DNA of 64,000 nucleotides, taken from contig NZ_CM001488.1 in NCBI RefSeq assembly GCF_000233695.2, positions 522,049-586,048 of the forward strand, written 5' to 3'. Shown here piece by piece: positions 1-64,000 of the stretch. Made by a program: the position numbers and the translations under genes. Positions within the stretch are counted from its first letter, which is position 1; the number at the start of each line of letters is the position of its first letter. Origin of the DNA: Desulfobacter postgatei 2ac9 (GTDB lineage: Bacteria > Desulfobacterota > Desulfobacteria > Desulfobacterales > Desulfobacteraceae). Under the pieces are notes generated by a model that made no database searches, was not told the DNA's origin, and was given only the letters and a program-made list of their open reading frames with translations.

Positions 1-2
1 CC

Positions 3-119
3 CATAATTCCCTGAGCCATTCCAATCGTAAGTTAAAGGTCATCAATGTTGCACAGGATATTTACGGTCTATTTTCAACCATGAGGCTGAACCGCCGTTT
101 TACCGTGGAAGCGGCTTAA
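3..119 (+). CDS. C-terminal tail of a STAS-like domain protein (partial)
   Basis: Only the last 38 codons and the stop (TAA at 117-119) of a gene entering from the left edge are visible. The tail contains LKVINVAQDIYGLFSTMRL, which has the look of the final strand and helix of a STAS (anti-sigma-factor antagonist) domain. The next ORF starts 24 bases later on the same strand, so cotranscription is likely. The identification rests on this short pattern alone. Confidence 0.45.
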   Translation, partial: HNSLSHSNRKLKVINVAQDIYGLFSTMRLNRRFTVEAA

Positions 120-143
120 TAGTCTCAAAGGCAGGATAGCTCA

Positions 144-503
144 ATGCGTTTTTTTTTGATCCCTTTTCTGGTTTCTCTCATGGCTGTATTGACTGCCTGT
201 AACAGCGAGGACGACAATTACTCCGGTGTCGGTAAGCTCATCGCTGATAGAAATAAGATGCGCTATCAGCTGGCTGAAGAAACAGGAAACAATAAAGGCA
301 AAACAGAAGCATCGAATCAAAGCATTGATTCTGTCTCCAAAGATGCTTCAGAGAGGCTTGCCCGTAAAAAAGAATTATTAACGAACGGATTGGATGAAAA
401 ACAAATCGTTATCGTTGACTCCTCCTCCGGAGAACCCCTTGGTCAAGGGGTTGCTTATGTAAACCAAAAAGGCGAAATTATAAAAATTAAATTATCCAAT
501 TAA
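144..503 (+). CDS. small predicted lipoprotein of unknown function
   Basis: A 119-residue ORF with a typical lipoprotein signal: a hydrophobic stretch at residues 3-16 followed by a lipobox-like LTAC with Cys19. An AGGA motif lies just ahead of the ATG. The mature part is polar, rich in Lys, Glu, Ser and Asn, and has no recognised domain; the middle (about residues 30-75) is likely helical or disordered. It follows a STAS-like gene by 24 bases, which hints at an envelope or regulatory role, but no function can be assigned. Confidence 0.6.
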   Translation: MRFFLIPFLVSLMAVLTACNSEDDNYSGVGKLIADRNKMRYQLAEETGNNKGKTEASNQSIDSVSKDASERLARKKELLTNGLDEKQIVIVDSSSGEPLGQGVAYVNQKGEIIKIKLSN

Positions 504-757
504 TAAATGCGGATGTTTCTGTATTGGTCAGACCTGCGTCAGCTTCTTTCCGAGGTTTTCGATTCCGGTGTTGGCTTCACAACTGCTTTCAACAATTTTT
601 TTTTCAAACATGTCAAGGTCTTCGATGGCTATCCCCAGATCATTGAGCCGGTGTTCCTTATTCACGCCGTTGGTATAAATTCTCTTGTTTTGAACCTAAA
701 TGTCTGACATTAAATAGGGGCCGGATTTTAACCGTCTCAAATCATAGGAGTGTGCTT

Positions 758-2683
758 ATGCTGTCAGAACTTTTCAGTCCCATCCGAATCCAGCACATGG
801 AAGTGAAAAATCGGCTGCTTATGTCGGCCATGAGTATTAATTTCGGCGTGGATGAGAATTGCCATGTCACGGACCAGCTTACGGAATACTTCGCGACCCG
901 GGCCAAAGGCGGTGTCGGCATGATACTTGTGGGCGGTGGCGGGGTTCACCCCAGCGGCCAGGAACTGCCGGATCTTCCCCAGATGTATGAAGATTCTTGT
1001 ATTCCTTCCCTGAAAAGAATGGTGAACCGGATTAAGGAATATGATGTCTGTTTCGGGGTTCAGTTGCTTCACGGCGGCCGGCAGTCCTATCTGCCGGAAA
1101 AAGTGGCACCTTCGGCTATACCGGCGCCTGCCGTGGTTAAGGGCCCCGTTCGTGCCCTGGAAATAGAGGAGATAAAAAACCTTGCCATTTGCTTTGGACA
1201 GGCGGCCCGGCGGTGTCGGGAGGCCGGGTTTGATTTTATAGAATTGCACGGTGCCCATGGATATCTGATCAACCAGTTCCTGGCACCAAATTCCAATATC
1301 CGCACCGATCAATATGGCGGCAGTTTCGAGAATCGCACCCGATTTTTGTTTGAGGTGATTGATGCGGTAAAGCATACCGCAGGTAAGGACTATCCTGTGG
1401 GAATCCGCATCAATGGCAACGATTATATTGAAAACGGGTGGGAACTTAAAGATACCCTGCGCATTGCCCCCCTCTTGGAAAAGGCCGGGGTGGCCTATAT
1501 CCATGTGTCCGGCGGTGTTTATGGATCCACGGAGTTGACTATCCCGTCCATGTATACGCCCCAGGGGTGTTTTATTCATATGGCTGAGGCGGTCAAGCAG
1601 GTGGTCAATGTGCCTGTAATCACCGTAGGACGGATCAAGGACCCTGAGATGGCCAATGCCGTCATCAGGGATGGGAAAGCGGATATGGTGGCATTGGGAC
1701 GTTCCATTATTGCAGATCCGGAATATCCGAATAAGGCCAAATCCGGAAAAGCCTCCCTTATCCGGCCCTGTGTGGGGTGCTGCCTGGGGTGTATCCATGC
1801 CGTGCTTGCCAAGGAACCAGGTTCCTGTGTGGTCAATCCCGATGTGGGTCGGGAATATAAACTGGCCCAAGAAAAGGCACCGGAAAAAAGTCAGAAAATT
1901 CTTGTGGCCGGGGCCGGGCCTTCCGGGCTTGCTGCCGCAAGGATGTTTGCCCAAAGGGGGCATGAGGTGAAAATATTGGAAAAAGGTTCCGAGCAGGGCG
2001 GTTTGTTGGCCCTGGCTGCCACTGCACCCGGCAGGGAGGAGTTGGGCGATATTTTACGGTTTTTTAGAAATGAGCTTGAGCGTCTTGGTGTGGCCGTGGA
2101 TTACAATACTCCGTTGTCATCGGAAGTTCTTAACTTCTTTGATCCTGATCATGTGATTCTGGCCACGGGTTCCATGCCGGATATGCCCGTGATCAAGGGG
2201 CTGTTTAAAAGCAAGATGAAGCTTATCACCAGTGTGGATGTCTTCACCGATGCACACGCTGCCGGTGACAGGGTGATTGTGCTCGGCGGCGGGTTCACCG
2301 GACTGATCACGGCCCATAAATTGGGCGATATGGGAAAAGAGGTAGTGGTCCTGAACCGCAAAAAAAGTTTTGCCGAAGAGATGTCCTCCAATGACCGGTA
2401 TTATCTGCGTGAACGCCTGAAGGCCTGCGGCGTAGTTTTATATAAGATGGTGACGGTTAAATCCTTTACCGATCATGGCGTAAGCTTTACATCCAAGGGA
2501 GAACCCGTAACCCTTGAAGGGTTTGATACTGTTGTCATTTCGGAAAAACATCAGCCGGTCAGGGATGCCAAACACTTGGAAAAACAAAGCCGGGCAAAAT
2601 TCCATATGATCGGAGATGCCAAAACACCCAGGCATTTAATGTTTTGCGTTGCCGAGGCTGAAGAAGCGGGCCGGTCGATATGA
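758..2683 (+). CDS. enoate reductase / 2,4-dienoyl-CoA reductase family NADH:flavin oxidoreductase
   Basis: Multidomain old-yellow-enzyme protein of 641 residues expected to reduce an activated C=C bond with NAD(P)H through FAD, a 4Fe-4S cluster and FMN. The N-terminal TIM barrel carries HGAHGYLINQFLAP (about residues 164-177), the usual active-site signature. A Cys cluster CVGCCLGC near residue 337 plus a later Cys bind the 4Fe-4S centre. Two Rossmann motifs follow, GAGPSG near 383 and GGGFTG near 510, for FAD and the pyridine nucleotide. The ATG at 758 is chosen because AGGAG (746-750) sits 7 bases upstream; the in-frame GTG at 752 is too close to it. Family members reduce dienoyl-CoAs, enoates, bile-acid intermediates or trimethylamine, so the substrate is open. 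Confidence 0.9.
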   Translation: MLSELFSPIRIQHMEVKNRLLMSAMSINFGVDENCHVTDQLTEYFATRAKGGVGMILVGGGGVHPSGQELPDLPQMYEDSCIPSLKRMVNRIKEYDVCFGVQLLHGGRQSYLPEKVAPSAIPAPAVVKGPVRALEIEEIKNLAICFGQAARRCREAGFDFIELHGAHGYLINQFLAPNSNIRTDQYGGSFENRTRFLFEVIDAVKHTAGKDYPVGIRINGNDYIENGWELKDTLRIAPLLEKAGVAYIHVSGGVYGSTELTIPSMYTPQGCFIHMAEAVKQVVNVPVITVGRIKDPEMANAVIRDGKADMVALGRSIIADPEYPNKAKSGKASLIRPCVGCCLGCIHAVLAKEPGSCVVNPDVGREYKLAQEKAPEKSQKILVAGAGPSGLAAARMFAQRGHEVKILEKGSEQGGLLALAATAPGREELGDILRFFRNELERLGVAVDYNTPLSSEVLNFFDPDHVILATGSMPDMPVIKGLFKSKMKLITSVDVFTDAHAAGDRVIVLGGGFTGLITAHKLGDMGKEVVVLNRKKSFAEEMSSNDRYYLRERLKACGVVLYKMVTVKSFTDHGVSFTSKGEPVTLEGFDTVVISEKHQPVRDAKHLEKQSRAKFHMIGDAKTPRHLMFCVAEAEEAGRSI

Positions 2684-2691
2684 TTATTAAT

Positions 2692-2732
2692 CATGGGCTG
2701 ACCTGTTTTTTTTCACCGTGCTTCAGCCCATG
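2692..2732. terminator. shared hairpin terminator between convergent genes
   Basis: Inverted repeat CATGGGCTGA (2692-2701) / TCAGCCCATG (2723-2732) with a T-rich loop. It lies between the convergent enoate reductase and CDF genes and its right arm overlaps the CDF stop codon. Probably ends transcription in both directions. Confidence 0.55.
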
Positions 2733-3940
2733 GCTGTTATTTCCTGCACCGCGCCACTCAGGTTTTTGGATGAAATCTGCCTGATTTTTATCCCTGCGCT
2801 GGACAACACATATCCCGGGCCTTTGTGGGAAACATCCTCTTTGATTCCCGCATGGGTGATTTTTTGATCAACCAGCCACTCTGCCACACGGATTCCCTTT
2901 GCCGTGGAAACGGTGCAATAAGGATTGTGCATGAACTTTTGTGAATCAATGGTATGATTATCTGTGCGAAGGTGGAGTACGACAAAATACGGGGCTTCTC
3001 CGAAATGGGCGCTGATATGACCGCTTTTATCCGACAGGGGCAACGCCCAAATATCATGGGTCCGAACTTTGGGTTCATAATGAATGGTTATTTTCTCGAT
3101 ATTCGGAATCTGAGCTATAATCCGATTTTCGATTGCCTCACTGATTTTGTGTGCCGCTTCAAGATCGCTGATATTTAAAATGATCTCTGCCTGGATAAAC
3201 CGATATCGCCCGGCATTGCGTCCGATCAGAGATTTGATCTCATCCACAGCCGGTTCTTCACGGATCAGGCTGCGTATTTTTTCCAGGGTGGGAAAATCAA
3301 TAGATGCATCCAGAAGGACCCGCATGCCGTCAGACAAAAGGGCCCCTCCGGTTTTTGCAATGAAAAGAATAATCAATGCTGCGCCAAGTCGGTCAATGGA
3401 TATTCCCATAATCTCGGTCTGCAGATCAAAATAGCTGAACAGGACAGATACCAGGACCACAATGGATGACAGGACATCCACCTGGCGATGGCGGCCTTCA
3501 GCAATAAGGACCGGAGACCGGGTCTTTTTTCCGACGCGGAGGGCATATTGTCCAAACAGGAATATTGAAAGGCTGCTGCCGGCCAAAAGATAAATGGAAA
3601 TCGGCGTGATTTTCACAAGGCTGTCGCTCGCAGAGAAGATCTGTTTAACGATTTCATAGCCGGCAATAAAAATAAAAAGGGAAATGGCTACCGAAGCTAC
3701 ATTTTCGAGTTTGTAAAGCCCAAGGGGAAAGGACCGGGTTTTGCGGGTAGAGAGCTTGATGCCGCCGTAAATAACCAAAGATGCCACGGCATCTGTTCCA
3801 GAATCAATGGCACTGGCTGTAATGGCTAAGCTACCGGTAAGAATAGCAAGGGGTACCTTTACAAGCGTTAAAATTAGGTTCAGTAAAAATGCCAGGCCTG
3901 CAATTTTAAATATTTGACGAGTTTCTAAGGTTTTATCCAT
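2723..3940 (-). CDS. CDF-family metal efflux transporter fused to a NifX-like domain
   Basis: 405 residues. Residues 1-200 form a six-helix cation diffusion facilitator membrane domain with DSGTD (D46, D50) in helix 2 and HRQVD (H151, D155) in helix 5, the D/D-H/D metal site typical of FieF-type Zn/Fe transporters. A cytoplasmic CDF dimerisation domain follows (about 205-290). The last ~110 residues form an additional domain starting WALPLSDKSGHISAHFGEAP, the hallmark of the dinitrogenase iron-molybdenum cofactor biosynthesis (NifX/NafY) fold. No nitrogenase genes are nearby, so this domain more likely senses or binds a metal or Fe-S species. Expected role: metal (Fe, Zn or similar) export at the inner membrane. 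The start is an ATG at 3940; the gene is monocistronic and diverges from the next gene. Confidence 0.88.
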   Translation of the reverse strand: MDKTLETRQIFKIAGLAFLLNLILTLVKVPLAILTGSLAITASAIDSGTDAVASLVIYGGIKLSTRKTRSFPLGLYKLENVASVAISLFIFIAGYEIVKQIFSASDSLVKITPISIYLLAGSSLSIFLFGQYALRVGKKTRSPVLIAEGRHRQVDVLSSIVVLVSVLFSYFDLQTEIMGISIDRLGAALIILFIAKTGGALLSDGMRVLLDASIDFPTLEKIRSLIREEPAVDEIKSLIGRNAGRYRFIQAEIILNISDLEAAHKISEAIENRIIAQIPNIEKITIHYEPKVRTHDIWALPLSDKSGHISAHFGEAPYFVVLHLRTDNHTIDSQKFMHNPYCTVSTAKGIRVAEWLVDQKITHAGIKEDVSHKGPGYVLSSAGIKIRQISSKNLSGAVQEITAMG

Positions 3941-4214
3941 GACTGGTTCTATGTTTACAGCGTCTCAATCAGTTTTGTACCTTTATGCTATCATTAATAT
4001 TGCGTAAAAGCCAAAATTAAAAATCAGGGCGCCCGATAATAGCCAAACCTGCTGTCCTATGGAATTTATGGATGATGCTTTTCTTAAGATATACCTCCGG
4101 TGGATTTAATTGGAAATCAAACGTATTTTTTATTTCCAGGATAGAGTGAAGATGATAAATTGCATCGCAATGATATCTCACCCGCAATTTTTTAACTGAT
4201 ATTAAGGCCGAATC

Positions 4215-5546
4215 ATGGAACGAATTCTGATTATCATGGCATCCGGTGCTTTGGGCTCCCTGTTTTTTTTCTGGTTTTCCCATAGCGTGAAGAAAAAGGC
4301 GTCCGTCAGGCAGTTTATTGAATCCCATTTGTGGCTGATGCATCCCAACGCCATCTGCTACTGGCGTACAGGTCTTGCTTTCTTGGGTTTCTTTTTCTAT
4401 TTTTTTTCGCCCTATCAATCTTTGGCCATCTTTATTTTCACATTTGCTGCTATTCTTGACGGGGTTGACGGGGTTGTGGCAAGGGGGTGCAATCTGGTGT
4501 CCCGGTTGGGAGAGTGGCTGGACCCCATGTGCGACAAACTCACCTATCTGCCCCCCCTGGTGGGATTTGCTTATACGCCCAATTCATTCACAGGCGTGCC
4601 TATTCTTTCCCCTAAATTGATCTGGATTCTTGTGGCGATTGAACTGGTGGGACAATTTTTTGTCCGCAGGATGCTGGCCTGGCTCAAGGTGTCCGGGGCG
4701 GCCAACAACTTCGGGAAAATCAAGGCCATTATCTGCTTTGCCCTGGTGATTCTTTGCGCCCTGATGGATGCCAATCCCGGAATGCTGAACATTGGTGACG
4801 GGGTCCTTTGGTCCTGCATCGTACTTTCTGCGGCATCCATGATTTTTAAATTTGTTCCCAATCGGCTTTATGCCGATATTCTGTCCATGCTCAATTTCAT
4901 GTGCGGTGTCACCAGCCTGATTCTGACCTATCATCATTTTTATGCCTGGGCCATCTGCGTCATCATTATGGGCCAGCTTTTTGACCTGTTTGACGGGCGC
5001 ATGGCACTCAAACACGGGGGTACCAAGTACGGTCCCTGGTTGGACGATATTGCTGATTTTGTCAGCTTCGGCCTGGCCCCGGCCTATATGGTGATCATGA
5101 GGGGCGGAACCTTTGCCCTGTTTTTTGCCGTGATTTATGTGGTGGGTGTCGCATTCCGTCTGGTGCGCTTTGTCACCAAGGATAAAGGCCGCACGGATCT
5201 GCCGGCCGGTATTTTTAACGGATTTCCAAGTCCGGCCGGCGCCCTGATCGTTTTAGGGACCTCCCTTGTGTCCGGTCCCATACTGCTCTGGTTTTTTACT
5301 GCGGTGTCCACGGTCTTGATGGTCAGCAATATCCGGTTTGCCCATTTGGGCCGGGTGATTCTCAAACAGATCCCCAAACCCATTTTTTTCCTGATTTCTG
5401 CGACCATAATTGTGATTTTAGCCTATATCCTAAAAACTAAAAATACCCAGATATTTGGATATCTTATTCTGGCGTCCGTGGTTTTTTATCTGGCCGCCGG
5501 CAGGATTTGGGCGCAAAAGACCAATGTCCCGGGTACGCCCGGATAA
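4215..5546 (+). CDS. tandem CDP-alcohol phosphatidyltransferase (two-domain)
   Basis: 443-residue integral membrane protein containing two CDP-alcohol phosphatidyltransferase domains. The first (about 40-215) has the full signature DG-x2-AR-x8-G-x3-D-x3-D, at D85 G86, A89 R90, G99, D103 and D107. The second (about 216-440) resembles phosphatidylserine synthases (LFDLFDGRMA, then LDDIADFVSFG) but is one residue short after Ala264 and lacks the Arg of the motif. The usual family protein has one domain of ~200 residues, so this is a fusion or duplication. Expected role: transfer of a phosphatidyl or related group from a CDP-alcohol at the inner membrane. Whether the second domain is active is uncertain. 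It stands alone, with the minus-strand YgiQ gene convergent 8 bases downstream. Confidence 0.85.
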   Translation: MERILIIMASGALGSLFFFWFSHSVKKKASVRQFIESHLWLMHPNAICYWRTGLAFLGFFFYFFSPYQSLAIFIFTFAAILDGVDGVVARGCNLVSRLGEWLDPMCDKLTYLPPLVGFAYTPNSFTGVPILSPKLIWILVAIELVGQFFVRRMLAWLKVSGAANNFGKIKAIICFALVILCALMDANPGMLNIGDGVLWSCIVLSAASMIFKFVPNRLYADILSMLNFMCGVTSLILTYHHFYAWAICVIIMGQLFDLFDGRMALKHGGTKYGPWLDDIADFVSFGLAPAYMVIMRGGTFALFFAVIYVVGVAFRLVRFVTKDKGRTDLPAGIFNGFPSPAGALIVLGTSLVSGPILLWFFTAVSTVLMVSNIRFAHLGRVILKQIPKPIFFLISATIIVILAYILKTKNTQIFGYLILASVVFYLAAGRIWAQKTNVPGTPG

Positions 5547-5554
5547 CCAAAATA

Positions 5555-7369
5555 TTATTTTTTTCGGTGAAGGCGCTTTTTGGGCTGCTTGGAAAATTTG
5601 CTTAATTCCCGGTTCTGGCGCGATGGGGCTTTGGTTCCGTGTTCTTTTTTCCGGGTGACGATTTGTTTTTGCTTCTCTTTTGCCTGGGGATCTTTTTCCA
5701 CAAACACGGGCACCATGGCAAACGGATCCATACCGGTATAATACATCAAGGTGGAAAAGGTGGATGGTGTGGGCGTAAATATCTGGACCTGTTCCGGTGT
5801 TATGTGAAGCTGGTTTCGGGTAAATTCCTTAAGTTCATTCATTTCCCTTATGGAGCATCCGGGGTGGGCTGCTATCAGGTAATAGGTGAGGTATTGCTTT
5901 TTATTGAGCATTTTGCAGATGCTGTCAAACCGGTGTTTGAATGCAACAAGGCTCTCCACGCCCGGTTTCCCCATAAGCGCCAGCACGCGGGGCACACAAT
6001 GCTCCGGTGCCAGTTTCATCTGACCGGAAACATGGGCGTCGATTACCTGTTTTAAGTATGCCTGGCCTTTTTGTTCGTCCATAAGGATCAGGTCGTGGCG
6101 AATGCCTGAGTTGAGAAACACCTTTTTGACGCCGGCAATGCGGCTGATTTCTTTGAGCAACGCCATCTGGGGGCCGTGATCCGGTGAAAGGGATGGGCAG
6201 GGTGTGGGGAACAGGCAGCGTCGGTGGGAACAGGCGCCTTTTTTTAATTTTTTTTCACACTCAAACCCGTACATGTTCGCGGTGGGACCACCCAGGTCAA
6301 ATATATATCCTTTAAACTCTTTGTCCCGGGTCATTTTTTTTGCTTCGGCAATGATGGAATCCTTGCTGCGCCATCTGACCGTTCGACCCTGGTGGACGGT
6401 GATTGCGCAGAAATTGCACTCTCCGTAGCAGCCGTAATGGGTGGGAATGGAAAACCGGATGGTATCCATGGCCCGGACATGGCCCAAGGCCTGGTAATAG
6501 GGGTGAACATCTCGTTTAAAATTCAGATCGTGGATTTCATCCATCTCTTGGGTGGAGCTGAAAGGTGCCGGCGGGTTCAGAACAAGAAACCGGTCCCCAT
6601 GGGCCTGACTTAAGGGTTGGGCAAGCATGGGGTCGGTATTGTCGTAAAAGGTTTTAAAACTTTGGAGATAAAGGCTTTTATCCCTGATGACCGCTTCATA
6701 GGAAGGCAGTGCTATGCCCTTGGGTGTTTTAGCGATATATCCCAGACCCCGAATCTGTGTGACAGGGTCTTGTGTCTCTTCCGGCATTGCTACTTGCCTG
6801 TTGTCTGTTTTCAGCTTGTCATCCAGGGCCCGGGCAAGTGCCACGATACCGGCATGGGCCATGCCGAACAAAAGATAATCTGCCTTGGCATCAAACAGGA
6901 TGGACCGTCGTATTTTATTGGACCAGAAATCATAGTGGGCAATACGCCGCAGGCTTGCTTCAATACCGCCCAGTACAATGGGTACGGTTGGTTTAAAAAA
7001 GCGTCGCACAAGATTGGTGTATACAATGACTGCCCGGTCAGGCCGGCGGTTATTTTCGGAGCCAGGCGTGTAGTCATCTTGTTTGCGCCGTTTTTTTGAT
7101 GCCGTGTAATTGGCCACCATGGAATCCACGGCTCCGCCGGTGATGCCCCAGAAGAGACGGGGTTCCCCCAGACGGGAGATATCCCTGTCGCTGTCCGTGT
7201 CCGGTTGGGCAATGATGCCCACGGTAAAGCCCTTTGATTCCAGAACCCGGCCGATCAGGCTGACCCCAATGAACGGGGAGTCGATGTATGTATCGCCGGT
7301 GACAAGAATCACGTCAAGCCGATCAACGCCTCGGTCCTCAAGTTCTTTTCGGGTGGTGGGTAAAAACAT
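5555..7369 (-). CDS. YgiQ family radical SAM protein
   Basis: 604 residues. The N-terminal section begins FLPTTRKELEDRGVDRLDV and continues with VTGDTYIDSPFIG, both characteristic of the YgiQ family. The radical SAM Cys triad is CYGECNFC near residues 313-320 (C-x3-C-x2-C). The C-terminal ~40 residues are Lys/Arg-rich. The family is conserved and widespread but its reaction is not established. It is the second gene of an operon with the MFS transporter: its ATG at 7369 lies only 2 bases after the transporter stop. Confidence 0.92.
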   Translation of the reverse strand: MFLPTTRKELEDRGVDRLDVILVTGDTYIDSPFIGVSLIGRVLESKGFTVGIIAQPDTDSDRDISRLGEPRLFWGITGGAVDSMVANYTASKKRRKQDDYTPGSENNRRPDRAVIVYTNLVRRFFKPTVPIVLGGIEASLRRIAHYDFWSNKIRRSILFDAKADYLLFGMAHAGIVALARALDDKLKTDNRQVAMPEETQDPVTQIRGLGYIAKTPKGIALPSYEAVIRDKSLYLQSFKTFYDNTDPMLAQPLSQAHGDRFLVLNPPAPFSSTQEMDEIHDLNFKRDVHPYYQALGHVRAMDTIRFSIPTHYGCYGECNFCAITVHQGRTVRWRSKDSIIAEAKKMTRDKEFKGYIFDLGGPTANMYGFECEKKLKKGACSHRRCLFPTPCPSLSPDHGPQMALLKEISRIAGVKKVFLNSGIRHDLILMDEQKGQAYLKQVIDAHVSGQMKLAPEHCVPRVLALMGKPGVESLVAFKHRFDSICKMLNKKQYLTYYLIAAHPGCSIREMNELKEFTRNQLHITPEQVQIFTPTPSTFSTLMYYTGMDPFAMVPVFVEKDPQAKEKQKQIVTRKKEHGTKAPSRQNRELSKFSKQPKKRLHRKK

Positions 7370-7371
7370 AA

Positions 7372-8697
7372 TCAGCGTTTTCGCTTCGGCCCCGGTGTCT
7401 GTTCCATCCGGGCCATTGAGAAAATAATTCCCACCAGACTGAGCAGGGCGAAAATGATAAAGGCCGTGTGCATGGTGTTGAGAAAAGCCGGGGCTGTGGC
7501 CGTGCTGACTTCAGCATCACCCATGAACATACTTAACAGCAAGGTAGTGATGGTCATGGCCGTGAGCATGCCGATGCTGCGCATGGTGGCCACAAGGCTG
7601 GAGGCAATGCCGTAATGTATTGACCTCACAGATCCCATGACCGTGGTCATGTTGGGTGTGGAAAATGCAGCAAATCCCAGACCCATGATAACCAGCACCA
7701 CCACCACCTGCCGGATTCCTGCATCCTGTTCGAGAAAGGCTGCACACCCAAGCCCTGCGGCGCAGATGACCATACCGGCCGTGGATAATTTGGCCGGTGA
7801 AATCTTGTCTGAAAGCGTGCCTGACAAAGGTGACAGAACCGCTTGAATTATTGGTTGGACAACGAGCACAAAACCTGTAGCCTGGGCAGACATGCCTTTG
7901 ACCACTTGAAGGTATAAAGAGAAAAAAAATGTGAGCCCAAAAGAGGCGGCATAGTTGATCCCTGTGGCAATGTTGCTGAAGGCCAGGACCCGGTTTCCCA
8001 ACAGCAGGCGGATATCCAGGATGGGAGAGGGGTGCCTGTATTCAAAGATTGCAAAACCCGCCATACACAAGATACCTGCCGCCATCAGGCCTGGTGCCCA
8101 GGCATCGCTTTTAAGGTGGGATACCCCGACGATCAGACAAGAGATCGCTGCCATATAAATGAGGCTGCCCACCCGGTCAAAGGATTCGCCTTCAGCACCT
8201 TTCCATTCCCCCTTAAGCCGGGTCAGGGTCAAAATCAGGGCTGCCATGGCAAGGGGTACAGAAGCAAAAAAAATCCACTGCCAGCCCAGCCATGCGATCA
8301 TGAATCCGGCCAGGGATGGACCGGCGGACAGTCCTAAATAGACACAGGCCACAATAATACCCATGGCTTTGCCTCGTTTTTCCGTTGGTACCACAGAAGA
8401 AAGAATGGCCACGGAAGTGGAGACCGTACACGACACGCCAATGCCCTGCAGAAAACGAATGGCAATGAAAATGCCGATGGAGGGAGAAAAGGGCAGCAGG
8501 ATCGTGGCAAGGGCAAACAAGCCCACGCCTGACACAAATATTTTTTTTCTTCCGGTGATGTCGGCCAGGCGGCCGACGGGAAGAAGAAACAGGGTGACGG
8601 CCAGCATATAAACCATTTCCACCAGGGCCAGAGAAACTGCACTGGCACCGTAAAACCGGCCAATGGTGGGAAGGGCCACGCCAACCGCAGACATCAT
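7372..8697 (-). CDS. MFS drug exporter, DHA2 (EmrB/QacA) type
   Basis: Hydrophobic 441-residue major facilitator protein with many transmembrane segments; GRLADITGRKK matches motif A of the family, and the arrangement fits proton-driven DHA2 exporters (usually ~470 residues and 14 helices). The first ATG (8697) sits in the middle of helix 1. In-frame codons upstream encode the missing half (TIFIVSVVQFLAPFMMSA), back to a TGA. There is no ATG, GTG or TTG in that stretch, but an ATT at 8785-8787 follows GGGAGG at normal spacing. The true start may therefore be ATT at 8787 (471 residues). The coordinates given are the conservative ones. Cotranscribed with ygiQ. Confidence 0.85.
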   Translation of the reverse strand: MMSAVGVALPTIGRFYGASAVSLALVEMVYMLAVTLFLLPVGRLADITGRKKIFVSGVGLFALATILLPFSPSIGIFIAIRFLQGIGVSCTVSTSVAILSSVVPTEKRGKAMGIIVACVYLGLSAGPSLAGFMIAWLGWQWIFFASVPLAMAALILTLTRLKGEWKGAEGESFDRVGSLIYMAAISCLIVGVSHLKSDAWAPGLMAAGILCMAGFAIFEYRHPSPILDIRLLLGNRVLAFSNIATGINYAASFGLTFFFSLYLQVVKGMSAQATGFVLVVQPIIQAVLSPLSGTLSDKISPAKLSTAGMVICAAGLGCAAFLEQDAGIRQVVVVLVIMGLGFAAFSTPNMTTVMGSVRSIHYGIASSLVATMRSIGMLTAMTITTLLLSMFMGDAEVSTATAPAFLNTMHTAFIIFALLSLVGIIFSMARMEQTPGPKRKR

Positions 8698-8903
8698 GAA
8701 CGGTGCCAGAAACTGGACTACGGAGACAATAAATATGGTGTGGCTGGTGGAGATTCGGGGTCCGGGCCTGTTTTTGCTGCTGTTAATGTCTCCCTCCCGG
8801 TACTGTCAATGTTATTGATTTATCAATTATTGATCCGTCAATATAAGAAACGGGCTCAGGAAGTCAAGGACGTATGACTCCCCACAGCAATTCTAATTTT
8901 TTT

Positions 8904-8971
8904 CTCGCACAAAGCCTCAAAGGCACAAAGGGTCATAAAATCAAATAAACGCTTTGTGTCTTTGGTGCGAG
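8904..8971. repeat. imperfect inverted repeat of the CACAAAG type
   Basis: Arms at about 8904-8930 (starting CTCGCACAAAG) and 8952-8971 (ending GGTGCGAG) pair imperfectly and are followed on the plus strand by a T-run. It sits between two minus-strand genes (MFS and MotB-like), so a terminator on the plus strand has no obvious client. It resembles short CGCAAAG-rich intergenic repeats seen scattered in many genomes. Confidence 0.45.
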
Positions 8972-8979
8972 TTTTTTAA

Positions 8980-9744
8980 CTAAAAAGATTCATAATAATT
9001 TTGCGATTTTTTCGCTTCCCTGACCAGGGAGATTTCTACACGCCGGTTGGCTTCCCTGCCCAGAAAATGGGTGTTGTCCCCAATGGGCCGGTACTGGCCA
9101 AATCCTTCGATATTGATTCGTTCCGGGGCCACCCGGCAGTCAATTAAGAATTCGGCAACACTCATGGCTCTTGCAGCCGACAGCTCCCAGTTGGAGGGGA
9201 ACTGGGCAGTATGAATGGGGGTATTGTCCGTATGACCGGCAACAATGATTCTGTATCCGGGTTCCGTGATAAAAAATACGGCCATATCCTTTAATGCCGG
9301 TTTGATATAGTCCAGCAGTTTGGCCTGGCCGGAAAGAAAACTGATCTCTTCGCCCAGGGTCAGAACGAGCCTGTTATTTGCGACTTTAATCGAGTAATTT
9401 GAAATATCGGATTTTTCCATGACCTGGTGCAGCCGGTCTTCAATGGTCAGAAGATCCAGTTCGGATTCGTGAGCTTTTTTCGCTGGTTTGGCCGGTGCCT
9501 TAACGGTCTCAACGGTCTGGGCTGCCAGGCTGGGATCATGTTTAGTTTCTACGGCTTGGAGCTTATGTGTCTGGTTGCTGTAAAGCATGATAAAAAAAGC
9601 CAGGACCAGGGTCATGATATCCAGCATGGTCCACAGACTGGAATCTTCGGGTTCATCTCCCTCCAGAAGGCTTTGGCGTTTCAATCGCAGCCGTTTTAAT
9701 TCCGAGATTTCAAGCTCAGATATGAGATTTTCCGGTATTATCAT
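8980..9744 (-). CDS. MotB/OmpA-domain stator-like protein
   Basis: 254 residues. One N-terminal transmembrane helix (about 38-56, reading MLDIMTLVLAFFIMLYS) carries Asp42 at the position of the proton-binding Asp of MotB. A linker and a C-terminal OmpA-like peptidoglycan-binding domain (about 150-250) follow, with GHTDNTPI and RRVEISL. It pairs with the upstream MotA-like gene, 13 bases away. No flagellar genes lie nearby, so it could drive flagellar rotation as a remote stator or serve another proton-powered envelope function. Confidence 0.82.
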   Translation of the reverse strand: MIIPENLISELEISELKRLRLKRQSLLEGDEPEDSSLWTMLDIMTLVLAFFIMLYSNQTHKLQAVETKHDPSLAAQTVETVKAPAKPAKKAHESELDLLTIEDRLHQVMEKSDISNYSIKVANNRLVLTLGEEISFLSGQAKLLDYIKPALKDMAVFFITEPGYRIIVAGHTDNTPIHTAQFPSNWELSAARAMSVAEFLIDCRVAPERINIEGFGQYRPIGDNTHFLGREANRRVEISLVREAKKSQNYYESF

Positions 9745-9757
9745 GGATATCAGCCTG

Positions 9758-10588
9758 TCATGGGTTCTTGTTTTTTAGGATGGGTTGAAGCCGGGGCAGT
9801 CTCATGGGGGGTGCCTGGGATTTTGTCTCCACGGTCCAGTCCTCCTGGAAATAATCGCCAATACAGTATCTTAAACGATACCCGATGGCCTTGGCATTGG
9901 TTTTGTCCGCAATATCCAGAATCCCTTCAATGATCAATGCCAGTTCCATGGCGTCATGTTTGGTTTTTTCAGCCAGTTTCTTTGCAATGGGAAGAAAAAT
10001 GACGTTGGCATACAGCAATCCGTAAAATGTGGTTAAAAGTGCTGTGGCCACACCTTTTCCGATCAGTTCCGGTGAGCCCATATTGCTCAGTACGTTGATC
10101 AGGCCGATGATGGTGCCCACAAAACCGAACACCGGCATCAGCTTGATAAAGGTATTGATCAAATCAGCCTGGGAGCGCCGGGCCTGCAGGAAATTGTCGT
10201 ATCTTCGCTCAAGGGTTTTAAAAATCGTATATCTGTCAAACCCGTCCGCAATCATTTCAATGCCCATTTTCAGGAATGGATTGTCAATGTTTTTGGATTT
10301 TTCATCCAGTACAAGTTTTCCGTCCCGCCGCCGGATGGCTGCCAGCACTTCAATCTGTTTTATGAGTCCGTTCAGATCGGTCTTCTCTCCGGAAAATGCT
10401 TTGCGGACATTGAGGAAGAGATCTGAAAACAGCCGCAAGGGATACGACACCAGGGCGCAGAAAAATGCCCCGCTAAGGATGATCAAGTTGCTTTTAATAT
10501 TCAAAACAATGGACGATAGTTCGGATACGGTTCCTGACAGCAGTATAAAAATGATAATACCTGCGGCCGGAAAAATTTTCTGGAGCAT
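9758..10588 (-). CDS. MotA/TolQ/ExbB-type proton channel protein
   Basis: 276 residues with two N-terminal hydrophobic helices (about 5-20 and 33-52), a long cytoplasmic domain and two further helices containing LMPVFGFVGTIIGLINVL and GKGVATALLTTFYGLLYANV. This is the MotA layout and signature. It is the first gene of a two-gene operon with the MotB-like protein and starts at an ATG preceded by GGGAG. The pair should form a proton-conducting stator complex in the inner membrane. The C-terminal ~60 residues are variable. Confidence 0.85.
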   Translation of the reverse strand: MLQKIFPAAGIIIFILLSGTVSELSSIVLNIKSNLIILSGAFFCALVSYPLRLFSDLFLNVRKAFSGEKTDLNGLIKQIEVLAAIRRRDGKLVLDEKSKNIDNPFLKMGIEMIADGFDRYTIFKTLERRYDNFLQARRSQADLINTFIKLMPVFGFVGTIIGLINVLSNMGSPELIGKGVATALLTTFYGLLYANVIFLPIAKKLAEKTKHDAMELALIIEGILDIADKTNAKAIGYRLRYCIGDYFQEDWTVETKSQAPPMRLPRLQPILKNKNP

Positions 10589-10808
10589 GGGTTTCTCCCT
10601 GTCAAATAGTAAAAAACAGCCTGCACAACTATATTACAAGCATAAACCATCAAGCATAAACCATGCCTTTCAAAATTATATTAAATTTTACAACATGTTA
10701 ACGATTTTCAGACAAAGAGAGAGGAATAATTTTCCCGTTCAGGCAACTGTTTTCTTCCGAGAGGTGCATTCCCATTTTTACATTTCGACAGAAGAAACAA
10801 AAAAAATA

Positions 10809-10882
10809 GTGTTTGGACCCAAAGCGATCCATCTGCGGCGTTGCATAAAAATTTGCATCTGAGCAAATTTGGGTCCAAACAC
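10809..10882. repeat. long perfect inverted repeat (15-bp arms) in the motA / CoA-transferase gap
   Basis: Within the 330-base gap 10589-10918. GTGTTTGGACCCAAA (10809-10823) is repeated in perfect inverse at 10868-10882. The 44-base loop contains GGCGTTGCATAAAAATTTG, which resembles the loop of the element at 12903-12988 although the arms differ completely. Could act as a terminator or RNA hairpin, or be a short mobile repeat. Nothing coding was seen in the rest of the gap. Confidence 0.6.
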
Positions 10883-10918
10883 AGATTTTGGTTCAGGTAC
10901 AAATCAAGAATTTAAAAT

Positions 10919-12847
10919 TTAACCCATAGATAGAATGGCGTCGCCCAGGGCTTTGCCGCCGTCATCGTCATCTTGTTTAGGTTCATTGAACATACAGGTT
11001 AAAATAAGCACGTCTTCATTTCTTTCAGTTGTGACTTTATATGGCTGTTTGTGAAAAAGCCTGATCATACTTTTGTTATGCGGAGCAATATAGGCGATCA
11101 GTCCTTTAATACCGTTGTCAATGGCCGCCTGATTGATTTTTTTCTGTAAGATAGAGGCAATTCCCATGCCCTGGTATTCTTTTGATACGGAATAGGCAAC
11201 TTCAGCCATGTTAATGATGGTGTTTCTGAAATATTCGCCCACGGCAATAACTTTTTCAAATCCCAGTTCGCCTATCGTAGCCACGATGGTCTGGTCATTG
11301 ATATAATCAATGTCATAGGTGGTTTCAATTTGATCATAGGCAAAACTTTTTTTCTCATGAAAGAATCTGGAAATGATATCTCCACGATTCATGGTGTAAT
11401 AATGCTCCTGGATAAAGCGCTCATCCACCGGCTTTGCCGGTCTGAAGGTAATGGGAATATTTTTTATAATAATGGTTTCCTCATATTTAAACGGATAGAC
11501 TCCTTTATTGGCCTGATTAAATTTGCGTTTACTGTCAACCAGACCCATTTCTTTGGCTTTGGCAAACAATTCATCCCTGAAATCCGGATGGGCAATGGAG
11601 ACTAAAGCCATAACCCGTTCCTGAAGTGTTTTGCCAAAAAGATTCACCAGCCCGTATTCTGTAGCCACAAACTGGACATCTCCCCTTGGCACCACCACGG
11701 CGTGTTCTGTTAAAAGGGGCACTATCCGGCTTTTTTGCCCTTGATCCATGGTAGATGTCATCACAAAGATGGATTTTCCTTCTTCGGACATAGCTGCCCC
11801 ACGGGTGAAATCAAGCAGACCATTAATCCCTGTGTAATTATTCAACGGCAGGGCATCGGCTGCGACCTGGCCGCTAAGATCAATAGCCATGGCTGTGTTC
11901 AGGGTTACCATTTTATTGTGGCGACCGATGATTCCCGGATTATTGATATAATCTGAGGGGTAAAATTCAATGGAGGGATTATCGTCAAGAAATTCATAAA
12001 GCTGAGTGGAGCCTACGGCTGCGCCGGCAACAAGCTTTCCGTTATTAAATCCTTTCTTTTTATTCGTAATCACCCCCATGGAGAAAAGGTGCATGATTGC
12101 ATCTGACAGATATTGTGAATGAACCCCAATATCATTTTTATTTGACAGAGCCATTTTAATTATTTCAGTAGTTAAGCCAAGACTTGTCTGGATGGTTGAA
12201 CCGTCTTTGATGAGACGTGAAATAAGTTTGGCAATAGCAATGCCTGACTCATGTTCAGGGATCGGTTGGATGGTTAAAAGCGGGTCCTCATGTTCCACAA
12301 TAAAATCAACATCGTTAACATGGATAAAGCTTCTGCCCAGAACCCGGGGCATTTTGGGGTTAATCTGGCATATGACAATATCAGCAGTTTCGCAGGCCGA
12401 AAGATTAATGTCCACGGAAATCCCAAGACTCATCCATCCAAAGTCATCAGGCGGCGTGGCCTGGATCAGGGCCGCATTCAACGGCATGAGTCCGGATTTG
12501 AACAGGTGCGGGATCTGGGATAGGTTTATAGGCGTAATAAACCGTTGATTTTTTTTTATAATGTTGCAACCGCAGGAACCTAAATAAAAGGACCTGATTT
12601 TGAACTGATGTGATGGGGACTCATTAGCGATAAGCGTCAACGGTCCATTTTCAATGCTGAGCAGACGCACGATTTCAAGATCGGTGAATCTTGTGGAGAT
12701 TTCGGATAACTCTTGAACAAGGTGCTGGGGTTCAGCACAGGATGAGCCTATAAAGATGCGTTGACCAGGCCGGATATGTTTCAGGGCCTCTTGGGCACTG
12801 CAACGTTTATCTATGTAGGAATCTGCCCAGTAAGTGGATTTTGTCAT
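10919..12847 (-). CDS. acetyl-CoA hydrolase/transferase fused to a GNAT domain
   Basis: 642 residues. The first ~430 are an acetyl-CoA hydrolase/transferase-type CoA-transferase (GSSCAEPQHLV near the N-terminus; VATEYGLVNLFGKTLQERV in the C-terminal lobe), which moves CoA between an acyl-CoA and a short-chain acid such as acetate. The last ~180 residues are a GNAT acetyltransferase with the acetyl-CoA loop EYQGMGIA. ATG at 12847 is used because GGAGG lies 6 bases upstream; the longer reading starts at a TTG. The fusion may couple acyl-CoA formation to regulation by protein acetylation, but the GNAT substrate is unknown. Monocistronic, between two inverted repeats. Confidence 0.88.
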   Translation of the reverse strand: MTKSTYWADSYIDKRCSAQEALKHIRPGQRIFIGSSCAEPQHLVQELSEISTRFTDLEIVRLLSIENGPLTLIANESPSHQFKIRSFYLGSCGCNIIKKNQRFITPINLSQIPHLFKSGLMPLNAALIQATPPDDFGWMSLGISVDINLSACETADIVICQINPKMPRVLGRSFIHVNDVDFIVEHEDPLLTIQPIPEHESGIAIAKLISRLIKDGSTIQTSLGLTTEIIKMALSNKNDIGVHSQYLSDAIMHLFSMGVITNKKKGFNNGKLVAGAAVGSTQLYEFLDDNPSIEFYPSDYINNPGIIGRHNKMVTLNTAMAIDLSGQVAADALPLNNYTGINGLLDFTRGAAMSEEGKSIFVMTSTMDQGQKSRIVPLLTEHAVVVPRGDVQFVATEYGLVNLFGKTLQERVMALVSIAHPDFRDELFAKAKEMGLVDSKRKFNQANKGVYPFKYEETIIIKNIPITFRPAKPVDERFIQEHYYTMNRGDIISRFFHEKKSFAYDQIETTYDIDYINDQTIVATIGELGFEKVIAVGEYFRNTIINMAEVAYSVSKEYQGMGIASILQKKINQAAIDNGIKGLIAYIAPHNKSMIRLFHKQPYKVTTERNEDVLILTCMFNEPKQDDDDGGKALGDAILSMG

Positions 12848-12902
12848 TATCAACCTCCTCCGTGTTTATTGTCTGTTTGAAAACGGTTTTTATATTCCTT
12901 AG

Positions 12903-12988
12903 ACACAATGATCAAGTTTTTGTTAATTTGCCCAACTTCGGCGTTGGAAAAAATTTGAACAAATTCCCTAAAAACTTGATCATTGTGT
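12903..12988. repeat. long perfect inverted repeat (19-bp arms) upstream of the CoA-transferase gene
   Basis: ACACAATGATCAAGTTTTT (12903-12921) and its exact inverse (12970-12988) enclose a 48-base loop containing CGGCGTTGGAAAAAATTTG. A T-run follows on the plus strand (12992-13000). The loop core matches that of the 10809-10882 element; the arms do not. It lies in the gap between the Rnk-like gene and the CoA-transferase gene, both on the minus strand, so it may terminate, attenuate or simply be a repeat. Confidence 0.6.
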
Positions 12989-13061
12989 TAGCTTTTTTTT
13001 TAATCAGAATCACTTTGGAGGTTCCTGCCGTGTTTTGATCCCGGTTTATGGACCCTCTTGA

Positions 13062-13475
13062 TCACAAATTGAACTGTCCGCAGGTTTCAGGTTGGTAATG
13101 AATCTGTATGAATTTCATTTTTTTTAGCCCGGAGGGGGCAACCCATTCTATGAACTCCCCCACTTTATGCCCAAGGATTGCAACACCTATGGGAGCCAGG
13201 ATCGAAATTTTGTTCCCTTTGATATCTGCATCCTCCGGAAAAACCAAAGTATAAGTCTTTTTCTCATTAGTGACCTCATTTTCAACTGTGAAGGTCGAAT
13301 TCATTGTAATAATATTATTCGGAATAAATTCAGGTGGCACAACAATACAATTGGATATCTTTTTTTGCAAAAGCTCTAAGTTTTTTTCATCAAAACCGCT
13401 ACGGTGCCAGCACATATCCAAAAGGCTTTCCAGACGATCTAAATCAAACTCCGTTATCAATAGTTCTTTTTCCAT
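13062..13475 (-). CDS. rnk: Rnk/GreA-like nucleoside diphosphate kinase regulator
   Basis: 137 residues. The N-terminal ~45 form a short coiled-coil-like helical part. The C-terminal half is a GreA/GreB-type FKBP-like domain with EKKTYTLVFPEDADIKGNKI and APIGVAILGHKVGEFIEW, typical of Rnk and related secondary-channel factors that bind RNA polymerase. Full length for Rnk. Start ATG with AAGGAA upstream. The gene appears to stand alone. Confidence 0.85.
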   Translation of the reverse strand: MEKELLITEFDLDRLESLLDMCWHRSGFDEKNLELLQKKISNCIVVPPEFIPNNIITMNSTFTVENEVTNEKKTYTLVFPEDADIKGNKISILAPIGVAILGHKVGEFIEWVAPSGLKKMKFIQIHYQPETCGQFNL

Positions 13476-13657
13476 GTCAATTTCCTTGCATTATACGCTA
13501 TTTTTTAAGTAACTAAAAAGGTTTTCTTGTAATTTTAATTGTTTATAAAATTGGGTTCAGCCCCAGCTGAATGGGACGCTGTTGATTTAAATGCTTCATT
13601 AATTATCATTATTCGTCTGGCACCTTCCTTTGCCCTAAAACGCTAAGTGCGTGCCAA

Positions 13658-14107
13658 TCAAACCGTTGCAGCAAACTTTTGAATCTGTTCATATGTAATG
13701 TCCAACACATCATGGAAAATCGGCGGTACCGGCGAAGACAATAATGCCGATACTTCGTGGTTCGCCTCATTGATGAACACGCGGACAAGGTTCTTGTTGA
13801 GCTCTTTGTTCTCCATTATCACCGGAAGCAGCGTTGATAAAACCTCGGTGGCCATAATGCGGATGTTATAGTAAAGATCATCCCGTTTAATCAGTTGAAC
13901 GATCTGATTTACCATCTCAATGGAAGGTTTTCTTAATGTCACGGCAGCTTCAACAGCAGCTTCACGCAGCCGCCAATTTTTGTCATAGCGAAGCAGCCGG
14001 ATCAGTTCCTCCTGATGATCGTCCAGGGTTGCCGAATCTCTCAGAAGGTGCAGCGTATCCAGCGTACTACCCCAGTCGATTAGATTTCCAAAAATGTGAT
14101 CTTTCAT
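13658..14107 (-). CDS. HEAT-repeat protein
   Basis: About 149 helical residues with repeated motifs such as LIRLLRYDKNWRLREAAVEA and MATEVLSTLLP, consistent with HEAT-type repeats used for protein binding. Two adjacent ATGs occur (14110 and 14107) directly after GGAGGG; the second gives the more normal spacing. No enzymatic motif is seen and the partner is unknown. It lies downstream of the NtrC-type regulator but 400 bases away, so it is probably separately transcribed. Confidence 0.65.
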   Translation of the reverse strand: MKDHIFGNLIDWGSTLDTLHLLRDSATLDDHQEELIRLLRYDKNWRLREAAVEAAVTLRKPSIEMVNQIVQLIKRDDLYYNIRIMATEVLSTLLPVIMENKELNKNLVRVFINEANHEVSALLSSPVPPIFHDVLDITYEQIQKFAATV

Positions 14108-14110
14108 CAT

Positions 14111-14519
14111 CCCTCCAGTTAAAAAACAGACTGACTATCAGCCTCCCGGATTTTTTTGTATTAACGGCCATAGGCCGACCTGGTCTATCAGCACCAAGAT
14201 TCAACTCACAACGAAGCATCAAAGTAATTCAATTAATTATTTTAGCTTTCATATAAAAACGCTGCTTACTGTTCTGATTATGGTAAGAGCAAAGAGTGTA
14301 CCAAAATTTGGATTCTATGTAACATTTTGAAATAAAAAGATTTTTTTATTGATATGAATATTGAAAACTGTTGCATGGGTGTCGCAGAATGCAACACCGA
14401 TGCATATTGCACCCAAAGGTGTGTAGTTGACTTTAGATGAGTGGGCTTTCTTTCATTAGCGGGGATTGACCTGATAATTTTATTAATTTCCAACGGGGAT
14501 CGAACCAACGTTGGGATAA
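14111..14519. other. 409-base intergenic region upstream of the HEAT-repeat gene
   Basis: AT-rich, no convincing gene. Several overlapping short inverted motifs occur at about 14370-14420 (GTTGCA...TGCAAC; GGTGT...ACACC), which could be regulator binding sites for the HEAT gene. I looked for a sigma-54 type -24/-12 pair here on the minus strand and found none with correct spacing. Confidence 0.4.
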
Positions 14520-15869
14520 TCATTGAATTTTGAATCGTTTCATAATCCGATAAAGTGTAGAACGATTGATACCCAGAATTTTTGAGGCCTCGGTTTTATT
14601 ACCTCCGGTCGATTCCAGCACTTCCTCAATGTGCGTTCTGTTCATCTGATCCAATGAATTGATATTCCTGCGAGGGGTTCTTGAAACAGCGTGTCTGAAA
14701 ATGCTGGGCAGGCTTGCTACTGTTAACTCAGGGCTTTCTTCGAATAAAGTGGCTCTTTCTATAATATTTTCTAACTCTCTCACATTTCCGGGCCAATTGT
14801 ATTTTTCCATTAATTTTAAGGCATCGTAGGATATTTCCTCAATCTGTTTATTGTTCTGGGCAGCATAACGTCTCAAAAAATAAAAGCCCAGCAGCGCAAT
14901 GTCATCAATGCGTTCACGCAATGGCGGTAAACTGATGGTGACAACATTAAGTCTATAGTACAAATCTTCTCTGAAGCGCCCTTTTTCAACCATATCCTCA
15001 AGATTTCTATTCGTGGCAGCGATAATTCGAACCTGAACGATCTTCCGTTTAAATGATCCTACCGGTCGGATTTCTCCACTCTCAATGGCTCTTAGAAGGG
15101 TTTGTTGAAGCCCTTTGCCAATATCCCCGATTTCATCAAGGAACAAGGTGCCTCCGTCGGCAGCTTCAAAAAAGCCCTGCTTATCCGATATCGCTCCGGT
15201 ATATGCACCTTTAACGTGTCCGAATAATTCACTGTTCATCAAATTTTCATTGATTGCGGCACAATTAACCGGGACATAGGGTTTTGCCGCCCTGTCTCCA
15301 TTATAATGTATGGCTTTTGCCACCAGTTCTTTTCCGGTACCGGTTTCGCCACGAATCAGTACCGTGCTTCTGGAATCTTTTACATGGTGGATAGTTTTAA
15401 AAACCTCCATCATTGAGGGGCTGTTCCCTATGATATTATCAAAGGTATACTTTTGTTTTAACTGACGTTTTAAATGGATATTATCAATGAGCAGGGATTT
15501 CTTCTCCAACGTCTTTTTGACTACAACTTTAAATTCTTCCATATCAAAGGGTTTCAAAATATAATCTTCAGCGCCTTGTTTCATGGCAGAAACTGCTGTA
15601 TCTACTGTGCCATATGCCGTGATCATGATAAACATGATACCGGCATCGTATTGTTTTGCTGCTTTTAAAACCTGCTTACCGTCAATGCCGGGCAATTTTA
15701 AATCTGAAATCACCAAATCAAATGAATGTTGCTTGATCTGTTTCAGGGCTTGTTCTCCCGACGTTGTGGAATATACCTCGTACCCCATTTTTTTAATGAC
15801 ATGCATTAAGCCTTTGTTTAAATTCACATCATCTTCTACGATTAATATTTTAAACGGAATTACACTCAT
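14520..15869 (-). CDS. sigma-54-dependent NtrC-family response regulator
   Basis: 449 residues in the order receiver (phospho-acceptor D56 in [10 protein letters not shown]), AAA+ sigma-54 activator domain (Walker A GETGTGKE near 172; Walker [12 protein letters not shown]) and C-terminal Fis-type helix-turn-helix (about 408-447, ending [20 protein letters not shown]). The sigma-54 contact loop reads GAYTGA rather than GAFTGA, a known functional variant. It is encoded 6 bases downstream of the histidine kinase and forms a two-component pair. Targets are not visible, but it should activate sigma-54 promoters. Confidence 0.93.
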
Positions 15870-15875
15870 ATCTTC

Positions 15876-17654
15876 CTAATCCCCAGTTGGAAGTTCAAGG
15901 GTAAAATTTGTCCCGGGTTTGCTCGCATCGTCCCGGGTTGAACTGACCACCTTTAAATCACCGCCCAGTTTCCTTGCCATTTCATAACTGATAAAAAGTC
16001 CCAAACCCGTTCCCTCCCCCGGTTTTTTGGTTGAATAAAACGGATTAAATATATTTGACATATCTTCCCGGCAGATGCCTATACCGGAATCTGTCACCTC
16101 AATTTTTACCAGTTTCAAGACTGGAATATAGCGGGTACTCAATGTAAGAATGCCGCCATCAGGCATGGACTCAATGGCGTTTGCCACAAGATTCGTAACG
16201 ATCGACTGCAGGGTGCTGGGATCTGCCAGAACATCGGGTATATCAGGCATTAAAGTCATTTCAACATGAATATTTTTTGCGTCACAGTGAGGAATAGTGA
16301 TTTCCATCAATTTTGTCAGAAGATTATTGCAATTGACTGTTTGCAGGTCACTTTGTGTGTGTCTTGAGAAATACAAAAGATTTTTTATGACACTGCTGCC
16401 ATGCTTAATTTCATCAATTACAGTTAACAAATGCTGAGATATGCTCTCCTTGTCAAAAGGTTGCTCTTCCATCTCTTCAAGGGCAATTTGCGTATAAAGC
16501 AACGCATTTGCCAAAGGCGTGTTCAATTCATGGGCAAGGCCGGAGGTTAGAAGACCCATAGCTGCTAATTTTTCTTTCTGAATCGCCTGAAATTCCATTT
16601 GCTTTTCACGCTGATATTTTTCCTTGACCATATTTGCAATGGACGTTGATATAAAAAAAGCCAAAACTAAAACAAGCCCACCGGTTATGAGGGCATAAAA
16701 AAATGCTTTTTTTTCCAGCGTCTTGATACTATCCAGTATCTCTACCATGTCCTGATCTGCCATTACGATCCAGCCAAACGGATCGACATGCTGTCTGGCC
16801 TGCAGAACAGATTTACCCCGATAGTCAATGGCCTGATATGCAGCCAAATTACCTTCGGGCAATTGTTTTTTCAATGAAATCTTGGTTTCAAGGGTTTTGG
16901 CGCCAAATCGGGATGCGGATAAAAACAATCCTTCGTTGTTAACCAAATAGACTTCACCGGTAGCCTCCATATTATTGTCTCTGAGCAATACACTTATCGC
17001 TGTGAAATCGACCAGGCAATATAAAAAATACCTATCTTTTGTGGCTCTACCCGATGACAGGGGTTTGGACAGCATTAATACAGGGATATAATTATCATTT
17101 TTAGTAATATTGAATAGTTTTGACATGTTTATTCCCTGCCAGGATAGTGTCTCGCATGCCGACATCTCTAAAATTTTTGAATCAATCTTTCCTTCTCCTG
17201 TACTCAAGACGAGTTGCCCGGATTGAGTCATGATGAAAAAGTCTACATAGGGTCTATGCTGATCATTGGCTATTTGACCAATATGATCGTTGAAATTTAT
17301 TTTTGAAATATTCCAAATACTACTGATCAGACGAATATCATTCACCCGCCCTATCATGAACAGTTTAATGGCTTCAGCGTTTCTTTTCGCCTGATTGGCT
17401 AAATAGGACGCCGCTTTCTCTTCAATCATCTGCTTGCCTTTGGAAAACCCATTAAACCCAAAAAATACCAGCGGTACCAATCCAATTAACATAAAGACAG
17501 AAATCAGAAGCAAACGAAATTTCTGAAAATACGACTCTGTAAATTTTGTATCGATAGCGTTACCACCATTGCTTTGCAGTATTAAATTTATATCACTAAA
17601 AGTACTTTTATCATGCAAAAGCGTAATACCCAAGATAAGGATGACATGAAACAA
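15876..17654 (-). CDS. membrane sensor histidine kinase, partner of the NtrC-type regulator
   Basis: Two transmembrane helices (near residues 48-66 and about 310-330) bracket a ~240-residue periplasmic sensor region that looks Cache-like. HisKA follows, with His375 in GLAHELNTPLANAL, then HATPase_c with NLVANAIESMPDGG (N box), DSGIGI (G1) and GEGTGLGLFISYEMAR (G2). No HAMP was obvious. The longest reading starts at a TTG (17654) without a clear ribosome site, so the N-terminal ~45 residues before the first helix are uncertain. First gene of the operon, divergent from the chimeric ORF. Confidence 0.88.
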   Translation of the reverse strand: MFHVILILGITLLHDKSTFSDINLILQSNGGNAIDTKFTESYFQKFRLLLISVFMLIGLVPLVFFGFNGFSKGKQMIEEKAASYLANQAKRNAEAIKLFMIGRVNDIRLISSIWNISKINFNDHIGQIANDQHRPYVDFFIMTQSGQLVLSTGEGKIDSKILEMSACETLSWQGINMSKLFNITKNDNYIPVLMLSKPLSSGRATKDRYFLYCLVDFTAISVLLRDNNMEATGEVYLVNNEGLFLSASRFGAKTLETKISLKKQLPEGNLAAYQAIDYRGKSVLQARQHVDPFGWIVMADQDMVEILDSIKTLEKKAFFYALITGGLVLVLAFFISTSIANMVKEKYQREKQMEFQAIQKEKLAAMGLLTSGLAHELNTPLANALLYTQIALEEMEEQPFDKESISQHLLTVIDEIKHGSSVIKNLLYFSRHTQSDLQTVNCNNLLTKLMEITIPHCDAKNIHVEMTLMPDIPDVLADPSTLQSIVTNLVANAIESMPDGGILTLSTRYIPVLKLVKIEVTDSGIGICREDMSNIFNPFYSTKKPGEGTGLGLFISYEMARKLGGDLKVVSSTRDDASKPGTNFTLELPTGD

Positions 17655-17726
17655 CCTGGTATTTTCGATAAGAAAGAGTCAGCATGATAATTTAAAGCAA
17701 AGGCAATAAATGTGAAAGAAAAAAAC

Positions 17727-18083
17727 ATGAAAGTCTTGAAACACACAGAGACGAACGAGTTTAAACCTGGAGCTATGAAAAGATTTTTTTTAGTTCAAAC
17801 GTCAGAATTTTTCAAAATGGCCGAATTTGAACGTGAGTTGATACGGGAACCTACCAACGCCGGCCTAGTTGCGGGTCGTGCACGAGGTCGCAAGGGAGGA
17901 CGGAAATTTTCGATGAGCAGAGCTCAGGTTCGCTTGGCACAGGCTGCTATGAAAGAGCGAGATACAAGCGTGGCTGATCTATGCAATGAACTGGCCACCA
18001 CACGCGCTACCCTATATCGGTATGTTGGGCCAAACGGTGAACTCCGGGAACATGGCCGTCAAGTTCTCGGCGTAAATCCTTAA
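17727..18083 (+). CDS. chimeric ORF: cupin gene 5' end joined to serine resolvase C-terminal domain
   Basis: 118 residues. Residues 1-30 match the first 30 of the cupin protein encoded at 30452 almost exactly (MKVLK-TETNEF-PGAMKRFFLVQ...SEFFK). From residue 31 the sequence abruptly becomes the C-terminal part of a Tn3-type serine resolvase/invertase: MAEFERELIRE, the basic RARGRKGGRK linker, then a helix-turn-helix DNA-binding domain (about 62-105). The catalytic Ser domain is missing. At DNA level the homology with the cupin gene ends at TTTTTCAAAAT. The ATG at 17727 corresponds to the cupin start; an in-frame GTG at 17712 is less likely. It cannot recombine DNA; it might still bind DNA or be non-functional. 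It marks a recombination junction at the left edge of an accessory stretch. Confidence 0.8.
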   Translation: MKVLKHTETNEFKPGAMKRFFLVQTSEFFKMAEFERELIREPTNAGLVAGRARGRKGGRKFSMSRAQVRLAQAAMKERDTSVADLCNELATTRATLYRYVGPNGELREHGRQVLGVNP

Positions 18084-18273
18084 CTCGGTTTTTTTGTTCC
18101 ATTACTGCCCAAACCCCTTTTTGTGTGATAAAAAGAAAGTGTCGCTTTAGTGTTATGGTGATTTTATGCACTCAGGAAAAAAACAACGCTCGAATACTCT
18201 TAGAAAAATTGATAGGCTACAATAGCGACCAAACAACAAACGGGACGGGCATTCAAAAATCAGGGGAAAAATT

Positions 18274-18969
18274 ATGTCAATTGTTTCCGCCACGCAGCTT
18301 AAAAAAACCTACAGTACCGGTGATATTGCGGTCAAAGCCATCCAAGGAGTTGATTTTACCATTGAACCGGCCTCCTTTGTCTCTTTCATCGGCCCATCAG
18401 GCAGCGGTAAATCCACCCTGCTGAACATGATCGGCTGCCTTGATCCACCAACGAGCGGCAGCCTACAGGTTGCCGGCCAGGAGATCACCCACTTCACCCG
18501 CCATCAGGCGGCTACTTTCAGGGGCGAGCATATCGGTTTTGTCTTTCAGGACTTTAACTTGATCCCCGTACTTACTGTTTTTGAAAATATTGAATACCCC
18601 TTGCAGATGGTCCAAAATTGGCCGAGACAAAAGCGCCAGGAACGGGTCGAAGAGATGTTGAAAGCTGTGGGGATGGAGGACCAGGGCCATAAATTTCCCA
18701 GCCAGATCTCAGGAGGCCAGAAACAACGCGTGGCAGTGGCCCGGGCTCTGGTGACAAATGCCAAGCTGGTGTTGGCCGACGAGCCCACAGCCAATCTTGA
18801 CAGCAAAACAGCAAACCGCATTATTGCCCTGATGAAAGAGATGCGTGACGAGTTCGGCACCACCTTTATCTTTTCCACCCACGACCCGAAAGTTGTGGGA
18901 AACGCAGAAACTATTTTCACCATAGAAGACGGCAAACTGCTGCAAGACAGAGGAGGAAATAATGCTTAA
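18274..18969 (+). CDS. ABC transporter ATP-binding protein, LolD/MacB type
   Basis: 231 residues with Walker A GPSGSGKST (about 41-49), signature SGGQKQRVAVARAL and Walker B LVLADEPTANLDS, plus the switch His in STHDPK. Best fit is the LolD/MacB subfamily, which drives extrusion or lipoprotein release rather than pore transport. First gene of a five-gene operon; its stop overlaps the start of the permease. GGGGAAAAAT precedes the ATG. Confidence 0.92.
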   Translation: MSIVSATQLKKTYSTGDIAVKAIQGVDFTIEPASFVSFIGPSGSGKSTLLNMIGCLDPPTSGSLQVAGQEITHFTRHQAATFRGEHIGFVFQDFNLIPVLTVFENIEYPLQMVQNWPRQKRQERVEEMLKAVGMEDQGHKFPSQISGGQKQRVAVARALVTNAKLVLADEPTANLDSKTANRIIALMKEMRDEFGTTFIFSTHDPKVVGNAETIFTIEDGKLLQDRGGNNA

Positions 18970-20206
18970 TATATTCAAACTTGCTATGCGCAATCTCCGA
19001 CGTTACCAGCGGAGAACCTTGCTCACCTCTGTGCTGATCTCCCTGGGCGTGGTGGCGGTACTCCTCTTTATTTCCGTGTCCGGCTCGTTCAAAGCGTTGA
19101 TGATAGGCCAGATCACAGACTCCATGCTGGGGCATCTGCAGGTCCACCAAAAGGGTTATCTCGCCTCAATCGACAGCCTGCCTTTAGACCGCAACCTGCA
19201 AGAAAAACAGATTGCCAAGGTTAAGGAAATTCTGGATCAAAATAGAGCAATTGAATCCTACTCCATGCGCATTAAACTTGGCGCCATGTTCAGTAATTTC
19301 ACCGAAACCACCAACCTTCGCTTAAATGCCGTTAATCCTGAGCAGGAACTGCGAACCGTTCCCATGCTCACCGAGCGTATCATCAAGGGCAAAAAGGAAG
19401 GACTTCTTGCAAAAGGTGAAATCCTTGTACCGGAACTCATCGCCAAGGGTATGAATGTAAATATCGGCGACACCATTGTGCTGGTCGCAACCAACAAAGA
19501 AGGTTCGGTTAACGGTCAACCCTTTATTGTTCGCGGCGTGCTCGAAGGGATTTCAGGGCCGGGTGGTCGCGACGGCATCATCCACCTGCAAGACGCTAAA
19601 AGCCTGCTGCGAATTGAAGGCAATGAGATTAGCGAAATTGCCATCCGCCTGCAGGATATAAAATTCATGGACAGGATTTTTGCCGATCTGCAGGGGCAGT
19701 TGGGACCAATTAAAAACAAGATGGACAAACCTGTCTTTGAAGTGCATACCTGGCAGAAATTGTCACCGTTTTTTAATATCGCCCGGATGATCGACCTGAT
19801 GACCCTATTTATCAAAACCATGCTGGTGGCAATCGTGCTGGTCAGTATTATGAATGTAATGATCATGGCAGTGTATGAACGAATCAATGAAATCGGCACC
19901 ATTGCCGCCATCGGCACGGTTCCGAATAAAATCCTCTCTCTCTTTGTGATGGAGGGATTTCTGCTCGGCGTCTTCGGCACACTTATCGGCGTAATCATCA
20001 GCCTGGTATCCATTGCCACCATGAATGCGTCCCAGATCAGTTTTGATTTCGGTCGCCAGAAAGGCCTGCTGCTTTCGCCGACCATTGCCGCTGGTGACGT
20101 GATCACCGTGTGCGTCATTGTCGTTGCCATTGCCGTTCTTGCCAGCCTGCAACCTGCTTGGAAGGCTGCCAAGATGGACCCGATTACAGCTCTGAGGCAT
20201 GTATAA
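18962..20206 (+). CDS. ABC transporter permease, FtsX/MacB/LolC type
   Basis: 414 residues: N-terminal helix (about 18-40), a large periplasmic domain (about 45-270), and three C-terminal helices in an FtsX domain (MNVMIMAVYERINEIGTIAA; MEGFLLGVFGTLIG). This is the mechanotransmission-type permease of the LolCDE/MacB class. ATG at 18962 overlaps the ATPase gene by 8 bases and has AGAGGAAAT before it. Works with the ATPase to move a substrate at the periplasmic face, probably handing it to the downstream LolA-like and outer-membrane proteins. Confidence 0.9.
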   Translation: MLNIFKLAMRNLRRYQRRTLLTSVLISLGVVAVLLFISVSGSFKALMIGQITDSMLGHLQVHQKGYLASIDSLPLDRNLQEKQIAKVKEILDQNRAIESYSMRIKLGAMFSNFTETTNLRLNAVNPEQELRTVPMLTERIIKGKKEGLLAKGEILVPELIAKGMNVNIGDTIVLVATNKEGSVNGQPFIVRGVLEGISGPGGRDGIIHLQDAKSLLRIEGNEISEIAIRLQDIKFMDRIFADLQGQLGPIKNKMDKPVFEVHTWQKLSPFFNIARMIDLMTLFIKTMLVAIVLVSIMNVMIMAVYERINEIGTIAAIGTVPNKILSLFVMEGFLLGVFGTLIGVIISLVSIATMNASQISFDFGRQKGLLLSPTIAAGDVITVCVIVVAIAVLASLQPAWKAAKMDPITALRHV

Positions 20207-20225
20207 ACACTTTTTGGAGGAATGT

Positions 20226-20627
20226 ATGAAAACGCAAAACACACGAAGCATCCTTGTCGGCTCCCTTTTGTTTTTGTTCTTTTTCCTTGCAACAGGAGTT
20301 TCCGCCCAAACAATGAAGATAGCAGTGCCCACTATGGGACTGGAGCAAGATTCCCTCATCAGCCCGGAAACAGGCAGGGCCCCATTCTTTCTCTTTTTTG
20401 ATGAAAAAGGCCAACTTATTGAAGCCATTAAAAACCCTGCCAAAGACCAATACGGGGGAGCAAGCCGCACTGTGGTCGCTTTGCTGGTCGACAAAGGTGT
20501 AACCCTTATTATTGCAGATAATATCGGCGCTAAAATGGAACAGGCTTTAAATGCTCGTCATATTAAATATGTCAAAAGAACAGGAGTTATAAAAGATGCA
20601 GTCCAGACAATCATCCAAACACGTTAG
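20226..20627 (+). CDS. exported NifX/NafY-like domain protein
   Basis: 133 residues. A signal peptide (hydrophobic about 9-23, cleavage after VSA) is followed by one domain with MKIAVPTMG, RAPFFLFFDEKG and VTLIIADNIGAKMEQALNAR, the pattern of the dinitrogenase iron-molybdenum cofactor biosynthesis fold. Such domains are normally cytoplasmic; this one should be periplasmic. Start at 20226 is set by GGAGG at 20216-20220. It sits between the permease and the LolA-like gene (overlapping the latter by 32 bases), so it is part of the export operon and may bind a metal or metallocofactor there. Confidence 0.78.
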   Translation: MKTQNTRSILVGSLLFLFFFLATGVSAQTMKIAVPTMGLEQDSLISPETGRAPFFLFFDEKGQLIEAIKNPAKDQYGGASRTVVALLVDKGVTLIIADNIGAKMEQALNARHIKYVKRTGVIKDAVQTIIQTR

Positions 20628-21360
20628 CCTTATCATCTCACTGGTAATTATTTTCTTATGCTTTTGGGCAACGCCATCAGCCTTTGCTCTGGATGGCAAT
20701 GAAATTTTGCGCCAGGTTGATGAAAACATGCAGCCGCAGTCCTATGAAATGTACCGCAAACTGATCAACATCGAGCCTGACGGCAAACAAAAAGAATTCG
20801 TGCTTTACACTGTAAAAAAAGGCCAGGAGAAAATGGTGGCACTTTTTCTCTCTCCGGCCAGTGAGAAGGGCCGGGCAACCCTGCGCCTGGGGGATAATAT
20901 GTGGCTCTACATCCCCAATGTGGGCAAACCCCTGCGCATTACCAGTTTGCAGTCAGTGGTGGGTGGAATTTTTAACAACTCCGATATTCTCAGGTTAGAC
21001 TACAACGTGGAATATAATGCGGATCAAATCACCGATCAGGGAGAATCCTACCTGCTATACCTCTCAGCTAAATCTCCGTCAGTGGCCTATGCCAGACTGA
21101 AAATGGAGGTGGACAAAAAAAACTTACTGCCCACCACCATTGAATGTTACGCTGTCAGCGGCATGCTGATTAAGACCTTGCACTACGACAAAATAAAAAA
21201 TTTCGGCGATGGTCTTGTCAGACCGTCAACACTTGAAACCGACAGCCCACTCCACAATGGATATCGCTCGGTGATGCTCTTTGCCAAAGTTCATAAAAAA
21301 GAATTTGCCGACGAGGTATTCACCTTGAATTACATGTCCAAGGTCGATGAATTGCGCTAA
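20596..21360 (+). CDS. outer-membrane lipoprotein-sorting (LolA-like) protein
   Basis: 254 residues with a signal peptide (hydrophobic about 9-27, cleavage near SAFA). The mature part reads DGNEILRQVDENMQPQSYEM, then MVALFLSPASEKGRATLRLG and MWLYIPNVGKPLRI, typical of the LolA-like outer-membrane lipoprotein-sorting family often encoded with MacB-type permeases. Its half-barrel fold should shuttle a hydrophobic substrate across the periplasm. AGGAG 9 bases before the ATG. Overlaps both neighbours, so translation is probably coupled. Confidence 0.82.
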   Translation: MQSRQSSKHVSLIISLVIIFLCFWATPSAFALDGNEILRQVDENMQPQSYEMYRKLINIEPDGKQKEFVLYTVKKGQEKMVALFLSPASEKGRATLRLGDNMWLYIPNVGKPLRITSLQSVVGGIFNNSDILRLDYNVEYNADQITDQGESYLLYLSAKSPSVAYARLKMEVDKKNLLPTTIECYAVSGMLIKTLHYDKIKNFGDGLVRPSTLETDSPLHNGYRSVMLFAKVHKKEFADEVFTLNYMSKVDELR

Positions 21361-22669
21361 GAAAATGCCTGAGAGACGCAAGTTTTCTTCAGCCCTGTCA
21401 CTGCTCTTTCTGATGATTACTGCCCTTCCTCTTTTCGCTGAAGAGGAGTTTTCCTTTGAGCTTAACGAGTTTGAGAAAAAATCTCTCAAATGGGGAGGGT
21501 ACACTGAGCTTGAGTGGGAACATATGGACATAGATCAGGGTTCTGCTTTTACCGTACTCAATCTGTCCAAGTCTTTGTCCACCCTGGACCGGTACACCGG
21601 CAGTCTGCAGATAGACGGCAGGTATGATAAGGCACTCAGCAGCTTCAACTGGCTGCTTAAAGCTGCAGCCCAGCAGGACAACATTGGCTGGGACGACATG
21701 ACGGATGTCTATGAAGCCTATTTATCCGTTAAGCCCACACCTTCTTTCACCGGCAGTTTTGGTAAAAAATCATACAAATGGGGTAAAGGCTATGCGTGGA
21801 ATCCCGTGGGGTTTATTAACCGCACCAAAGACCCAAACAATCCTGAGGAGTCCATGGAGGGCTACATTACCACTGAGGCGGACCTGATAAGAAGCTTTAC
21901 GGGTTCATTGCAGATAGCTGCATTAACGACTGTGATGTTGCCGGTGTCGGAGGATGTTAATGATGATTTTGGGGAAACAAACAATATAAATATTGCAGCC
22001 AAGCTCTATCTTCTTTATTTGAATACTGACATTGATTTTATCCTCTATACGGGCAACAGCCGCTCAAGGCGATATGGGATTGATTTTTCCCGAAACCTGG
22101 CCACCAATTTTGAGATCCACGGAGAGGCCGCATATATGCCGAACCACAAAAAGATCACCCTGCAAGACGATTATTCCGTGCAGACCATTACCGAATCAGT
22201 ATTTTCCTATCTTCTTGGCCTGCGTTATCTCTCAGAAAACGACATTACCAGCATTGTTGAATATTACCACAATGACGCCGGTTACACCGAAAAGGAGATG
22301 GACCGTTTTTTCCAACTTGTTGTTGATGGAGAAACTCAACACCACTGTGCAAACATTGATACTCTCCTTGAAAAAGCACGGGACATGAGCCTGAAAGGAT
22401 ATGGCAAACCCCAGCCGGGGCGCAACTATCTCTATGGCCGATTTACCCAGAAGGAGCCCTTTGACATTCTTTATTTCACCCCCGGTATCACAACCATTTT
22501 CAATCTTGACGATAGCAGTTATTCATTGAGTCCTGAAATGATATATACAGGGTTCACTAACTGGGAACTGCGTCTGCGTTTTACCTATCTTCAAGGATCT
22601 TCTTTTTCAGAGTATGGAGAGAAGCTGAGCAGTAATAAACTGGAACTGCGAGTGCGGTACTTTTTTTAA
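21347..22669 (+). CDS. predicted outer-membrane beta-barrel protein of the export operon
   Basis: 440 residues with a signal peptide (about residues 13-30, ending LPLFA) and alternating amphipathic strands throughout (for example LRLRFTYLQG). It ends in an aromatic residue (LELRVRYFF), the C-terminal signature of outer-membrane barrels. No named family is recognised beyond similarity in layout to DUF1302-type proteins in such operons. Last gene of the operon, overlapping the LolA-like gene by 14 bases; an ATG 18 bases later (21365) is an alternative start. Likely the outer-membrane partner of the exporter. Confidence 0.7.
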   Translation: MNCAKKMPERRKFSSALSLLFLMITALPLFAEEEFSFELNEFEKKSLKWGGYTELEWEHMDIDQGSAFTVLNLSKSLSTLDRYTGSLQIDGRYDKALSSFNWLLKAAAQQDNIGWDDMTDVYEAYLSVKPTPSFTGSFGKKSYKWGKGYAWNPVGFINRTKDPNNPEESMEGYITTEADLIRSFTGSLQIAALTTVMLPVSEDVNDDFGETNNINIAAKLYLLYLNTDIDFILYTGNSRSRRYGIDFSRNLATNFEIHGEAAYMPNHKKITLQDDYSVQTITESVFSYLLGLRYLSENDITSIVEYYHNDAGYTEKEMDRFFQLVVDGETQHHCANIDTLLEKARDMSLKGYGKPQPGRNYLYGRFTQKEPFDILYFTPGITTIFNLDDSSYSLSPEMIYTGFTNWELRLRFTYLQGSSFSEYGEKLSSNKLELRVRYFF

Positions 22670-22795
22670 TACCTGTCCTTCGCAATTATTAATATTTTGG
22701 GTATAATTGCACATTGGGACGAAATCTGTCATAGGGTTTGGCTTTCCTAATATTGGGTGTAATTACACGGTTCTGTTGCAAAGAATTCTGAATCC

Positions 22796-22990
22796 ATGTT
22801 AAAAGCATTTCCTTTAAAAATGACCTTTGAGGATGAGCTAAAAGCTTTGGTCTATTTTCATCTTCAAGAGCATAAATCTGCACGTCATTTAGTCCAGGGT
22901 ATGAAGGCAATTATATTTTTTATAATGAGTTATTTAACGGCCAAGGAAACTCTGAACCGATTGAGGACAATAATTTCAAAGAACCAATAA
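22796..22990 (+). pseudogene. remnant of an IS4-type transposase N-terminus
   Basis: A 64-codon ORF containing FEDELKALVYFHLQEHKSAR, which matches the N-terminal region of IS4-family transposases; after about residue 35 the similarity is lost. Two related direct repeats (about 22690-22713 and 22747-22768) lie just upstream and may be remains of insertion-sequence ends. The catalytic DDE region is absent, so this is a dead fragment in the 370-base gap between the ABC operon and the next gene. Confidence 0.55.
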
Positions 22991-23037
22991 AATCACGTGA
23001 TGCAAAAACCTAACCGGACATCACTGAGCGGAAAGAT

Positions 23038-23313
23038 ATGTTCTATATGAAGGATAAGATACTCATTAAAGTCATCGACAGGCTGGGAAAAAAAGGTTGC
23101 CACAGAGGACATAAATTAGGCGATTGTTTTGATTTTGACTCGGAAAGAGGAAATTTATGCCCTATGGCAATGCACTGCGCCTTCCCATATATTGACATTT
23201 TAAGATACGGCGGCAAACTACCGTTAAGCCGAGAGGGAGATATTCGTTTTTGCTGCTCTGATGCAGACACAGCTCTGGTTTTCAAGTTAGAGATTGTAAA
23301 ACCGGGGAGGTAG
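23038..23313 (+). CDS. TIGR04076-like small Cys-rich protein
   Basis: 91 residues. The pattern CHRGHKLGDCF, then LCPMAMHCAFPYIDILRYGG, then FCCSDADTALVFKLE matches the small TIGR04076-type family of unknown function found mostly in anaerobes. The paired Cys residues suggest metal or redox chemistry. A second in-frame ATG at 23047 is possible. Single gene between an IS remnant and the TetR promoter. Confidence 0.65.
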   Translation: MFYMKDKILIKVIDRLGKKGCHRGHKLGDCFDFDSERGNLCPMAMHCAFPYIDILRYGGKLPLSREGDIRFCCSDADTALVFKLEIVKPGR

Positions 23314-23480
23314 GATTCAGACACCTACCTCGTATGCTGTATAGACTGGATTTTTCATTCGCCTTTTTTTAGGCCGGGTTGGAATCCTTATAATAACTTT
23401 TCGTACCATTGGACTTTAAAACCCGGGGGTACTGCAGAGGGGCTCTTTCTTGAGCATCAAGAGGTTTTCAAAAAAACTGG

Positions 23481-23536
23481 TTGACAAATTTTGTTTAAAG
23501 AATATAAAAGATAGTAATTAATTACTATCTTTTATA
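23481..23536 (+). promoter_or_regulatory. TetR-gene promoter with a 34-bp perfect palindromic operator
   Basis: TTGACA (23481-23486) and TATAAA (23503-23508) are spaced by 16 bases. The -10 is embedded in a perfect 34-base palindrome (23503-23536; half site TATAAAAGATAGTAAT, centre TA) that runs up to the ribosome site of the TetR gene. A dimeric TetR protein bound here would block polymerase, implying negative autoregulation of the whole exporter operon. Confidence 0.8.
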
Positions 23537-23545
23537 GGGGTTCAA

Positions 23546-24154
23546 ATGCGCTCATCAAACAAACATCTTCCGGCTGAGAAACGACGGACGGTGACGATAG
23601 AGGCGGTGGTCGAGTTGGCTGGTGAACAGAACCCGAGCCAAATTACTACGGCTGGCATAGCCAAACGCATGGGATTGACTCAGGGTGCGCTTTTTCGTCA
23701 TTTCCCAAACAAGGATGCCATATTACAGGCTGTTATGGAATGGGTGGCGGAACGGTTAATGTCCCTCATCGAAAAAGTAATAAACGCAGAACTATCTCCT
23801 CTTACCGCACTTGAAAGCATATTTATGGCGCATGTGGATTTTATCACAGAGTACCCCGGTATTCCCCGTATGTTATTTGGGGAATTGCAACGCTCTGAAG
23901 AAACCGCGCCCAAACGAATAACGCAAACGCTCATCCACCGATATGCTGAGCGCCTTAATCGTTTGTTTGAACAGGGAAAAATTTGCGGTGAGCTTGATGA
24001 AAATTTTGATAACCAGGCTGCGGCCACGCTCTTCATCGGCACCATTCAAGGCTTGGTCATGCAATCGTTGATAGCAGGAGATGTGAGCCATATGCGACGC
24101 AATGCCCCAAAAGTCTTTGCCATCTATCAAAGAGGCATCAGGAGTGCATCATGA
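23546..24154 (+). CDS. TetR/AcrR-family repressor of the DevBCA-type exporter operon
   Basis: 202 residues. N-terminal helix-turn-helix with GIAKRMGLTQGALFRHFPNKDAIL (split: GIAKRMGLTQ and GALFRHFPNKDAIL, about 38-62), then an all-helical ligand domain of the AcrR type. First gene of the operon: its stop overlaps the start of the adaptor gene (ATGA). The palindromic operator lies directly upstream, so it probably represses its own operon until a ligand is bound. Confidence 0.9.
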   Translation: MRSSNKHLPAEKRRTVTIEAVVELAGEQNPSQITTAGIAKRMGLTQGALFRHFPNKDAILQAVMEWVAERLMSLIEKVINAELSPLTALESIFMAHVDFITEYPGIPRMLFGELQRSEETAPKRITQTLIHRYAERLNRLFEQGKICGELDENFDNQAAATLFIGTIQGLVMQSLIAGDVSHMRRNAPKVFAIYQRGIRSAS

Positions 24155-25302
24155 AAAAATTGCCTTTCCAAAAACGTACATTGGCGCTGACAGTTGTACT
24201 TGTTCCTCTGCTTGCTCTTTTTGTCTATGTGACCTTGCGTTCCGGGCCGCTTGCTCCGGTATCCGTTGTATTGGCCACGATCGAGAATAAGAGCCTCTCA
24301 CCGGCACTATTCGGGATTGGAACCATTGAGGCCCGTTACACCTACAAGATTGGTCCAACGGTTGCGGGGCGCGTCAAGCGCCTGAACGTACACGTAGGTG
24401 ATCGTGTTAAGGCTGGCCAAGTGCTTGGTGAAATGGACCCGGTGGATCTTGATGAACATATCAGGGCTCAGGATGCCACGCTGAAACAAGCAGACGCTCA
24501 ATTAAACCAAGCGCAGGTGGGTCGGGATTATGCGCAGACACAGGCTTTGCGTTACGAGCAGCTACTTCAGGCGCGGTCCACCAGTGAGGAAGTGGTAGCC
24601 ACTAAGCAACACGACCTGTTGGTTGCAAAAGCAGGGCTGACTGCGGCACGGGAGGAGCTATCTCGTGTACGTGCACAACGAGAGGCGTTAGCGGCGCAGC
24701 GCAGTAATCTGTCTCTTATTGCCCCAGTTGACGGCCTGGTTGTTTCGCGTGATGCCGAACCTGGAACCACCGTGGTCGCAGGTCAGGCTGTCGTCGAACT
24801 GATTGATCCGAACACGCTCTGGGTCAATGTCCGCTTCGATCAAATTCGTGCGCAAGGTCTCGCCCCAAGCCTATCCGCCCAGATCGCATTACGTTCCCAG
24901 GCAGGGGAACAGAAGGCCGGACGTGTACTGAGGGTCGAACCCCTGGCAGACGCGGTAACGGAGGAAACCCTTGCCAAGGTTGTCTTCGATCAAATTCCTG
25001 ATCCGCTGCCGCCTGTCGGCGAACTGGTCGAAGTCACGGTCACCTTGCCGACTCTTGGGGCAACGCCGATTGCCCCCAATGCCGCCATCCACCACATTGA
25101 TGGCAAACTGGGCGTATGGCAGGTCACCAATGGCGCTCTTCATTTTACACCCGTTTCTCTGGGGATTGCAGACTTGGAGGGCCGTGTGCAAATAGGAGAA
25201 GGGCTCCAGATTGGCGACCAAGTAGTGGCCTACAGCGAAAACACCTTGAATGAGCATAGCCGGATTCACGTCGTTGACCATATTCCGGGGGTGACGCCAT
25301 GA
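24151..25302 (+). CDS. HlyD/DevB-type periplasmic adaptor
   Basis: 383 residues: N-terminal membrane anchor (about 10-27), two lipoyl half-motifs (GRVKRLNVHVGDRVKAGQVL near 72-91; LSLIAPVDGLVVSRDAEPG near 187), an alpha-helical hairpin rich in Ala/Gln between them, and a beta-barrel domain. This is the membrane-fusion protein that joins the inner-membrane ABC transporter to an outer-membrane channel. Overlaps the TetR stop and the permease start by 4 bases each. Confidence 0.9.
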   Translation: MKKLPFQKRTLALTVVLVPLLALFVYVTLRSGPLAPVSVVLATIENKSLSPALFGIGTIEARYTYKIGPTVAGRVKRLNVHVGDRVKAGQVLGEMDPVDLDEHIRAQDATLKQADAQLNQAQVGRDYAQTQALRYEQLLQARSTSEEVVATKQHDLLVAKAGLTAAREELSRVRAQREALAAQRSNLSLIAPVDGLVVSRDAEPGTTVVAGQAVVELIDPNTLWVNVRFDQIRAQGLAPSLSAQIALRSQAGEQKAGRVLRVEPLADAVTEETLAKVVFDQIPDPLPPVGELVEVTVTLPTLGATPIAPNAAIHHIDGKLGVWQVTNGALHFTPVSLGIADLEGRVQIGEGLQIGDQVVAYSENTLNEHSRIHVVDHIPGVTP

Positions 25303-26504
25303 TCAGTTTGGCAGGACGAGACATCATGCACTCATGGGGAAAGTTCGTCTTTACCGGTATGGGCCTTGGTTTGCTCATCGGCATCACACTGTCCATGGCA
25401 GGGATTTATCGTGGCATGGTGGACGATGCCAAAGTGTTGCTCGACAATAGCGGTGCTGATCTCTGGGTGGTTCAGAAGGACACACTTGGACCCTACGCCG
25501 AGTCATCAAGTCTATACGATGATCTCTGGCGGGGGATTCGAGGCATGGGGGGGGTGGAACAGGCGGCGAACATCACGTATCTCACCATGCAGGTGGGCAA
25601 ACAAGAGGGTGATGTGCGTGCCATGGTTACCGGCATCACGCCCGGAGGGCCAGGAACACCCGGTTGGCCTCCCTATCTCGTCGCGGGTCGTCAGATGACT
25701 CGAAGCCATTACGAGGCCGTCGCCGACATCGCTTCCGGATTTAAACTTGGTGACCGTATCCAGATCCGCCGTAGCCAGTACACTGTAGTCGGGCTGACCA
25801 GGAGGATGGTCTCTTCCAATGGCGACCCGATGGTGTTCATTCCGCTTAAAGATGCTCAGGAAGCCCAGTTTCTCAAGGATAATGACGCCATTCGGGGGCA
25901 GCGTCGACGCACGGCCGAGAACCCGGCCTTCAACCGGCCAGAAGTGCCGGGTCTGTTTGATGCGGTTATTGCCTCGCAAACCACCAACCCTTACGTCAAC
26001 GCTGTTTTAGTGCAGGTTGAAGCAGGCCATGACCCGGAAGAAGTAGCTGAGTCGATCCGTCGCTGGAAGCGCTTAACCGTCTACACCCGCATCCAGATGG
26101 AGGAGATTCTGGTTGGCAAGCTGATCGCTACCTCCGCCAGACAGATCTTCATGTTCCTGGTGATCCTTTCGATTGTCAGCTCCGCCATTGTCGCCTTCAT
26201 CATCTACACCCTGACGCTCGGAAAAATTCGTGAAATTGCCGTCTTGAAACTGATTGGCACCAGGAATAGCACCATTGTCGGCTTGATCATGCAACAGTCC
26301 ATCGCTCTGGGTTTGATCGGCTTTGTGGTGGGCAAGATCTCGGCAACTTTATTGATGGCGCCAATTTTTCCCAAATATGTCCTGCTGAAACCACTCGACT
26401 CCGTTATGGGTTTTATGGCTGTGGTCATGATCTGCGTACTATCGAGCATTATCGCCATTCGTGCCGCGCTCAGGGTCGACCCGGCCGAGGCCATAGGGGG
26501 CTGA
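25299..26504 (+). CDS. DevC-type ABC transporter permease
   Basis: 401 residues with an N-terminal helix (about 15-37), a periplasmic MacB-like domain beginning LDNSGADLWVVQKDT, and three C-terminal helices with an FtsX domain (GKIREIAVLKLIGTRNSTI). This matches the DevC permeases of DevBCA exporters. Start overlaps the adaptor gene; the ATP-binding gene begins 2 bases after its stop. Confidence 0.9.
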   Translation: MISLAGRDIMHSWGKFVFTGMGLGLLIGITLSMAGIYRGMVDDAKVLLDNSGADLWVVQKDTLGPYAESSSLYDDLWRGIRGMGGVEQAANITYLTMQVGKQEGDVRAMVTGITPGGPGTPGWPPYLVAGRQMTRSHYEAVADIASGFKLGDRIQIRRSQYTVVGLTRRMVSSNGDPMVFIPLKDAQEAQFLKDNDAIRGQRRRTAENPAFNRPEVPGLFDAVIASQTTNPYVNAVLVQVEAGHDPEEVAESIRRWKRLTVYTRIQMEEILVGKLIATSARQIFMFLVILSIVSSAIVAFIIYTLTLGKIREIAVLKLIGTRNSTIVGLIMQQSIALGLIGFVVGKISATLLMAPIFPKYVLLKPLDSVMGFMAVVMICVLSSIIAIRAALRVDPAEAIGG

Positions 26505-26505
26505 C

Positions 26506-27216
26506 ATGACTGCTAAAGGTATTCGTATCCAGGGGTTAAAAAAACGTTATGGAAGCGGCGATACCGCCGTTGATGCTCTGAAGGCGGTAGACATGCACGT
26601 TGCGCCGGGCGAGGTCGTTGGACTGATAGGTCCTTCTGGATCCGGCAAAAGTACGCTCCTTAAATGTTTGGGAGCGGTGATTGAGCCGACCGCCGGAAAA
26701 ATGATACTCGGAGATGACGTCATTTATGACGACGGGTGGAAGGTCAAAGATCTTCGTGCCTTGCGGCGGGACCGGATCGGCTTTGTATTCCAGGCACCTT
26801 ATCTGATTCCTTTCCTTGACGTCACCGACAACGTCGCCCTTCTGCCCATGCTGGCGGGAATGCCAAACGCCGGGGCGCGTAAACGGGCCATAGAATTGTT
26901 CAAAGCGCTTGATGTGGAACATCGCGCCAAGGCCATGCCTTCTCAACTCTCTGGTGGAGAACAGCAACGAGTGGCTATTGCACGGGGATTGGTCAATCGT
27001 CCCCCCGTAATACTGGCCGATGAACCGACCGCTCCGCTTGATAGTGAGCGCGCCCTGGCTGTAATCCGGATATTGAATGATATGGCCAAAAAATTTGAGA
27101 CCGCCATTATTGTCGTCACCCACGATGAAAAAATCATTCCCACCTTTAAACGCATTTATAATATCCGTGACGGGGTAACCTATGAAGAAGAAGGTGAAGG
27201 GCGTAGCTTCGAATGA
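26506..27216 (+). CDS. DevA-type ABC transporter ATP-binding protein
   Basis: 236 residues with Walker A GPSGSGKST (about 42-50), signature LSGGEQQRVAIARGL and Walker B VILADEPTAPLDS. It belongs to the same MacB/LolD superfamily as the ATPase at 18274 but is clearly diverged from it, so the two exporters are not a recent duplication. Powers the adaptor-permease-NodT tripartite exporter. Confidence 0.92.
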   Translation: MTAKGIRIQGLKKRYGSGDTAVDALKAVDMHVAPGEVVGLIGPSGSGKSTLLKCLGAVIEPTAGKMILGDDVIYDDGWKVKDLRALRRDRIGFVFQAPYLIPFLDVTDNVALLPMLAGMPNAGARKRAIELFKALDVEHRAKAMPSQLSGGEQQRVAIARGLVNRPPVILADEPTAPLDSERALAVIRILNDMAKKFETAIIVVTHDEKIIPTFKRIYNIRDGVTYEEEGEGRSFE

Positions 27217-27263
27217 GCTTAATCCAGAAAGGCCATTTAGAAAAACCTTCAAGGAGCATTTTT

Positions 27264-28781
27264 ATGGAAAATAATAATAAGATTGTTCATTATGCTTTAA
27301 TAGGAGTGTCTCTTCTGACGTTTACAGGATGTACTGTTGGGCCTGACTTCCAGCGTCCGGAGCCCCCTGATGTGACTGGTTATACTTCCACCCCGCCGGC
27401 TGCAAATTTAAAATTCTCCCCCACCATGCTGGGTGATCCACAAAACATTATTAAAGAAGAACGCTTAAATAAATATTGGTGGCGAGAGATGGGCATCGAA
27501 CAATTAGATACGCTCATCTGTGAAGCCCTGGAACATAACCCAACCCTGATGGCGGCAGAGGCTACATTGCGTCAGGCCCAGGAAATTTATGCGGCGAAGG
27601 CTGGTTCGACACGTTATCCCCAGGCCGAAGCCAACCTCACCGGTCAGCGCCAGCGATTTAACCCCAATTCATCGGGCCTGACCGACGACGCCAGAGAATT
27701 CGGTCTTTACAACGCCGGTGTAGGCGTCACATATACATTTGACCTGGCCGGAGGTAATCGCAGGGCGTTGGAAGCTCTGGCCGCCCGAAGCGATTATCAG
27801 CACTTCCAATTAGAAGGCGCTCGCTTGACACTGGTGGCAAATATCGTAACAACGGCCATTACTCAGGCAAGCCTGAAAAAGCAGGCTGAAATTATAGAAA
27901 ACATCTTAAAGTCGCAGGAAAATCAACTCGAACTCACCCAGGAACGCATTCGTCTTGGTCATGAAGAACCGGACGATGCGTTGGCCTTGCAAACACAGTT
28001 GGAGCAAACGCGCGCCAAAATACCGTCGTTACAGTATCAACTTGAAAAAAACGAACATTTTTTAGCCGTTCTTGTCGGTAAAGCTCCAGGAAAGAGCCTG
28101 CTGCCGTCGTTTACCCTGGAGGATTTCACGTTGCCGCCGGAGTTGCCGCTGTTAATTCCCTCTGAACTGGTACATGCAAGACCGGATATTCTCGGTGCTG
28201 AAGCGCTGCTGCATGCCTCTAATGCAGAATACGGGGTTGCAATATCGAAACTATATCCCCAACTCAACCTTAATGCCGATCTTGGATCGCAGGCTCTGAC
28301 GACCGGTGCATTGTTCGGCGGTGGTTCTGCTGTTTGGCGTCTGGTGGGGCAGCTTACACAACCCCTGTTCAATCCGGGCTTGCCCGCTGAAAAGAGAGCG
28401 GCTCTTGCCGCCTTTGATGCGGCTGCGGCAAACTACCAGTCCGTCGTTCTGGAAGCGCTTCGCAACGTGGCAGATGTATTGCGAGCACTGGAGAATGATT
28501 CAAAAAGGCTGGAGGCTCTTTCTGCCGCTGATTTTGCTTCTGAAAAGTTTTTAGAGTCAACACAGCGTCGGTATAGGCTTGGAGCCGCCAGCTATTACGA
28601 TTTGCTTATTGCACAACAGCAACGGCTTCAGACCGAACTTGATCTAACAGACGGGCAAGCCAAACGGCTGCTCAACACTGCCGTTTTTTACCAGGCAATG
28701 GGCGGCGGTTTAAATGGCATTACCGGAAGCATTGGCGATGTATCGGAGGCTCAACGCCCGGAGCGGATCTCCTCGCGATAG
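27264..28781 (+). CDS. NodT/TolC-family outer-membrane efflux lipoprotein
   Basis: 505 residues. A signal peptide ends in the lipobox LTFTGC, followed by TVGPDFQRPEPP, the usual start of mature NodT-type channels; two outer-membrane efflux repeats follow. ATG at 27264 is chosen because AAGGAG (27251-27256) is 7 bases upstream and the signal peptide then starts correctly; the longer reading from 27213 puts 17 extra residues ahead of it. The last ~10 codons overlap a minus-strand gene fragment, so the natural C-terminus may have been replaced by vector-like foreign sequence at the junction. Forms the outer-membrane exit for the DevBCA-type exporter. Confidence 0.9.
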   Translation: MENNNKIVHYALIGVSLLTFTGCTVGPDFQRPEPPDVTGYTSTPPAANLKFSPTMLGDPQNIIKEERLNKYWWREMGIEQLDTLICEALEHNPTLMAAEATLRQAQEIYAAKAGSTRYPQAEANLTGQRQRFNPNSSGLTDDAREFGLYNAGVGVTYTFDLAGGNRRALEALAARSDYQHFQLEGARLTLVANIVTTAITQASLKKQAEIIENILKSQENQLELTQERIRLGHEEPDDALALQTQLEQTRAKIPSLQYQLEKNEHFLAVLVGKAPGKSLLPSFTLEDFTLPPELPLLIPSELVHARPDILGAEALLHASNAEYGVAISKLYPQLNLNADLGSQALTTGALFGGGSAVWRLVGQLTQPLFNPGLPAEKRAALAAFDAAAANYQSVVLEALRNVADVLRALENDSKRLEALSAADFASEKFLESTQRRYRLGAASYYDLLIAQQQRLQTELDLTDGQAKRLLNTAVFYQAMGGGLNGITGSIGDVSEAQRPERISSR

Positions 28782-28924
28782 TTCTGGAGGATCTGCTCGT
28801 AGTCCTTCTTCATCACCAAATGGAGAAAAGGTCTGGCGAGGGTGATGGCGTTGACGAGAAAGTCGGTGTTGATGACCGCCTTACTCAATCCTTTATGCTG
28901 AATGCTGCTCTCGGCAAGTTTCAC
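28751..28924 (-). pseudogene. unidentified 57-codon gene tail, antisense to the nodT 3' end
   Basis: A minus-strand reading with well-formed protein character (SSIQHKGLSKAVINTDFLVN, then ITLARPFLHLVMKKDYEQIL), preceded by an in-frame TAG at about 28931-28933 and ending in TGA (28751-28753) inside the 3' end of the nodT gene. There is no clear ribosome site. I do not recognise the family. It looks like the C-terminus of a resident gene cut off by insertion of the exporter operon. Confidence 0.4.
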
Positions 28925-28991
28925 GGAGGACTATCCGCCCGGGCCCTGGATACGAATCCCCCGCTGAATTTCGCGCACCAGAAAATTGAAG

Positions 28992-29531
28992 TTAAAACCA
29001 GAACTCCGGATACTTTCTTCTGCTTGCCATATTGTTGATAGCCAAAGCGACGATCAGCATGATTACTACACCAAGCCCTACAGGAACCAGCATGTACCAG
29101 AAGCCCAATTCGTGTATTTTCTCGCTGCCGATCACAGCGATCAGTGCCGTGGCCCCACCGGGGGGATGAAGGGTCTGGGTGACGTGCATCAGGGCAATGG
29201 CCGTTGCAACGGAAAAAGCTGCCGCAAACCAGGGAAAGGGATGGAAAAGCTGCCAGCAGGCGACGCCCACAAAGGCGGACAGCAGATGGCCGCCGATAAG
29301 ATTTCTGGGCTGGGCCAAAGGGCTTCTGACTGCGCCATAGATCAGCACTGCTGACGCACCGAATGAGCCGATGATATAAACAAAATCACTTCCGGATAAC
29401 AGATTGTAATTCAAATAGGCCACCGGAGTGATTCCCAGAAAAGCCCCTAACCAGGACCAGAATACTTCGCTGAGGTTTACTTTGGGAGGACGCTGCCCGC
29501 CGCCGGCCATTTTTTTAAAAAAAGGTATCAT
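28992..29531 (-). CDS. HPP-family membrane protein
   Basis: 179 residues with four to five transmembrane helices and the family motif LHPPGGATALIA; PRNLIGGHLLSAFVG is also typical. ATG at 29531 is preceded by AAGGAG with 7-base spacing. HPP proteins are membrane proteins implicated in nitrite transport in cyanobacteria and chloroplasts; in other bacteria the role is open. It is the second gene after a CBS-domain protein (17-base gap), a common pairing, and lies 3 kb from the HAO/NapC genes. Confidence 0.85.
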   Translation of the reverse strand: MIPFFKKMAGGGQRPPKVNLSEVFWSWLGAFLGITPVAYLNYNLLSGSDFVYIIGSFGASAVLIYGAVRSPLAQPRNLIGGHLLSAFVGVACWQLFHPFPWFAAAFSVATAIALMHVTQTLHPPGGATALIAVIGSEKIHELGFWYMLVPVGLGVVIMLIVALAINNMASRRKYPEFWF

Positions 29532-29548
29532 TGTCAGTCTCCTTTTTA

Positions 29549-30142
29549 TCAGCACATGGCCTGGACAAGGTCTGACCGGGCAATGATCCCTACCAGAATG
29601 TTGTGGTCATCACACACCGGTACCCGGTTAATATTCTTCCGGTTCATAAGGTTGGCCACGTCCAGCAGTTTGAGGCTCTTGTGGACAGTAACGGGCGGCG
29701 AAGACATAATGTCCAGGGCCTTCAGCGTTTTAAGGGACCGGGCAAGGCAACAGCTTTCATCCATACACTGAATCAGCACCTGCATAAACGACGGGTCTTT
29801 TTTCTCAGTCATTTTAGACAAAAAATCTTTTTCCGATATGACGCCGGTCACAGCGCCCTGTTCATTGAGCACCGGAACACCGGAAATGTCGTGATCCCGC
29901 ATCTGGACAGCGATCTCCAAAAGCGGGGCATCTTCAAGGACGGAAATAACCTTTCGAGTCATCACATGCTCTGCCAGAATGGCTGTCTTAATTCGGTTAA
30001 CCGCATGATCAAAAGCGATTCGGTATACCGCTATAAAGTCAGACGGCGTAATATCCAGATATCCGGGAATTTCCTTCATCGCCTCCAGTACATCCTGGTC
30101 TGTGATGGTCTGAACGCATTCATTGATACGGCTGAAGTTCAT
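29549..30142 (-). CDS. CBS-domain protein, operon partner of the HPP protein
   Basis: 197 residues. An N-terminal ~55-residue helical segment precedes two CBS motifs (MTRKVISVLEDAPLLEIAVQ; MSSPPVTVHKSLKLLDVANL) with VPVLNEQGAVTGVISEKDFL and VPVCDDHNILVGIIARSDLV. CBS pairs bind adenosine nucleotides, so it may gate the HPP protein in response to energy state. GGAGA precedes the ATG. Regulated probably from the palindromic region at 30218-30272. Confidence 0.87.
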   Translation of the reverse strand: MNFSRINECVQTITDQDVLEAMKEIPGYLDITPSDFIAVYRIAFDHAVNRIKTAILAEHVMTRKVISVLEDAPLLEIAVQMRDHDISGVPVLNEQGAVTGVISEKDFLSKMTEKKDPSFMQVLIQCMDESCCLARSLKTLKALDIMSSPPVTVHKSLKLLDVANLMNRKNINRVPVCDDHNILVGIIARSDLVQAMC

Positions 30143-30217
30143 ATTTCTCCTTTCGCTGTTTTTGCTTAACGTTTCTGGCCTTTGTTGTTAGAATATGGAT
30201 AATTACGGCCGGTAATG

Positions 30218-30272
30218 CATTGACATAGATCAAGTTTTTACAAAAAAAGTCAAGACTTGATCTATGTCAATG
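30218..30272. promoter_or_regulatory. two inverted FNR/DNR-like boxes forming an 18-bp-arm palindrome
   Basis: In the 309-base divergent gap 30143-30451. CATTGACATAGATCAAGT (30218-30235) and its exact inverse (30255-30272) surround a 19-base loop. Each arm contains TTGACATAGATCAA, which fits the Crp/FNR-superfamily pattern TTGAC-N4-ATCAA used by FNR, DNR and HcpR-type regulators. It could control the CBS-HPP operon on one side and the cupin gene on the other, or act as a terminator-like hairpin. The rest of the gap holds no gene. Confidence 0.55.
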
Positions 30273-30451
30273 AAACAAACTGTGATTTTGGTTAAGAAAG
30301 GTTAGCGCCAATAAATTAACGCAGGGCTAACAAATGAAAACACCACCATTATTAAATTTTTCCCACATCAATAAGATCATGCATGGCGTTTTGGATGCAT
30401 TGACCCGGCAAACAGCAAAATAAATTTTTTAGAATGTGAAAGGAAAAATCC

Positions 30452-30772
30452 ATGAAAGTTTTAAAGCTCACAGAAACCAACGAATTTACCCCTGGAGCGA
30501 TGAAGAGATTTTTTTTAGTTCAAACTTCAGAATTTTTCAAAATCATCAATTTTAATCTGGATGCCGGAGTGACGTTTCCGGTTCACTCCCACGATCTGGA
30601 CGGGGAGTTGTCCATACAGGTTCTTGAAGGAAAGGGATGGTTTCTCGGGGAGAATGATACAAAAATTCCAGCCGCCAAGGGGGATATCCTGATTTCGGAA
30701 ATCAGGGAACCCCACGGGGTAATGGCAGAGACCCAAATGCGGATCATCGTCACCATTGCCCCGCCAATCTGA
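30452..30772 (+). CDS. small cupin-domain protein
   Basis: 106 residues forming a single cupin barrel. Metal-site motif FPVHSHDLDGELSIQVLEG (about 44-62) and a second motif IREPHGVMAE; the His residues should hold a metal. The first 30 residues are shared with the chimeric ORF at 17727. Start ATG with AAAGGAAAAATCC upstream. Cupins of this size are often sensors or small-molecule enzymes; no substrate is apparent. Convergent with the siroheme protein gene 26 bases downstream. Confidence 0.82.
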   Translation: MKVLKLTETNEFTPGAMKRFFLVQTSEFFKIINFNLDAGVTFPVHSHDLDGELSIQVLEGKGWFLGENDTKIPAAKGDILISEIREPHGVMAETQMRIIVTIAPPI

Positions 30773-30798
30773 TGAAGTAGCCCGGCGGGAAAAATAAA

Positions 30799-31602
30799 TT
30801 ACTGCGGCAAAACGGCTTGAAGTATCTCCCGGGGGATATCGTTGTCGCCCAGCAGGGCCGAAAACCTTTGGCCTGCGCGGCTGTTCTTTTTGTAATACGC
30901 CAGACAGGCTCTGACCACTTCAAGAACCTGACTTTCGGTAAAAAGGTGTGGCAGCTCACGGGCAAGCCTGGGATGGCGGCCTAACCTGCCACCGAGCAGA
31001 ACACGGTATCCCCTCTCTCCGGACAGGATGCAACCTGCTGGGCAGGCGCGAACGCAGGCACCGCAGCCCAGGCAGGCCCGGGTATTAATCAGGGGAAAGG
31101 GCGTGTTGGAGAGGGCAACGGCCTTTTCCTTGCACACATTGACACAGGCCATGCATCCGCTGCACAAGGTTTCTTCCGTCCTGGGATACATGGCGGCAAT
31201 GATACCAATATCCTTTATCTGTGGCTGAGAACAGGCATTGGGACAATGGGAAACGCTGATCCGGAATTCATGATGGAATCTGAGCTTGCCCGGAACGCTT
31301 TTTTGCAGAAATCCCAAAAGGTCTTCTGCCGCAAGCAGTGCTTCAAGCCGTGCCGTCAACGTATCTTTTTCAACGCAACTGTTGGGGCATCCCCCCTGGC
31401 CGAAACAGACCTCTATCTGATATCCTTTAACTTCCGATTCCATGTTGGATAAAAAGCGTTTGCGTGCTGCATGGACATGATCCAATGAAACCATGGAGCA
31501 TCCGCGTTCTGTTGCCTCTTTCTCAACCCGTTTCCGAACCTTCTTTCTTACAAAAAACGGAACTTTTGATATTTCTTTTTCAGCATCCCATGCCCATTTC
31601 AT
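30799..31602 (-). CDS. siroheme/4Fe-4S sulfite- or nitrite-reductase-like protein with ferredoxin domain
   Basis: 267 residues. Residues 1-50 resemble the PCP-reductase domain (WDAEKEISKVPFFVRKKVRK). Then a compact sulfite/nitrite-reductase module has the coupled siroheme-4Fe-4S ligands C-x5-C (CFGQGGC) and C-x3-C (CPNAC). A dicluster ferredoxin insert follows with CSGCMACVNVCK and CLGCGACVRACP. It is much shorter than normal sulfite or nitrite reductases, recalling the small assimilatory-type sulfite reductases of anaerobes. Could reduce sulfite or nitrite by six electrons, or serve as an electron carrier. Downstream of the HAO gene but separated from it by a hairpin. Confidence 0.8.
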   Translation of the reverse strand: MKWAWDAEKEISKVPFFVRKKVRKRVEKEATERGCSMVSLDHVHAARKRFLSNMESEVKGYQIEVCFGQGGCPNSCVEKDTLTARLEALLAAEDLLGFLQKSVPGKLRFHHEFRISVSHCPNACSQPQIKDIGIIAAMYPRTEETLCSGCMACVNVCKEKAVALSNTPFPLINTRACLGCGACVRACPAGCILSGERGYRVLLGGRLGRHPRLARELPHLFTESQVLEVVRACLAYYKKNSRAGQRFSALLGDNDIPREILQAVLPQ

Positions 31603-31625
31603 AATTTTCCTTTACAATCAATAAG

Positions 31626-31662
31626 AATGCAGCCGCTCAAATTAATATTGGACGGCTGCATT
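31626..31662 (-). terminator. hairpin downstream of the octaheme cytochrome gene
   Basis: AATGCAGCCG (31626-31635) pairs with CGGCTGCATT (31653-31662), just after the stop of the HAO-family gene on the minus strand. The U-tract is weak (CTTATTG), so it may terminate only partly and let some transcription reach the siroheme gene. Confidence 0.5.
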
Positions 31663-31678
31663 TACTTTTCGGTGCTAA

Positions 31679-33070
31679 CTATTGTTTAAATAGTTCAGGT
31701 GGTTTTGTCTTATTCCCGGTGGCATTTGGATAATTTTCCGCTTTGTAGGATTTTTCACCGGTTTCAATCAGATGGTTGGCTTCTTCCATAAACGCATTGA
31801 ACCGGTTTTTACATTCATAAAATCCATGCCACCATGAGTAGTCAGGGGCCATCATTGCAGCCCCCATCCTTGCCCGGCGCCCTTCATGGTGCCATAGTTC
31901 ATAGTACTCCACCTCAAGGGGTTCATCAAAAAAGCGGGTTTTGTCGAGCAAGCCTTTTGTGTAGAGTTCATCAAGTTTGGCCTTAGCAGGTATGAAATAT
32001 ACTTCATTATATTCTTTGATGGTTTGATCCATCTGGCTGTAGTGGGATTCGGTCCACCTTTTTCCGTGACACTGCATACAGATTTCCTGCATTTTAGTCC
32101 GTTCCTCCTGCCAATTTGTCTGGGCCGGAAACGCTTTAAAATCTTCAGGCCTGATTGTCAATGGGGCTTGCAACTCCCAGGATAATCTTTCAGTGACGTC
32201 ATGGGAAGTCATTACACTGCCGGCACCGGACATATGACACGAGGCACAGGTTGGGCCCCTGAAATCAACGCCAGGACTCCAGTTACCAGGTGCGGCGGTC
32301 CAGTTGTATTCATCTCCAAAGGCATCGTAAATGTCTCCGTGCTTTGATTCTGTGAAGATTTCAATCTGGGGATGATCCGGACCAAGGTGGCATTGCCCGC
32401 AGGCCTGGGGTTTTCTGGCCTCCATAACAGAAAAACGATGTCTTGTATGGCAACTTGTACAACTGCCTTTACTGCCGTCAAGATTCAGCCGTCCCACACC
32501 TACATTGGGCCAGGTTGCCGGATCAAGCTCTTTGTCTTTTAAGCTTAAAATAGTGCCGTGGCAATGGTAACAGCCGTTTATCCGCTCAAACTCACTGTTC
32601 ATGCCATCGTTGAGCCAGGGATCTATTTTCCAGATGATCTCAAGGGTGTTGGCATGTTTACTCTTGCTGTATTGCATTGCTTCATCGGGATGACAGCGGG
32701 AGCAGTCTTTGGGGGTCACCACGGCAGAAACCGGAACCATGTATTTTTTTTGCCCGTATTTAGTATCGTTTTTCTCGTACTCTTTAAAATGGGATTGACT
32801 GACGTCCGGATCATGCGCCTCGGCAGCGTGGCAGTCGTAACAAGTAATATTGGCGGCGGCATGACGGCTGGCCGCCCAGTCAGAAAAGATCCCCGGCTGC
32901 TGCTTTTTATGACATTCGATACATGCCATGGCTTCCGGTGACATGGACCGCTCAATTCTAAACTCTTTTGATTTTGGTATATTCATCTGGACATCCGAAC
33001 ATAAAACCGTGGATGTGGATATACCGGTGATAAATACACCTGCCAGCAGTGCACTCAATTTCTTTTTCAT
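31679..33070 (-). CDS. octaheme hydroxylamine-oxidoreductase-family cytochrome c
   Basis: 463 residues with a signal peptide (about 6-24) and eight CXXCH heme sites, starting at C50, C77, C123, C167, C204, C224, C275 and C331. The arrangement and the C-terminal helices (ending region RARMGAAMMAPDYSWWHGFY) fit the HAO superfamily. In bacteria lacking ammonia oxidation, such proteins with a NapC-type partner reduce nitrite or hydroxylamine to ammonium. Whether the Tyr that crosslinks heme P460 in true HAO is present cannot be judged without alignment. Periplasmic. Encoded after the tetraheme quinol dehydrogenase, with a 7-base tandem repeat in the gap. Confidence 0.88.
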   Translation of the reverse strand: MKKKLSALLAGVFITGISTSTVLCSDVQMNIPKSKEFRIERSMSPEAMACIECHKKQQPGIFSDWAASRHAAANITCYDCHAAEAHDPDVSQSHFKEYEKNDTKYGQKKYMVPVSAVVTPKDCSRCHPDEAMQYSKSKHANTLEIIWKIDPWLNDGMNSEFERINGCYHCHGTILSLKDKELDPATWPNVGVGRLNLDGSKGSCTSCHTRHRFSVMEARKPQACGQCHLGPDHPQIEIFTESKHGDIYDAFGDEYNWTAAPGNWSPGVDFRGPTCASCHMSGAGSVMTSHDVTERLSWELQAPLTIRPEDFKAFPAQTNWQEERTKMQEICMQCHGKRWTESHYSQMDQTIKEYNEVYFIPAKAKLDELYTKGLLDKTRFFDEPLEVEYYELWHHEGRRARMGAAMMAPDYSWWHGFYECKNRFNAFMEEANHLIETGEKSYKAENYPNATGNKTKPPELFKQ

Positions 33071-33110
33071 GGTATCCCCTTATTCTATTTGTAAGCGTTA
33101 CAAGGTTTAT

Positions 33111-33131
33111 AAAACCTAAAACCTAAAACCT
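33111..33131. repeat. three tandem AAAACCT heptamers
   Basis: AAAACCT occurs three times in tandem (33111-33131), followed by the degenerate AAATCCCTAA, in the gap between the napC-type and HAO-family genes; it touches the napC stop codon. A short simple repeat prone to slippage. Confidence 0.6.
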
Positions 33132-33681
33132 AAATCCCTAATCCTCTATACGGCGGCTGTTTTTCTTTATACCTATAAATTTCACTGTCCATATGAACCA
33201 GATTCCTGTGGCAGTCTACACATTTTTTTTCATATCCTTCTTTGGGGTATAAAACTGTCCGGTGGGCCAGCATGGCTCCCCTTTTATCCGGGATATTCAA
33301 AATGTTTCGGTGACATTTTTGGCATTGTGCATTTTTAAAGGTTTCATAGGTATGATCACGACTCTTTTCCCGATCATAGGTCCCATAGGCAAAATGGACG
33401 AATACGTCTTTGATGCCGTGGGCCGTCTTTGTATAAAAGAAATTAATTGTGTCCTGCGGGGCAGGCAGGTGGCAGTCCATACAATCAGCGACAAAGCCCT
33501 GGGCGTTGTTTACATGGGTAGAGGTCTTCCAAGCGTTAAAGGCGGGTTGAATTTCGTGGCAGGAGGCACAGAATCCGGGTGTTGATGTTCTCACCATCGT
33601 ATAGTAGGTCAGGCTAAATACAGGGAAAGCGATAATAATGCCGATAAAGACAAAAATTGCGGGTTTGATTATTTTTTTCAT
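33130..33681 (-). CDS. NapC/NirT-type tetraheme quinol dehydrogenase (HaoC-like)
   Basis: 183 residues: N-terminal membrane anchor (about 6-28) and four heme sites CASCH, CMDCH, CQKCH and CVDCH. This is the NapC/NrfH/HaoC layout, taking electrons from menaquinol and passing them to a periplasmic multiheme reductase, here the octaheme protein. ATG at 33681 is used because GTGAGG lies 6 bases upstream; a GTG at 33693 gives four more residues. It lies 8 bases after the PAS-protein stop, so PAS, NapC and HAO genes form one operon. Confidence 0.9.
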   Translation of the reverse strand: MKKIIKPAIFVFIGIIIAFPVFSLTYYTMVRTSTPGFCASCHEIQPAFNAWKTSTHVNNAQGFVADCMDCHLPAPQDTINFFYTKTAHGIKDVFVHFAYGTYDREKSRDHTYETFKNAQCQKCHRNILNIPDKRGAMLAHRTVLYPKEGYEKKCVDCHRNLVHMDSEIYRYKEKQPPYRGLGI

Positions 33682-33689
33682 TTGAAACC

Positions 33690-34076
33690 TCACGCCTGTT
33701 TTTCCTTATATTTCGTGGTAATGTCTCTCGCGCTTGACAGCGCTCCAATCACATTCTTTGCCGAATCTAAAATAATAGAAAAGCTGAGTTCAACGTAAAT
33801 GACAGACCCGTCTGCATGTAAAGATTTCGTAGGTAAGGACTTCCCAACATACTTTGTTTCCCCCCTTTGCATCGCTTGTTCATATCCACGCCAATGGGCC
33901 TTTCGTAAATTTTGCGGAACTATGATGTCTAAGTTTGATCCGATTGCTTCCTCTTTGGTAAATCCAAAAACACGCTCAGCCGCCACATTCCATACACGTA
34001 TTGTCCCTTCTGTATCGGCAAATATCATTGCATCGGGATTTTGCTCTATAAGGCTGTCCATGAATTCGTCGTTCAT
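33690..34076 (-). CDS. single PAS-domain protein, first gene of the HAO operon
   Basis: 128 residues consisting of one PAS domain: ADTEGTIRVWNVAAERVFGF, IVPQNLRKAHWRGYEQAM and a final SSARDITTKYKEK. No output domain. The PAS subclass with a conserved His in R-K-A-H-W-R-G (His62) includes heme-binding sensors, so it could sense NO, O2 or redox state and signal through a partner. It is an unusual first gene for a respiratory operon. Preceded by a 160-base gap without a recognisable regulator box. Confidence 0.82.
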   Translation of the reverse strand: MNDEFMDSLIEQNPDAMIFADTEGTIRVWNVAAERVFGFTKEEAIGSNLDIIVPQNLRKAHWRGYEQAMQRGETKYVGKSLPTKSLHADGSVIYVELSFSIILDSAKNVIGALSSARDITTKYKEKQA

Positions 34077-34239
34077 ATTTACATGATCTCCTCAAGATGT
34101 ATAAAATTTGGATACATTTGGCAAGTCTTAGATCAATTTATCGTCAGGCAAAAAATGTTTATATGTTTGTAAAAAACCGGCATCATTTCTGTTGCTGAAA
34201 AAACAATACCGGTTCTATTTTTTACGAGTTCGGGCAGGA

Positions 34240-35901
34240 TTAATTGCCGGCCATCATGGCTGCAATATCCTCGTCCACCGTACCAATAGGCTTGATGTCA
34301 AATTTTTCCACCAAAACCTTGGCCACAGCCGGAGACAGAAATGCCGGAAGTGTGGGTCCAAGGCGGATGCCCTTGACACCGAGGAAAAGCAGGGCCAGGA
34401 GCACAGCCACGGCTTTCTGCTCATACCAGGCAATGTCGTAGGAGATGGGTAAATCATTAATGTCGTCCAGGCCGAACACCTCTTTGAGTTTCAGGGCAAT
34501 GACCGCCAGGGAGTAGGAATCGTTGCACTGACCCGCATCCAGTACCCTGGGAATGCCTCCGATATCGCCTAAGTCAAGCTTGTTGTACCGGTACTTGGCA
34601 CAGCCGGCGGTCAGGATCACCGTATCCTTGGGCAGCTTTTCAGCAACTTCTGTATAGTAACTACGATTTTTCTGCCGGCCGTCACAGCCTGCCATGACCA
34701 CAAAACGTTTAATGGCGCCGGATTTTACCGCATCAACGACCTTGTCGGCCAGGGCCAGAACCTGGTTGTGGGCAAATCCGCCCACAATGGTGCCGGTCTC
34801 AATTTCTTCGGGAGGCGCGCAGGTTTTGGCCCTTTCAATCAGGGCTGAAAAATCCTTGGCCCCGCCTTCGGGCCGGTCTGCGATATGTACCGCGGTTTCA
34901 TACCCCACTACGCCGGTGGTAAAAAGACGGTCCAGGTAGGTGTTGCTCTTTTTCAGAGGCACCAGGCAATTGGTGGTCAGCAGAATGGGACCGTTAAAGG
35001 ATTCAAATTCTTTGTTCTGATGCCACCATGAACCCCCGTAGTTGCCCACGAAATGATCGTATTTTTTAAATGCCGGATAATAGTTGGCCGGCAGCATTTC
35101 ACCGTGGGTGTATACATCAATGCCGGTGCCGGCGGTCTGTTTGAGCAGCTCTTCCATGTCTTTGAGGTCATGGCCCGAGATCAGAATTCCTGGATTTTTA
35201 CCCACACCGATGTTGACTTCGGTAATCTCCGGGTTTCCGTAGGCTGTGGTGTTGGCTTCATCAAGCAGGGCCATGGTATTGACGGCGATTTCTCCAGCCT
35301 TCATGACCATGGCGATCATCTCATCCACGGACAGATCCTTTGTGGTGGAGGCCAACGCTTCCATGATAAAATCGTTGATCTCATCTTTTTGACATCCCAG
35401 GACAGCGGCGTGGTCAGCATAAGCGGCCACCCCTTTGAGGCCGATAATCAGCAGTTCGCGCAGGGAACGGACATCCTCGTTTTCCGTGGCCAGAATGCCT
35501 ACGGTTTTTGCCTTTTGGGCAAAATCGGACACATCCCCGGTCCAAGTAGCTGCTTCAGGCAATAGACCGTCAAACGCTGTATTGTTTTTCTCTTTGTATG
35601 CGGCCAAAAACTTTGACCGGATCAGATTTTTGCGCTTCAGGCCTTCATTGATCATACTGACAAATCGTGCATCGTCCCAGTTGGCATTGGTAATGGTGGC
35701 AAACAGGCCCTGTGTCGCAAAATCGTCATTGGACCGGTCGGGATTGCCCAGTTCTTTGAGTTTTTCACTATAAACGGAGATTCCCTTGAGCACGAAAATC
35801 AACAAATCCTGAAGGTTGGCGGTCTCTTCGGGTTTTCCGCAGACACCTTTTACGGTGCAGCCGATGTTTTTGGCGGTTTCCTGACATTGAAAACAAAACA
35901 T
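34240..35901 (-). CDS. hcp: hybrid cluster protein (hydroxylamine/NO reductase), class I
   Basis: 553 residues, full length. The N-terminal 4Fe-4S cubane ligands are C3, C6, C15 and C21 (C-x2-C-x8-C-x5-C), the class I pattern of strict anaerobes. Further conserved segments for the hybrid 4Fe-2S-2O cluster include [39 protein letters not shown] and TAGCAKYR. Acts in the cytoplasm to reduce NO or hydroxylamine and protect against nitrosative stress. Start ATG with GGAGCAATTATC before it. FprA is encoded just upstream (60-base gap), so both respond together. Confidence 0.96.
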
Positions 35902-35961
35902 GATAATTGCTCCTTTTTGGGGGGTATGGTACGGGTTTGGATAAAATTAAACAGGTTGCTT

Positions 35962-37140
35962 TTATCTATAGTCGTTTTCTTTGTGTTTTCGGGCGATGGC
36001 GCCTGCCAGATCATCCAGAGCATTGAATACGCTTGCATTTGGGACGCCTTTGCAGAGAACCGGATCAATTACCTCGACCTTAAGGTTGGGAATCATCCCG
36101 GCAAGGGTATCCACAGTCTTGCCACCCCAGCCATAGGAGCCCACCACAGAGAGGAACTTTGTGTTGGGCCGAAGGGCGTTGGCCAGAAATGCGGCATAGG
36201 CGGCATAAGGATGAGGACCGGACAGGATGGTGGGAGTACCCACGACAATGGTGGCGGCGTCTATCAGAGCCATGGCCAGTTTTCCGATATCGGTGACAGC
36301 CAGATTAAACTGTTCCACCCGGACCCCCTTGTCCACCAGGGCCCCCACAAGGTGCTCCACCATGCGTCTTGTACTTTCGTGCATGGATACATAGGGGATA
36401 ACAACGGTGTTCCTGGGGGCACCCTCGGTCCACTTTTTATATGCATCAAGAATAAAACCGGCATCGGGAAAAATCTGGCCGTGGCCCGGAGCGATCATCT
36501 CAATATCATAGGGAGCCAGCTTTTCCATATTTTTTTTAATGATGCTTCTAAAGGGCATCATGATTTCGGCAAAATATCGCTTGGCCGCCTCATACACCCG
36601 GCCCTGATCCGTAACAAACAGGTCGCTTGAGGCAATATGGGAACCGAAGAAATCACAGCTGAACAGAATTTTGTCCTCTTCCAGAAAGGTCACCATGGTT
36701 TCAGGCCAGTGAACCCAGGGGGTAAAAATAAATTTCAGGGTTTTATCCCCCAAAGAGAGTGTCTCCCCGTCTTCTATGGAAACGAAAAAATTTTCCGGGA
36801 TATTCAGAAGATCCTTGAGAAGGTCCTTGGCTTTGGGCGTGGATATGAGTTTAGCATTGGGATATTTTTCAAGGACCTGCATGATCGTTCCTGAATGGTC
36901 CTGTTCCGCATGGCTTGAGATGATGTAATCGATATTTTTGACCCCTTCAAGCTGAGCCATGAATTCTTTGGCCATGGGGGGATCAACCGTGTCAATCAAT
37001 GCCGTTTTCTCACTTCCTTTAATAAGATAGGCGTTGTAGCTGGTCCCATCCGGAAGGGGAACAAGGGCGTCAAACAGCCGACGGTCCCAATCCACTGACC
37101 CCATCCAGTAAACCTCTTCTTTGATCTTTCGTGCTTTCAT
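35962..37140 (-). CDS. fprA: FprA-type A flavoprotein (O2/NO reductase)
   Basis: 392 residues. N-terminal metallo-beta-lactamase-like diiron domain with HAEQDHSG (H-x-E-x-D-H, near residue 80) and later ligand regions WPETMVTF and GHGQIF; C-terminal flavodoxin domain (about 250-390) with SMHESTRRMVEHL and GSYGWGGKT. Reduces O2 to water or NO to N2O with electrons from rubredoxin. GGAGG precedes the ATG. Cotranscribed with hcp downstream and probably with the small frameshifted gene upstream. Confidence 0.93.
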   Translation of the reverse strand: MKARKIKEEVYWMGSVDWDRRLFDALVPLPDGTSYNAYLIKGSEKTALIDTVDPPMAKEFMAQLEGVKNIDYIISSHAEQDHSGTIMQVLEKYPNAKLISTPKAKDLLKDLLNIPENFFVSIEDGETLSLGDKTLKFIFTPWVHWPETMVTFLEEDKILFSCDFFGSHIASSDLFVTDQGRVYEAAKRYFAEIMMPFRSIIKKNMEKLAPYDIEMIAPGHGQIFPDAGFILDAYKKWTEGAPRNTVVIPYVSMHESTRRMVEHLVGALVDKGVRVEQFNLAVTDIGKLAMALIDAATIVVGTPTILSGPHPYAAYAAFLANALRPNTKFLSVVGSYGWGGKTVDTLAGMIPNLKVEVIDPVLCKGVPNASVFNALDDLAGAIARKHKENDYR

Positions 37141-37150
37141 ACGCGCCCTC

Positions 37151-37367
37151 CTATTTTATGGTTTGTGTTCTTGACTTGGTTGATATGGTTGTGTTTTGAA
37201 TGGCCCTGTTAATCTGATCGACCAGATGATTGAGATTTAGCCCATATTCTGCGGCAATATCCGTCACTGTGTCCGTTTTTTAATATATCTGAATATTCCT
37301 GGTCGTCAAGAGTTTTGAAAATTTCTGACAGATCAGTTTCATCAAAAATATTTGGCATTGCATTCAT
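37151..37367 (-). pseudogene. small gene upstream of fprA, apparently frameshifted
   Basis: Starting at ATG 37367 the reading MPNIFDETDLSEIFKTLDDQ continues to about 37275, where a run of six A's occurs. A shift there joins it to a second frame reading DTVTDIAAEYGLNLNHLVDQ and ending at TAG (37151-37153), 10 bases before fprA. The second part resembles the end of the small DUF1858/DUF542-like helical domains often near Hcp and Fe-S genes. Either a broken gene, a sequencing indel or programmed slippage. Confidence 0.4.
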
Positions 37368-37541
37368 GAGGGGTCCATCTGGATTGAGTCGTTTGTTATA
37401 GTTTGGCCTGTAGGCCGTAAAACCCAATCCCAGGTTTGGGATATAAGATTGCTTTAGCAGGTTATTTTTGCTAAATTCCGTAACCTGCGCCCGATAAAGA
37501 ACAGGATATCGGTTGCATATCTGAACATAAGTAGAAAGGAC

Positions 37542-37985
37542 ATGACAGTGAGCAATCTTGACGCCTTTCTGGACAAGCTCCAGGAGGAAATATTTGATGA
37601 GGCAAAACAGGCTCTGGGTGAAAGGGGCTTTGATCGCTGGAGAAACCCCAAATACAACGGCCGGATGGAAAACCCTGATGGATGGGGCCGGGTAACCGGA
37701 GAGTGCGGGGATACCATGGAAATATATCTTAAATTCAATGGCAACCGGGTCGCCGACGCCTCCTATTTTACGGATGGATGCGCCTCTTCCATGGTCAGCG
37801 GGTCCTTTGCCGCCGAACTGACCCTGGGCAAAACCCCGGAGGAGTTGACCGATATCACCGCAGACCAAATTCTTGAGGCCATTGGCCGGCTGCCCGACGA
37901 CGACCTTCACTGCACCACCCTGGCCGCCCGCACCATCCAGGCTGCCTTGGACAACTACATGGGCAGCATGGTGAAAAAAGGGTGA
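37542..37985 (+). CDS. NifU/IscU-like Fe-S cluster scaffold protein
   Basis: 147 residues with the scaffold motifs GECGDTMEIYLKF, ASYFTDGCASSMVSGS and DLHCTTLAARTIQAAL, giving the three cluster-binding Cys residues. There is no C-terminal NFU domain. No IscS/NifS gene is adjacent. Probably assembles Fe-S clusters for the nearby Hcp, siroheme and PFOR proteins. Divergent from fprA. A GTG at 37548 with AAGGA at better spacing is an alternative start. Confidence 0.88.
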   Translation: MTVSNLDAFLDKLQEEIFDEAKQALGERGFDRWRNPKYNGRMENPDGWGRVTGECGDTMEIYLKFNGNRVADASYFTDGCASSMVSGSFAAELTLGKTPEELTDITADQILEAIGRLPDDDLHCTTLAARTIQAALDNYMGSMVKKG

Positions 37986-38106
37986 TTATCCGCCTTGAGC
38001 TGAGCCGCCACTGAATCCGGACGGCGGCCCGTCTGAAGCTCGAACATCGCCTTTGTACCCACTATCTGCCTGACCTTTTTGGGGTTTTTCTTGGAAGGGC
38101 GACCGT

Positions 38107-38149
38107 AAAAAAGGCGCGGGGCGTATTCGACCCGCGCCTGGCTTTTTTT
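38107..38149. terminator. strong bidirectional intrinsic terminator
   Basis: GGCGCGGG (38113-38120) pairs perfectly with CCCGCGCC (38131-38138), with six A's before and seven T's after (38143-38149). Fits termination of the NifU-like transcript on the plus strand and of the remnant on the minus strand. Confidence 0.8.
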
Positions 38150-38181
38150 GTCAGTGAAACCCGGCCGCTTTTAACCGTGTT

Positions 38182-38313
38182 TTATTTCGTGTAGCCGCTT
38201 CCCACGATTAATCGGCCTGCGGTAGTCCGGACATAGGTTTTCTTATCGGCTCCACCCCACTGGTATTCCACCCATATCCTCTTGGCCGATTGTTCGTCGA
38301 AAATTGAATCAAA
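38182..38313 (-). pseudogene. unidentified 43-codon C-terminal gene remnant
   Basis: Open minus-strand frame with natural protein composition (AKRIWVEYQWGGADKKTYVR, then TTAGRLIVGSGYTK and TAA). A TGA precedes it and no start codon or ribosome site is evident. It ends just before the bidirectional terminator, as a genuine gene end would. Family not recognised. Confidence 0.35.
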
Positions 38314-38473
38314 TCAGGGGTGTATAGAAACGCCCGATCAGCTTTTTTTTAACTCTTTATTTTGACCATGGACCTATTGAGTATTTTATTTTATCATGAA
38401 AGCCATGACGTGTATGAAGAATATACCGGAAAATTAATCTTCATGGTTTTTAATAAAATTTGGAGGATATGAA

Positions 38474-38869
38474 ATGTATAAAACTATTCTATGCGCAATA
38501 GAGATCAGTGACGAGGGTGACAAAGTACTTTCAAAAGCATATGAGCTTTCACAACTGTATGATGCTAAGTTGTTTATAACTCATATCATTCCTTATGCGA
38601 TACTTCCAAAAGATTACCAAAAGGAATTAAAAGAAAATGCGTTACCTTCACTTGAATCAAAAGCTTCCTCTTTAGGGATACCTATGAAAAATATAACGGT
38701 AAAAGTTGGTAAACCTTACGAACAAATTTATTTGTTGGCAGAAAACAAGAATGCCGATTTAATTGTTGTCGGCACCCATTCCAAAAAAGGCATTAATGCC
38801 TTAATCGGCTCAACCGCAAATGGTGTGGCGAATTATGCTAAATGTGACGTTATATTAATTAGAATTTAA
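38474..38869 (+). CDS. universal stress protein (UspA family)
   Basis: 131 residues of a single Usp domain: YKTILCAIEISDEGDKVLSK at the start and DLIVVGTHSKKGINALIGST at the end. The ATP-loop consensus G-x2-G-x9-G-S/T is degenerate here (Ser instead of the second Gly and one residue shorter), so nucleotide binding may be weak. GGAGGATATGAA provides the ribosome site. Base composition is more AT-rich than the neighbours. Confidence 0.9.
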   Translation: MYKTILCAIEISDEGDKVLSKAYELSQLYDAKLFITHIIPYAILPKDYQKELKENALPSLESKASSLGIPMKNITVKVGKPYEQIYLLAENKNADLIVVGTHSKKGINALIGSTANGVANYAKCDVILIRI

Positions 38870-38880
38870 TAAAAATGGGG

Positions 38881-38911
38881 TCAGGTCTTGATTTATAAAA
38901 TCAAGACCTGA
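38881..38911. repeat. near-perfect palindrome with 14-bp arms after the Usp gene
   Basis: TCAGGTCTTGATTT (38881-38894) and its exact inverse (38898-38911) around ATA. The GGGGTCAGGTCTTGA core is a widespread intergenic motif in proteobacteria, often associated with IS200/REP-type transposase genes. It may also terminate the Usp transcript. The rest of the gap to 39145 holds a 12-bp palindrome GGTGAATTCACC (39060-39071) that could be an operator for the E1 operon. Confidence 0.6.
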
Positions 38912-39145
38912 TTCAGTCCAAAATATGTCAGTAGAGAAATAGGGATAAAAAGATAATCAAAACACAAGATCTACTTTTTTCCAACTCCTTAAAGTAACGC
39001 CCCGTAAAAATTAAAATTCAGGAACAAATTCTTTGTCTCGCTGACGCACTCTACCGGACGGTGAATTCACCCTAATGCGTGATACAAGCTTGTGCTGGTA
39101 TCTAACCAAATTCAGATGTTCTCTTCGGAGAAAGAAGGGAGGTCC

Positions 39146-40132
39146 ATGAAAGAAAAACAAATAACTCCGGACGTTCAAGTCAGTCTTCTCACCCGTATGG
39201 TTTTAATTCGAAAATTCGAGGAAAAGATTGTGGCTCTCTGCAGGGAACAATACCGACTGCCGGGTATGCAGATTTTGGCTAACGGCCAGGAAGCTGTGGC
39301 TGCGGGTGTCGTGTCCGCCCTTGAGCCGGAGGACATTATTGTCAGCAATCACCGCAGTCACGGTCATTTGTTGGCTAGAGACGCCGACTTAAATGCGTTG
39401 ATGGCCGAGATCATGGCCAAATCAGACGGTGTAAATCATGGCAAGGCCGGCACCCTGCATCTATCCGTGCCTGAGATCAATGCCCTGATGACCTCCACCG
39501 TGGTTGGTGCAGGACCCCCTCTGGCTGTTGGGGCTGCCTTTGCCCAGCAATATCAAGCCCTGAACGGCGTGACCGTTGTGTTTTTCGGAGATGGTGCAGC
39601 GGCTGAAGGCAGCGTGCACGAAGCAATGAATCTGTCCGGCATCTGGAAATTGCCGATTCTGTTCGTTTGCGAAAACAACGGGTGGGCCGGTGCCCAGCGC
39701 CCTGAAGAGCATTCCGCCGTACGTCAAATTCACAAACGGGCCGAAGGGTACGGCATGCCGGGTCACAGTGTCGACGGCAACGACGTGGAGGCGGTTTACC
39801 ATCTTAGCCTTGAATTGCTTGAACACTGCCGTTCAGGAAAGGGGCCGACATTTATGGAAACCCTGACCTACCGAATGCGCGGGCATGGTGAGCAGGACCA
39901 CCAGTATTATGTAGATCCCGAGGAGCTCAAGGCGTGGGCCCTCAAGTGCCCAATAATGAGGTACCGCCGTGCGCTTCTCAACACCGGCATTCTGGATGAG
40001 GCCCAAATTCAAAACATCGAACAGGATGCCGAAGCTCGCGTGGCAGCGGCTGTGGCCTTTGGCGAGGCCAGTCCCTATCCTGAATCCGACACCGCTATGA
40101 CAGATGTATTTGTCCGGGCGTTCAATGCCTGA
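39146..40132 (+). CDS. pyruvate/acetoin dehydrogenase E1 component, alpha subunit
   Basis: 328 residues. Thiamine diphosphate motif GDG (148-150) with the NN pair at 177-178, and SNHRSHGHLLARD plus GKAGTLHLS typical of E1-alpha of PDH/acetoin dehydrogenases. Decarboxylates a 2-oxoacid or cleaves acetoin together with the beta subunit encoded 13 bases downstream. ATG at 39146 is chosen from GGGAGG 3 bases upstream; the longer frame from 39092 lacks support. No E2 or E3 genes are nearby. Confidence 0.9.
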   Translation: MKEKQITPDVQVSLLTRMVLIRKFEEKIVALCREQYRLPGMQILANGQEAVAAGVVSALEPEDIIVSNHRSHGHLLARDADLNALMAEIMAKSDGVNHGKAGTLHLSVPEINALMTSTVVGAGPPLAVGAAFAQQYQALNGVTVVFFGDGAAAEGSVHEAMNLSGIWKLPILFVCENNGWAGAQRPEEHSAVRQIHKRAEGYGMPGHSVDGNDVEAVYHLSLELLEHCRSGKGPTFMETLTYRMRGHGEQDHQYYVDPEELKAWALKCPIMRYRRALLNTGILDEAQIQNIEQDAEARVAAAVAFGEASPYPESDTAMTDVFVRAFNA

Positions 40133-40145
40133 AAGGAGTTGTGCC

Positions 40146-41141
40146 ATGAGTCAAAAAACGTTCGGAAATGCAATAAACAACGCGCTGTCCACTGCCATGG
40201 ATATGGATGATACGGTATTTATTGCCGGAGAAGGTGTGGGCGTGTCCATCCACAGTGATCCAAACATGCCGACTTACGGTCTTCTGGATAAATTTGGACG
40301 CCGCCGGGTGAAAGATACGCCGGTCAGTGAAGCGGCCATTGCAGGGCTCGCTGTGGGGGCCTCCTGCATGGGGCTGCGGCCGGTTGTGGAGATCATGTTT
40401 TTTCCGTTCATTACCCTGGCCAGTGACATGCTGGTCAACCACGCCGGGAAATTGCGCTACATGAGCGGCGGCAAATCAAGTTTCCCACTGACCGTGCGCG
40501 TCAAAGCCGGTGTCGGGTTCGGCGCCGGCAGTCAGCACTCTCACAACCTGGAAGCGTGGATAGCCCACACTCCGGGTCTGAAAATCGTCTGGCCGTCAAC
40601 TGCAGAGGATGCCAAGGGACTTCTTCTCAGCGCTATTTTTGACCCGGACCCGGTGATCATCGTGGAAGACATGATGCTCTACGGGATGAAAGGGACGTTT
40701 CCGGACGCAGACGTCCGCACCCCTCTGGGCAAGGCCCGGATTGCCGTACCGGGTGCCGACTGCACCGTGATTGCTTACGGCAAGGCCCTTTACACTGCCA
40801 TGAACGCTGTTGAACCATTAAGTGAGAAAGGCATCTCGTGTGAGGTCATCGACCTGCGGTCTCTGGTACCCTTGGACAAGGCTTGTATTCTCGAATCGGT
40901 TCGCAAGACAGGTCACCTGGTGGTCGTGCATGAGGCGAACCGTTTTTGCGGCTTTGGGGCGGAATTGGCCGCCATGGTGGCCGAGGAAGCTTTCTACGAT
41001 TTGAAGGGGCCTGTTAAACGGGTGGGTGCACCACAGATTCCGGTGCCTGTCGCATCAAGCCTTGAAAAGGTTTTTATACCCGCTCCGGAGGATGTTGTCA
41101 GGGCGGTTCTGGAGACGATGAACAAATCAATTATTATTTAG
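40146..41141 (+). CDS. pyruvate/acetoin dehydrogenase E1 component, beta subunit
   Basis: 331 residues of the transketolase-type E1-beta: VFIAGEGVGV, RVKDTPVSEAAIAGLAVGAS, RVKAGVGFGAGSQHSHNLEA and EVIDLRSLVPLDKACI. Forms the alpha2beta2 E1 with the upstream product. ATG at 40146 has AAAGGAG at 8 bases. Followed after 11 bases by a CBS protein, so E1 alpha, beta, CBS and perhaps PEP synthase form one transcript. Confidence 0.9.
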   Translation: MSQKTFGNAINNALSTAMDMDDTVFIAGEGVGVSIHSDPNMPTYGLLDKFGRRRVKDTPVSEAAIAGLAVGASCMGLRPVVEIMFFPFITLASDMLVNHAGKLRYMSGGKSSFPLTVRVKAGVGFGAGSQHSHNLEAWIAHTPGLKIVWPSTAEDAKGLLLSAIFDPDPVIIVEDMMLYGMKGTFPDADVRTPLGKARIAVPGADCTVIAYGKALYTAMNAVEPLSEKGISCEVIDLRSLVPLDKACILESVRKTGHLVVVHEANRFCGFGAELAAMVAEEAFYDLKGPVKRVGAPQIPVPVASSLEKVFIPAPEDVVRAVLETMNKSIII

Positions 41142-41152
41142 GAAGATCAAAA

Positions 41153-41605
41153 ATGAAAACAGCTCAAGACATCATGGAAAAAGAAGTTATCTCAATAACC
41201 CCGGAAACCGACATCGCTCGGGCCGTGGATATTTTGTTAAACAATCACATTAATGGTGTGCCCGTAGTGGATGAAAATGGCATGCTTAAAGGAATTCTGT
41301 GCCAGAGTGATCTCATTTTCCAGCAGAAAACAATCTCTCTGCCACCCATACTCACTTTTTTGGACGGTATTATTCCCTTGTCTTCATCTAAGAAACTAGA
41401 ACAACAGATAAAAAAAATGGCTGCCAGCACCGTGGCCCAGGCCATGGTTACAGATCCTGTCACCGTAACACCCGACACACCGGTCAGTGAGATTGCAGCC
41501 CTGATGGTTGAAAAGCATTTTCACACCATTCCCGTGGTTCAGGAAGGCAAAATGCTGGGCATTGTGGGCAAGGAAGATGTGCTGAGGACATTGATCAAGC
41601 CATAA
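41153..41605 (+). CDS. two-CBS-domain regulatory protein
   Basis: 150 residues consisting only of a CBS pair: IMEKEVISITPETDIARAVD ... GVPVVDENGMLKGILCQSDL and AMVTDPVTVTPDTPVSEIAA ... IPVVQEGKMLGIVGKEDVL. Such pairs bind AMP, ADP, ATP or S-adenosylmethionine. Placed between the E1 genes and PEP synthase (23-base gap), it may tune pyruvate metabolism to energy charge. Confidence 0.88.
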   Translation: MKTAQDIMEKEVISITPETDIARAVDILLNNHINGVPVVDENGMLKGILCQSDLIFQQKTISLPPILTFLDGIIPLSSSKKLEQQIKKMAASTVAQAMVTDPVTVTPDTPVSEIAALMVEKHFHTIPVVQEGKMLGIVGKEDVLRTLIKP

Positions 41606-41628
41606 CCTGAACAAAATCGGAGGTAAAA

Positions 41629-44052
41629 ATGGGCAAAAATACCCATAAAGATCAAAAGCCGTTCGTGGCCTGGTTCAAGGATTTGAGGATTGAGGACGTG
41701 CCCTTGGTGGGGGGCAAAAATGCCAGTCTGGGGGAGATGTACCGCAATTTGAGCCCCAAGGGAGTGAGTATTCCCAATGGATTTGCGGTCACCGCCCATG
41801 CCTATACCTATCTTTTGGAAAAATCCAAAGCCATGGACAGGGTTCGGGAGATATTGTCGGACCTGGACACCCATGACATGGACAACCTTCAGGAACGCGG
41901 GGCCAGGGTCAGGAACCTGATCCGCAGCCTGGAATTTCCAGGTGAGGTGTATAAGGAAATAGCCAGTGCCTACGCCAAATTGGAAGAGGAATACGGCAAG
42001 AACGTCGATGTGGCCGTACGTTCCTCGGCAACGGCCGAAGACCTGCCGGACGCCAGTTTTGCCGGACAGCAGGACACCTACCTGAACATTCGTGGCGTCG
42101 AAGATCTGGTGGACGCCTGCCACCGCTGTTTTGCCTCCCTGTTCACCAACCGGGCCATATCCTACCGCGAAGACAAGGGTTTTGACCATTTTTCCATTGC
42201 CCTGTCCATTGCCGTGCAAAAGATGGTCAGAAGCGATTTGGCCTCAAGCGGGGTTATGTTCAGCATTGATACGGAATCCGGCTTTCGGGACGCGGTGTTC
42301 ATCACCGGCGCCTACGGACTGGGGGAGAATGTGGTCCAGGGTGCGGTCAATCCGGATGAATGGTACGTGTTCAAACCCACGCTCAAGCAGGGCTTCAAAC
42401 CCATCATCATGAAAAAGACCGGTGGCAAGGCCATAAAAATGATCTACACCACGGATGCCAAACAGCCCACCAAGAACGTGGCTGTACCGGATGAGGACCG
42501 CCGCCGTCTGGTGCTCAGGGACGATGAGGTGGTGGAATTGGGCCGGATGGCCTGCGTTATTGAGGATCACTATTCGGCAAAGGCCGGATACCTTAAGCCC
42601 ATGGACATCGAATGGGCCAAGGACGGCGAGACCGGCAAGCTGTTCATCGTCCAGGCCCGGCCTGAGACCGTGCACACCTTGAAGGACCAGGCCGTTCTCA
42701 GGGAATTCCACCTCAAGGAGAAGGGCGAGGTGGTGTGCACCGGCCAGTCCGTAGGCGAACTCATCGGTCAGGGTGGGGTCAACGTCATAAAATCCGCTCA
42801 GATGATTTCCCGGTTCCAGAAGGGACAGGTGCTGGTCACGGACATGACAGACCCGGATTGGGAACCGGTGATGAAGATTGCCGGGGCCATCGTCACCAAC
42901 AGGGGCGGGCGCACCTGCCATGCGGCCATTGTCAGCCGTGAATTGGGCATTCCGTGTATCGTGGGCGCCGGTAACGCCACCACCCGGATGGAAACCGGCC
43001 AGGAAGTGACTGTGGACTGCTCCCAGGGCAGTGTCGGTTATGTGTATGCGGGACTTCTGCCCTACGAGGTCAAGGAGACGAATCTGGAAAATCTGCCCAA
43101 GACCAAAACCAAGATCATGTTGAACCTGGCCAGCCCGGAGCAGGCCTTTGAAAAGAGTTTTATCCCCAACCATGGGGTGGGCCTGGCCCGTGAGGAATTC
43201 ATCATCAATTCTTATATCAAGATTCATCCCCTGGCCCTTCTGAGGTACGATGAACTGGGAGACGAGATTTTAAAACGGGCCATAGCGGATATGACCATCG
43301 GCTACAACGACAAGAGCGAATATTTCGTGGACAAGCTGGCCGAGGGCGTGGGCATGCTGGCCGCAGCCTTTTATCCCAAACCGGTCATTGTCCGGCTTTC
43401 GGATTTCAAGACCAACGAATACGCCAACCTCATTGGTGGCACCCAGTTCGAGCCGGGCGAGGAGAATCCCATGATCGGCTGGCGCGGGGCCTCGCGTTAC
43501 TATGCCAAGGAATACAAGGAAGCTTTCGGCCTGGAATGCAAGGCCATGCTTAAAATCAGGAACGAGATGGGGCTTCATAACGTCCAGGTTATGATCCCCT
43601 TCTGCCGAACGCTGGACGAGGCCAGACAGGTGATTGATACCATGGCCGAATTCGGTCTATGCCAGGGTGAAGACGGGTTTAAGATTATCTGCATGTGCGA
43701 GATTCCGTCCAATGTAATCCTGGCCGAAGAATTTCTGGAGATTTTCGACGGTTTCTCCATCGGCACCAATGACCTGACACAATTGCTGCTCGGCGTGGAC
43801 CGGGATTCGTCCCTTGTCTCCCATGTATATGACGAGCGCAATCCGGCGGTGAAAAAGATGGTCCGCCAGGTGATTGAGATCGCCGTAAAAAAGGGCAAAT
43901 ACATTGGCATCTGCGGCCAGGCCCCCAGCGATTACCTGGAGTTCGCCGAATTTGTGGTGGAATGCGGCATCGAGACCATGTCCCTTAATCCGGACACTGT
44001 GATCAAGACGACCCTGGCCGTGGCCGAACTGGAAAAGAAATTGGGCATATAG
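41629..44052 (+). CDS. ppsA: phosphoenolpyruvate synthase
   Basis: 807 residues. N-terminal ATP-grasp domain (VGGKNASLGEMYRNL; VRSSATAEDLPDASFAGQQD), central phosphohistidine domain with GGRTCHAAIVSRELGIPCIV (His near 430), and C-terminal PEP/pyruvate barrel with GTNDLTQLLLGVDRD and CGQAPSDYLEFAEF. Converts pyruvate, ATP and water to PEP, AMP and phosphate. Length and motifs fit PpsA rather than pyruvate phosphate dikinase. Serves gluconeogenesis from acetyl-CoA and pyruvate, in line with the PFOR gene downstream. Confidence 0.95.
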   Translation: MGKNTHKDQKPFVAWFKDLRIEDVPLVGGKNASLGEMYRNLSPKGVSIPNGFAVTAHAYTYLLEKSKAMDRVREILSDLDTHDMDNLQERGARVRNLIRSLEFPGEVYKEIASAYAKLEEEYGKNVDVAVRSSATAEDLPDASFAGQQDTYLNIRGVEDLVDACHRCFASLFTNRAISYREDKGFDHFSIALSIAVQKMVRSDLASSGVMFSIDTESGFRDAVFITGAYGLGENVVQGAVNPDEWYVFKPTLKQGFKPIIMKKTGGKAIKMIYTTDAKQPTKNVAVPDEDRRRLVLRDDEVVELGRMACVIEDHYSAKAGYLKPMDIEWAKDGETGKLFIVQARPETVHTLKDQAVLREFHLKEKGEVVCTGQSVGELIGQGGVNVIKSAQMISRFQKGQVLVTDMTDPDWEPVMKIAGAIVTNRGGRTCHAAIVSRELGIPCIVGAGNATTRMETGQEVTVDCSQGSVGYVYAGLLPYEVKETNLENLPKTKTKIMLNLASPEQAFEKSFIPNHGVGLAREEFIINSYIKIHPLALLRYDELGDEILKRAIADMTIGYNDKSEYFVDKLAEGVGMLAAAFYPKPVIVRLSDFKTNEYANLIGGTQFEPGEENPMIGWRGASRYYAKEYKEAFGLECKAMLKIRNEMGLHNVQVMIPFCRTLDEARQVIDTMAEFGLCQGEDGFKIICMCEIPSNVILAEEFLEIFDGFSIGTNDLTQLLLGVDRDSSLVSHVYDERNPAVKKMVRQVIEIAVKKGKYIGICGQAPSDYLEFAEFVVECGIETMSLNPDTVIKTTLAVAELEKKLGI

Positions 44053-44094
44053 GAATCCCTCCCAGCGGTCTGGCATAGGGGCTTTGGATTGCAT

Positions 44095-44263
44095 GGGCAA
44101 ACATAAAAAATCCGATTTCCGCCAACCTGGCTGGAATCGGATTCTCTTTCAAGGCCAGAAGATTGCTCTGTTTCGATATATCGTCTATTGTTTCGATCAC
44201 ATGGTTGATGTCAAAATAGGTCTTGACCGGGTTTTTCAGTTGTGAGATATAAAAGCAGTTCAA
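44095..44263 (-). pseudogene. fragment of a methyl-accepting chemotaxis protein signalling domain
   Basis: Minus-strand reading INHVIETIDDISKQSNLLAL, then ENPIPARLAEIGF, aligns by eye with the highly conserved hairpin tip of chemoreceptors ([20 protein letters not shown]...GF). The conserved Ala/Glu face is corrupted and neither flanking heptads nor a start are present. A dead remnant in the 395-base gap between ppsA and the PFOR gene. Confidence 0.5.
44109..44143. terminator. hairpin downstream of ppsA
   Basis: AATCCGATTTCCGCCA (44109-44124) pairs with TGGCTGGAATCGGATT (44128-44143) with one mismatch and a three-base loop; six A's precede it and CTCTTTC follows. Likely terminates ppsA; on the minus strand it is followed by six T's. 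Confidence 0.65.
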
Positions 44264-44343
44264 TAAGCAATAGATTGCTTATTTATTAACTAAAAACGAC
44301 TTAAAAAGTTGGTTTGCGGCAAGTTCTACAAGCCGATTTTTTT

Positions 44344-44388
44344 GTTATTTTTGTTATATTGTTCAATTTTTTTGTTATATTGTTCAAT
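44344..44388. repeat. AT-rich 21-bp tandem repeat upstream of the PFOR gene
   Basis: GTTATATTGTTCAAT occurs at 44353-44367 and 44374-44388 (period 21), with a partial third copy at 44344. It lies 60-100 bases before the PFOR start, where promoter or regulator-binding elements are expected. Confidence 0.6.
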
Positions 44389-44441
44389 GGATTCTATATA
44401 TTTGGGTTAAATCTTATTTGCATTACCATTCAACGAGGTGA

Positions 44442-47966
<3,525 letters not shown>

Positions 47967-47998
47967 AGTTCAACAATAATTAAACCGGTAATGGTTCA

Positions 47999-48036
47999 GG
48001 GGCGAGGGCATTTAATGCGCTTCGCCCTTTTTTTTT
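47999..48036 (+). terminator. intrinsic terminator of the PFOR gene
   Basis: GGGGCGA (47999-48005) pairs with TTCGCCC (48021-48027), with an internal GC/GC pair, followed by a run of T's up to 48036. Confidence 0.8.
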
Positions 48037-48077
48037 AATGTCACAAGATGCCATTGGATGAACCGGAGAAAAAGCAC

Positions 48078-49814
48078 ATGAAAAAATATATAGCACTGAT
48101 CATTACAGCATTAATTACAGCATTAATTTTGTTGCCCTGCATCGCAATCAGCCAGGAAACCCCCGCTGCTTCTTCGGCATCAGGGGCTGCGGCCCAGACC
48201 CTGGGTAAAGCGGATGATTCGTCAACATTTGAGGCTGAAGCACAACAGAATACCCTTGAAATTCTCAGGTCTATTGTCAAAAGTAAAGCCACGCTGAAAC
48301 AACGTATGGATGAAAAGAAACAGGCCATGGACAAGGCCAGTTCCGAAACCGAAAGACAATATCTTAACGAAGAGCTTGCCGCACTGGATAAACAGATGGC
48401 GGATGCTGTAACCGATTTTGAAATGACCGCCACAGGGGTTGAAATTGGTCGGTTTGTGGCCAAGAAAAAAGAGCGGTTTGACTGGAAAGACGAACTTCTC
48501 TCCCTGGCCGAGCCCGGGATTATGGAGCTTAAGCGGCTGACGGTCAAAGCCAGGCATAAATCTAAACTCAATGATGAATTGGCCAATTACCAGGAGTTGC
48601 TTCCCGTGGCAATCAAGGCCAGAACCCGCGTTGAGTCTTTGCTCAGTCAGACCGAGGATCAGGCGCTGGTCACCGCCCTTAAAGATATCCTGCCCGAATA
48701 CAAAGGGATTGAAAGTCAGATAAAGAATAAGGTGGACCTTGTCCAGCTTAAACTTGAGGAAATCAAGCGTCAAGAGGCGTCGGTGATTGACAGCACCCAG
48801 GACTCTGTTAAAAGATTTTTCAGAACCCGCGGATTATACCTGTTTCTGGCTATCCTGGCCTGCATTGGTGTGGTGCTGTTAATCAAAGGTCTCTACCACA
48901 CCCTGATCCGCCTTGTGCCCGGATACAAACTGGAGTACCGCCCCTTTCATATACGGGTGCTTGAACTGGTGTACCGGCTCATGATGCTTGTATTGACGGT
49001 GCTGGCGGTCATGGCGGTCTTTTATTTTGTGGAGGACTGGGTGCTGCTTTCCCTGACCATTATTTTTATTATGGGCGTGGTGTGGGCCACTAAGTACACG
49101 TTGCCCATGTATCTGGACAAGAGTAAGCTGATGCTCAATGTCGGGGCGGTCAGGGAAGGCGAACGCATGATCTACCAGGGCGTTGCATGGCGGGTTAAAA
49201 ACATCAATTTTCATACCCTGCTGGAAAATCCTGATTTGGGCATTACACTGAGGATACCCATTATGGAACTTATCGGCAAAACATCCCGGAGATGTGATCC
49301 CCATGAATCCTGGTTCCCCTGCCGGAAAAACGACTGGGTAATCCTTTCCGACGGCACCCGGGGCGGTGTAACCCATTTAAGCCATGAAACCGTGGAGCTG
49401 GTATTAAGGGGCGGTGCGAAAAAGACCTATCAAACGGCTGATTTTTTGGCCATGACGCCTTTGAACCTTTCTGTGAATTTCCGAATTAAGGTGCCCTTCG
49501 GTATTGGTTATGGCCACCAGAAAGATGCCACTACAACGATTCCTGAACTTTTATCCGCATTTATCCAAGAACAGATTGAAAAAGAAGGGTATGCTGACGA
49601 CCTGCTGAACCTGAGGGTGGAATTTGCGCAAGCCGGGGCCTCATCCCTGGATCTGGTGGTCATTACCGATTTCAAAGGCAGTCAGGCACCCGTGTACAAC
49701 CGTTTGACACGAAGCATACAAAGATGGTGCGTTGACGCGGCTTCCCAATACAACTGGGATATTCCCTTTCCCCAGATTGCGGTTCATCTGCCAGGAGACA
49801 GTGTGATGTCTTGA
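48078..49814 (+). CDS. MscS-like mechanosensitive channel-related membrane protein
   Basis: 578 residues with a signal peptide (about 5-24, ending CIAIS), a long periplasmic coiled-coil-rich region (about 50-255), three closely spaced helices (about 262-345), and a C-terminal cytoplasmic part of MscS type (VILSDGTRGGVTHLSHETVE; FRIKVPFGIGYGHQKDATTT). The pore helix is weakly conserved, so gating by tension is an inference. ATG at 48078 with GGAG 9 bases upstream gives the cleanest signal peptide. The next gene starts 92 bases after its stop. Confidence 0.75.
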   Translation: MKKYIALIITALITALILLPCIAISQETPAASSASGAAAQTLGKADDSSTFEAEAQQNTLEILRSIVKSKATLKQRMDEKKQAMDKASSETERQYLNEELAALDKQMADAVTDFEMTATGVEIGRFVAKKKERFDWKDELLSLAEPGIMELKRLTVKARHKSKLNDELANYQELLPVAIKARTRVESLLSQTEDQALVTALKDILPEYKGIESQIKNKVDLVQLKLEEIKRQEASVIDSTQDSVKRFFRTRGLYLFLAILACIGVVLLIKGLYHTLIRLVPGYKLEYRPFHIRVLELVYRLMMLVLTVLAVMAVFYFVEDWVLLSLTIIFIMGVVWATKYTLPMYLDKSKLMLNVGAVREGERMIYQGVAWRVKNINFHTLLENPDLGITLRIPIMELIGKTSRRCDPHESWFPCRKNDWVILSDGTRGGVTHLSHETVELVLRGGAKKTYQTADFLAMTPLNLSVNFRIKVPFGIGYGHQKDATTTIPELLSAFIQEQIEKEGYADDLLNLRVEFAQAGASSLDLVVITDFKGSQAPVYNRLTRSIQRWCVDAASQYNWDIPFPQIAVHLPGDSVMS

Positions 49815-49846
49815 CGAGAATTGTCTATTTAAGTATGCTATCCGCC

Positions 49847-49876
49847 TATTTTGACAGCCTATATTTTGACAGCCTA
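49847..49876. repeat. 15-bp perfect tandem duplication before the GHMP gene
   Basis: TATTTTGACAGCCTA occurs twice without a gap (49847-49861, 49862-49876), 30 bases upstream of the GHMP-protein start. It contains TTGACA twice, so it may duplicate a -35 element. Confidence 0.7.
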
Positions 49877-49906
49877 ATTAACGATTTTCAAGCAAAGGGG
49901 AACCGA

Positions 49907-51121
49907 ATGGAGAGTCAGACTTCAAAGCAACAAAAACAGAAGGTGGAAATTGACATTGTAGGCGGCCGATTTGATAAAGTGACCACGGTGTTGGAGGAGT
50001 TTGAGCCTGGGGACGAAAATTTTATTCACTCCTATGAGAAGATGGGTCTTGAACCACGACAGGTTGGAGATGTTGAAAGCAGGGAAGTAGATGTCAAGGT
50101 GCCGGCAAGGCTTCATCTGAACGTGTTTGATATGAACCGGTTTAATTTGAACCGCCCCGGTGGTGGCGGCCTTGGTGTGAGTATCGGCGTCTATTTTTAT
50201 GCAAAGGTGAAGTCGATTCCCGAGCCGGTTATTCGTACCACAGGCGAACGCCAACTTATCATGGCGCATTACGGACATATTTTTAAAAAATTATTGGGGT
50301 ATGACGGTGGGTTTGAAATAGAACTTCAAGACCATAAGCGCCGTCATGTGGGGCTTGGCTCTTCCATCGGTTCCATGTGTGCCGTGTGTATCGGTATGAA
50401 TGAAGTCCTGGGCAGGCCTTTTTATGGGTGGGAACTGAGGCGGATTATGGGATTTCACTCCTGCGAGGAGAGCCCTGTGAATGAACAATATCTGCTTCCG
50501 GCCTTTGAAACCGGTATCGGTGCCATGGTCAGTATCAACGGTGGCTGGGTGGTTGCCAGTGATGACCTGGTGCTGGTTCAGCGTGTGGCACTGCCGGATA
50601 CCAAGGTGCTGATGTTCATCCCGGAGGTTGATACCCTGGAGGACGAATTCCAAGGAAAGGAGACCGCTGCCGAATCCGAAGTCGAGCTTTTAATGAGACG
50701 GGCAAGAACCCTTGATGCGCTTCAGGTTGGCGCTAAGGCACAGATTGTCTTGTTGGACATGATACCCGCAATGATTCGAAATGATCTTAAAAAGATGGGC
50801 GATGCCCTTTTTGAACTGACGCACATGGGATCCAAACGGGCCGAGTGCGAACAGCACGGTGCTTTTGGAACGCCCATATACAGCTATATTAATGCCTTTC
50901 GGGGGATGGGGATTGAGGTTGCCGGCATGAGTTCCGTGGGACCCACGGTTTTTGCATTGACCCGAAATCAGGATGCATATGATCGGGCGCTGAAATACCT
51001 TAAAGCAAAAAACATTTCAGACACGCGCATTATAGAAACCGAAGTTGACAACATAGGCGGTACGATTACGGAAAACGGTGTTGAAAGAACCTTTATAAAT
51101 GATACCTGGCTTCAAGGATAA
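49907..51121 (+). CDS. beta-RFAP-synthase-like GHMP-superfamily protein
   Basis: 404 residues. PARLHLNVFDMNRFNLNRPG followed by GGGLGVSIG matches the N-terminal signature of beta-ribofuranosylaminobenzene 5'-phosphate synthases; HVGLGSSIGSMCAV is the GHMP phosphate loop; AGMSSVGPTVFAL is the C-terminal motif. In methanopterin synthesis the family joins PRPP and an aminobenzoate or hydroxybenzoate with loss of CO2. The ATG at 49907 is chosen because CAAAGGGG lies 6 bases upstream; an N-terminal ~65-residue extension is unusual. Heads a four-gene cluster with very short gaps (5, 12 and 23 bases). Actual substrate unknown. Confidence 0.75.
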   Translation: MESQTSKQQKQKVEIDIVGGRFDKVTTVLEEFEPGDENFIHSYEKMGLEPRQVGDVESREVDVKVPARLHLNVFDMNRFNLNRPGGGGLGVSIGVYFYAKVKSIPEPVIRTTGERQLIMAHYGHIFKKLLGYDGGFEIELQDHKRRHVGLGSSIGSMCAVCIGMNEVLGRPFYGWELRRIMGFHSCEESPVNEQYLLPAFETGIGAMVSINGGWVVASDDLVLVQRVALPDTKVLMFIPEVDTLEDEFQGKETAAESEVELLMRRARTLDALQVGAKAQIVLLDMIPAMIRNDLKKMGDALFELTHMGSKRAECEQHGAFGTPIYSYINAFRGMGIEVAGMSSVGPTVFALTRNQDAYDRALKYLKAKNISDTRIIETEVDNIGGTITENGVERTFINDTWLQG

Positions 51122-51126
51122 TTCTT

Positions 51127-51822
51127 ATGACAAGCGGTTACAAAGCCAAAATTTGCGGCACCACCAATATGGAAGATGCCGAAATGGCTGCCCGTGAAGG
51201 GGCTGATTTTTTTGGCGTGGTGGTGGAGGTCGATTTTTCCCCGAGGTCTTTGACCATTGAAGCGGCCAAACCTCTCTTTTCGTCTCCCCTCATTCCGGCG
51301 GTGGCCCTGGTTTACAATATGGCATCAACGCGTGTTGAATCGCTTATTCAGCAACTGAACCCATTTGCCGTACAATTTTTAAGTTTGGCAGAAACCTCTT
51401 TTGTCACATATTTAAAGAAGACTTATCCGAAGGTTGAAATCTGGCAATCGCTCCATTTGCCCCGGGCGGGTGAAGCGGTGGATCTGGAAGATTTTCAAAA
51501 GACGGCTCAAACCTCTGTGACAGCCGGTGTCGACGCCCTTCTTTTCGATACCGCCGCCTTGTCCAAAGGAGCGATGAAATTTGGCGGCACGGGCGTTACT
51601 TCGGATTGGGACATCGTTAAGGAACTGATGGATGCGATGCGGGGTACGTTGCCTATCTGGCTGGCCGGCGGGATCAATCCGGACAATGTAGGAGAGGCCA
51701 TTGACAGGATCAACCCCTACGGCATTGATTTATGCTCCGGCGTGGAAGCGACCCGCGGAAAGAAAGATGCGGCAAAGCTAAGGTCTCTTATGACAACCAT
51801 TCGCGGTAAGCATTCAAAATAG
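51127..51822 (+). CDS. TrpF-like (phosphoribosylanthranilate isomerase) protein
   Basis: 231 residues of a TIM barrel. KICGTTNMEDA carries the catalytic Cys of TrpF, VDALLFDTAA the catalytic Asp, and LAGGINPDNVGEAI with GIDLCSGVEATRGKKD the phosphate-binding end, so the active site looks intact. TrpF performs an Amadori rearrangement of N-phosphoribosyl-anthranilate. No other trp gene is present and the sequence differs from usual TrpF after the second strand (VVEVDFSPRSLTIEAA), so it probably acts on a related ribosyl-phosphate within this cluster. Confidence 0.8.
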   Translation: MTSGYKAKICGTTNMEDAEMAAREGADFFGVVVEVDFSPRSLTIEAAKPLFSSPLIPAVALVYNMASTRVESLIQQLNPFAVQFLSLAETSFVTYLKKTYPKVEIWQSLHLPRAGEAVDLEDFQKTAQTSVTAGVDALLFDTAALSKGAMKFGGTGVTSDWDIVKELMDAMRGTLPIWLAGGINPDNVGEAIDRINPYGIDLCSGVEATRGKKDAAKLRSLMTTIRGKHSK

Positions 51823-51834
51823 GAGAATTCATTC

Positions 51835-52866
51835 GTGAAAGCAGCAGTAGTTTATGGAAAAGATGATATTCGCATTGAAGAATATCCCACACCAACGGCA
51901 AGCGCCGGAGAAGTTATTGTAAAAACAAAAGTGTCCGGCATTTGCGCCACTGACATTAAGACTTTGCTCGGTCAAGGGCTTCCCAAGGACTTGCCGACCA
52001 TTTTGGGGCATGAGGTGGTGGGTGAGATATTTGAAATAGGGAAGGGCGTTACGGCGTATCAACCCGGTGACCGGGTGGCGGTTTATCCCATTGCTGTTTG
52101 CGGGCAGTGTTATTACTGCCGCCAGGGGCGGCATAATTTATGTGAGCACGAATTCGGGTTGGCCCACGGTATTGAAGGTGGTTTTGCCGAATATGTGCGT
52201 CTTCCTAAAGAGATTGTGAACATTGGCGGGGTCATAAAGATTCCGGATGATGTGCCGTTTGATAAAGCGGTTTTATCCGAGCCCTTATCATGCGCCATGG
52301 CGTCCCTGTCAACCTGTAAGGTGGGACCTGACCAGGTTGTAGTGATTTTGGGCGCCGGCCCCATGGGGCTCATGCACCTGAAACTGGCAAAGTGGATGGG
52401 TGCTGTTGTGATTGTTGTCGATTTACTGGAAAACCGGTTGGCGATTGCTAAAGATATGGGCGCAGACCATTGCATCAATCCAACGCAGACAAATCACATT
52501 GAAGAAATAATGAAGCTGACCGACAAGAAAGGTGCACAAGCCGTTATTGCATCCCTGGGTATCCCGTCGGTTATTGAGGAAAACTTACAGCTGACCAGAA
52601 AAGGCGGCACATTTAATATTTTCGGCGGGCCTCCGGCAGGCCATACCATATCGGTGGATCCAAGATGGCTTCATTACTGCGAAATAAATTTAACCGGGAC
52701 CTTTGCGGCATCACCCAGCGATTTCAAAAAGAGCCTTGAGCTTATTATAAACAATGAAATCACCGTCGATGATCTTGTTACGGACCGGTTTACCCTTGAT
52801 ACCTTTTTAGAAGCCGTAGAGTGTGCCAAGAACCAGCAAATGATTCGTGGAATTGTCGAATTTTAA
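51835..52866 (+). CDS. zinc-dependent MDR alcohol/polyol dehydrogenase
   Basis: 343 residues. Catalytic zinc region SGICATDIK and GHEVVGEI; structural zinc loop CGQCYYCRQGRHNLC with all four Cys; Rossmann motif GAGPMGLM. Resembles threonine, sorbitol and galactitol-phosphate dehydrogenases. Starts with GTG at 51835, preceded by AGGAG at 9 bases. Should oxidise a secondary alcohol or reduce a ketone in the pathway of this cluster with NAD(P). Confidence 0.88.
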   Translation: MKAAVVYGKDDIRIEEYPTPTASAGEVIVKTKVSGICATDIKTLLGQGLPKDLPTILGHEVVGEIFEIGKGVTAYQPGDRVAVYPIAVCGQCYYCRQGRHNLCEHEFGLAHGIEGGFAEYVRLPKEIVNIGGVIKIPDDVPFDKAVLSEPLSCAMASLSTCKVGPDQVVVILGAGPMGLMHLKLAKWMGAVVIVVDLLENRLAIAKDMGADHCINPTQTNHIEEIMKLTDKKGAQAVIASLGIPSVIEENLQLTRKGGTFNIFGGPPAGHTISVDPRWLHYCEINLTGTFAASPSDFKKSLELIINNEITVDDLVTDRFTLDTFLEAVECAKNQQMIRGIVEF

Positions 52867-52889
52867 TATACGAAAAGGAATGTCATCTT

Positions 52890-53699
52890 ATGGACGGAAA
52901 AGAAAGACGGCTGAGAAAAATTATTAATAAAAAAACGGGACGTTCTTTGGTCCTTGCGGTTGATCACGGCATGGCGCTTGGTGCCATGACCGGTATTGTG
53001 GATATTGCCGGTACGATTCGAACGCTGGACGCTACCAACAAGGTTGATTGCTGGCTTATGACCAAAGGCATATATACCCATGCGTTTGACCCGTCAGGAG
53101 ATCCGGGGGTTATCCTTCGCGCCAGCGGCGGGGCGACCATTGCCGGGCCGGAGTTGACCCGGGAGGGTCAAACCGCAGATGCCGAAGAGGCGTTGCGGCT
53201 TGGCGTGGATGCCATGGCAACCACCGCGTTTGTGGGCTCGGTATATGAGCATGAAACCCTGATCAGTATGGCCCGGATGGCAACGGAATGCCGAAAATGG
53301 GATATGCCGCTTTTAGGGGTGATTGGTCTGGGAAAAACCAATGAAGACAAAAAAAAAGATCCCAAATTCATTGCACTGGGTGCAAGGGTTGGTGCGGAGC
53401 ACGGGGCGGATATCATCAAGACCTATTATACGGAAACCGATTTTGAGAAGGTTGTGGCCGGATGCCCTGTGCCGGTGATGATTGCCGGCGGGCCCAAATG
53501 TGAAACGGATCTTGACACGTTAAATATGATATATGGTGCGCTCCAGGGCGGTGCCAAAGGCATCGTCATGGGAAGAAACGTGTGGCAAAGCCCGCACCCC
53601 ACCGCATTGCTGTCAGCGGTCTATGGCTTGATACATGAAGGGATGAATGTGAAAGAAGCTGCTGATCTGCTTGCCCATGAGGTTGCATTAGACCATTAA
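52890..53699 (+). CDS. DhnA/LsrF-type class I aldolase
   Basis: 269 residues of a DhnA-type TIM barrel: LVLAVDHGMALGAMTG, the Schiff-base Lys in DIIKTYYTETDF, and GGAKGIVMGRNVWQSPHP. The family includes archaeal class I FBP aldolase, ADH (2-amino-3,7-dideoxy-hept-6-ulosonate) synthase and LsrF, which all act on phosphorylated sugars. ATG at 52890 with AAGGAA upstream. Last gene of the cluster and followed by a strong terminator. Confidence 0.85.
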   Translation: MDGKERRLRKIINKKTGRSLVLAVDHGMALGAMTGIVDIAGTIRTLDATNKVDCWLMTKGIYTHAFDPSGDPGVILRASGGATIAGPELTREGQTADAEEALRLGVDAMATTAFVGSVYEHETLISMARMATECRKWDMPLLGVIGLGKTNEDKKKDPKFIALGARVGAEHGADIIKTYYTETDFEKVVAGCPVPVMIAGGPKCETDLDTLNMIYGALQGGAKGIVMGRNVWQSPHPTALLSAVYGLIHEGMNVKEAADLLAHEVALDH

Positions 53700-53708
53700 A
53701 AGACGCGA

Positions 53709-53757
53709 AAAAAAGCGTACATTCGAGAAGTTCATTTGTCTGAATGTACGCTTTTTT
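53709..53757. terminator. bidirectional terminator between aldolase and CsgG-like genes
   Basis: AAAAAAGCGTACATTC (53709-53724) and its exact inverse (53742-53757) enclose a 17-base loop, giving U-tracts on both strands for the convergent genes. Confidence 0.85.
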
Positions 53758-53792
53758 AAGTTGTTGGAATTGTTATCTTTTACATCAAATAA

Positions 53793-54854
53793 TTACTGCA
53801 AATACTTCTGCATATATCTTTTTTCTATCAATTTGAATGAGTTTACATCCACCTGCCCGCCCGGCGCATAAAATTGGACAAGGTCATTTTTGTATGGGAT
53901 TTTTTGGGCACTGCTGAATGTAAATGTCCGGGAACCGTCCTTGGTGATGATGACATAATCATAAACTCCGGAGGCAGCGTTGTAATTGCGTTGGGTCATG
54001 ACACCTTCAAGAACATTGGATGCCGCCATTGCCGTTGCTCCGCCCTGCACAGCCATGGTCCCGCCTGTGCCAAGCCCGCCCGCCACCGATTGTGCTTTAT
54101 AAGATTTGACCGCTCTGATCATATTGTTCATGGAATCGGTGAATGCAGCGATAATCACTTTGCCCTCGGGTGTTCTGCCATAGGCCCCTGCCGCGCCCCC
54201 GGCATGATGTCCAAACATTCCGCCCACAAGCGAGAAATCCGTATTTCTGGCACTGCCTTCAGCCGCAGCCAGCTGAACCCCGGAACGGTTTTCAATGAGC
54301 GTCAGCATGGTACTGGCATCGCTGGTTTTGAATCCACCGGCCACGGCACCGGCCACTGACCCGAGAAGCGCTCCCACAACAGCCCTGCCCCCACTGGTAT
54401 CACGGGCGCTGAAAGTGATGCTCGGCGTCATGGTATAGTCTGCCGCCACCATCTGTCCCTTTCCAAAATTCGACCCACTGCGCATTTCACCGGACTGCAT
54501 CAGCGCACGCTCCTCCATCATCTGGTTCATCGCCTTGCCGCGTTCAACCACCACAAAGCAATTGGACTGCTGGGCAAGGAGGCGAAGCACGGGCACGGTG
54601 GACGGCAAGCGCAGGTCTCTTGTCAAATAGTGATACCAGGGTTCATTTTTATCTTCATAAATGGCTAAAGTGCCCAAAGAAGCCGTGCAACGCTCAAGAC
54701 CCTGGTTTGCGTTCTGGGCCGTTGACCCGCCGGCAGCGCCTGTGGCGGTTGTTTTTGCGCCACTGTCGCCGGTTGACATTGAAGACATACACCCTGCCGT
54801 CATAAAGAATAGAATACAGGCTGCCACTAAAATTAAATTTGTTTTCCTGTTCAT
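53793..54854 (-). CDS. CsgG/HfaB-like outer-membrane lipoprotein
   Basis: 353 residues. Lipoprotein signal with lipobox MTAGC (Cys22), then a CsgG-type domain (LLAQQSNCFVVVERGKAMNQ; MVAADYTMTPSITFSA) and a Gly/Ala-rich stretch (ALLGSVAGAVAGGF; GHHAGGAAGAYG). CsgG proteins form outer-membrane export pores; no curli-like substrate genes are present. Monocistronic with GGAAGAA before the ATG. Confidence 0.75.
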   Translation of the reverse strand: MNRKTNLILVAACILFFMTAGCMSSMSTGDSGAKTTATGAAGGSTAQNANQGLERCTASLGTLAIYEDKNEPWYHYLTRDLRLPSTVPVLRLLAQQSNCFVVVERGKAMNQMMEERALMQSGEMRSGSNFGKGQMVAADYTMTPSITFSARDTSGGRAVVGALLGSVAGAVAGGFKTSDASTMLTLIENRSGVQLAAAEGSARNTDFSLVGGMFGHHAGGAAGAYGRTPEGKVIIAAFTDSMNNMIRAVKSYKAQSVAGGLGTGGTMAVQGGATAMAASNVLEGVMTQRNYNAASGVYDYVIITKDGSRTFTFSSAQKIPYKNDLVQFYAPGGQVDVNSFKLIEKRYMQKYLQ

Positions 54855-55033
54855 GCAAATTCTTCCTTATAAATTATTTGTATAAAAAATTGAAAGACCC
54901 TAAAAAATCAATTTTCTTTCATGAAAACGAACGAATGAAGGACCTTATAAATAATAGTATTGATAGTATGATAGCGTCTTTTGTTTTGTCAAGAATTAAG
55001 ACAGGATAGCAATTACAAGCTGTGAAAATACCC

Positions 55034-55114
55034 TTGACAGAAAGGGCCTTCGTCTTTATTGTACTCGAAAGTCATTTTCTGACTATCTGGTCATTTATTT
55101 AACCGATATAGTCA
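55034..55114 (+). promoter_or_regulatory. promoter and imperfect operator of the RND efflux operon
   Basis: In the 320-base divergent gap 54855-55174. TTGACA (55034-55039), 17 bases, then TATTGT (55057-55062). Downstream, TGACTATCTGGT pairs with ACCGATATAGTCA (55080-55114), an imperfect palindrome of the size bound by TetR proteins, placed between the promoter and the tetR gene. Nothing else was seen in the gap. Confidence 0.6.
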
Positions 55115-55174
55115 GGAGATGTTTTTGTTTTTCCCCACAGGAATGATGGCGGGGGCAACCCAAGGAAACATTCA

Positions 55175-55777
55175 ATGAATTTGCCCACAAGAAGAAAAGA
55201 GATGATGAACCGCCTGCTCAAGGAGCAGGTGGTAAAAACCGTGCTGGCAATGATCCATGAAGGGACACCCGTTACCATGGACAAGGTGGCGTTCAGGTGC
55301 GGTGTGTCCAAAGGAACCGTGTACAATTATTTTAAAAACAAAAAAGACCTGTTGAACACTGTCCATGAGGCTGTGATCATTCCCATTAAAAAGGAATCAT
55401 GCAAAATATTTGAAAAAAAGATTCCACCCATGGAAAAAATATACGGGTTCGTGGAGAATGTGTTTAATTTTCAGAAAGAGTACCCACTTTATTTTAAATT
55501 TATCCAGAGCCAGCGTTCGGCAGCTGCTGCCGTCACCGAGCGCATGGATCTCATCATCATCCCCCTGGTTAACATCTGCCGGGAAGGCATGCACCAGGGG
55601 CAGTTTATGGATGCGGACCCCTATGTCATGGCAGCCATGATATTCGGTACGGTGGTGGGTCCTTTGGAGTCCCTGACTTACCGGGAGGATGCGCTCCAGG
55701 ATTTGGAAAAACTCAAACAGGAAATAGTCCGCTTTCTGGACAAAAGTATACTTAAGGAACAGGAGAGATCGTTATGA
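55175..55777 (+). CDS. TetR/AcrR-family regulator of the RND operon
   Basis: 200 residues. HTH segment VTMDKVAFRCGVSKGTVYNY (about 33-52) then FKNKKDLL, followed by a helical ligand-binding domain. Its stop overlaps the adaptor ATG by 4 bases. Distinct from the TetR at 23546 in both operator and C-terminal domain. Likely represses this operon via the palindrome at 55080. Confidence 0.9.
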   Translation: MNLPTRRKEMMNRLLKEQVVKTVLAMIHEGTPVTMDKVAFRCGVSKGTVYNYFKNKKDLLNTVHEAVIIPIKKESCKIFEKKIPPMEKIYGFVENVFNFQKEYPLYFKFIQSQRSAAAAVTERMDLIIIPLVNICREGMHQGQFMDADPYVMAAMIFGTVVGPLESLTYREDALQDLEKLKQEIVRFLDKSILKEQERSL

Positions 55778-56967
55778 AGCGTTTTTTGCTTGGTTTTATC
55801 ACGGCCGTACTCATTGGCGGCGGATACTTGTATTTTACGGGACAGCTTTCGCTGCCGTGGGCAGGGGCAAAAAAAAGCCAGGCGTCACCCCAGCCCCAGC
55901 AGACACATGCTCAGTCTGCCCAGGCCCGTCCCCCGGTTGAAGTGGCGGTTTATACGGTCAAGCCCCAGGAAGTTGTATTGACTAAGGATCTGGCCGGCAG
56001 AACGTCTGCATACCAGGTGGCTGAAATTCGTCCCCAGGTAACAGGCATCATACTTAAACGGATGTTTACCCAGGGCAGTTTGGTTAACAAAGGGCAGCAG
56101 CTTTATCAAATTGATCCCTCCACCTACAAGGCCGCATATGAATCTGCAGCCGCGAGTCTGGTTCGCGCCGAGGCCGACGTCAAGGCAGCGGAGCCCAAAC
56201 TTGCCCGGTACAGCCGGTTGGTTAAAATGGGCGGTGTCAGCCGCCAGGTTTATGACGATACCGTGGCAGCCCTGGCCCAGGCCAAGGCTGACGTGGCTGT
56301 TGCCAAAGCAAATCTGGCCACCGCAAAAATCAATCTGGACTATACCAAGGTGTTTTCGCCTATATCCGGGCGCATCGGCAAGTCATCGGTGACCGAAGGC
56401 GCTTTGGTGACGGCCAATCAAACTACCGCCCTCGCTGTGGTGCAGAATCTGGACCAGATTTATGTAGACGTAAACCAGTCCAGCGAGGAGCTCATGGCGC
56501 TTAAGAAAGGCCTGAACAATTCTGAACAGAACTCTATGGTCAGCCTGTTCATCGGAAAGGAGAGCACCCCCTATGACCTGAAGGGCAAACTGCTGTTCTC
56601 CGATGCCACGGTGGACCAGGGCACCGGGATGGTCCAGTTGAGGATACTGTTCCCCAACCCTGAAAAGGAACTTCTGCCGGGCCTGTTTGTCCGTGCCAGG
56701 GTAGAGCAGTCCCGCCAGGATAAAGCCATTGCCGTTCCCCAGCAGGCTGTGGTGCGCAATGCGGACGGGTCTGTTTCCGTGTGGGTTGTGAATGAGCAAA
56801 ATACGGTTGAATATCAGCCGGTTGAAGTCTCTCAGGCAGTCAAGGACCAGTGGGTGGTCTCTGCCGGCCTCTCCCCCGGTGACCGGGTGGTGGTTGAGGG
56901 GTTGCAGAAAATCAGCCCCCAGGCCAAGGTTACGACCGTGGAATACAAAGCATCCACCAACTCATGA
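55774..56967 (+). CDS. RND efflux periplasmic adaptor (AcrA/MexA type)
   Basis: 397 residues: N-terminal anchor (about 4-24), lipoyl halves (LAGRTSAYQVAEIRPQVTGI; YTKVFSPISGRIGKSSVTEG), a helical hairpin between them, barrel and membrane-proximal domains (PGLFVRARVEQSRQDKAIAV). No lipobox Cys, so it is held by the anchor. Links the inner-membrane pump to the outer-membrane channel encoded downstream. Confidence 0.93.
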   Translation: MKRFLLGFITAVLIGGGYLYFTGQLSLPWAGAKKSQASPQPQQTHAQSAQARPPVEVAVYTVKPQEVVLTKDLAGRTSAYQVAEIRPQVTGIILKRMFTQGSLVNKGQQLYQIDPSTYKAAYESAAASLVRAEADVKAAEPKLARYSRLVKMGGVSRQVYDDTVAALAQAKADVAVAKANLATAKINLDYTKVFSPISGRIGKSSVTEGALVTANQTTALAVVQNLDQIYVDVNQSSEELMALKKGLNNSEQNSMVSLFIGKESTPYDLKGKLLFSDATVDQGTGMVQLRILFPNPEKELLPGLFVRARVEQSRQDKAIAVPQQAVVRNADGSVSVWVVNEQNTVEYQPVEVSQAVKDQWVVSAGLSPGDRVVVEGLQKISPQAKVTTVEYKASTNS

Positions 56968-56982
56968 TAGCAGGATAAAAAC

Positions 56983-59900
56983 ATGTCTCGTTTTTTTATA
57001 GATCGGCCCATCTTTGCATGGGTTATTGCAATTGTCATCATGCTGTCCGGGCTGTTTGCCGTGCTCACTCTGCCGGTGGAACAATATCCCAAGATTGCCC
57101 CGCCCAGCATTACCATTTCAACCATGTACCCAGGCGCCTCCGCCCAGGTGGTGGAAGACAGTGTCACCCAGGTCATTGAGCAGGCCCTGACCGGCATTGA
57201 TTATTTAAGATATTTCTCTTCATCCAGTGAATCCAGCGGCCAGCTCACCATCAGCCTGACCTTTGAACCGGAAGCGGATCCGGATATTGCCCAGGTTCAG
57301 GTGCAGAATAAAATATCAAAAGTGGAAAGTCTGCTGCCCCAGGAAGTTCAGCAGCAGGGCCTGACCGTCCAGAAGGCCTCTGACAGCTTTCTTTTGTTGG
57401 TCGGATTGTACTCCGAAGACGGCACCTATAGGGGTGATGATCTCTCCGATTATCTTAAATCCAACATGGCGGATCCGGTTTCCCGCGTACAGGGGGTGGG
57501 CGATTTAACCGTGTTCGGCTCCCAGTACGCCATGCGGATATGGGTTAATCCGGAAAAACTCAACGCGTTTAGCCTGATGCCCTCGGATGTTGTTTCTGCC
57601 ATCCAGGCGCGAAACGCCGACGTCTCATCCGGTCAGCTTGGCGGTGCCCCGGCCATCAAAGGCCAGCAGATCAATGCCGTTGTGACGGCCCAGTCCAAAC
57701 TGCAGACGGTGGAAGATTTTGAAAAGGTTTTGGTCAAGGTCAACCCGGACGGATCCCAGGTCCGGGTGAAGGATGTGGCCAAAGTGGAAAAGGGACCTGA
57801 AAGATACGGGTTCAACACCCGATATAACCGGAATCCTGCCGCAGCCATGGCTATCAGTCTTGCCACCGGCGCCAATGCCCTTGATACGGCCGAACGGGTC
57901 AAAGATAAAGTTAAGGAATTAAGCCAGTTCCTGCCTCCGGGACTGGAAGTTATTTTTCCCTATGATACCACGCCCTTTGTCCGGCTCTCCATCGAAGAAG
58001 TTGTCAAGACCCTGTTAGAAGCCATTGTGCTGGTGTTCCTGGTCATGTATCTGTTTTTGCAAAGCTTTCGGGCAACGTTAATCCCAACCATTGCGGTGCC
58101 GGTGGTATTGCTCGGCACTTTTGCCGTTTTGTCGGCATTTGGGTTCAGTATCAATACATTGTCCATGTTTGCCATGGTCCTTGCCATCGGGCTTCTGGTG
58201 GATGATGCCATTGTTGTGGTTGAAAACGTGGAGCGGGTGATGTCCGAAACCGGTAAATCCCCCAAAGAAGCCACCCGGGAGTCCATGGATCAGATCACCG
58301 GCGCCCTTGTGGGTATTGCCATGGTGCTGTCTGCGGTGTTTATTCCCATGGCGTTTTTCTCCGGCTCCACCGGTGCCATCTATCGTCAGTTTTCACTGAC
58401 CCTGGTATCGGCTATGGCGCTTTCAGTGCTTGTGGCCCTGGTTTTGACCCCTGCGCTTTGCTCCACACTGCTCAAACCTGTGAAAAAAGGGCACCATGAA
58501 CATAAACGCGGCTTTTTCGCCTGGTTCAACAAAGGCTTTGACCTCAGCAAGGCCATGTATAAATCCAGTGTCAGGTATTCAGCCTCCCGGGCGGTAAGAT
58601 TCCTGGTCGTCTATGCACTGATCATTGTGGGACTGATTTACATTTTTAAAGGGATCCCCACAGGATTTTTGCCTGACGAAGATCAGGGCATGATGATGAC
58701 CATCATCTCCGCCCCGCCGGGTGCGACCATGGAACGGACCCAGAAGGCCGTAAATAAGGTGGAAGACTACTTTCTGGACCAGGAGAAAGGTAATGTAAAA
58801 GGTCTGTTCACCGTAGTCGGCTACAGCCATTCCGGCCGGGGCCAGAATGTGGCCATGGGCTTTATGAACCTTACGGACTGGTCCCTGCGTCACCGGCCCG
58901 ACCAGAAAGCCGCCGCAATTGCAGGCCGGGCCATGGCCAGTATGTTCAGCATCAAGGACGCATCCGTCTATGCCTTTATTCCGCCGGCCATCCTGGCCCT
59001 GGGCGATGCCACCGGGTTTGACTTTGAGCTGGTGGATCGTGGGGGATTAGGTCATACTGCATTGATGAACGCCAGAAACCAGATGCTGGGAATGGCTGCT
59101 CAGAATCCCAAGCTGGTCGGTGTCCGCCCCAACGGATTGTCTGATGTGCCGCAGTACAAGCTGCACATTGATTATGAAAAGGCCGAAGCTTTGGGCGTGA
59201 CCACGGCCAATATTACCAATGTGCTCCAGACCGCCTGGGGCTCATCCTATGTCAATGATTTCATGGACGGCAACCGGCTCAAAAAAGTATATATCCAGGG
59301 GGATCAAGGATCGCGCATGCTCCCCGAAGATATTGACAGATGGCATGTGCGGAATAACCAGGGCACCATGGTGCCGTTCTCTTCATTCACCTATGGCGAG
59401 TGGACCTATGGATCTCCAAGGTTGGAACGGTATAACGGCACCTCTTCGGTGGAGATATTAGGCGCACCGGCCCCGGGGGTTTCCTCGGGTGAAGCCATGA
59501 CTATTGTTGAGGATATGGCCCAGAAACTGCCCAAGGGAATTTTTCTGGAATGGACGGGCCTCTCCTATGAAGAGCGGATGGCCGGTTCCCAGAGCGGAAT
59601 GCTTTACGCCATATCCCTTTTGTTTGTGTTCCTGTGTCTGGCCGCCCTTTATGAGTCCTGGTCCATTCCATTTTCGGTCATGCTGGTTGTGCCTTTGGGT
59701 ATTATCGGATCCGTGGTGGCCACCAAGTTGGCGGGATTAAGCAATGACGTCTATTTTCAGATTGCGCTGCTTACCACGGTGGGGCTTGCAGCCAAAAATG
59801 CCATTCTCATTGTCGAGTTTGCAAAAAGTCTGTACGAAAGCGGGATTGAACTGGTTCAATCGGCAGTCATAGCCGCAGAGCTCAGGCTTCGACCCATCCT

Positions 59901-60111
59901 GATGACCTCCTTTGCGTTTATTCTGGGTGTGACACCGCTTGCCATTTCCGACGGTGCGGGTTCTGCCAGCCAGAACGCCATCGGCATCGGTGTTATCGGC
60001 GGCATGCTGGCAGCCACAACCCTGGCGATTATCTTTGTTCCTCTCTTTTTCGTCCTCATTGAACGAGGCAGTGAAAAGAAAAAACAGGCCAAAATAGGCC
60101 AAGGAGAATGA
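56983..60111 (+). CDS. RND multidrug efflux pump (AcrB/MexB, HAE1 type)
   Basis: 1042 residues with 12 transmembrane helices and two large periplasmic loops. Starts [20 protein letters not shown] as in AcrB. Proton-relay Asp pair in [17 protein letters not shown] (about 407-408) and the Lys in [17 protein letters not shown]. Proton-driven export of hydrophobic compounds. 15 bases after the adaptor stop. Confidence 0.95.
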
Positions 60112-61563
60112 ATGATGATATATAGATTAATTACGGTAATCCTTGCCGCTCTCATACTTTTTACTGCCGGCTGCTCATTTATTCCAGAATACAGACCGCC
60201 GGAAATGCCGGTGTCCGACGCCTGGTCAGGCACAGACCCAAAAGAAGATGCACTGTCCGGCCACGCCGCAGCAGATATCGTCTACCAGGATTACTTTACT
60301 TCCCGGACCTTGCAGGAGATCATTGCCATGGCTCTGGAAAACAACCGTGATCTGAAGGTGGCTCTGCTTAATATTGAACAGGCAAAGGCTGCCTACAGGA
60401 TACAGAAATCCGATGAACTGCCTGTCATTGCAGGCAGCACAGGCTTAAACCGCCAGGGTATTGCCGAAGACAGCAGTTCTTTGGGAAAGCCGTATACCAC
60501 AGATACATCCATGAGTGTGGGACTGGGCCTCACGGCCTATGAACTTGATCTTTTCGGCCGGGTTAAAAGCCTGAGCCAAAGTGCGCTTGAAACCTATCTT
60601 GCGACCCGGGAAGCGGCATCAAGCACCCGCATTGCCCTGGTGGCGCAAACCGCAGACGCTTATGTCAACCTTTTGGCCCAAAGAAAGCTGCAGCATCTTG
60701 CCGAGGAGACCTACAAGGCCCAGAAATCCACATATGATGTAATCAAGACCCAGTATGACGCAGGCTCCACAGACCAGCTTGCCCTGGCCCAGGCCGCAAC
60801 ATCCACAGAGAGTGCCAAAGCCTCCATTTACGAGTACAAACGGCTGGTCTCCCAGGCGGAAAACGCCCTGGTGTACCTTGCAGGCCCCGGGGTATATGAT
60901 CTTATCAATGCCTTTGCCCCCCCCCCTTCTGAAACAATTGACGACATCGGCGTTCTGACTCAACTGCCGGCGGGGCTTCCCTCTCAAATTCTCCTGGATA
61001 GACCGGATATCCAGGCTGCTGAGCATCAGTTAAAGGCTGCGAATGCAGACATTGGCGCGGCCCGGGCAGCCATGTATCCCACCATAAGCCTGACCGGCTC
61101 CTTCGGGTTTGCCGCCCAGGGGCTTTCCTATCTGTTTGATCCGTCCAGAAGCCTTTCCTGGGCCTTTTCTCCCAATCTCACCATTCCCATCTTCAATCGG
61201 GAAGGGCTCAAGGCCAGCCTGGATGTCGCCACTGTTGGCGAAAAAATTGCGGCAGCCCAGTATGAAGGCGCCATTCAGACAGCCTTCAGGGAAGTGGCAG
61301 ACCAGCTGGCGGCGCGCAAACACTACAAAGGTCAGCTGGATGCCCAGAATGCATTGGTGTCGGCCAGCCAGAAAGCTTACGATCTGTCCAAGGCCAGGTA
61401 TGACAACGGCGTAGATGATTTCCTCACGGTTCTGGATTCCCAGCGCTCCCTATTCAGCGCTGAGCAGGGAGCCATTGTCCTGAAGCAGGCTTACTTAAGC
61501 AATTTGATTAACCTTTACAAGGTCATGGGCGGCGGAAAAATCGATACGTCCAACGCCAATTAA
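60112..61563 (+). CDS. RND outer-membrane channel lipoprotein (OprM/NodT type)
   Basis: 483 residues. Signal peptide with lipobox LFTAGC, then SFIPEYRPPEMPVSDAW as in OprM-type channels, and two efflux repeats (LTAYELDLFGRVKSLSQ; ARYDNGVDDFLTVLDSQRSL). The ATG at 60112 abuts the pump stop. Completes the tripartite AcrAB-OprM-like system. Not a close copy of the NodT protein at 27264. Confidence 0.92.
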   Translation: MMIYRLITVILAALILFTAGCSFIPEYRPPEMPVSDAWSGTDPKEDALSGHAAADIVYQDYFTSRTLQEIIAMALENNRDLKVALLNIEQAKAAYRIQKSDELPVIAGSTGLNRQGIAEDSSSLGKPYTTDTSMSVGLGLTAYELDLFGRVKSLSQSALETYLATREAASSTRIALVAQTADAYVNLLAQRKLQHLAEETYKAQKSTYDVIKTQYDAGSTDQLALAQAATSTESAKASIYEYKRLVSQAENALVYLAGPGVYDLINAFAPPPSETIDDIGVLTQLPAGLPSQILLDRPDIQAAEHQLKAANADIGAARAAMYPTISLTGSFGFAAQGLSYLFDPSRSLSWAFSPNLTIPIFNREGLKASLDVATVGEKIAAAQYEGAIQTAFREVADQLAARKHYKGQLDAQNALVSASQKAYDLSKARYDNGVDDFLTVLDSQRSLFSAEQGAIVLKQAYLSNLINLYKVMGGGKIDTSNAN

Positions 61564-61569
61564 TCGGTC

Positions 61570-61731
61570 ATGAGTCCCAACCGGGGTCGTGAAGCTCTTT
61601 TAACCCGTATGCTGGAGGGGTTCAAGGTGGACGGGATTGTGGATCTCACCTGACAGGCTTGTCACACCTATACTGTTGAAGCCTTCCAGAGCCGGGAATT
61701 TAGTGTTGCAATTTTCGGCTGGAAATGTTAA
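61570..61731 (+). pseudogene. remnant of a 2-hydroxyacyl-CoA dehydratase subunit with in-frame TGA
   Basis: Reads SPNRGREALLTRMLEGFKVD then GIVDLT, TGA (61651-61653), then QACHTYTVEAFQSREFSV. This matches the C-terminal region of 2-hydroxyglutaryl-CoA dehydratase/benzoyl-CoA reductase-type D subunits, where the residue at the TGA is the conserved Trp of the DLTWQACHTY-like motif. The rest of the gene is absent, so it is a decayed fragment rather than a recoded gene. It occupies most of the 299-base gap before catalase. Confidence 0.6.
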
Positions 61732-61822
61732 TTTTAAAATATTTTTATTTTCCTTTTTGTCCCAACCTTTTGCATATAATGCTTGGATAATATTTTTTCC
61801 TGCTGTACCAACTTGTACAATC

Positions 61823-61835
61823 TGTTAGTCTAACA
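61823..61835 (+). promoter_or_regulatory. palindrome in the catalase leader
   Basis: TGTTAGTCTAACA is a perfect 13-base palindrome, 27 bases before the catalase ATG; a TATAAT-like -10 lies at about 61774-61779. It does not match the PerR or OxyR consensus I know, so the regulator is open. Confidence 0.4.
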
Positions 61836-61862
61836 AAATAATAACAAAAAAGGAGAACAATA

Positions 61863-63326
61863 ATGAAGGATCAGAACAATAAGCTCACAACCAATGCTGG
61901 GGCTCCGGTACCGGACAATCAGAACGTCATGACCGCTGGTCCTCGCGGCCCTCAGTTGCTCCAGGATGTCTGGTACCTGGAAAAAATGGCCCATTTTGAT
62001 AGAGAGGTAATTCCCGAGCGACGGATGCATGCTAAGGGTTCCGGAGCTTATGGAACTTTCACCGTAACCCACGACATCACCCAATACACCCGCGCCAAGA
62101 TCTTTTCTGAGATCGGTAAAAAAACTCAATTGTTTGCACGCTTTTCCACCGTGGCCGGAGAACGGGGCGCTGCAGACGCAGAGCGTGATATTCGTGGTTT
62201 TGCACTTAAATTTTACACCGAGGAAGGCAACTGGGATATGGTGGGGAATAATACACCGGTCTTCTTTTTACGCGATCCTCTCAAATTTCCAGACCTTAAC
62301 CATGTCGTACATCGTGACCCTCGCACCAACCTCCGCAGTGCTAAAAACAACTGGGATTTTTGGACTTCCCTGCCCGAGGCATTGCATCAAGTGACAGTGG
62401 TTATGAGTGATCGCGGAATTCCAGCAAGCTTCCGCAATATGCATGGATTCGGCAGTCATACATTCAGCTTTATTAACGCTAAAAACGAGCGTTACTGGTG
62501 CAAATTTCATTTCCGCACCCAACAGGGCATCAAAAACCTAACCGATAAGGAAGCTGAAGCAGTAATCGGGAAATGTCGTGAAAGCAATCAACGCGACCTA
62601 TACTACAGTATTGAGAATGGAGAATTCCCGCGCTGGACCATGTTTGTCCAGATTATGACCGAAGAAGAGGCCACCAAGCTTCCTTACAATCCTTTTGATT
62701 TGACGAAAGTCTGGTACAAAAAGGATTTCCCGCTAATTGAGGTCGGTTTTTTTGAGCTTAACAAAAACCCGGAGAATTATTTTGCTGAAGTCGAACAATC
62801 GGCTTTCAATCCAGCCAGTGTGGTTCCGGGGATTAGCTTCTCGCCAGATAAGATGCTTCAGGGCAGACTTTTTTCCTATGGAGATACTCAACGTTACCGG
62901 TTAGGTGTCAATCACCATCTCATCCCGGTAAACAAAGCCCGTTGTCCCTTCCATAGTTACCACCGCGACGGTCAAATGCGGGTGGACGGCAATTATGGTT
63001 CAACCCTTGGCTACGAGCCAAACAGCTATGGTGAATGGCAAGAACAGCCAGACTTCTCCGAGCCGCCTCTGGCATTGAGCGGTGCAGCAACTCACTGGAA
63101 CGCACGCGAGGATGACAGTGATTACTATACCCAGCCCGGAAAGCTTTTTCGTTTGATGAGTAATGAGCAACAGGAGGTTCTGTTTGGCAACACTGCCCGT
63201 GCAATGGACGATGCCCCGGAGATGATTAAAATCCGTCATATCGGCAACTGTTTGAAGGCCGATCCGGCCTACGGAGAAGGAGTGGCCAAGGCACTGGGCA
63301 TTTCGTTGGACAAAGTTCCAAAATAG
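61863..63326 (+). CDS. katA: monofunctional heme catalase (small-subunit type)
   Basis: 487 residues, small-subunit size. Distal His56 in [14 protein letters not shown], the NADPH/heme region [20 protein letters not shown], distal Asn in [10 protein letters not shown], and the proximal heme-ligand Tyr near 339 in [14 protein letters not shown]. Disproportionates hydrogen peroxide in the cytoplasm. AAAGGAGAACAAT gives a strong ribosome site. Monocistronic. It fits the oxidative-stress theme and would be valuable to an oxygen-exposed anaerobe. Confidence 0.97.
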
Positions 63327-63386
63327 ATAAAATAGGGGACAATCCACGATTTTCTAATTGTATCTTCTTTCAAACTATCCATATAG

Positions 63387-63414
63387 GGTGGGCAAAAGCG
63401 CAGCGTTGCCCACC
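63387..63414. repeat. GGTGGGCAA...TTGCCCACC inverted repeat
   Basis: Perfect 9-bp arms (63387-63395, 63406-63414) around AAGCGCAGCG. The same kind of GGTGGGCA-rich element recurs 60-100 bases later in degenerate form (about 63478-63510, CGGGTGGGCAC...TTCCCACCCG). This is a common dispersed intergenic repeat and could also terminate the catalase transcript. Confidence 0.55.
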
Positions 63415-63578
63415 ATTGTATGTATAATATTTTGTGCCTGAACGATAAATCAGATGGGCTTCAAGTTTATGGACAACGGGTGGGCACAAAAAAAACGTTC
63501 CCACCCGACTGCGCTCCTGATTAATGAAGAAAACTAAACAATAAACAGGTATAACGATTTATTATGGCTCATGTCTGC

Positions 63579-64000
63579 CTACAAGTCCGGTGGAAGGAGA
63601 AAATTTTTCAGGCTGTTTAAATACATATCAAACCCCTTAATAAAAATATCGTTGTGATTTGCGCCGGGAATCATCAAAAGGTCTTTGTCGGCAGACGGGC
63701 AAAGGTTATAAAGCACTTCTCCTTGTGAAAAGTCGATAATATGGTCAAACTGTGCATGAATAATTAAAAGCGGTTTGTTCCAATGCTTGATTTTATCGGC
63801 ATTGCCGAATCCTTGTGATTCCTGAAAACCGATCATGTCAGGATCAAGCCCAAGGGTTTTCAAAAGCGGGGCTGCATGGGCAAATCCGCTTTCGATGATC
63901 AGCCTGTCAATGCTGTCCTGGCGGGTGGCAGCCAACTCCAGAGCCGATGCACTCCCAAGGGAACGGCCCATAACAGTAAGAGAACCTGTGAAATTGAGAT
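63579..64000 (-). CDS. alpha/beta hydrolase, N-terminus beyond the window
   Basis: The reading frame stays open to the right edge; visible residues include GSLTVMGRSLGSASALELAA, with the nucleophile elbow G-R-S-L-G (Ser), an acid in HAQFDHIIDFSQGE and the catalytic His in PGANHNDIFIKG. It therefore holds the complete catalytic triad in about 140 residues. Resembles serine-aminopeptidase or abhydrolase-type proteins of the ABHD17/YfhR kind. Substrate unknown. Confidence 0.8.
   Translation of the reverse strand, partial: LNFTGSLTVMGRSLGSASALELAATRQDSIDRLIIESGFAHAAPLLKTLGLDPDMIGFQESQGFGNADKIKHWNKPLLIIHAQFDHIIDFSQGEVLYNLCPSADKDLLMIPGANHNDIFIKGFDMYLNSLKNFLLPPDL

What the first reader, a model, noticed from the sequence alone, without database searches (positions are those of the whole stretch)
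49907..53699. Four-gene cluster of ribosyl- and sugar-phosphate enzymes with no known pathway context
A beta-RFAP-synthase-like GHMP protein, a TrpF-like isomerase with intact catalytic Cys and Asp, a Zn-alcohol dehydrogenase and a DhnA-type aldolase are packed with gaps of 5, 12 and 23 bases and end at a strong terminator. Beta-RFAP synthase and TrpF both handle aryl-ribosyl-phosphates derived from PRPP; the aldolase family acts on phosphorylated sugars. No trp, folate or methanopterin gene is nearby. Together they suggest an undescribed small-molecule or cofactor pathway that starts from an aryl or amino riboside phosphate.
Basis: inference. Interest (0 to 1): 0.72.

Follow-up and report, generated by a model that had tools for sequence, protein, structure and literature searches.

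The report
Undescribed four-gene ribosyl-enzyme operon
Four enzyme genes that travel together in some sulfate-reducing bacteria look like a pathway, which I did not find described, that joins a ribose unit to an aromatic acid and then takes the sugar apart again; if so, cells have a new way to remodel aromatic molecules.

Summary
In detail: four genes, gaps of 5, 12 and 23 bases, strong terminator, in a Desulfobacter genome of one contig. A trpE-G-D-C-F run with its own trpF lies elsewhere. All 18 genomes found with the window-type GHMP gene carry the following genes in the same order; contigs end inside the ADH gene in 2, and flanks differ between families. One genome carries TrpF-ADH-DhnA followed by an authentic beta-RFAP synthase instead. 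The GHMP protein is a relative of RFAP synthase (hhalign 99.5%), far below the family cut-off, with changed 5'-phosphate contacts. The DhnA protein groups with the CoA thiolase LsrF (100/100). The tetrahydromethanopterin marker MCH is absent from the 10 cluster or trio genomes tested. Best reading: aryl acid + PRPP gives an aryl C-riboside phosphate; the TrpF homologue opens it to a 1-aryl-1-deoxyribulose phosphate; the ADH oxidises C4, giving an aryl analogue of LsrF's substrate; the LsrF homologue releases arylacetyl-CoA and DHAP. Linkage and families are shown; substrates and reactions are inferred. No activity was tested.

The parts
49907..51121 (+). RFAP-synthase-class GHMP protein, 404 aa, predicted decarboxylating aryl C-ribosyltransferase (step 1)
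   Evidence: hhalign to an alignment of six RFAP-synthase-family proteins 99.5%, E 6.8e-23 over 306 columns; R68, H147, S152 and D75 conserved; NF040726 E 3.5e-22 but under cut-off
51127..51822 (+). TrpF-like isomerase, 231 aa, predicted Amadori-type ring opening (step 2)
   Evidence: PRAI 93.6 bits; C10, D141, R40, E207 aligned with TmTrpF C7, D126, R36, E184 (TmTrpF numbers partly recalled)
51835..52866 (+). Zinc-dependent MDR dehydrogenase, 343 aa, predicted NAD-linked oxidation of C4-OH (step 3)
   Evidence: ADH_N + ADH_zinc_N; C37, H59, E60, C89, C92, C95, C103, D196 invariant in 7 members
52890..53699 (+). LsrF-side DhnA aldolase/thiolase, 269 aa, predicted CoA thiolysis to arylacetyl-CoA + DHAP (step 4)
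   Evidence: tree split 100/100 with LsrF against ADHS/FBPA; Schiff-base Lys = K177
53709..53757 (+). intrinsic terminator
   Evidence: z -5.58
49811..49839 (+). promoter-like site TTGACG-17-TATGCT, 67 bases before the first ATG; candidate only
   Evidence: 6 sites found in the region against 5.8 expected by chance

Best explanation
The operon encodes a four-step pathway, in gene order. (1) The RFAP-synthase-class protein joins the ribose of PRPP to an aromatic carboxylic acid with loss of CO2 and PPi, giving an aryl C-riboside 5-phosphate. (2) The TrpF homologue opens the furanose by an Amadori-type (vinylogous) rearrangement to 1-aryl-1-deoxy-ribulose 5-phosphate, Ar-CH2-CO-CHOH-CHOH-CH2OP. 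(3) The NAD-linked zinc dehydrogenase oxidises the C4 hydroxyl, giving Ar-CH2-CO-CHOH-CO-CH2OP, which is LsrF's substrate (3-hydroxy-5-phosphonooxypentane-2,4-dione) with an aryl group on C1. (4) The LsrF homologue cleaves it with CoA to arylacetyl-CoA and DHAP. Net: ArCOOH becomes ArCH2CO-CoA, with two carbons taken from ribose. Shown here: gene linkage, families, conserved residues, independence from trp and methanopterin. Inferred: every reaction and the identity of Ar (a para-amino aryl acid such as 4-aminobenzoate is the default guess).
For: Co-occurrence: 18 of 18 genomes with the window-type GHMP gene, 2 of them cut by contig ends. DhnA of this type (E <= 1e-100) in 4 of 395 phylum genomes, each with the cluster or trio, and in 0 of 8 Desulfobacter genomes lacking the cluster, 2 of these 56 and 74% complete (the same query matched the own genome). 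G339: TrpF-ADH-DhnA (56, 64, 77% identical) followed in the same direction, about 34 bases on, by a beta-RFAP synthase scoring 351 against a cut-off of 328. GHMP protein keeps pyrophosphate-site residues of ForT. A parallel: the methanopterin clusters of Phyllobacterium and Azospirillum hold, a few genes from their RFAP synthase, a HisA-family protein (PF00977; the Amadori-isomerase fold family), so an isomerase of this kind near an RFAPS-class gene is not unique to this operon. DhnA groups with LsrF 100/100; LsrF gives DHAP and acetyl-CoA (PMC7828210, passages). LsrF-side DhnA genes lie next to a Zn-ADH gene in L117 and L119, 2 of 8 loci examined, and a DhnA+Zn-dehydrogenase+FGGY-kinase operon is annotated in Rhizobium sp. 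X9. D196 conserved at the NAD site. Weak aryl-CoA hints: G134's RFAP synthase (355.7 bits) lies between a thiolase and a GNAT gene, 4-base gaps; IOR genes lie 1.2 kb from the cluster in G684 and divergent from the LsrF-like/ADH pair in G265.
Against: No biochemistry. The GHMP protein is far under the RFAP cut-off (79 against 328) and lacks ForT's R135 and T106 5'-phosphate contacts; MTH R26 has no exact counterpart, R83 is one residue off. The RFAP swap is seen in one genome only (the 12 genomes searched added none). The tree program warned that long branches meet at the join between the two sides. In that tree the Rhizobium X9 DhnA falls on the side away from LsrF, so its operon supports the ADH/DhnA pairing but not thiolysis; and 6 of the 8 other DhnA loci showed no Zn-ADH neighbour. 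The 7 nearest RFAPS-class relatives outside the cluster (37-42%) have no TrpF, ADH or DhnA match in the stretches fetched. No ligase, transporter or user of the product is seen with the unit. The direction of the ADH is a guess from D196. The HisA-family protein in methanopterin clusters equally suits the methanopterin-arm rival.
Confidence: 0.4

Rival explanations
1. Methanopterin-like arm: the ADH reduces the C2 ketone of the TrpF product to a 1-aryl-1-deoxyribitol 5-phosphate, as in the linker of methanopterin, and the DhnA protein does something else (for example an aldol step on the arm). The product would be part of an unknown pterin-like or other cofactor.
For: RFAP synthase starts the non-pterin arm of tetrahydromethanopterin, and about 7 of its proteins were still unknown in 2011 (PMC3087415, passages). 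That methanopterin carries an opened, reduced ribityl arm is recalled. G339 has an authentic RFAP synthase next to the trio. The methanopterin clusters of Phyllobacterium and Azospirillum hold a HisA-family protein that could open the ring there.
Against: MCH was found in 0 of 10 cluster or trio genomes; no TrpF, zinc dehydrogenase or DhnA-type aldolase is annotated in the two methanopterin clusters looked at (PLSDB gene tables are incomplete); leaves the LsrF-side enzyme without a role; D196 favours NAD.
Confidence: 0.2
2. N-linked variant: the GHMP protein makes an N-ribosyl arylamine 5-phosphate, the TrpF homologue performs a classical Amadori rearrangement, and oxidation plus thiolysis yield an N-arylglycyl-CoA.
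For: TrpF active-site residues, including R40/E207 (TmTrpF R36/E184), are intact; TrpF's known reaction is on an N-riboside.
Against: Known RFAPS-class enzymes form C-C bonds (PMC8183095, passages), and the protein beside the trio in G339 is an authentic RFAP synthase.
Confidence: 0.12
3. Plain sugar catabolism: the GHMP protein is a kinase, TrpF-like an aldose-ketose isomerase, ADH oxidises and the LsrF homologue cleaves, as in AI-2 or deoxysugar breakdown.
For: GHMP fold; a kinase + Zn-dehydrogenase + DhnA operon exists in Rhizobium sp. X9.
Against: RFAP synthase model E 3.5e-22 against homoserine kinase 1.9e-6; hhalign 99.5% to RFAP-synthase-family proteins (no kinase profile was compared); an authentic RFAP synthase beside the trio in G339; no transporter or regulator seen in the unit.
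Confidence: 0.12
4. Aromatic-precursor aldolase: the DhnA protein is an ADH-synthase or GriI-type enzyme that makes an aromatic amine for the other three.
For: Same superfamily; many genomes of the class have true ADH synthase (35 of 60 over the cut-off).
Against: 194.8 bits against a cut-off of 299.45; on the LsrF side of the tree, 100/100; no dehydroquinate-synthase-II-like partner noticed in the window's ORFs by eye.
Confidence: 0.05
5. Second tryptophan TrpF with unrelated neighbours.
For: TrpF family, catalytic residues intact, whereas the trp-run TrpF lacks the usual Asp motif.
Against: trpE-G-D-C-F run with its own trpF elsewhere; five cluster-free Desulfobacter genomes have one TrpF each, with that same kind of motif; four-gene linkage in 18 of 18.
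Confidence: 0.02

Closest known systems
beta-RFAP synthase (MptG, NF040726) and C-nucleoside synthase ForT
   Same: Homology over 306 columns; pyrophosphate-loop His, PARL Arg and the DMN Asp conserved
   Different: 79 bits against 328; ForT R135 and T106 not kept; an N-terminal extension of about 57 residues and a CEES insertion; organism lacks the H4MPT marker MCH
TrpF, phosphoribosylanthranilate isomerase
   Same: Catalytic Cys and Asp, Arg/Glu pair
   Different: Not in the trp run; 132.8 bits on NF002298 against 193.4 for the trp-run TrpF (cut-off 215, which neither reaches); present only with the cluster in the Desulfobacter genomes tested
LsrF, 3-hydroxy-5-phosphonooxypentane-2,4-dione thiolase
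   Same: Same side of the family tree (100/100), Schiff-base Lys
   Different: 256.6 bits against 297; no lsrK or lsrG noticed by eye in the window; separated from the LsrF group by a long branch
Bacterial tetrahydromethanopterin gene clusters (Azospirillum, Phyllobacterium, G263)
   Same: Contain an RFAP-synthase-family gene; the first two also a HisA-family protein
   Different: Carry mch, fae, ATP-grasp and formylmethanofuran-related genes; no TrpF, zinc dehydrogenase or DhnA-type gene annotated there

Membership tests
beta-RFAP synthase (NF040726 equivalog) | Score over the curated cut-off | tested here: not met
   79 against 328 bits
beta-RFAP synthase / ForT class | Pyrophosphate-binding loop with His, and Arg of PARL | tested here: met
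   Columns of ForT R19, H99 and S104 hold R, H and S in all 13 sequences aligned; window R68, H147, S152
beta-RFAP synthase / ForT class | 5'-phosphate contacts (ForT R135, T106, S139) | tested here: not met
   F183 and I154 at R135 and T106; T202 at S139 is conservative
beta-RFAP synthase | pABA-site D19 and R26 (M. thermautotrophicus numbering) | tested here: inconclusive
   D75 matches D19; R83 is one residue off R26 (register read from the mutagenesis primer quoted)
beta-RFAP synthase | Makes RFAP from PRPP and pABA | not testable with these tools
   needs enzyme assay
TrpF | Catalytic Cys and Asp | tested here: met
   C10, D141
TrpF (NCBIfam) | Score over an NCBIfam TrpF cut-off | tested here: not met
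   best 132.8 against 215; not decisive, since the trp-run TrpF also fails every cut-off (best 193.4 against 215)
TrpF of tryptophan synthesis | Sole or trp-operon TrpF of the genome | tested here: not met
   trpE-G-D-C-F run elsewhere (only trpF confirmed by profile, the others by eye)
LsrF thiolase | Groups with LsrF in the family tree | tested here: met
   21 of 34 rows on one side, 100/100, with a long-branch warning
LsrF thiolase | Score over NF006081 cut-off | tested here: not met
   256.6 against 297 bits
LsrF thiolase | Schiff-base lysine (K203) | tested here: met
   K177 aligns with the Lys that is Ala in 4p2v; the number K203 and its role are recalled
LsrF thiolase | CoA-dependent cleavage | not testable with these tools
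   needs enzyme assay
ADH synthase (TIGR01949) | Score over cut-off and position in tree | tested here: not met
   194.8 against 299.45; other side of tree
Tetrahydromethanopterin pathway | Methenyl-H4MPT cyclohydrolase in the genome | tested here: not met
   0 of 10 cluster or trio genomes; found in control G263 and 3 control archaea
Zn-dependent MDR dehydrogenase | Catalytic and structural Zn ligands | tested here: met
   C37, H59, E60 and C89, C92, C95, C103 invariant in 7 members; ligand roles recalled

The most novel reading that the evidence does not exclude
A pathway of a kind not described: PRPP-driven homologation of an aryl acid to an arylacetyl-CoA, in which the ribosyl group of a C-riboside is opened by a TrpF homologue, oxidised, and cut by an LsrF-type thiolase, so that two ribose carbons stay on the ring and DHAP is returned. 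It would be a route to arylacetyl-CoA independent of aromatic amino acids, and would give RFAP-synthase-class enzymes in methanopterin-free bacteria a role.
Probability: 0.3. Interest if true: 0.85.

Novelty: new variant of a known kind. Interest (0 to 1): 0.66.

Why it matters
RFAP synthases and their C-nucleoside relatives are known for methanopterin and antibiotic synthesis (recalled, and PMC8183095, passages). RFAP homologues in organisms that use folate are an open annotation problem; for haloarchaea, PMC8305020 judges one unlikely to make RFAP (passages). This cluster offers a testable function in sulfate reducers, some of them in culture (Desulfobacter latus, Desulfonema magnum), with three ready-made partner enzymes and a concrete predicted product. 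If the chemistry is right it would join two fields that do not meet now, C-riboside synthesis and AI-2 catabolism. The ring-opening step would also be a candidate model for the ring opening of the methanopterin arm, for which the HisA-family protein in methanopterin clusters is a candidate worth testing in parallel.

Tried and rejected
The conclusion rests on sequence and profile comparison only.

First DhnA tree had 6 rows translated in a wrong frame (LsrF_Ent_L080, ADHS_L089, L091, L093, L096, L112); discarded and rebuilt with corrected rows. Of the 8 'third group' loci fetched, 6 went into the tree; L115 and L118 were left out because my ORF picker did not show their DhnA frame. Of the 23 distinct TIGR01949 loci handed out (L088-L110 and on), 8 went into the tree.

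Considered and rejected: tryptophan paralogue; methanopterin cluster; ADH-synthase or GriI-type aromatic synthesis; control by a known RNA family (no Rfam match in 44000-60000). The promoter-like site is no better than chance.

Could not do: search beyond Desulfobacterota. The one genome-contig scan used exact peptide patterns and found 5 loci, all near relatives; the genome search reached only relatives of the window or of G339. A wider distribution is therefore unknown. The plasmid search with the GHMP protein found only distant RFAPS-family hits, 13 records.

Papers: searches. No held paper combines ribofuranosylaminobenzene with phosphoribosylanthranilate isomerase or Desulfobacter postgatei with that isomerase. 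One search (RFAP synthase + sulfate-reducing) gave 2 papers, of which I saw passages. The LsrF thiolase paper itself is not held; its result is cited through PMC7828210. All papers cited were seen as passages only.

Full report
Setting. The window is part of a 3.97-Mb genome in one contig (window = 522049-586048).

Not tryptophan, not methanopterin. The genome has a second, higher-scoring TrpF (136 against 93 bits). It is the last gene of a contiguous run whose proteins I read by eye as trpE, trpG, trpD, trpC and trpF (only trpF confirmed by profile; trpA and trpB were not looked for). Fifteen related genomes were scanned with the TrpF family. The five Desulfobacter genomes without the cluster that were included (G003, G007, G009, G010, G014) each have one TrpF, with the same kind of motif as the trp-run enzyme. 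The tetrahydromethanopterin marker MCH was found in 0 of 10 cluster or trio genomes (one of them, G519, only 64% complete), not in G241, and in the control genome G263.

One unit. The window-type GHMP gene was found in 11 of 59 relatives, all in the genus (11 of its 19 genomes); in 9 of 291 genomes of the order, 5 of them new (a tenth, weak match, G487, is an RFAP-synthase-family protein at 221 bits near a gene with a methylene-H4MPT-dehydrogenase domain); and in 3 of 395 genomes of the phylum, 2 of them new (its 12 other matches are the 7 subfamily-2, 2 remote and 3 RFAP-synthase cases below). Together these are 18 genomes. I fetched the context of all. In 16, all four genes follow in the same order and strand; in G006 and G593 the contig ends inside the ADH gene. 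In G018 the GHMP gene is frameshifted. Identity to the window falls to 67% (GHMP), 54% (TrpFL), 66% (ADH) and 72% (DhnA). Flanking genes differ between families: gyrB upstream in Desulfonema magnum, a DnaJ-domain gene in PL23a_bin.76, CODH/ACS genes in G519 and a CoA-binding protein in G183. The genes evolve under purifying selection (dN/dS 0.04-0.24 in 12 within-genus comparisons). DhnA genes of this type occur in 4 of 395 phylum genomes, each with the cluster or trio, and in 0 of 8 cluster-free Desulfobacter genomes, two of them incomplete. So GHMP, TrpFL (in the five tested) and DhnA are gained or lost together.

The key variant. In G339 the trio TrpFL-ADH-DhnA (56, 64, 77% identical) is followed in the same direction, about 34 bases on, by a protein that passes the RFAP-synthase equivalog cut-off (351 against 328 bits), and no window-type GHMP gene was found in that genome. 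An authentic RFAP synthase thus appears to replace the window-type protein. This is the best single clue to its chemistry. It is one genome; a search of the 12 held genomes of that order added no other. Two remote pairs, G241 and G328, also have a GHMP relative (27-28%) next to a TrpF relative (28%), the latter without the catalytic Cys.

The GHMP protein. Its profile matches that of six RFAP-synthase-family proteins over 306 columns (hhalign 99.5%, E 6.8e-23); two of the six (G339, G134) pass the equivalog cut-off and one (G263) only the subfamily cut-off, and three were not scanned. It keeps the Arg, His and Ser that bind pyrophosphate in ForT (PMC8183095, passages), and the Asp that affects pABA binding in M. 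thermautotrophicus RFAP synthase (PMC6787355, passages). The pABA-site Arg is shifted by one residue. ForT's 5'-phosphate contacts R135 and T106 are not kept, and a CEES-containing insertion lies there. So it is a relative of the class with an altered sugar-phosphate or acceptor site, and I do not file it as an RFAP synthase. Its next relatives (7 genomes, 37-42%) lie, 7 of 7, with a sigma-54 response regulator, a histidine kinase and a 181-aa protein without a Pfam match, and in 6 of 7 with UbiX-like or UbiD genes; AMP-ligase and HAD-phosphatase genes occur in some (profiles run on L053 only, the others by tblastn from it). That again points to aromatic acids.

The TrpF homologue. C10, D141, R40 and E207 align with TmTrpF C7, D126, R36 and E184 (residue roles partly from PMC9088769, passages, partly recalled). 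The known reaction is ring opening and Amadori rearrangement of an N-riboside. On a para-aminoaryl C-riboside the same acid-base machinery could work through the vinylogous amine; this is my inference. A parallel turned up late: the methanopterin clusters of Phyllobacterium and Azospirillum hold, a few genes from their RFAP synthase, a HisA-family protein (PF00977, 68 and 75 bits; below the cut-off of every NCBIfam model). HisA and TrpF run the same rearrangement. This fits an isomerase acting after an RFAPS-class enzyme, and it fits the methanopterin-arm rival as well.

The ADH and DhnA proteins. The ADH has the usual zinc ligands and an Asp (D196) at the position that favours NAD (roles recalled). 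The DhnA protein falls on the LsrF side of a 34-sequence tree with support 100/100, apart from the LsrF group itself by a long branch, against ADH synthases and FBP aldolases; the program warned that long branches meet at that join. The lysine that is mutated in LsrF structure 4p2v is conserved. LsrF cleaves phosphorylated AI-2 to DHAP and acetyl-CoA (PMC7828210, passages).

Mechanism. Putting the steps in gene order gives a formal match: the C4-oxidised 1-aryl-1-deoxyribulose 5-phosphate is LsrF's substrate with an aryl group on C1. Zn-ADH genes next to LsrF-side DhnA genes in two other loci of eight (L117, L119), and a Zn-dehydrogenase next to a DhnA-family gene in Rhizobium sp. X9, support an ADH-then-DhnA order. 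The X9 protein itself groups with the other side of the tree. Weak hints towards aryl-CoA: a thiolase gene directly before the RFAP synthase of G134, a MAG listed with 8% contamination, and indolepyruvate ferredoxin oxidoreductase genes 1.2 kb from the cluster and convergent with it in G684, and divergent from the LsrF-like/ADH pair in G265. The IOR scores in G684 are just under their cut-offs (alpha 649.8 against 650.9, beta 205.7 against 227).

Confidence. That this is a real, conserved operon of linked function: near certain. That step 1 is RFAPS-like ribosylation and step 2 an Amadori-type opening: about 0.6. That the whole oxidative, thiolytic route is right: about 0.4. Nothing biochemical was tested, the substrate is unknown, and the survey covers Desulfobacterota only.

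Noticed in passing
L048-L054: A related GHMP/RFAPS-class subfamily (7 of 7 loci) lies with a sigma-54 response regulator, a histidine kinase and a 181-aa protein without a Pfam match; 6 of 7 also have UbiX-like or UbiD genes: a possible aromatic carboxylation system.
   Followed up: partly
L078:14530-15246 and L079:14376-15083: The methanopterin clusters of Phyllobacterium and Azospirillum hold a HisA-family protein a few genes from the RFAP synthase: a candidate for the unassigned ring-opening of the methanopterin arm.
   Followed up: partly
L060:7498-10334: In a genome without the MCH marker, an authentic RFAP synthase is packed between a thiolase and a GNAT acetyltransferase (4-base gaps), near 2-hydroxyglutaryl-CoA-dehydratase-D and BcrAD-type genes.
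   Followed up: partly
L015:9577-10254: The trp-run TrpF of Desulfobacter lacks the usual LDT motif around the catalytic Asp (it reads CLAEYGKGILPGGN); the same kind of motif stands in cluster-free species that have no other TrpF.
   Followed up: partly
L023:9457-10667: The GHMP gene of G018 is split by a frameshift (real or sequencing error) while the three following genes match over their length.
   Followed up: no
53793-54854: The CsgG-domain gene after the cluster has no match in 6 of 6 Desulfobacter genomes that lack the cluster (no positive control in that call).
   Followed up: no
49814-49907: In L017 several kilobases lie between the 48048-49814 homologue and the GHMP gene, with ORFs that look by eye like rubrerythrin, YebC, RlmE and RadA; in the window the two genes are about 93 bases apart.
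   Followed up: no
L117, L119, L114: LsrF-like genes in Desulfobacterales pair with Zn-ADH (L117, L119) or with a 700-aa bifunctional aldolase/short-chain dehydrogenase (L114 by profile, others by eye), apparently other LsrF-type sugar pathways.
   Followed up: partly
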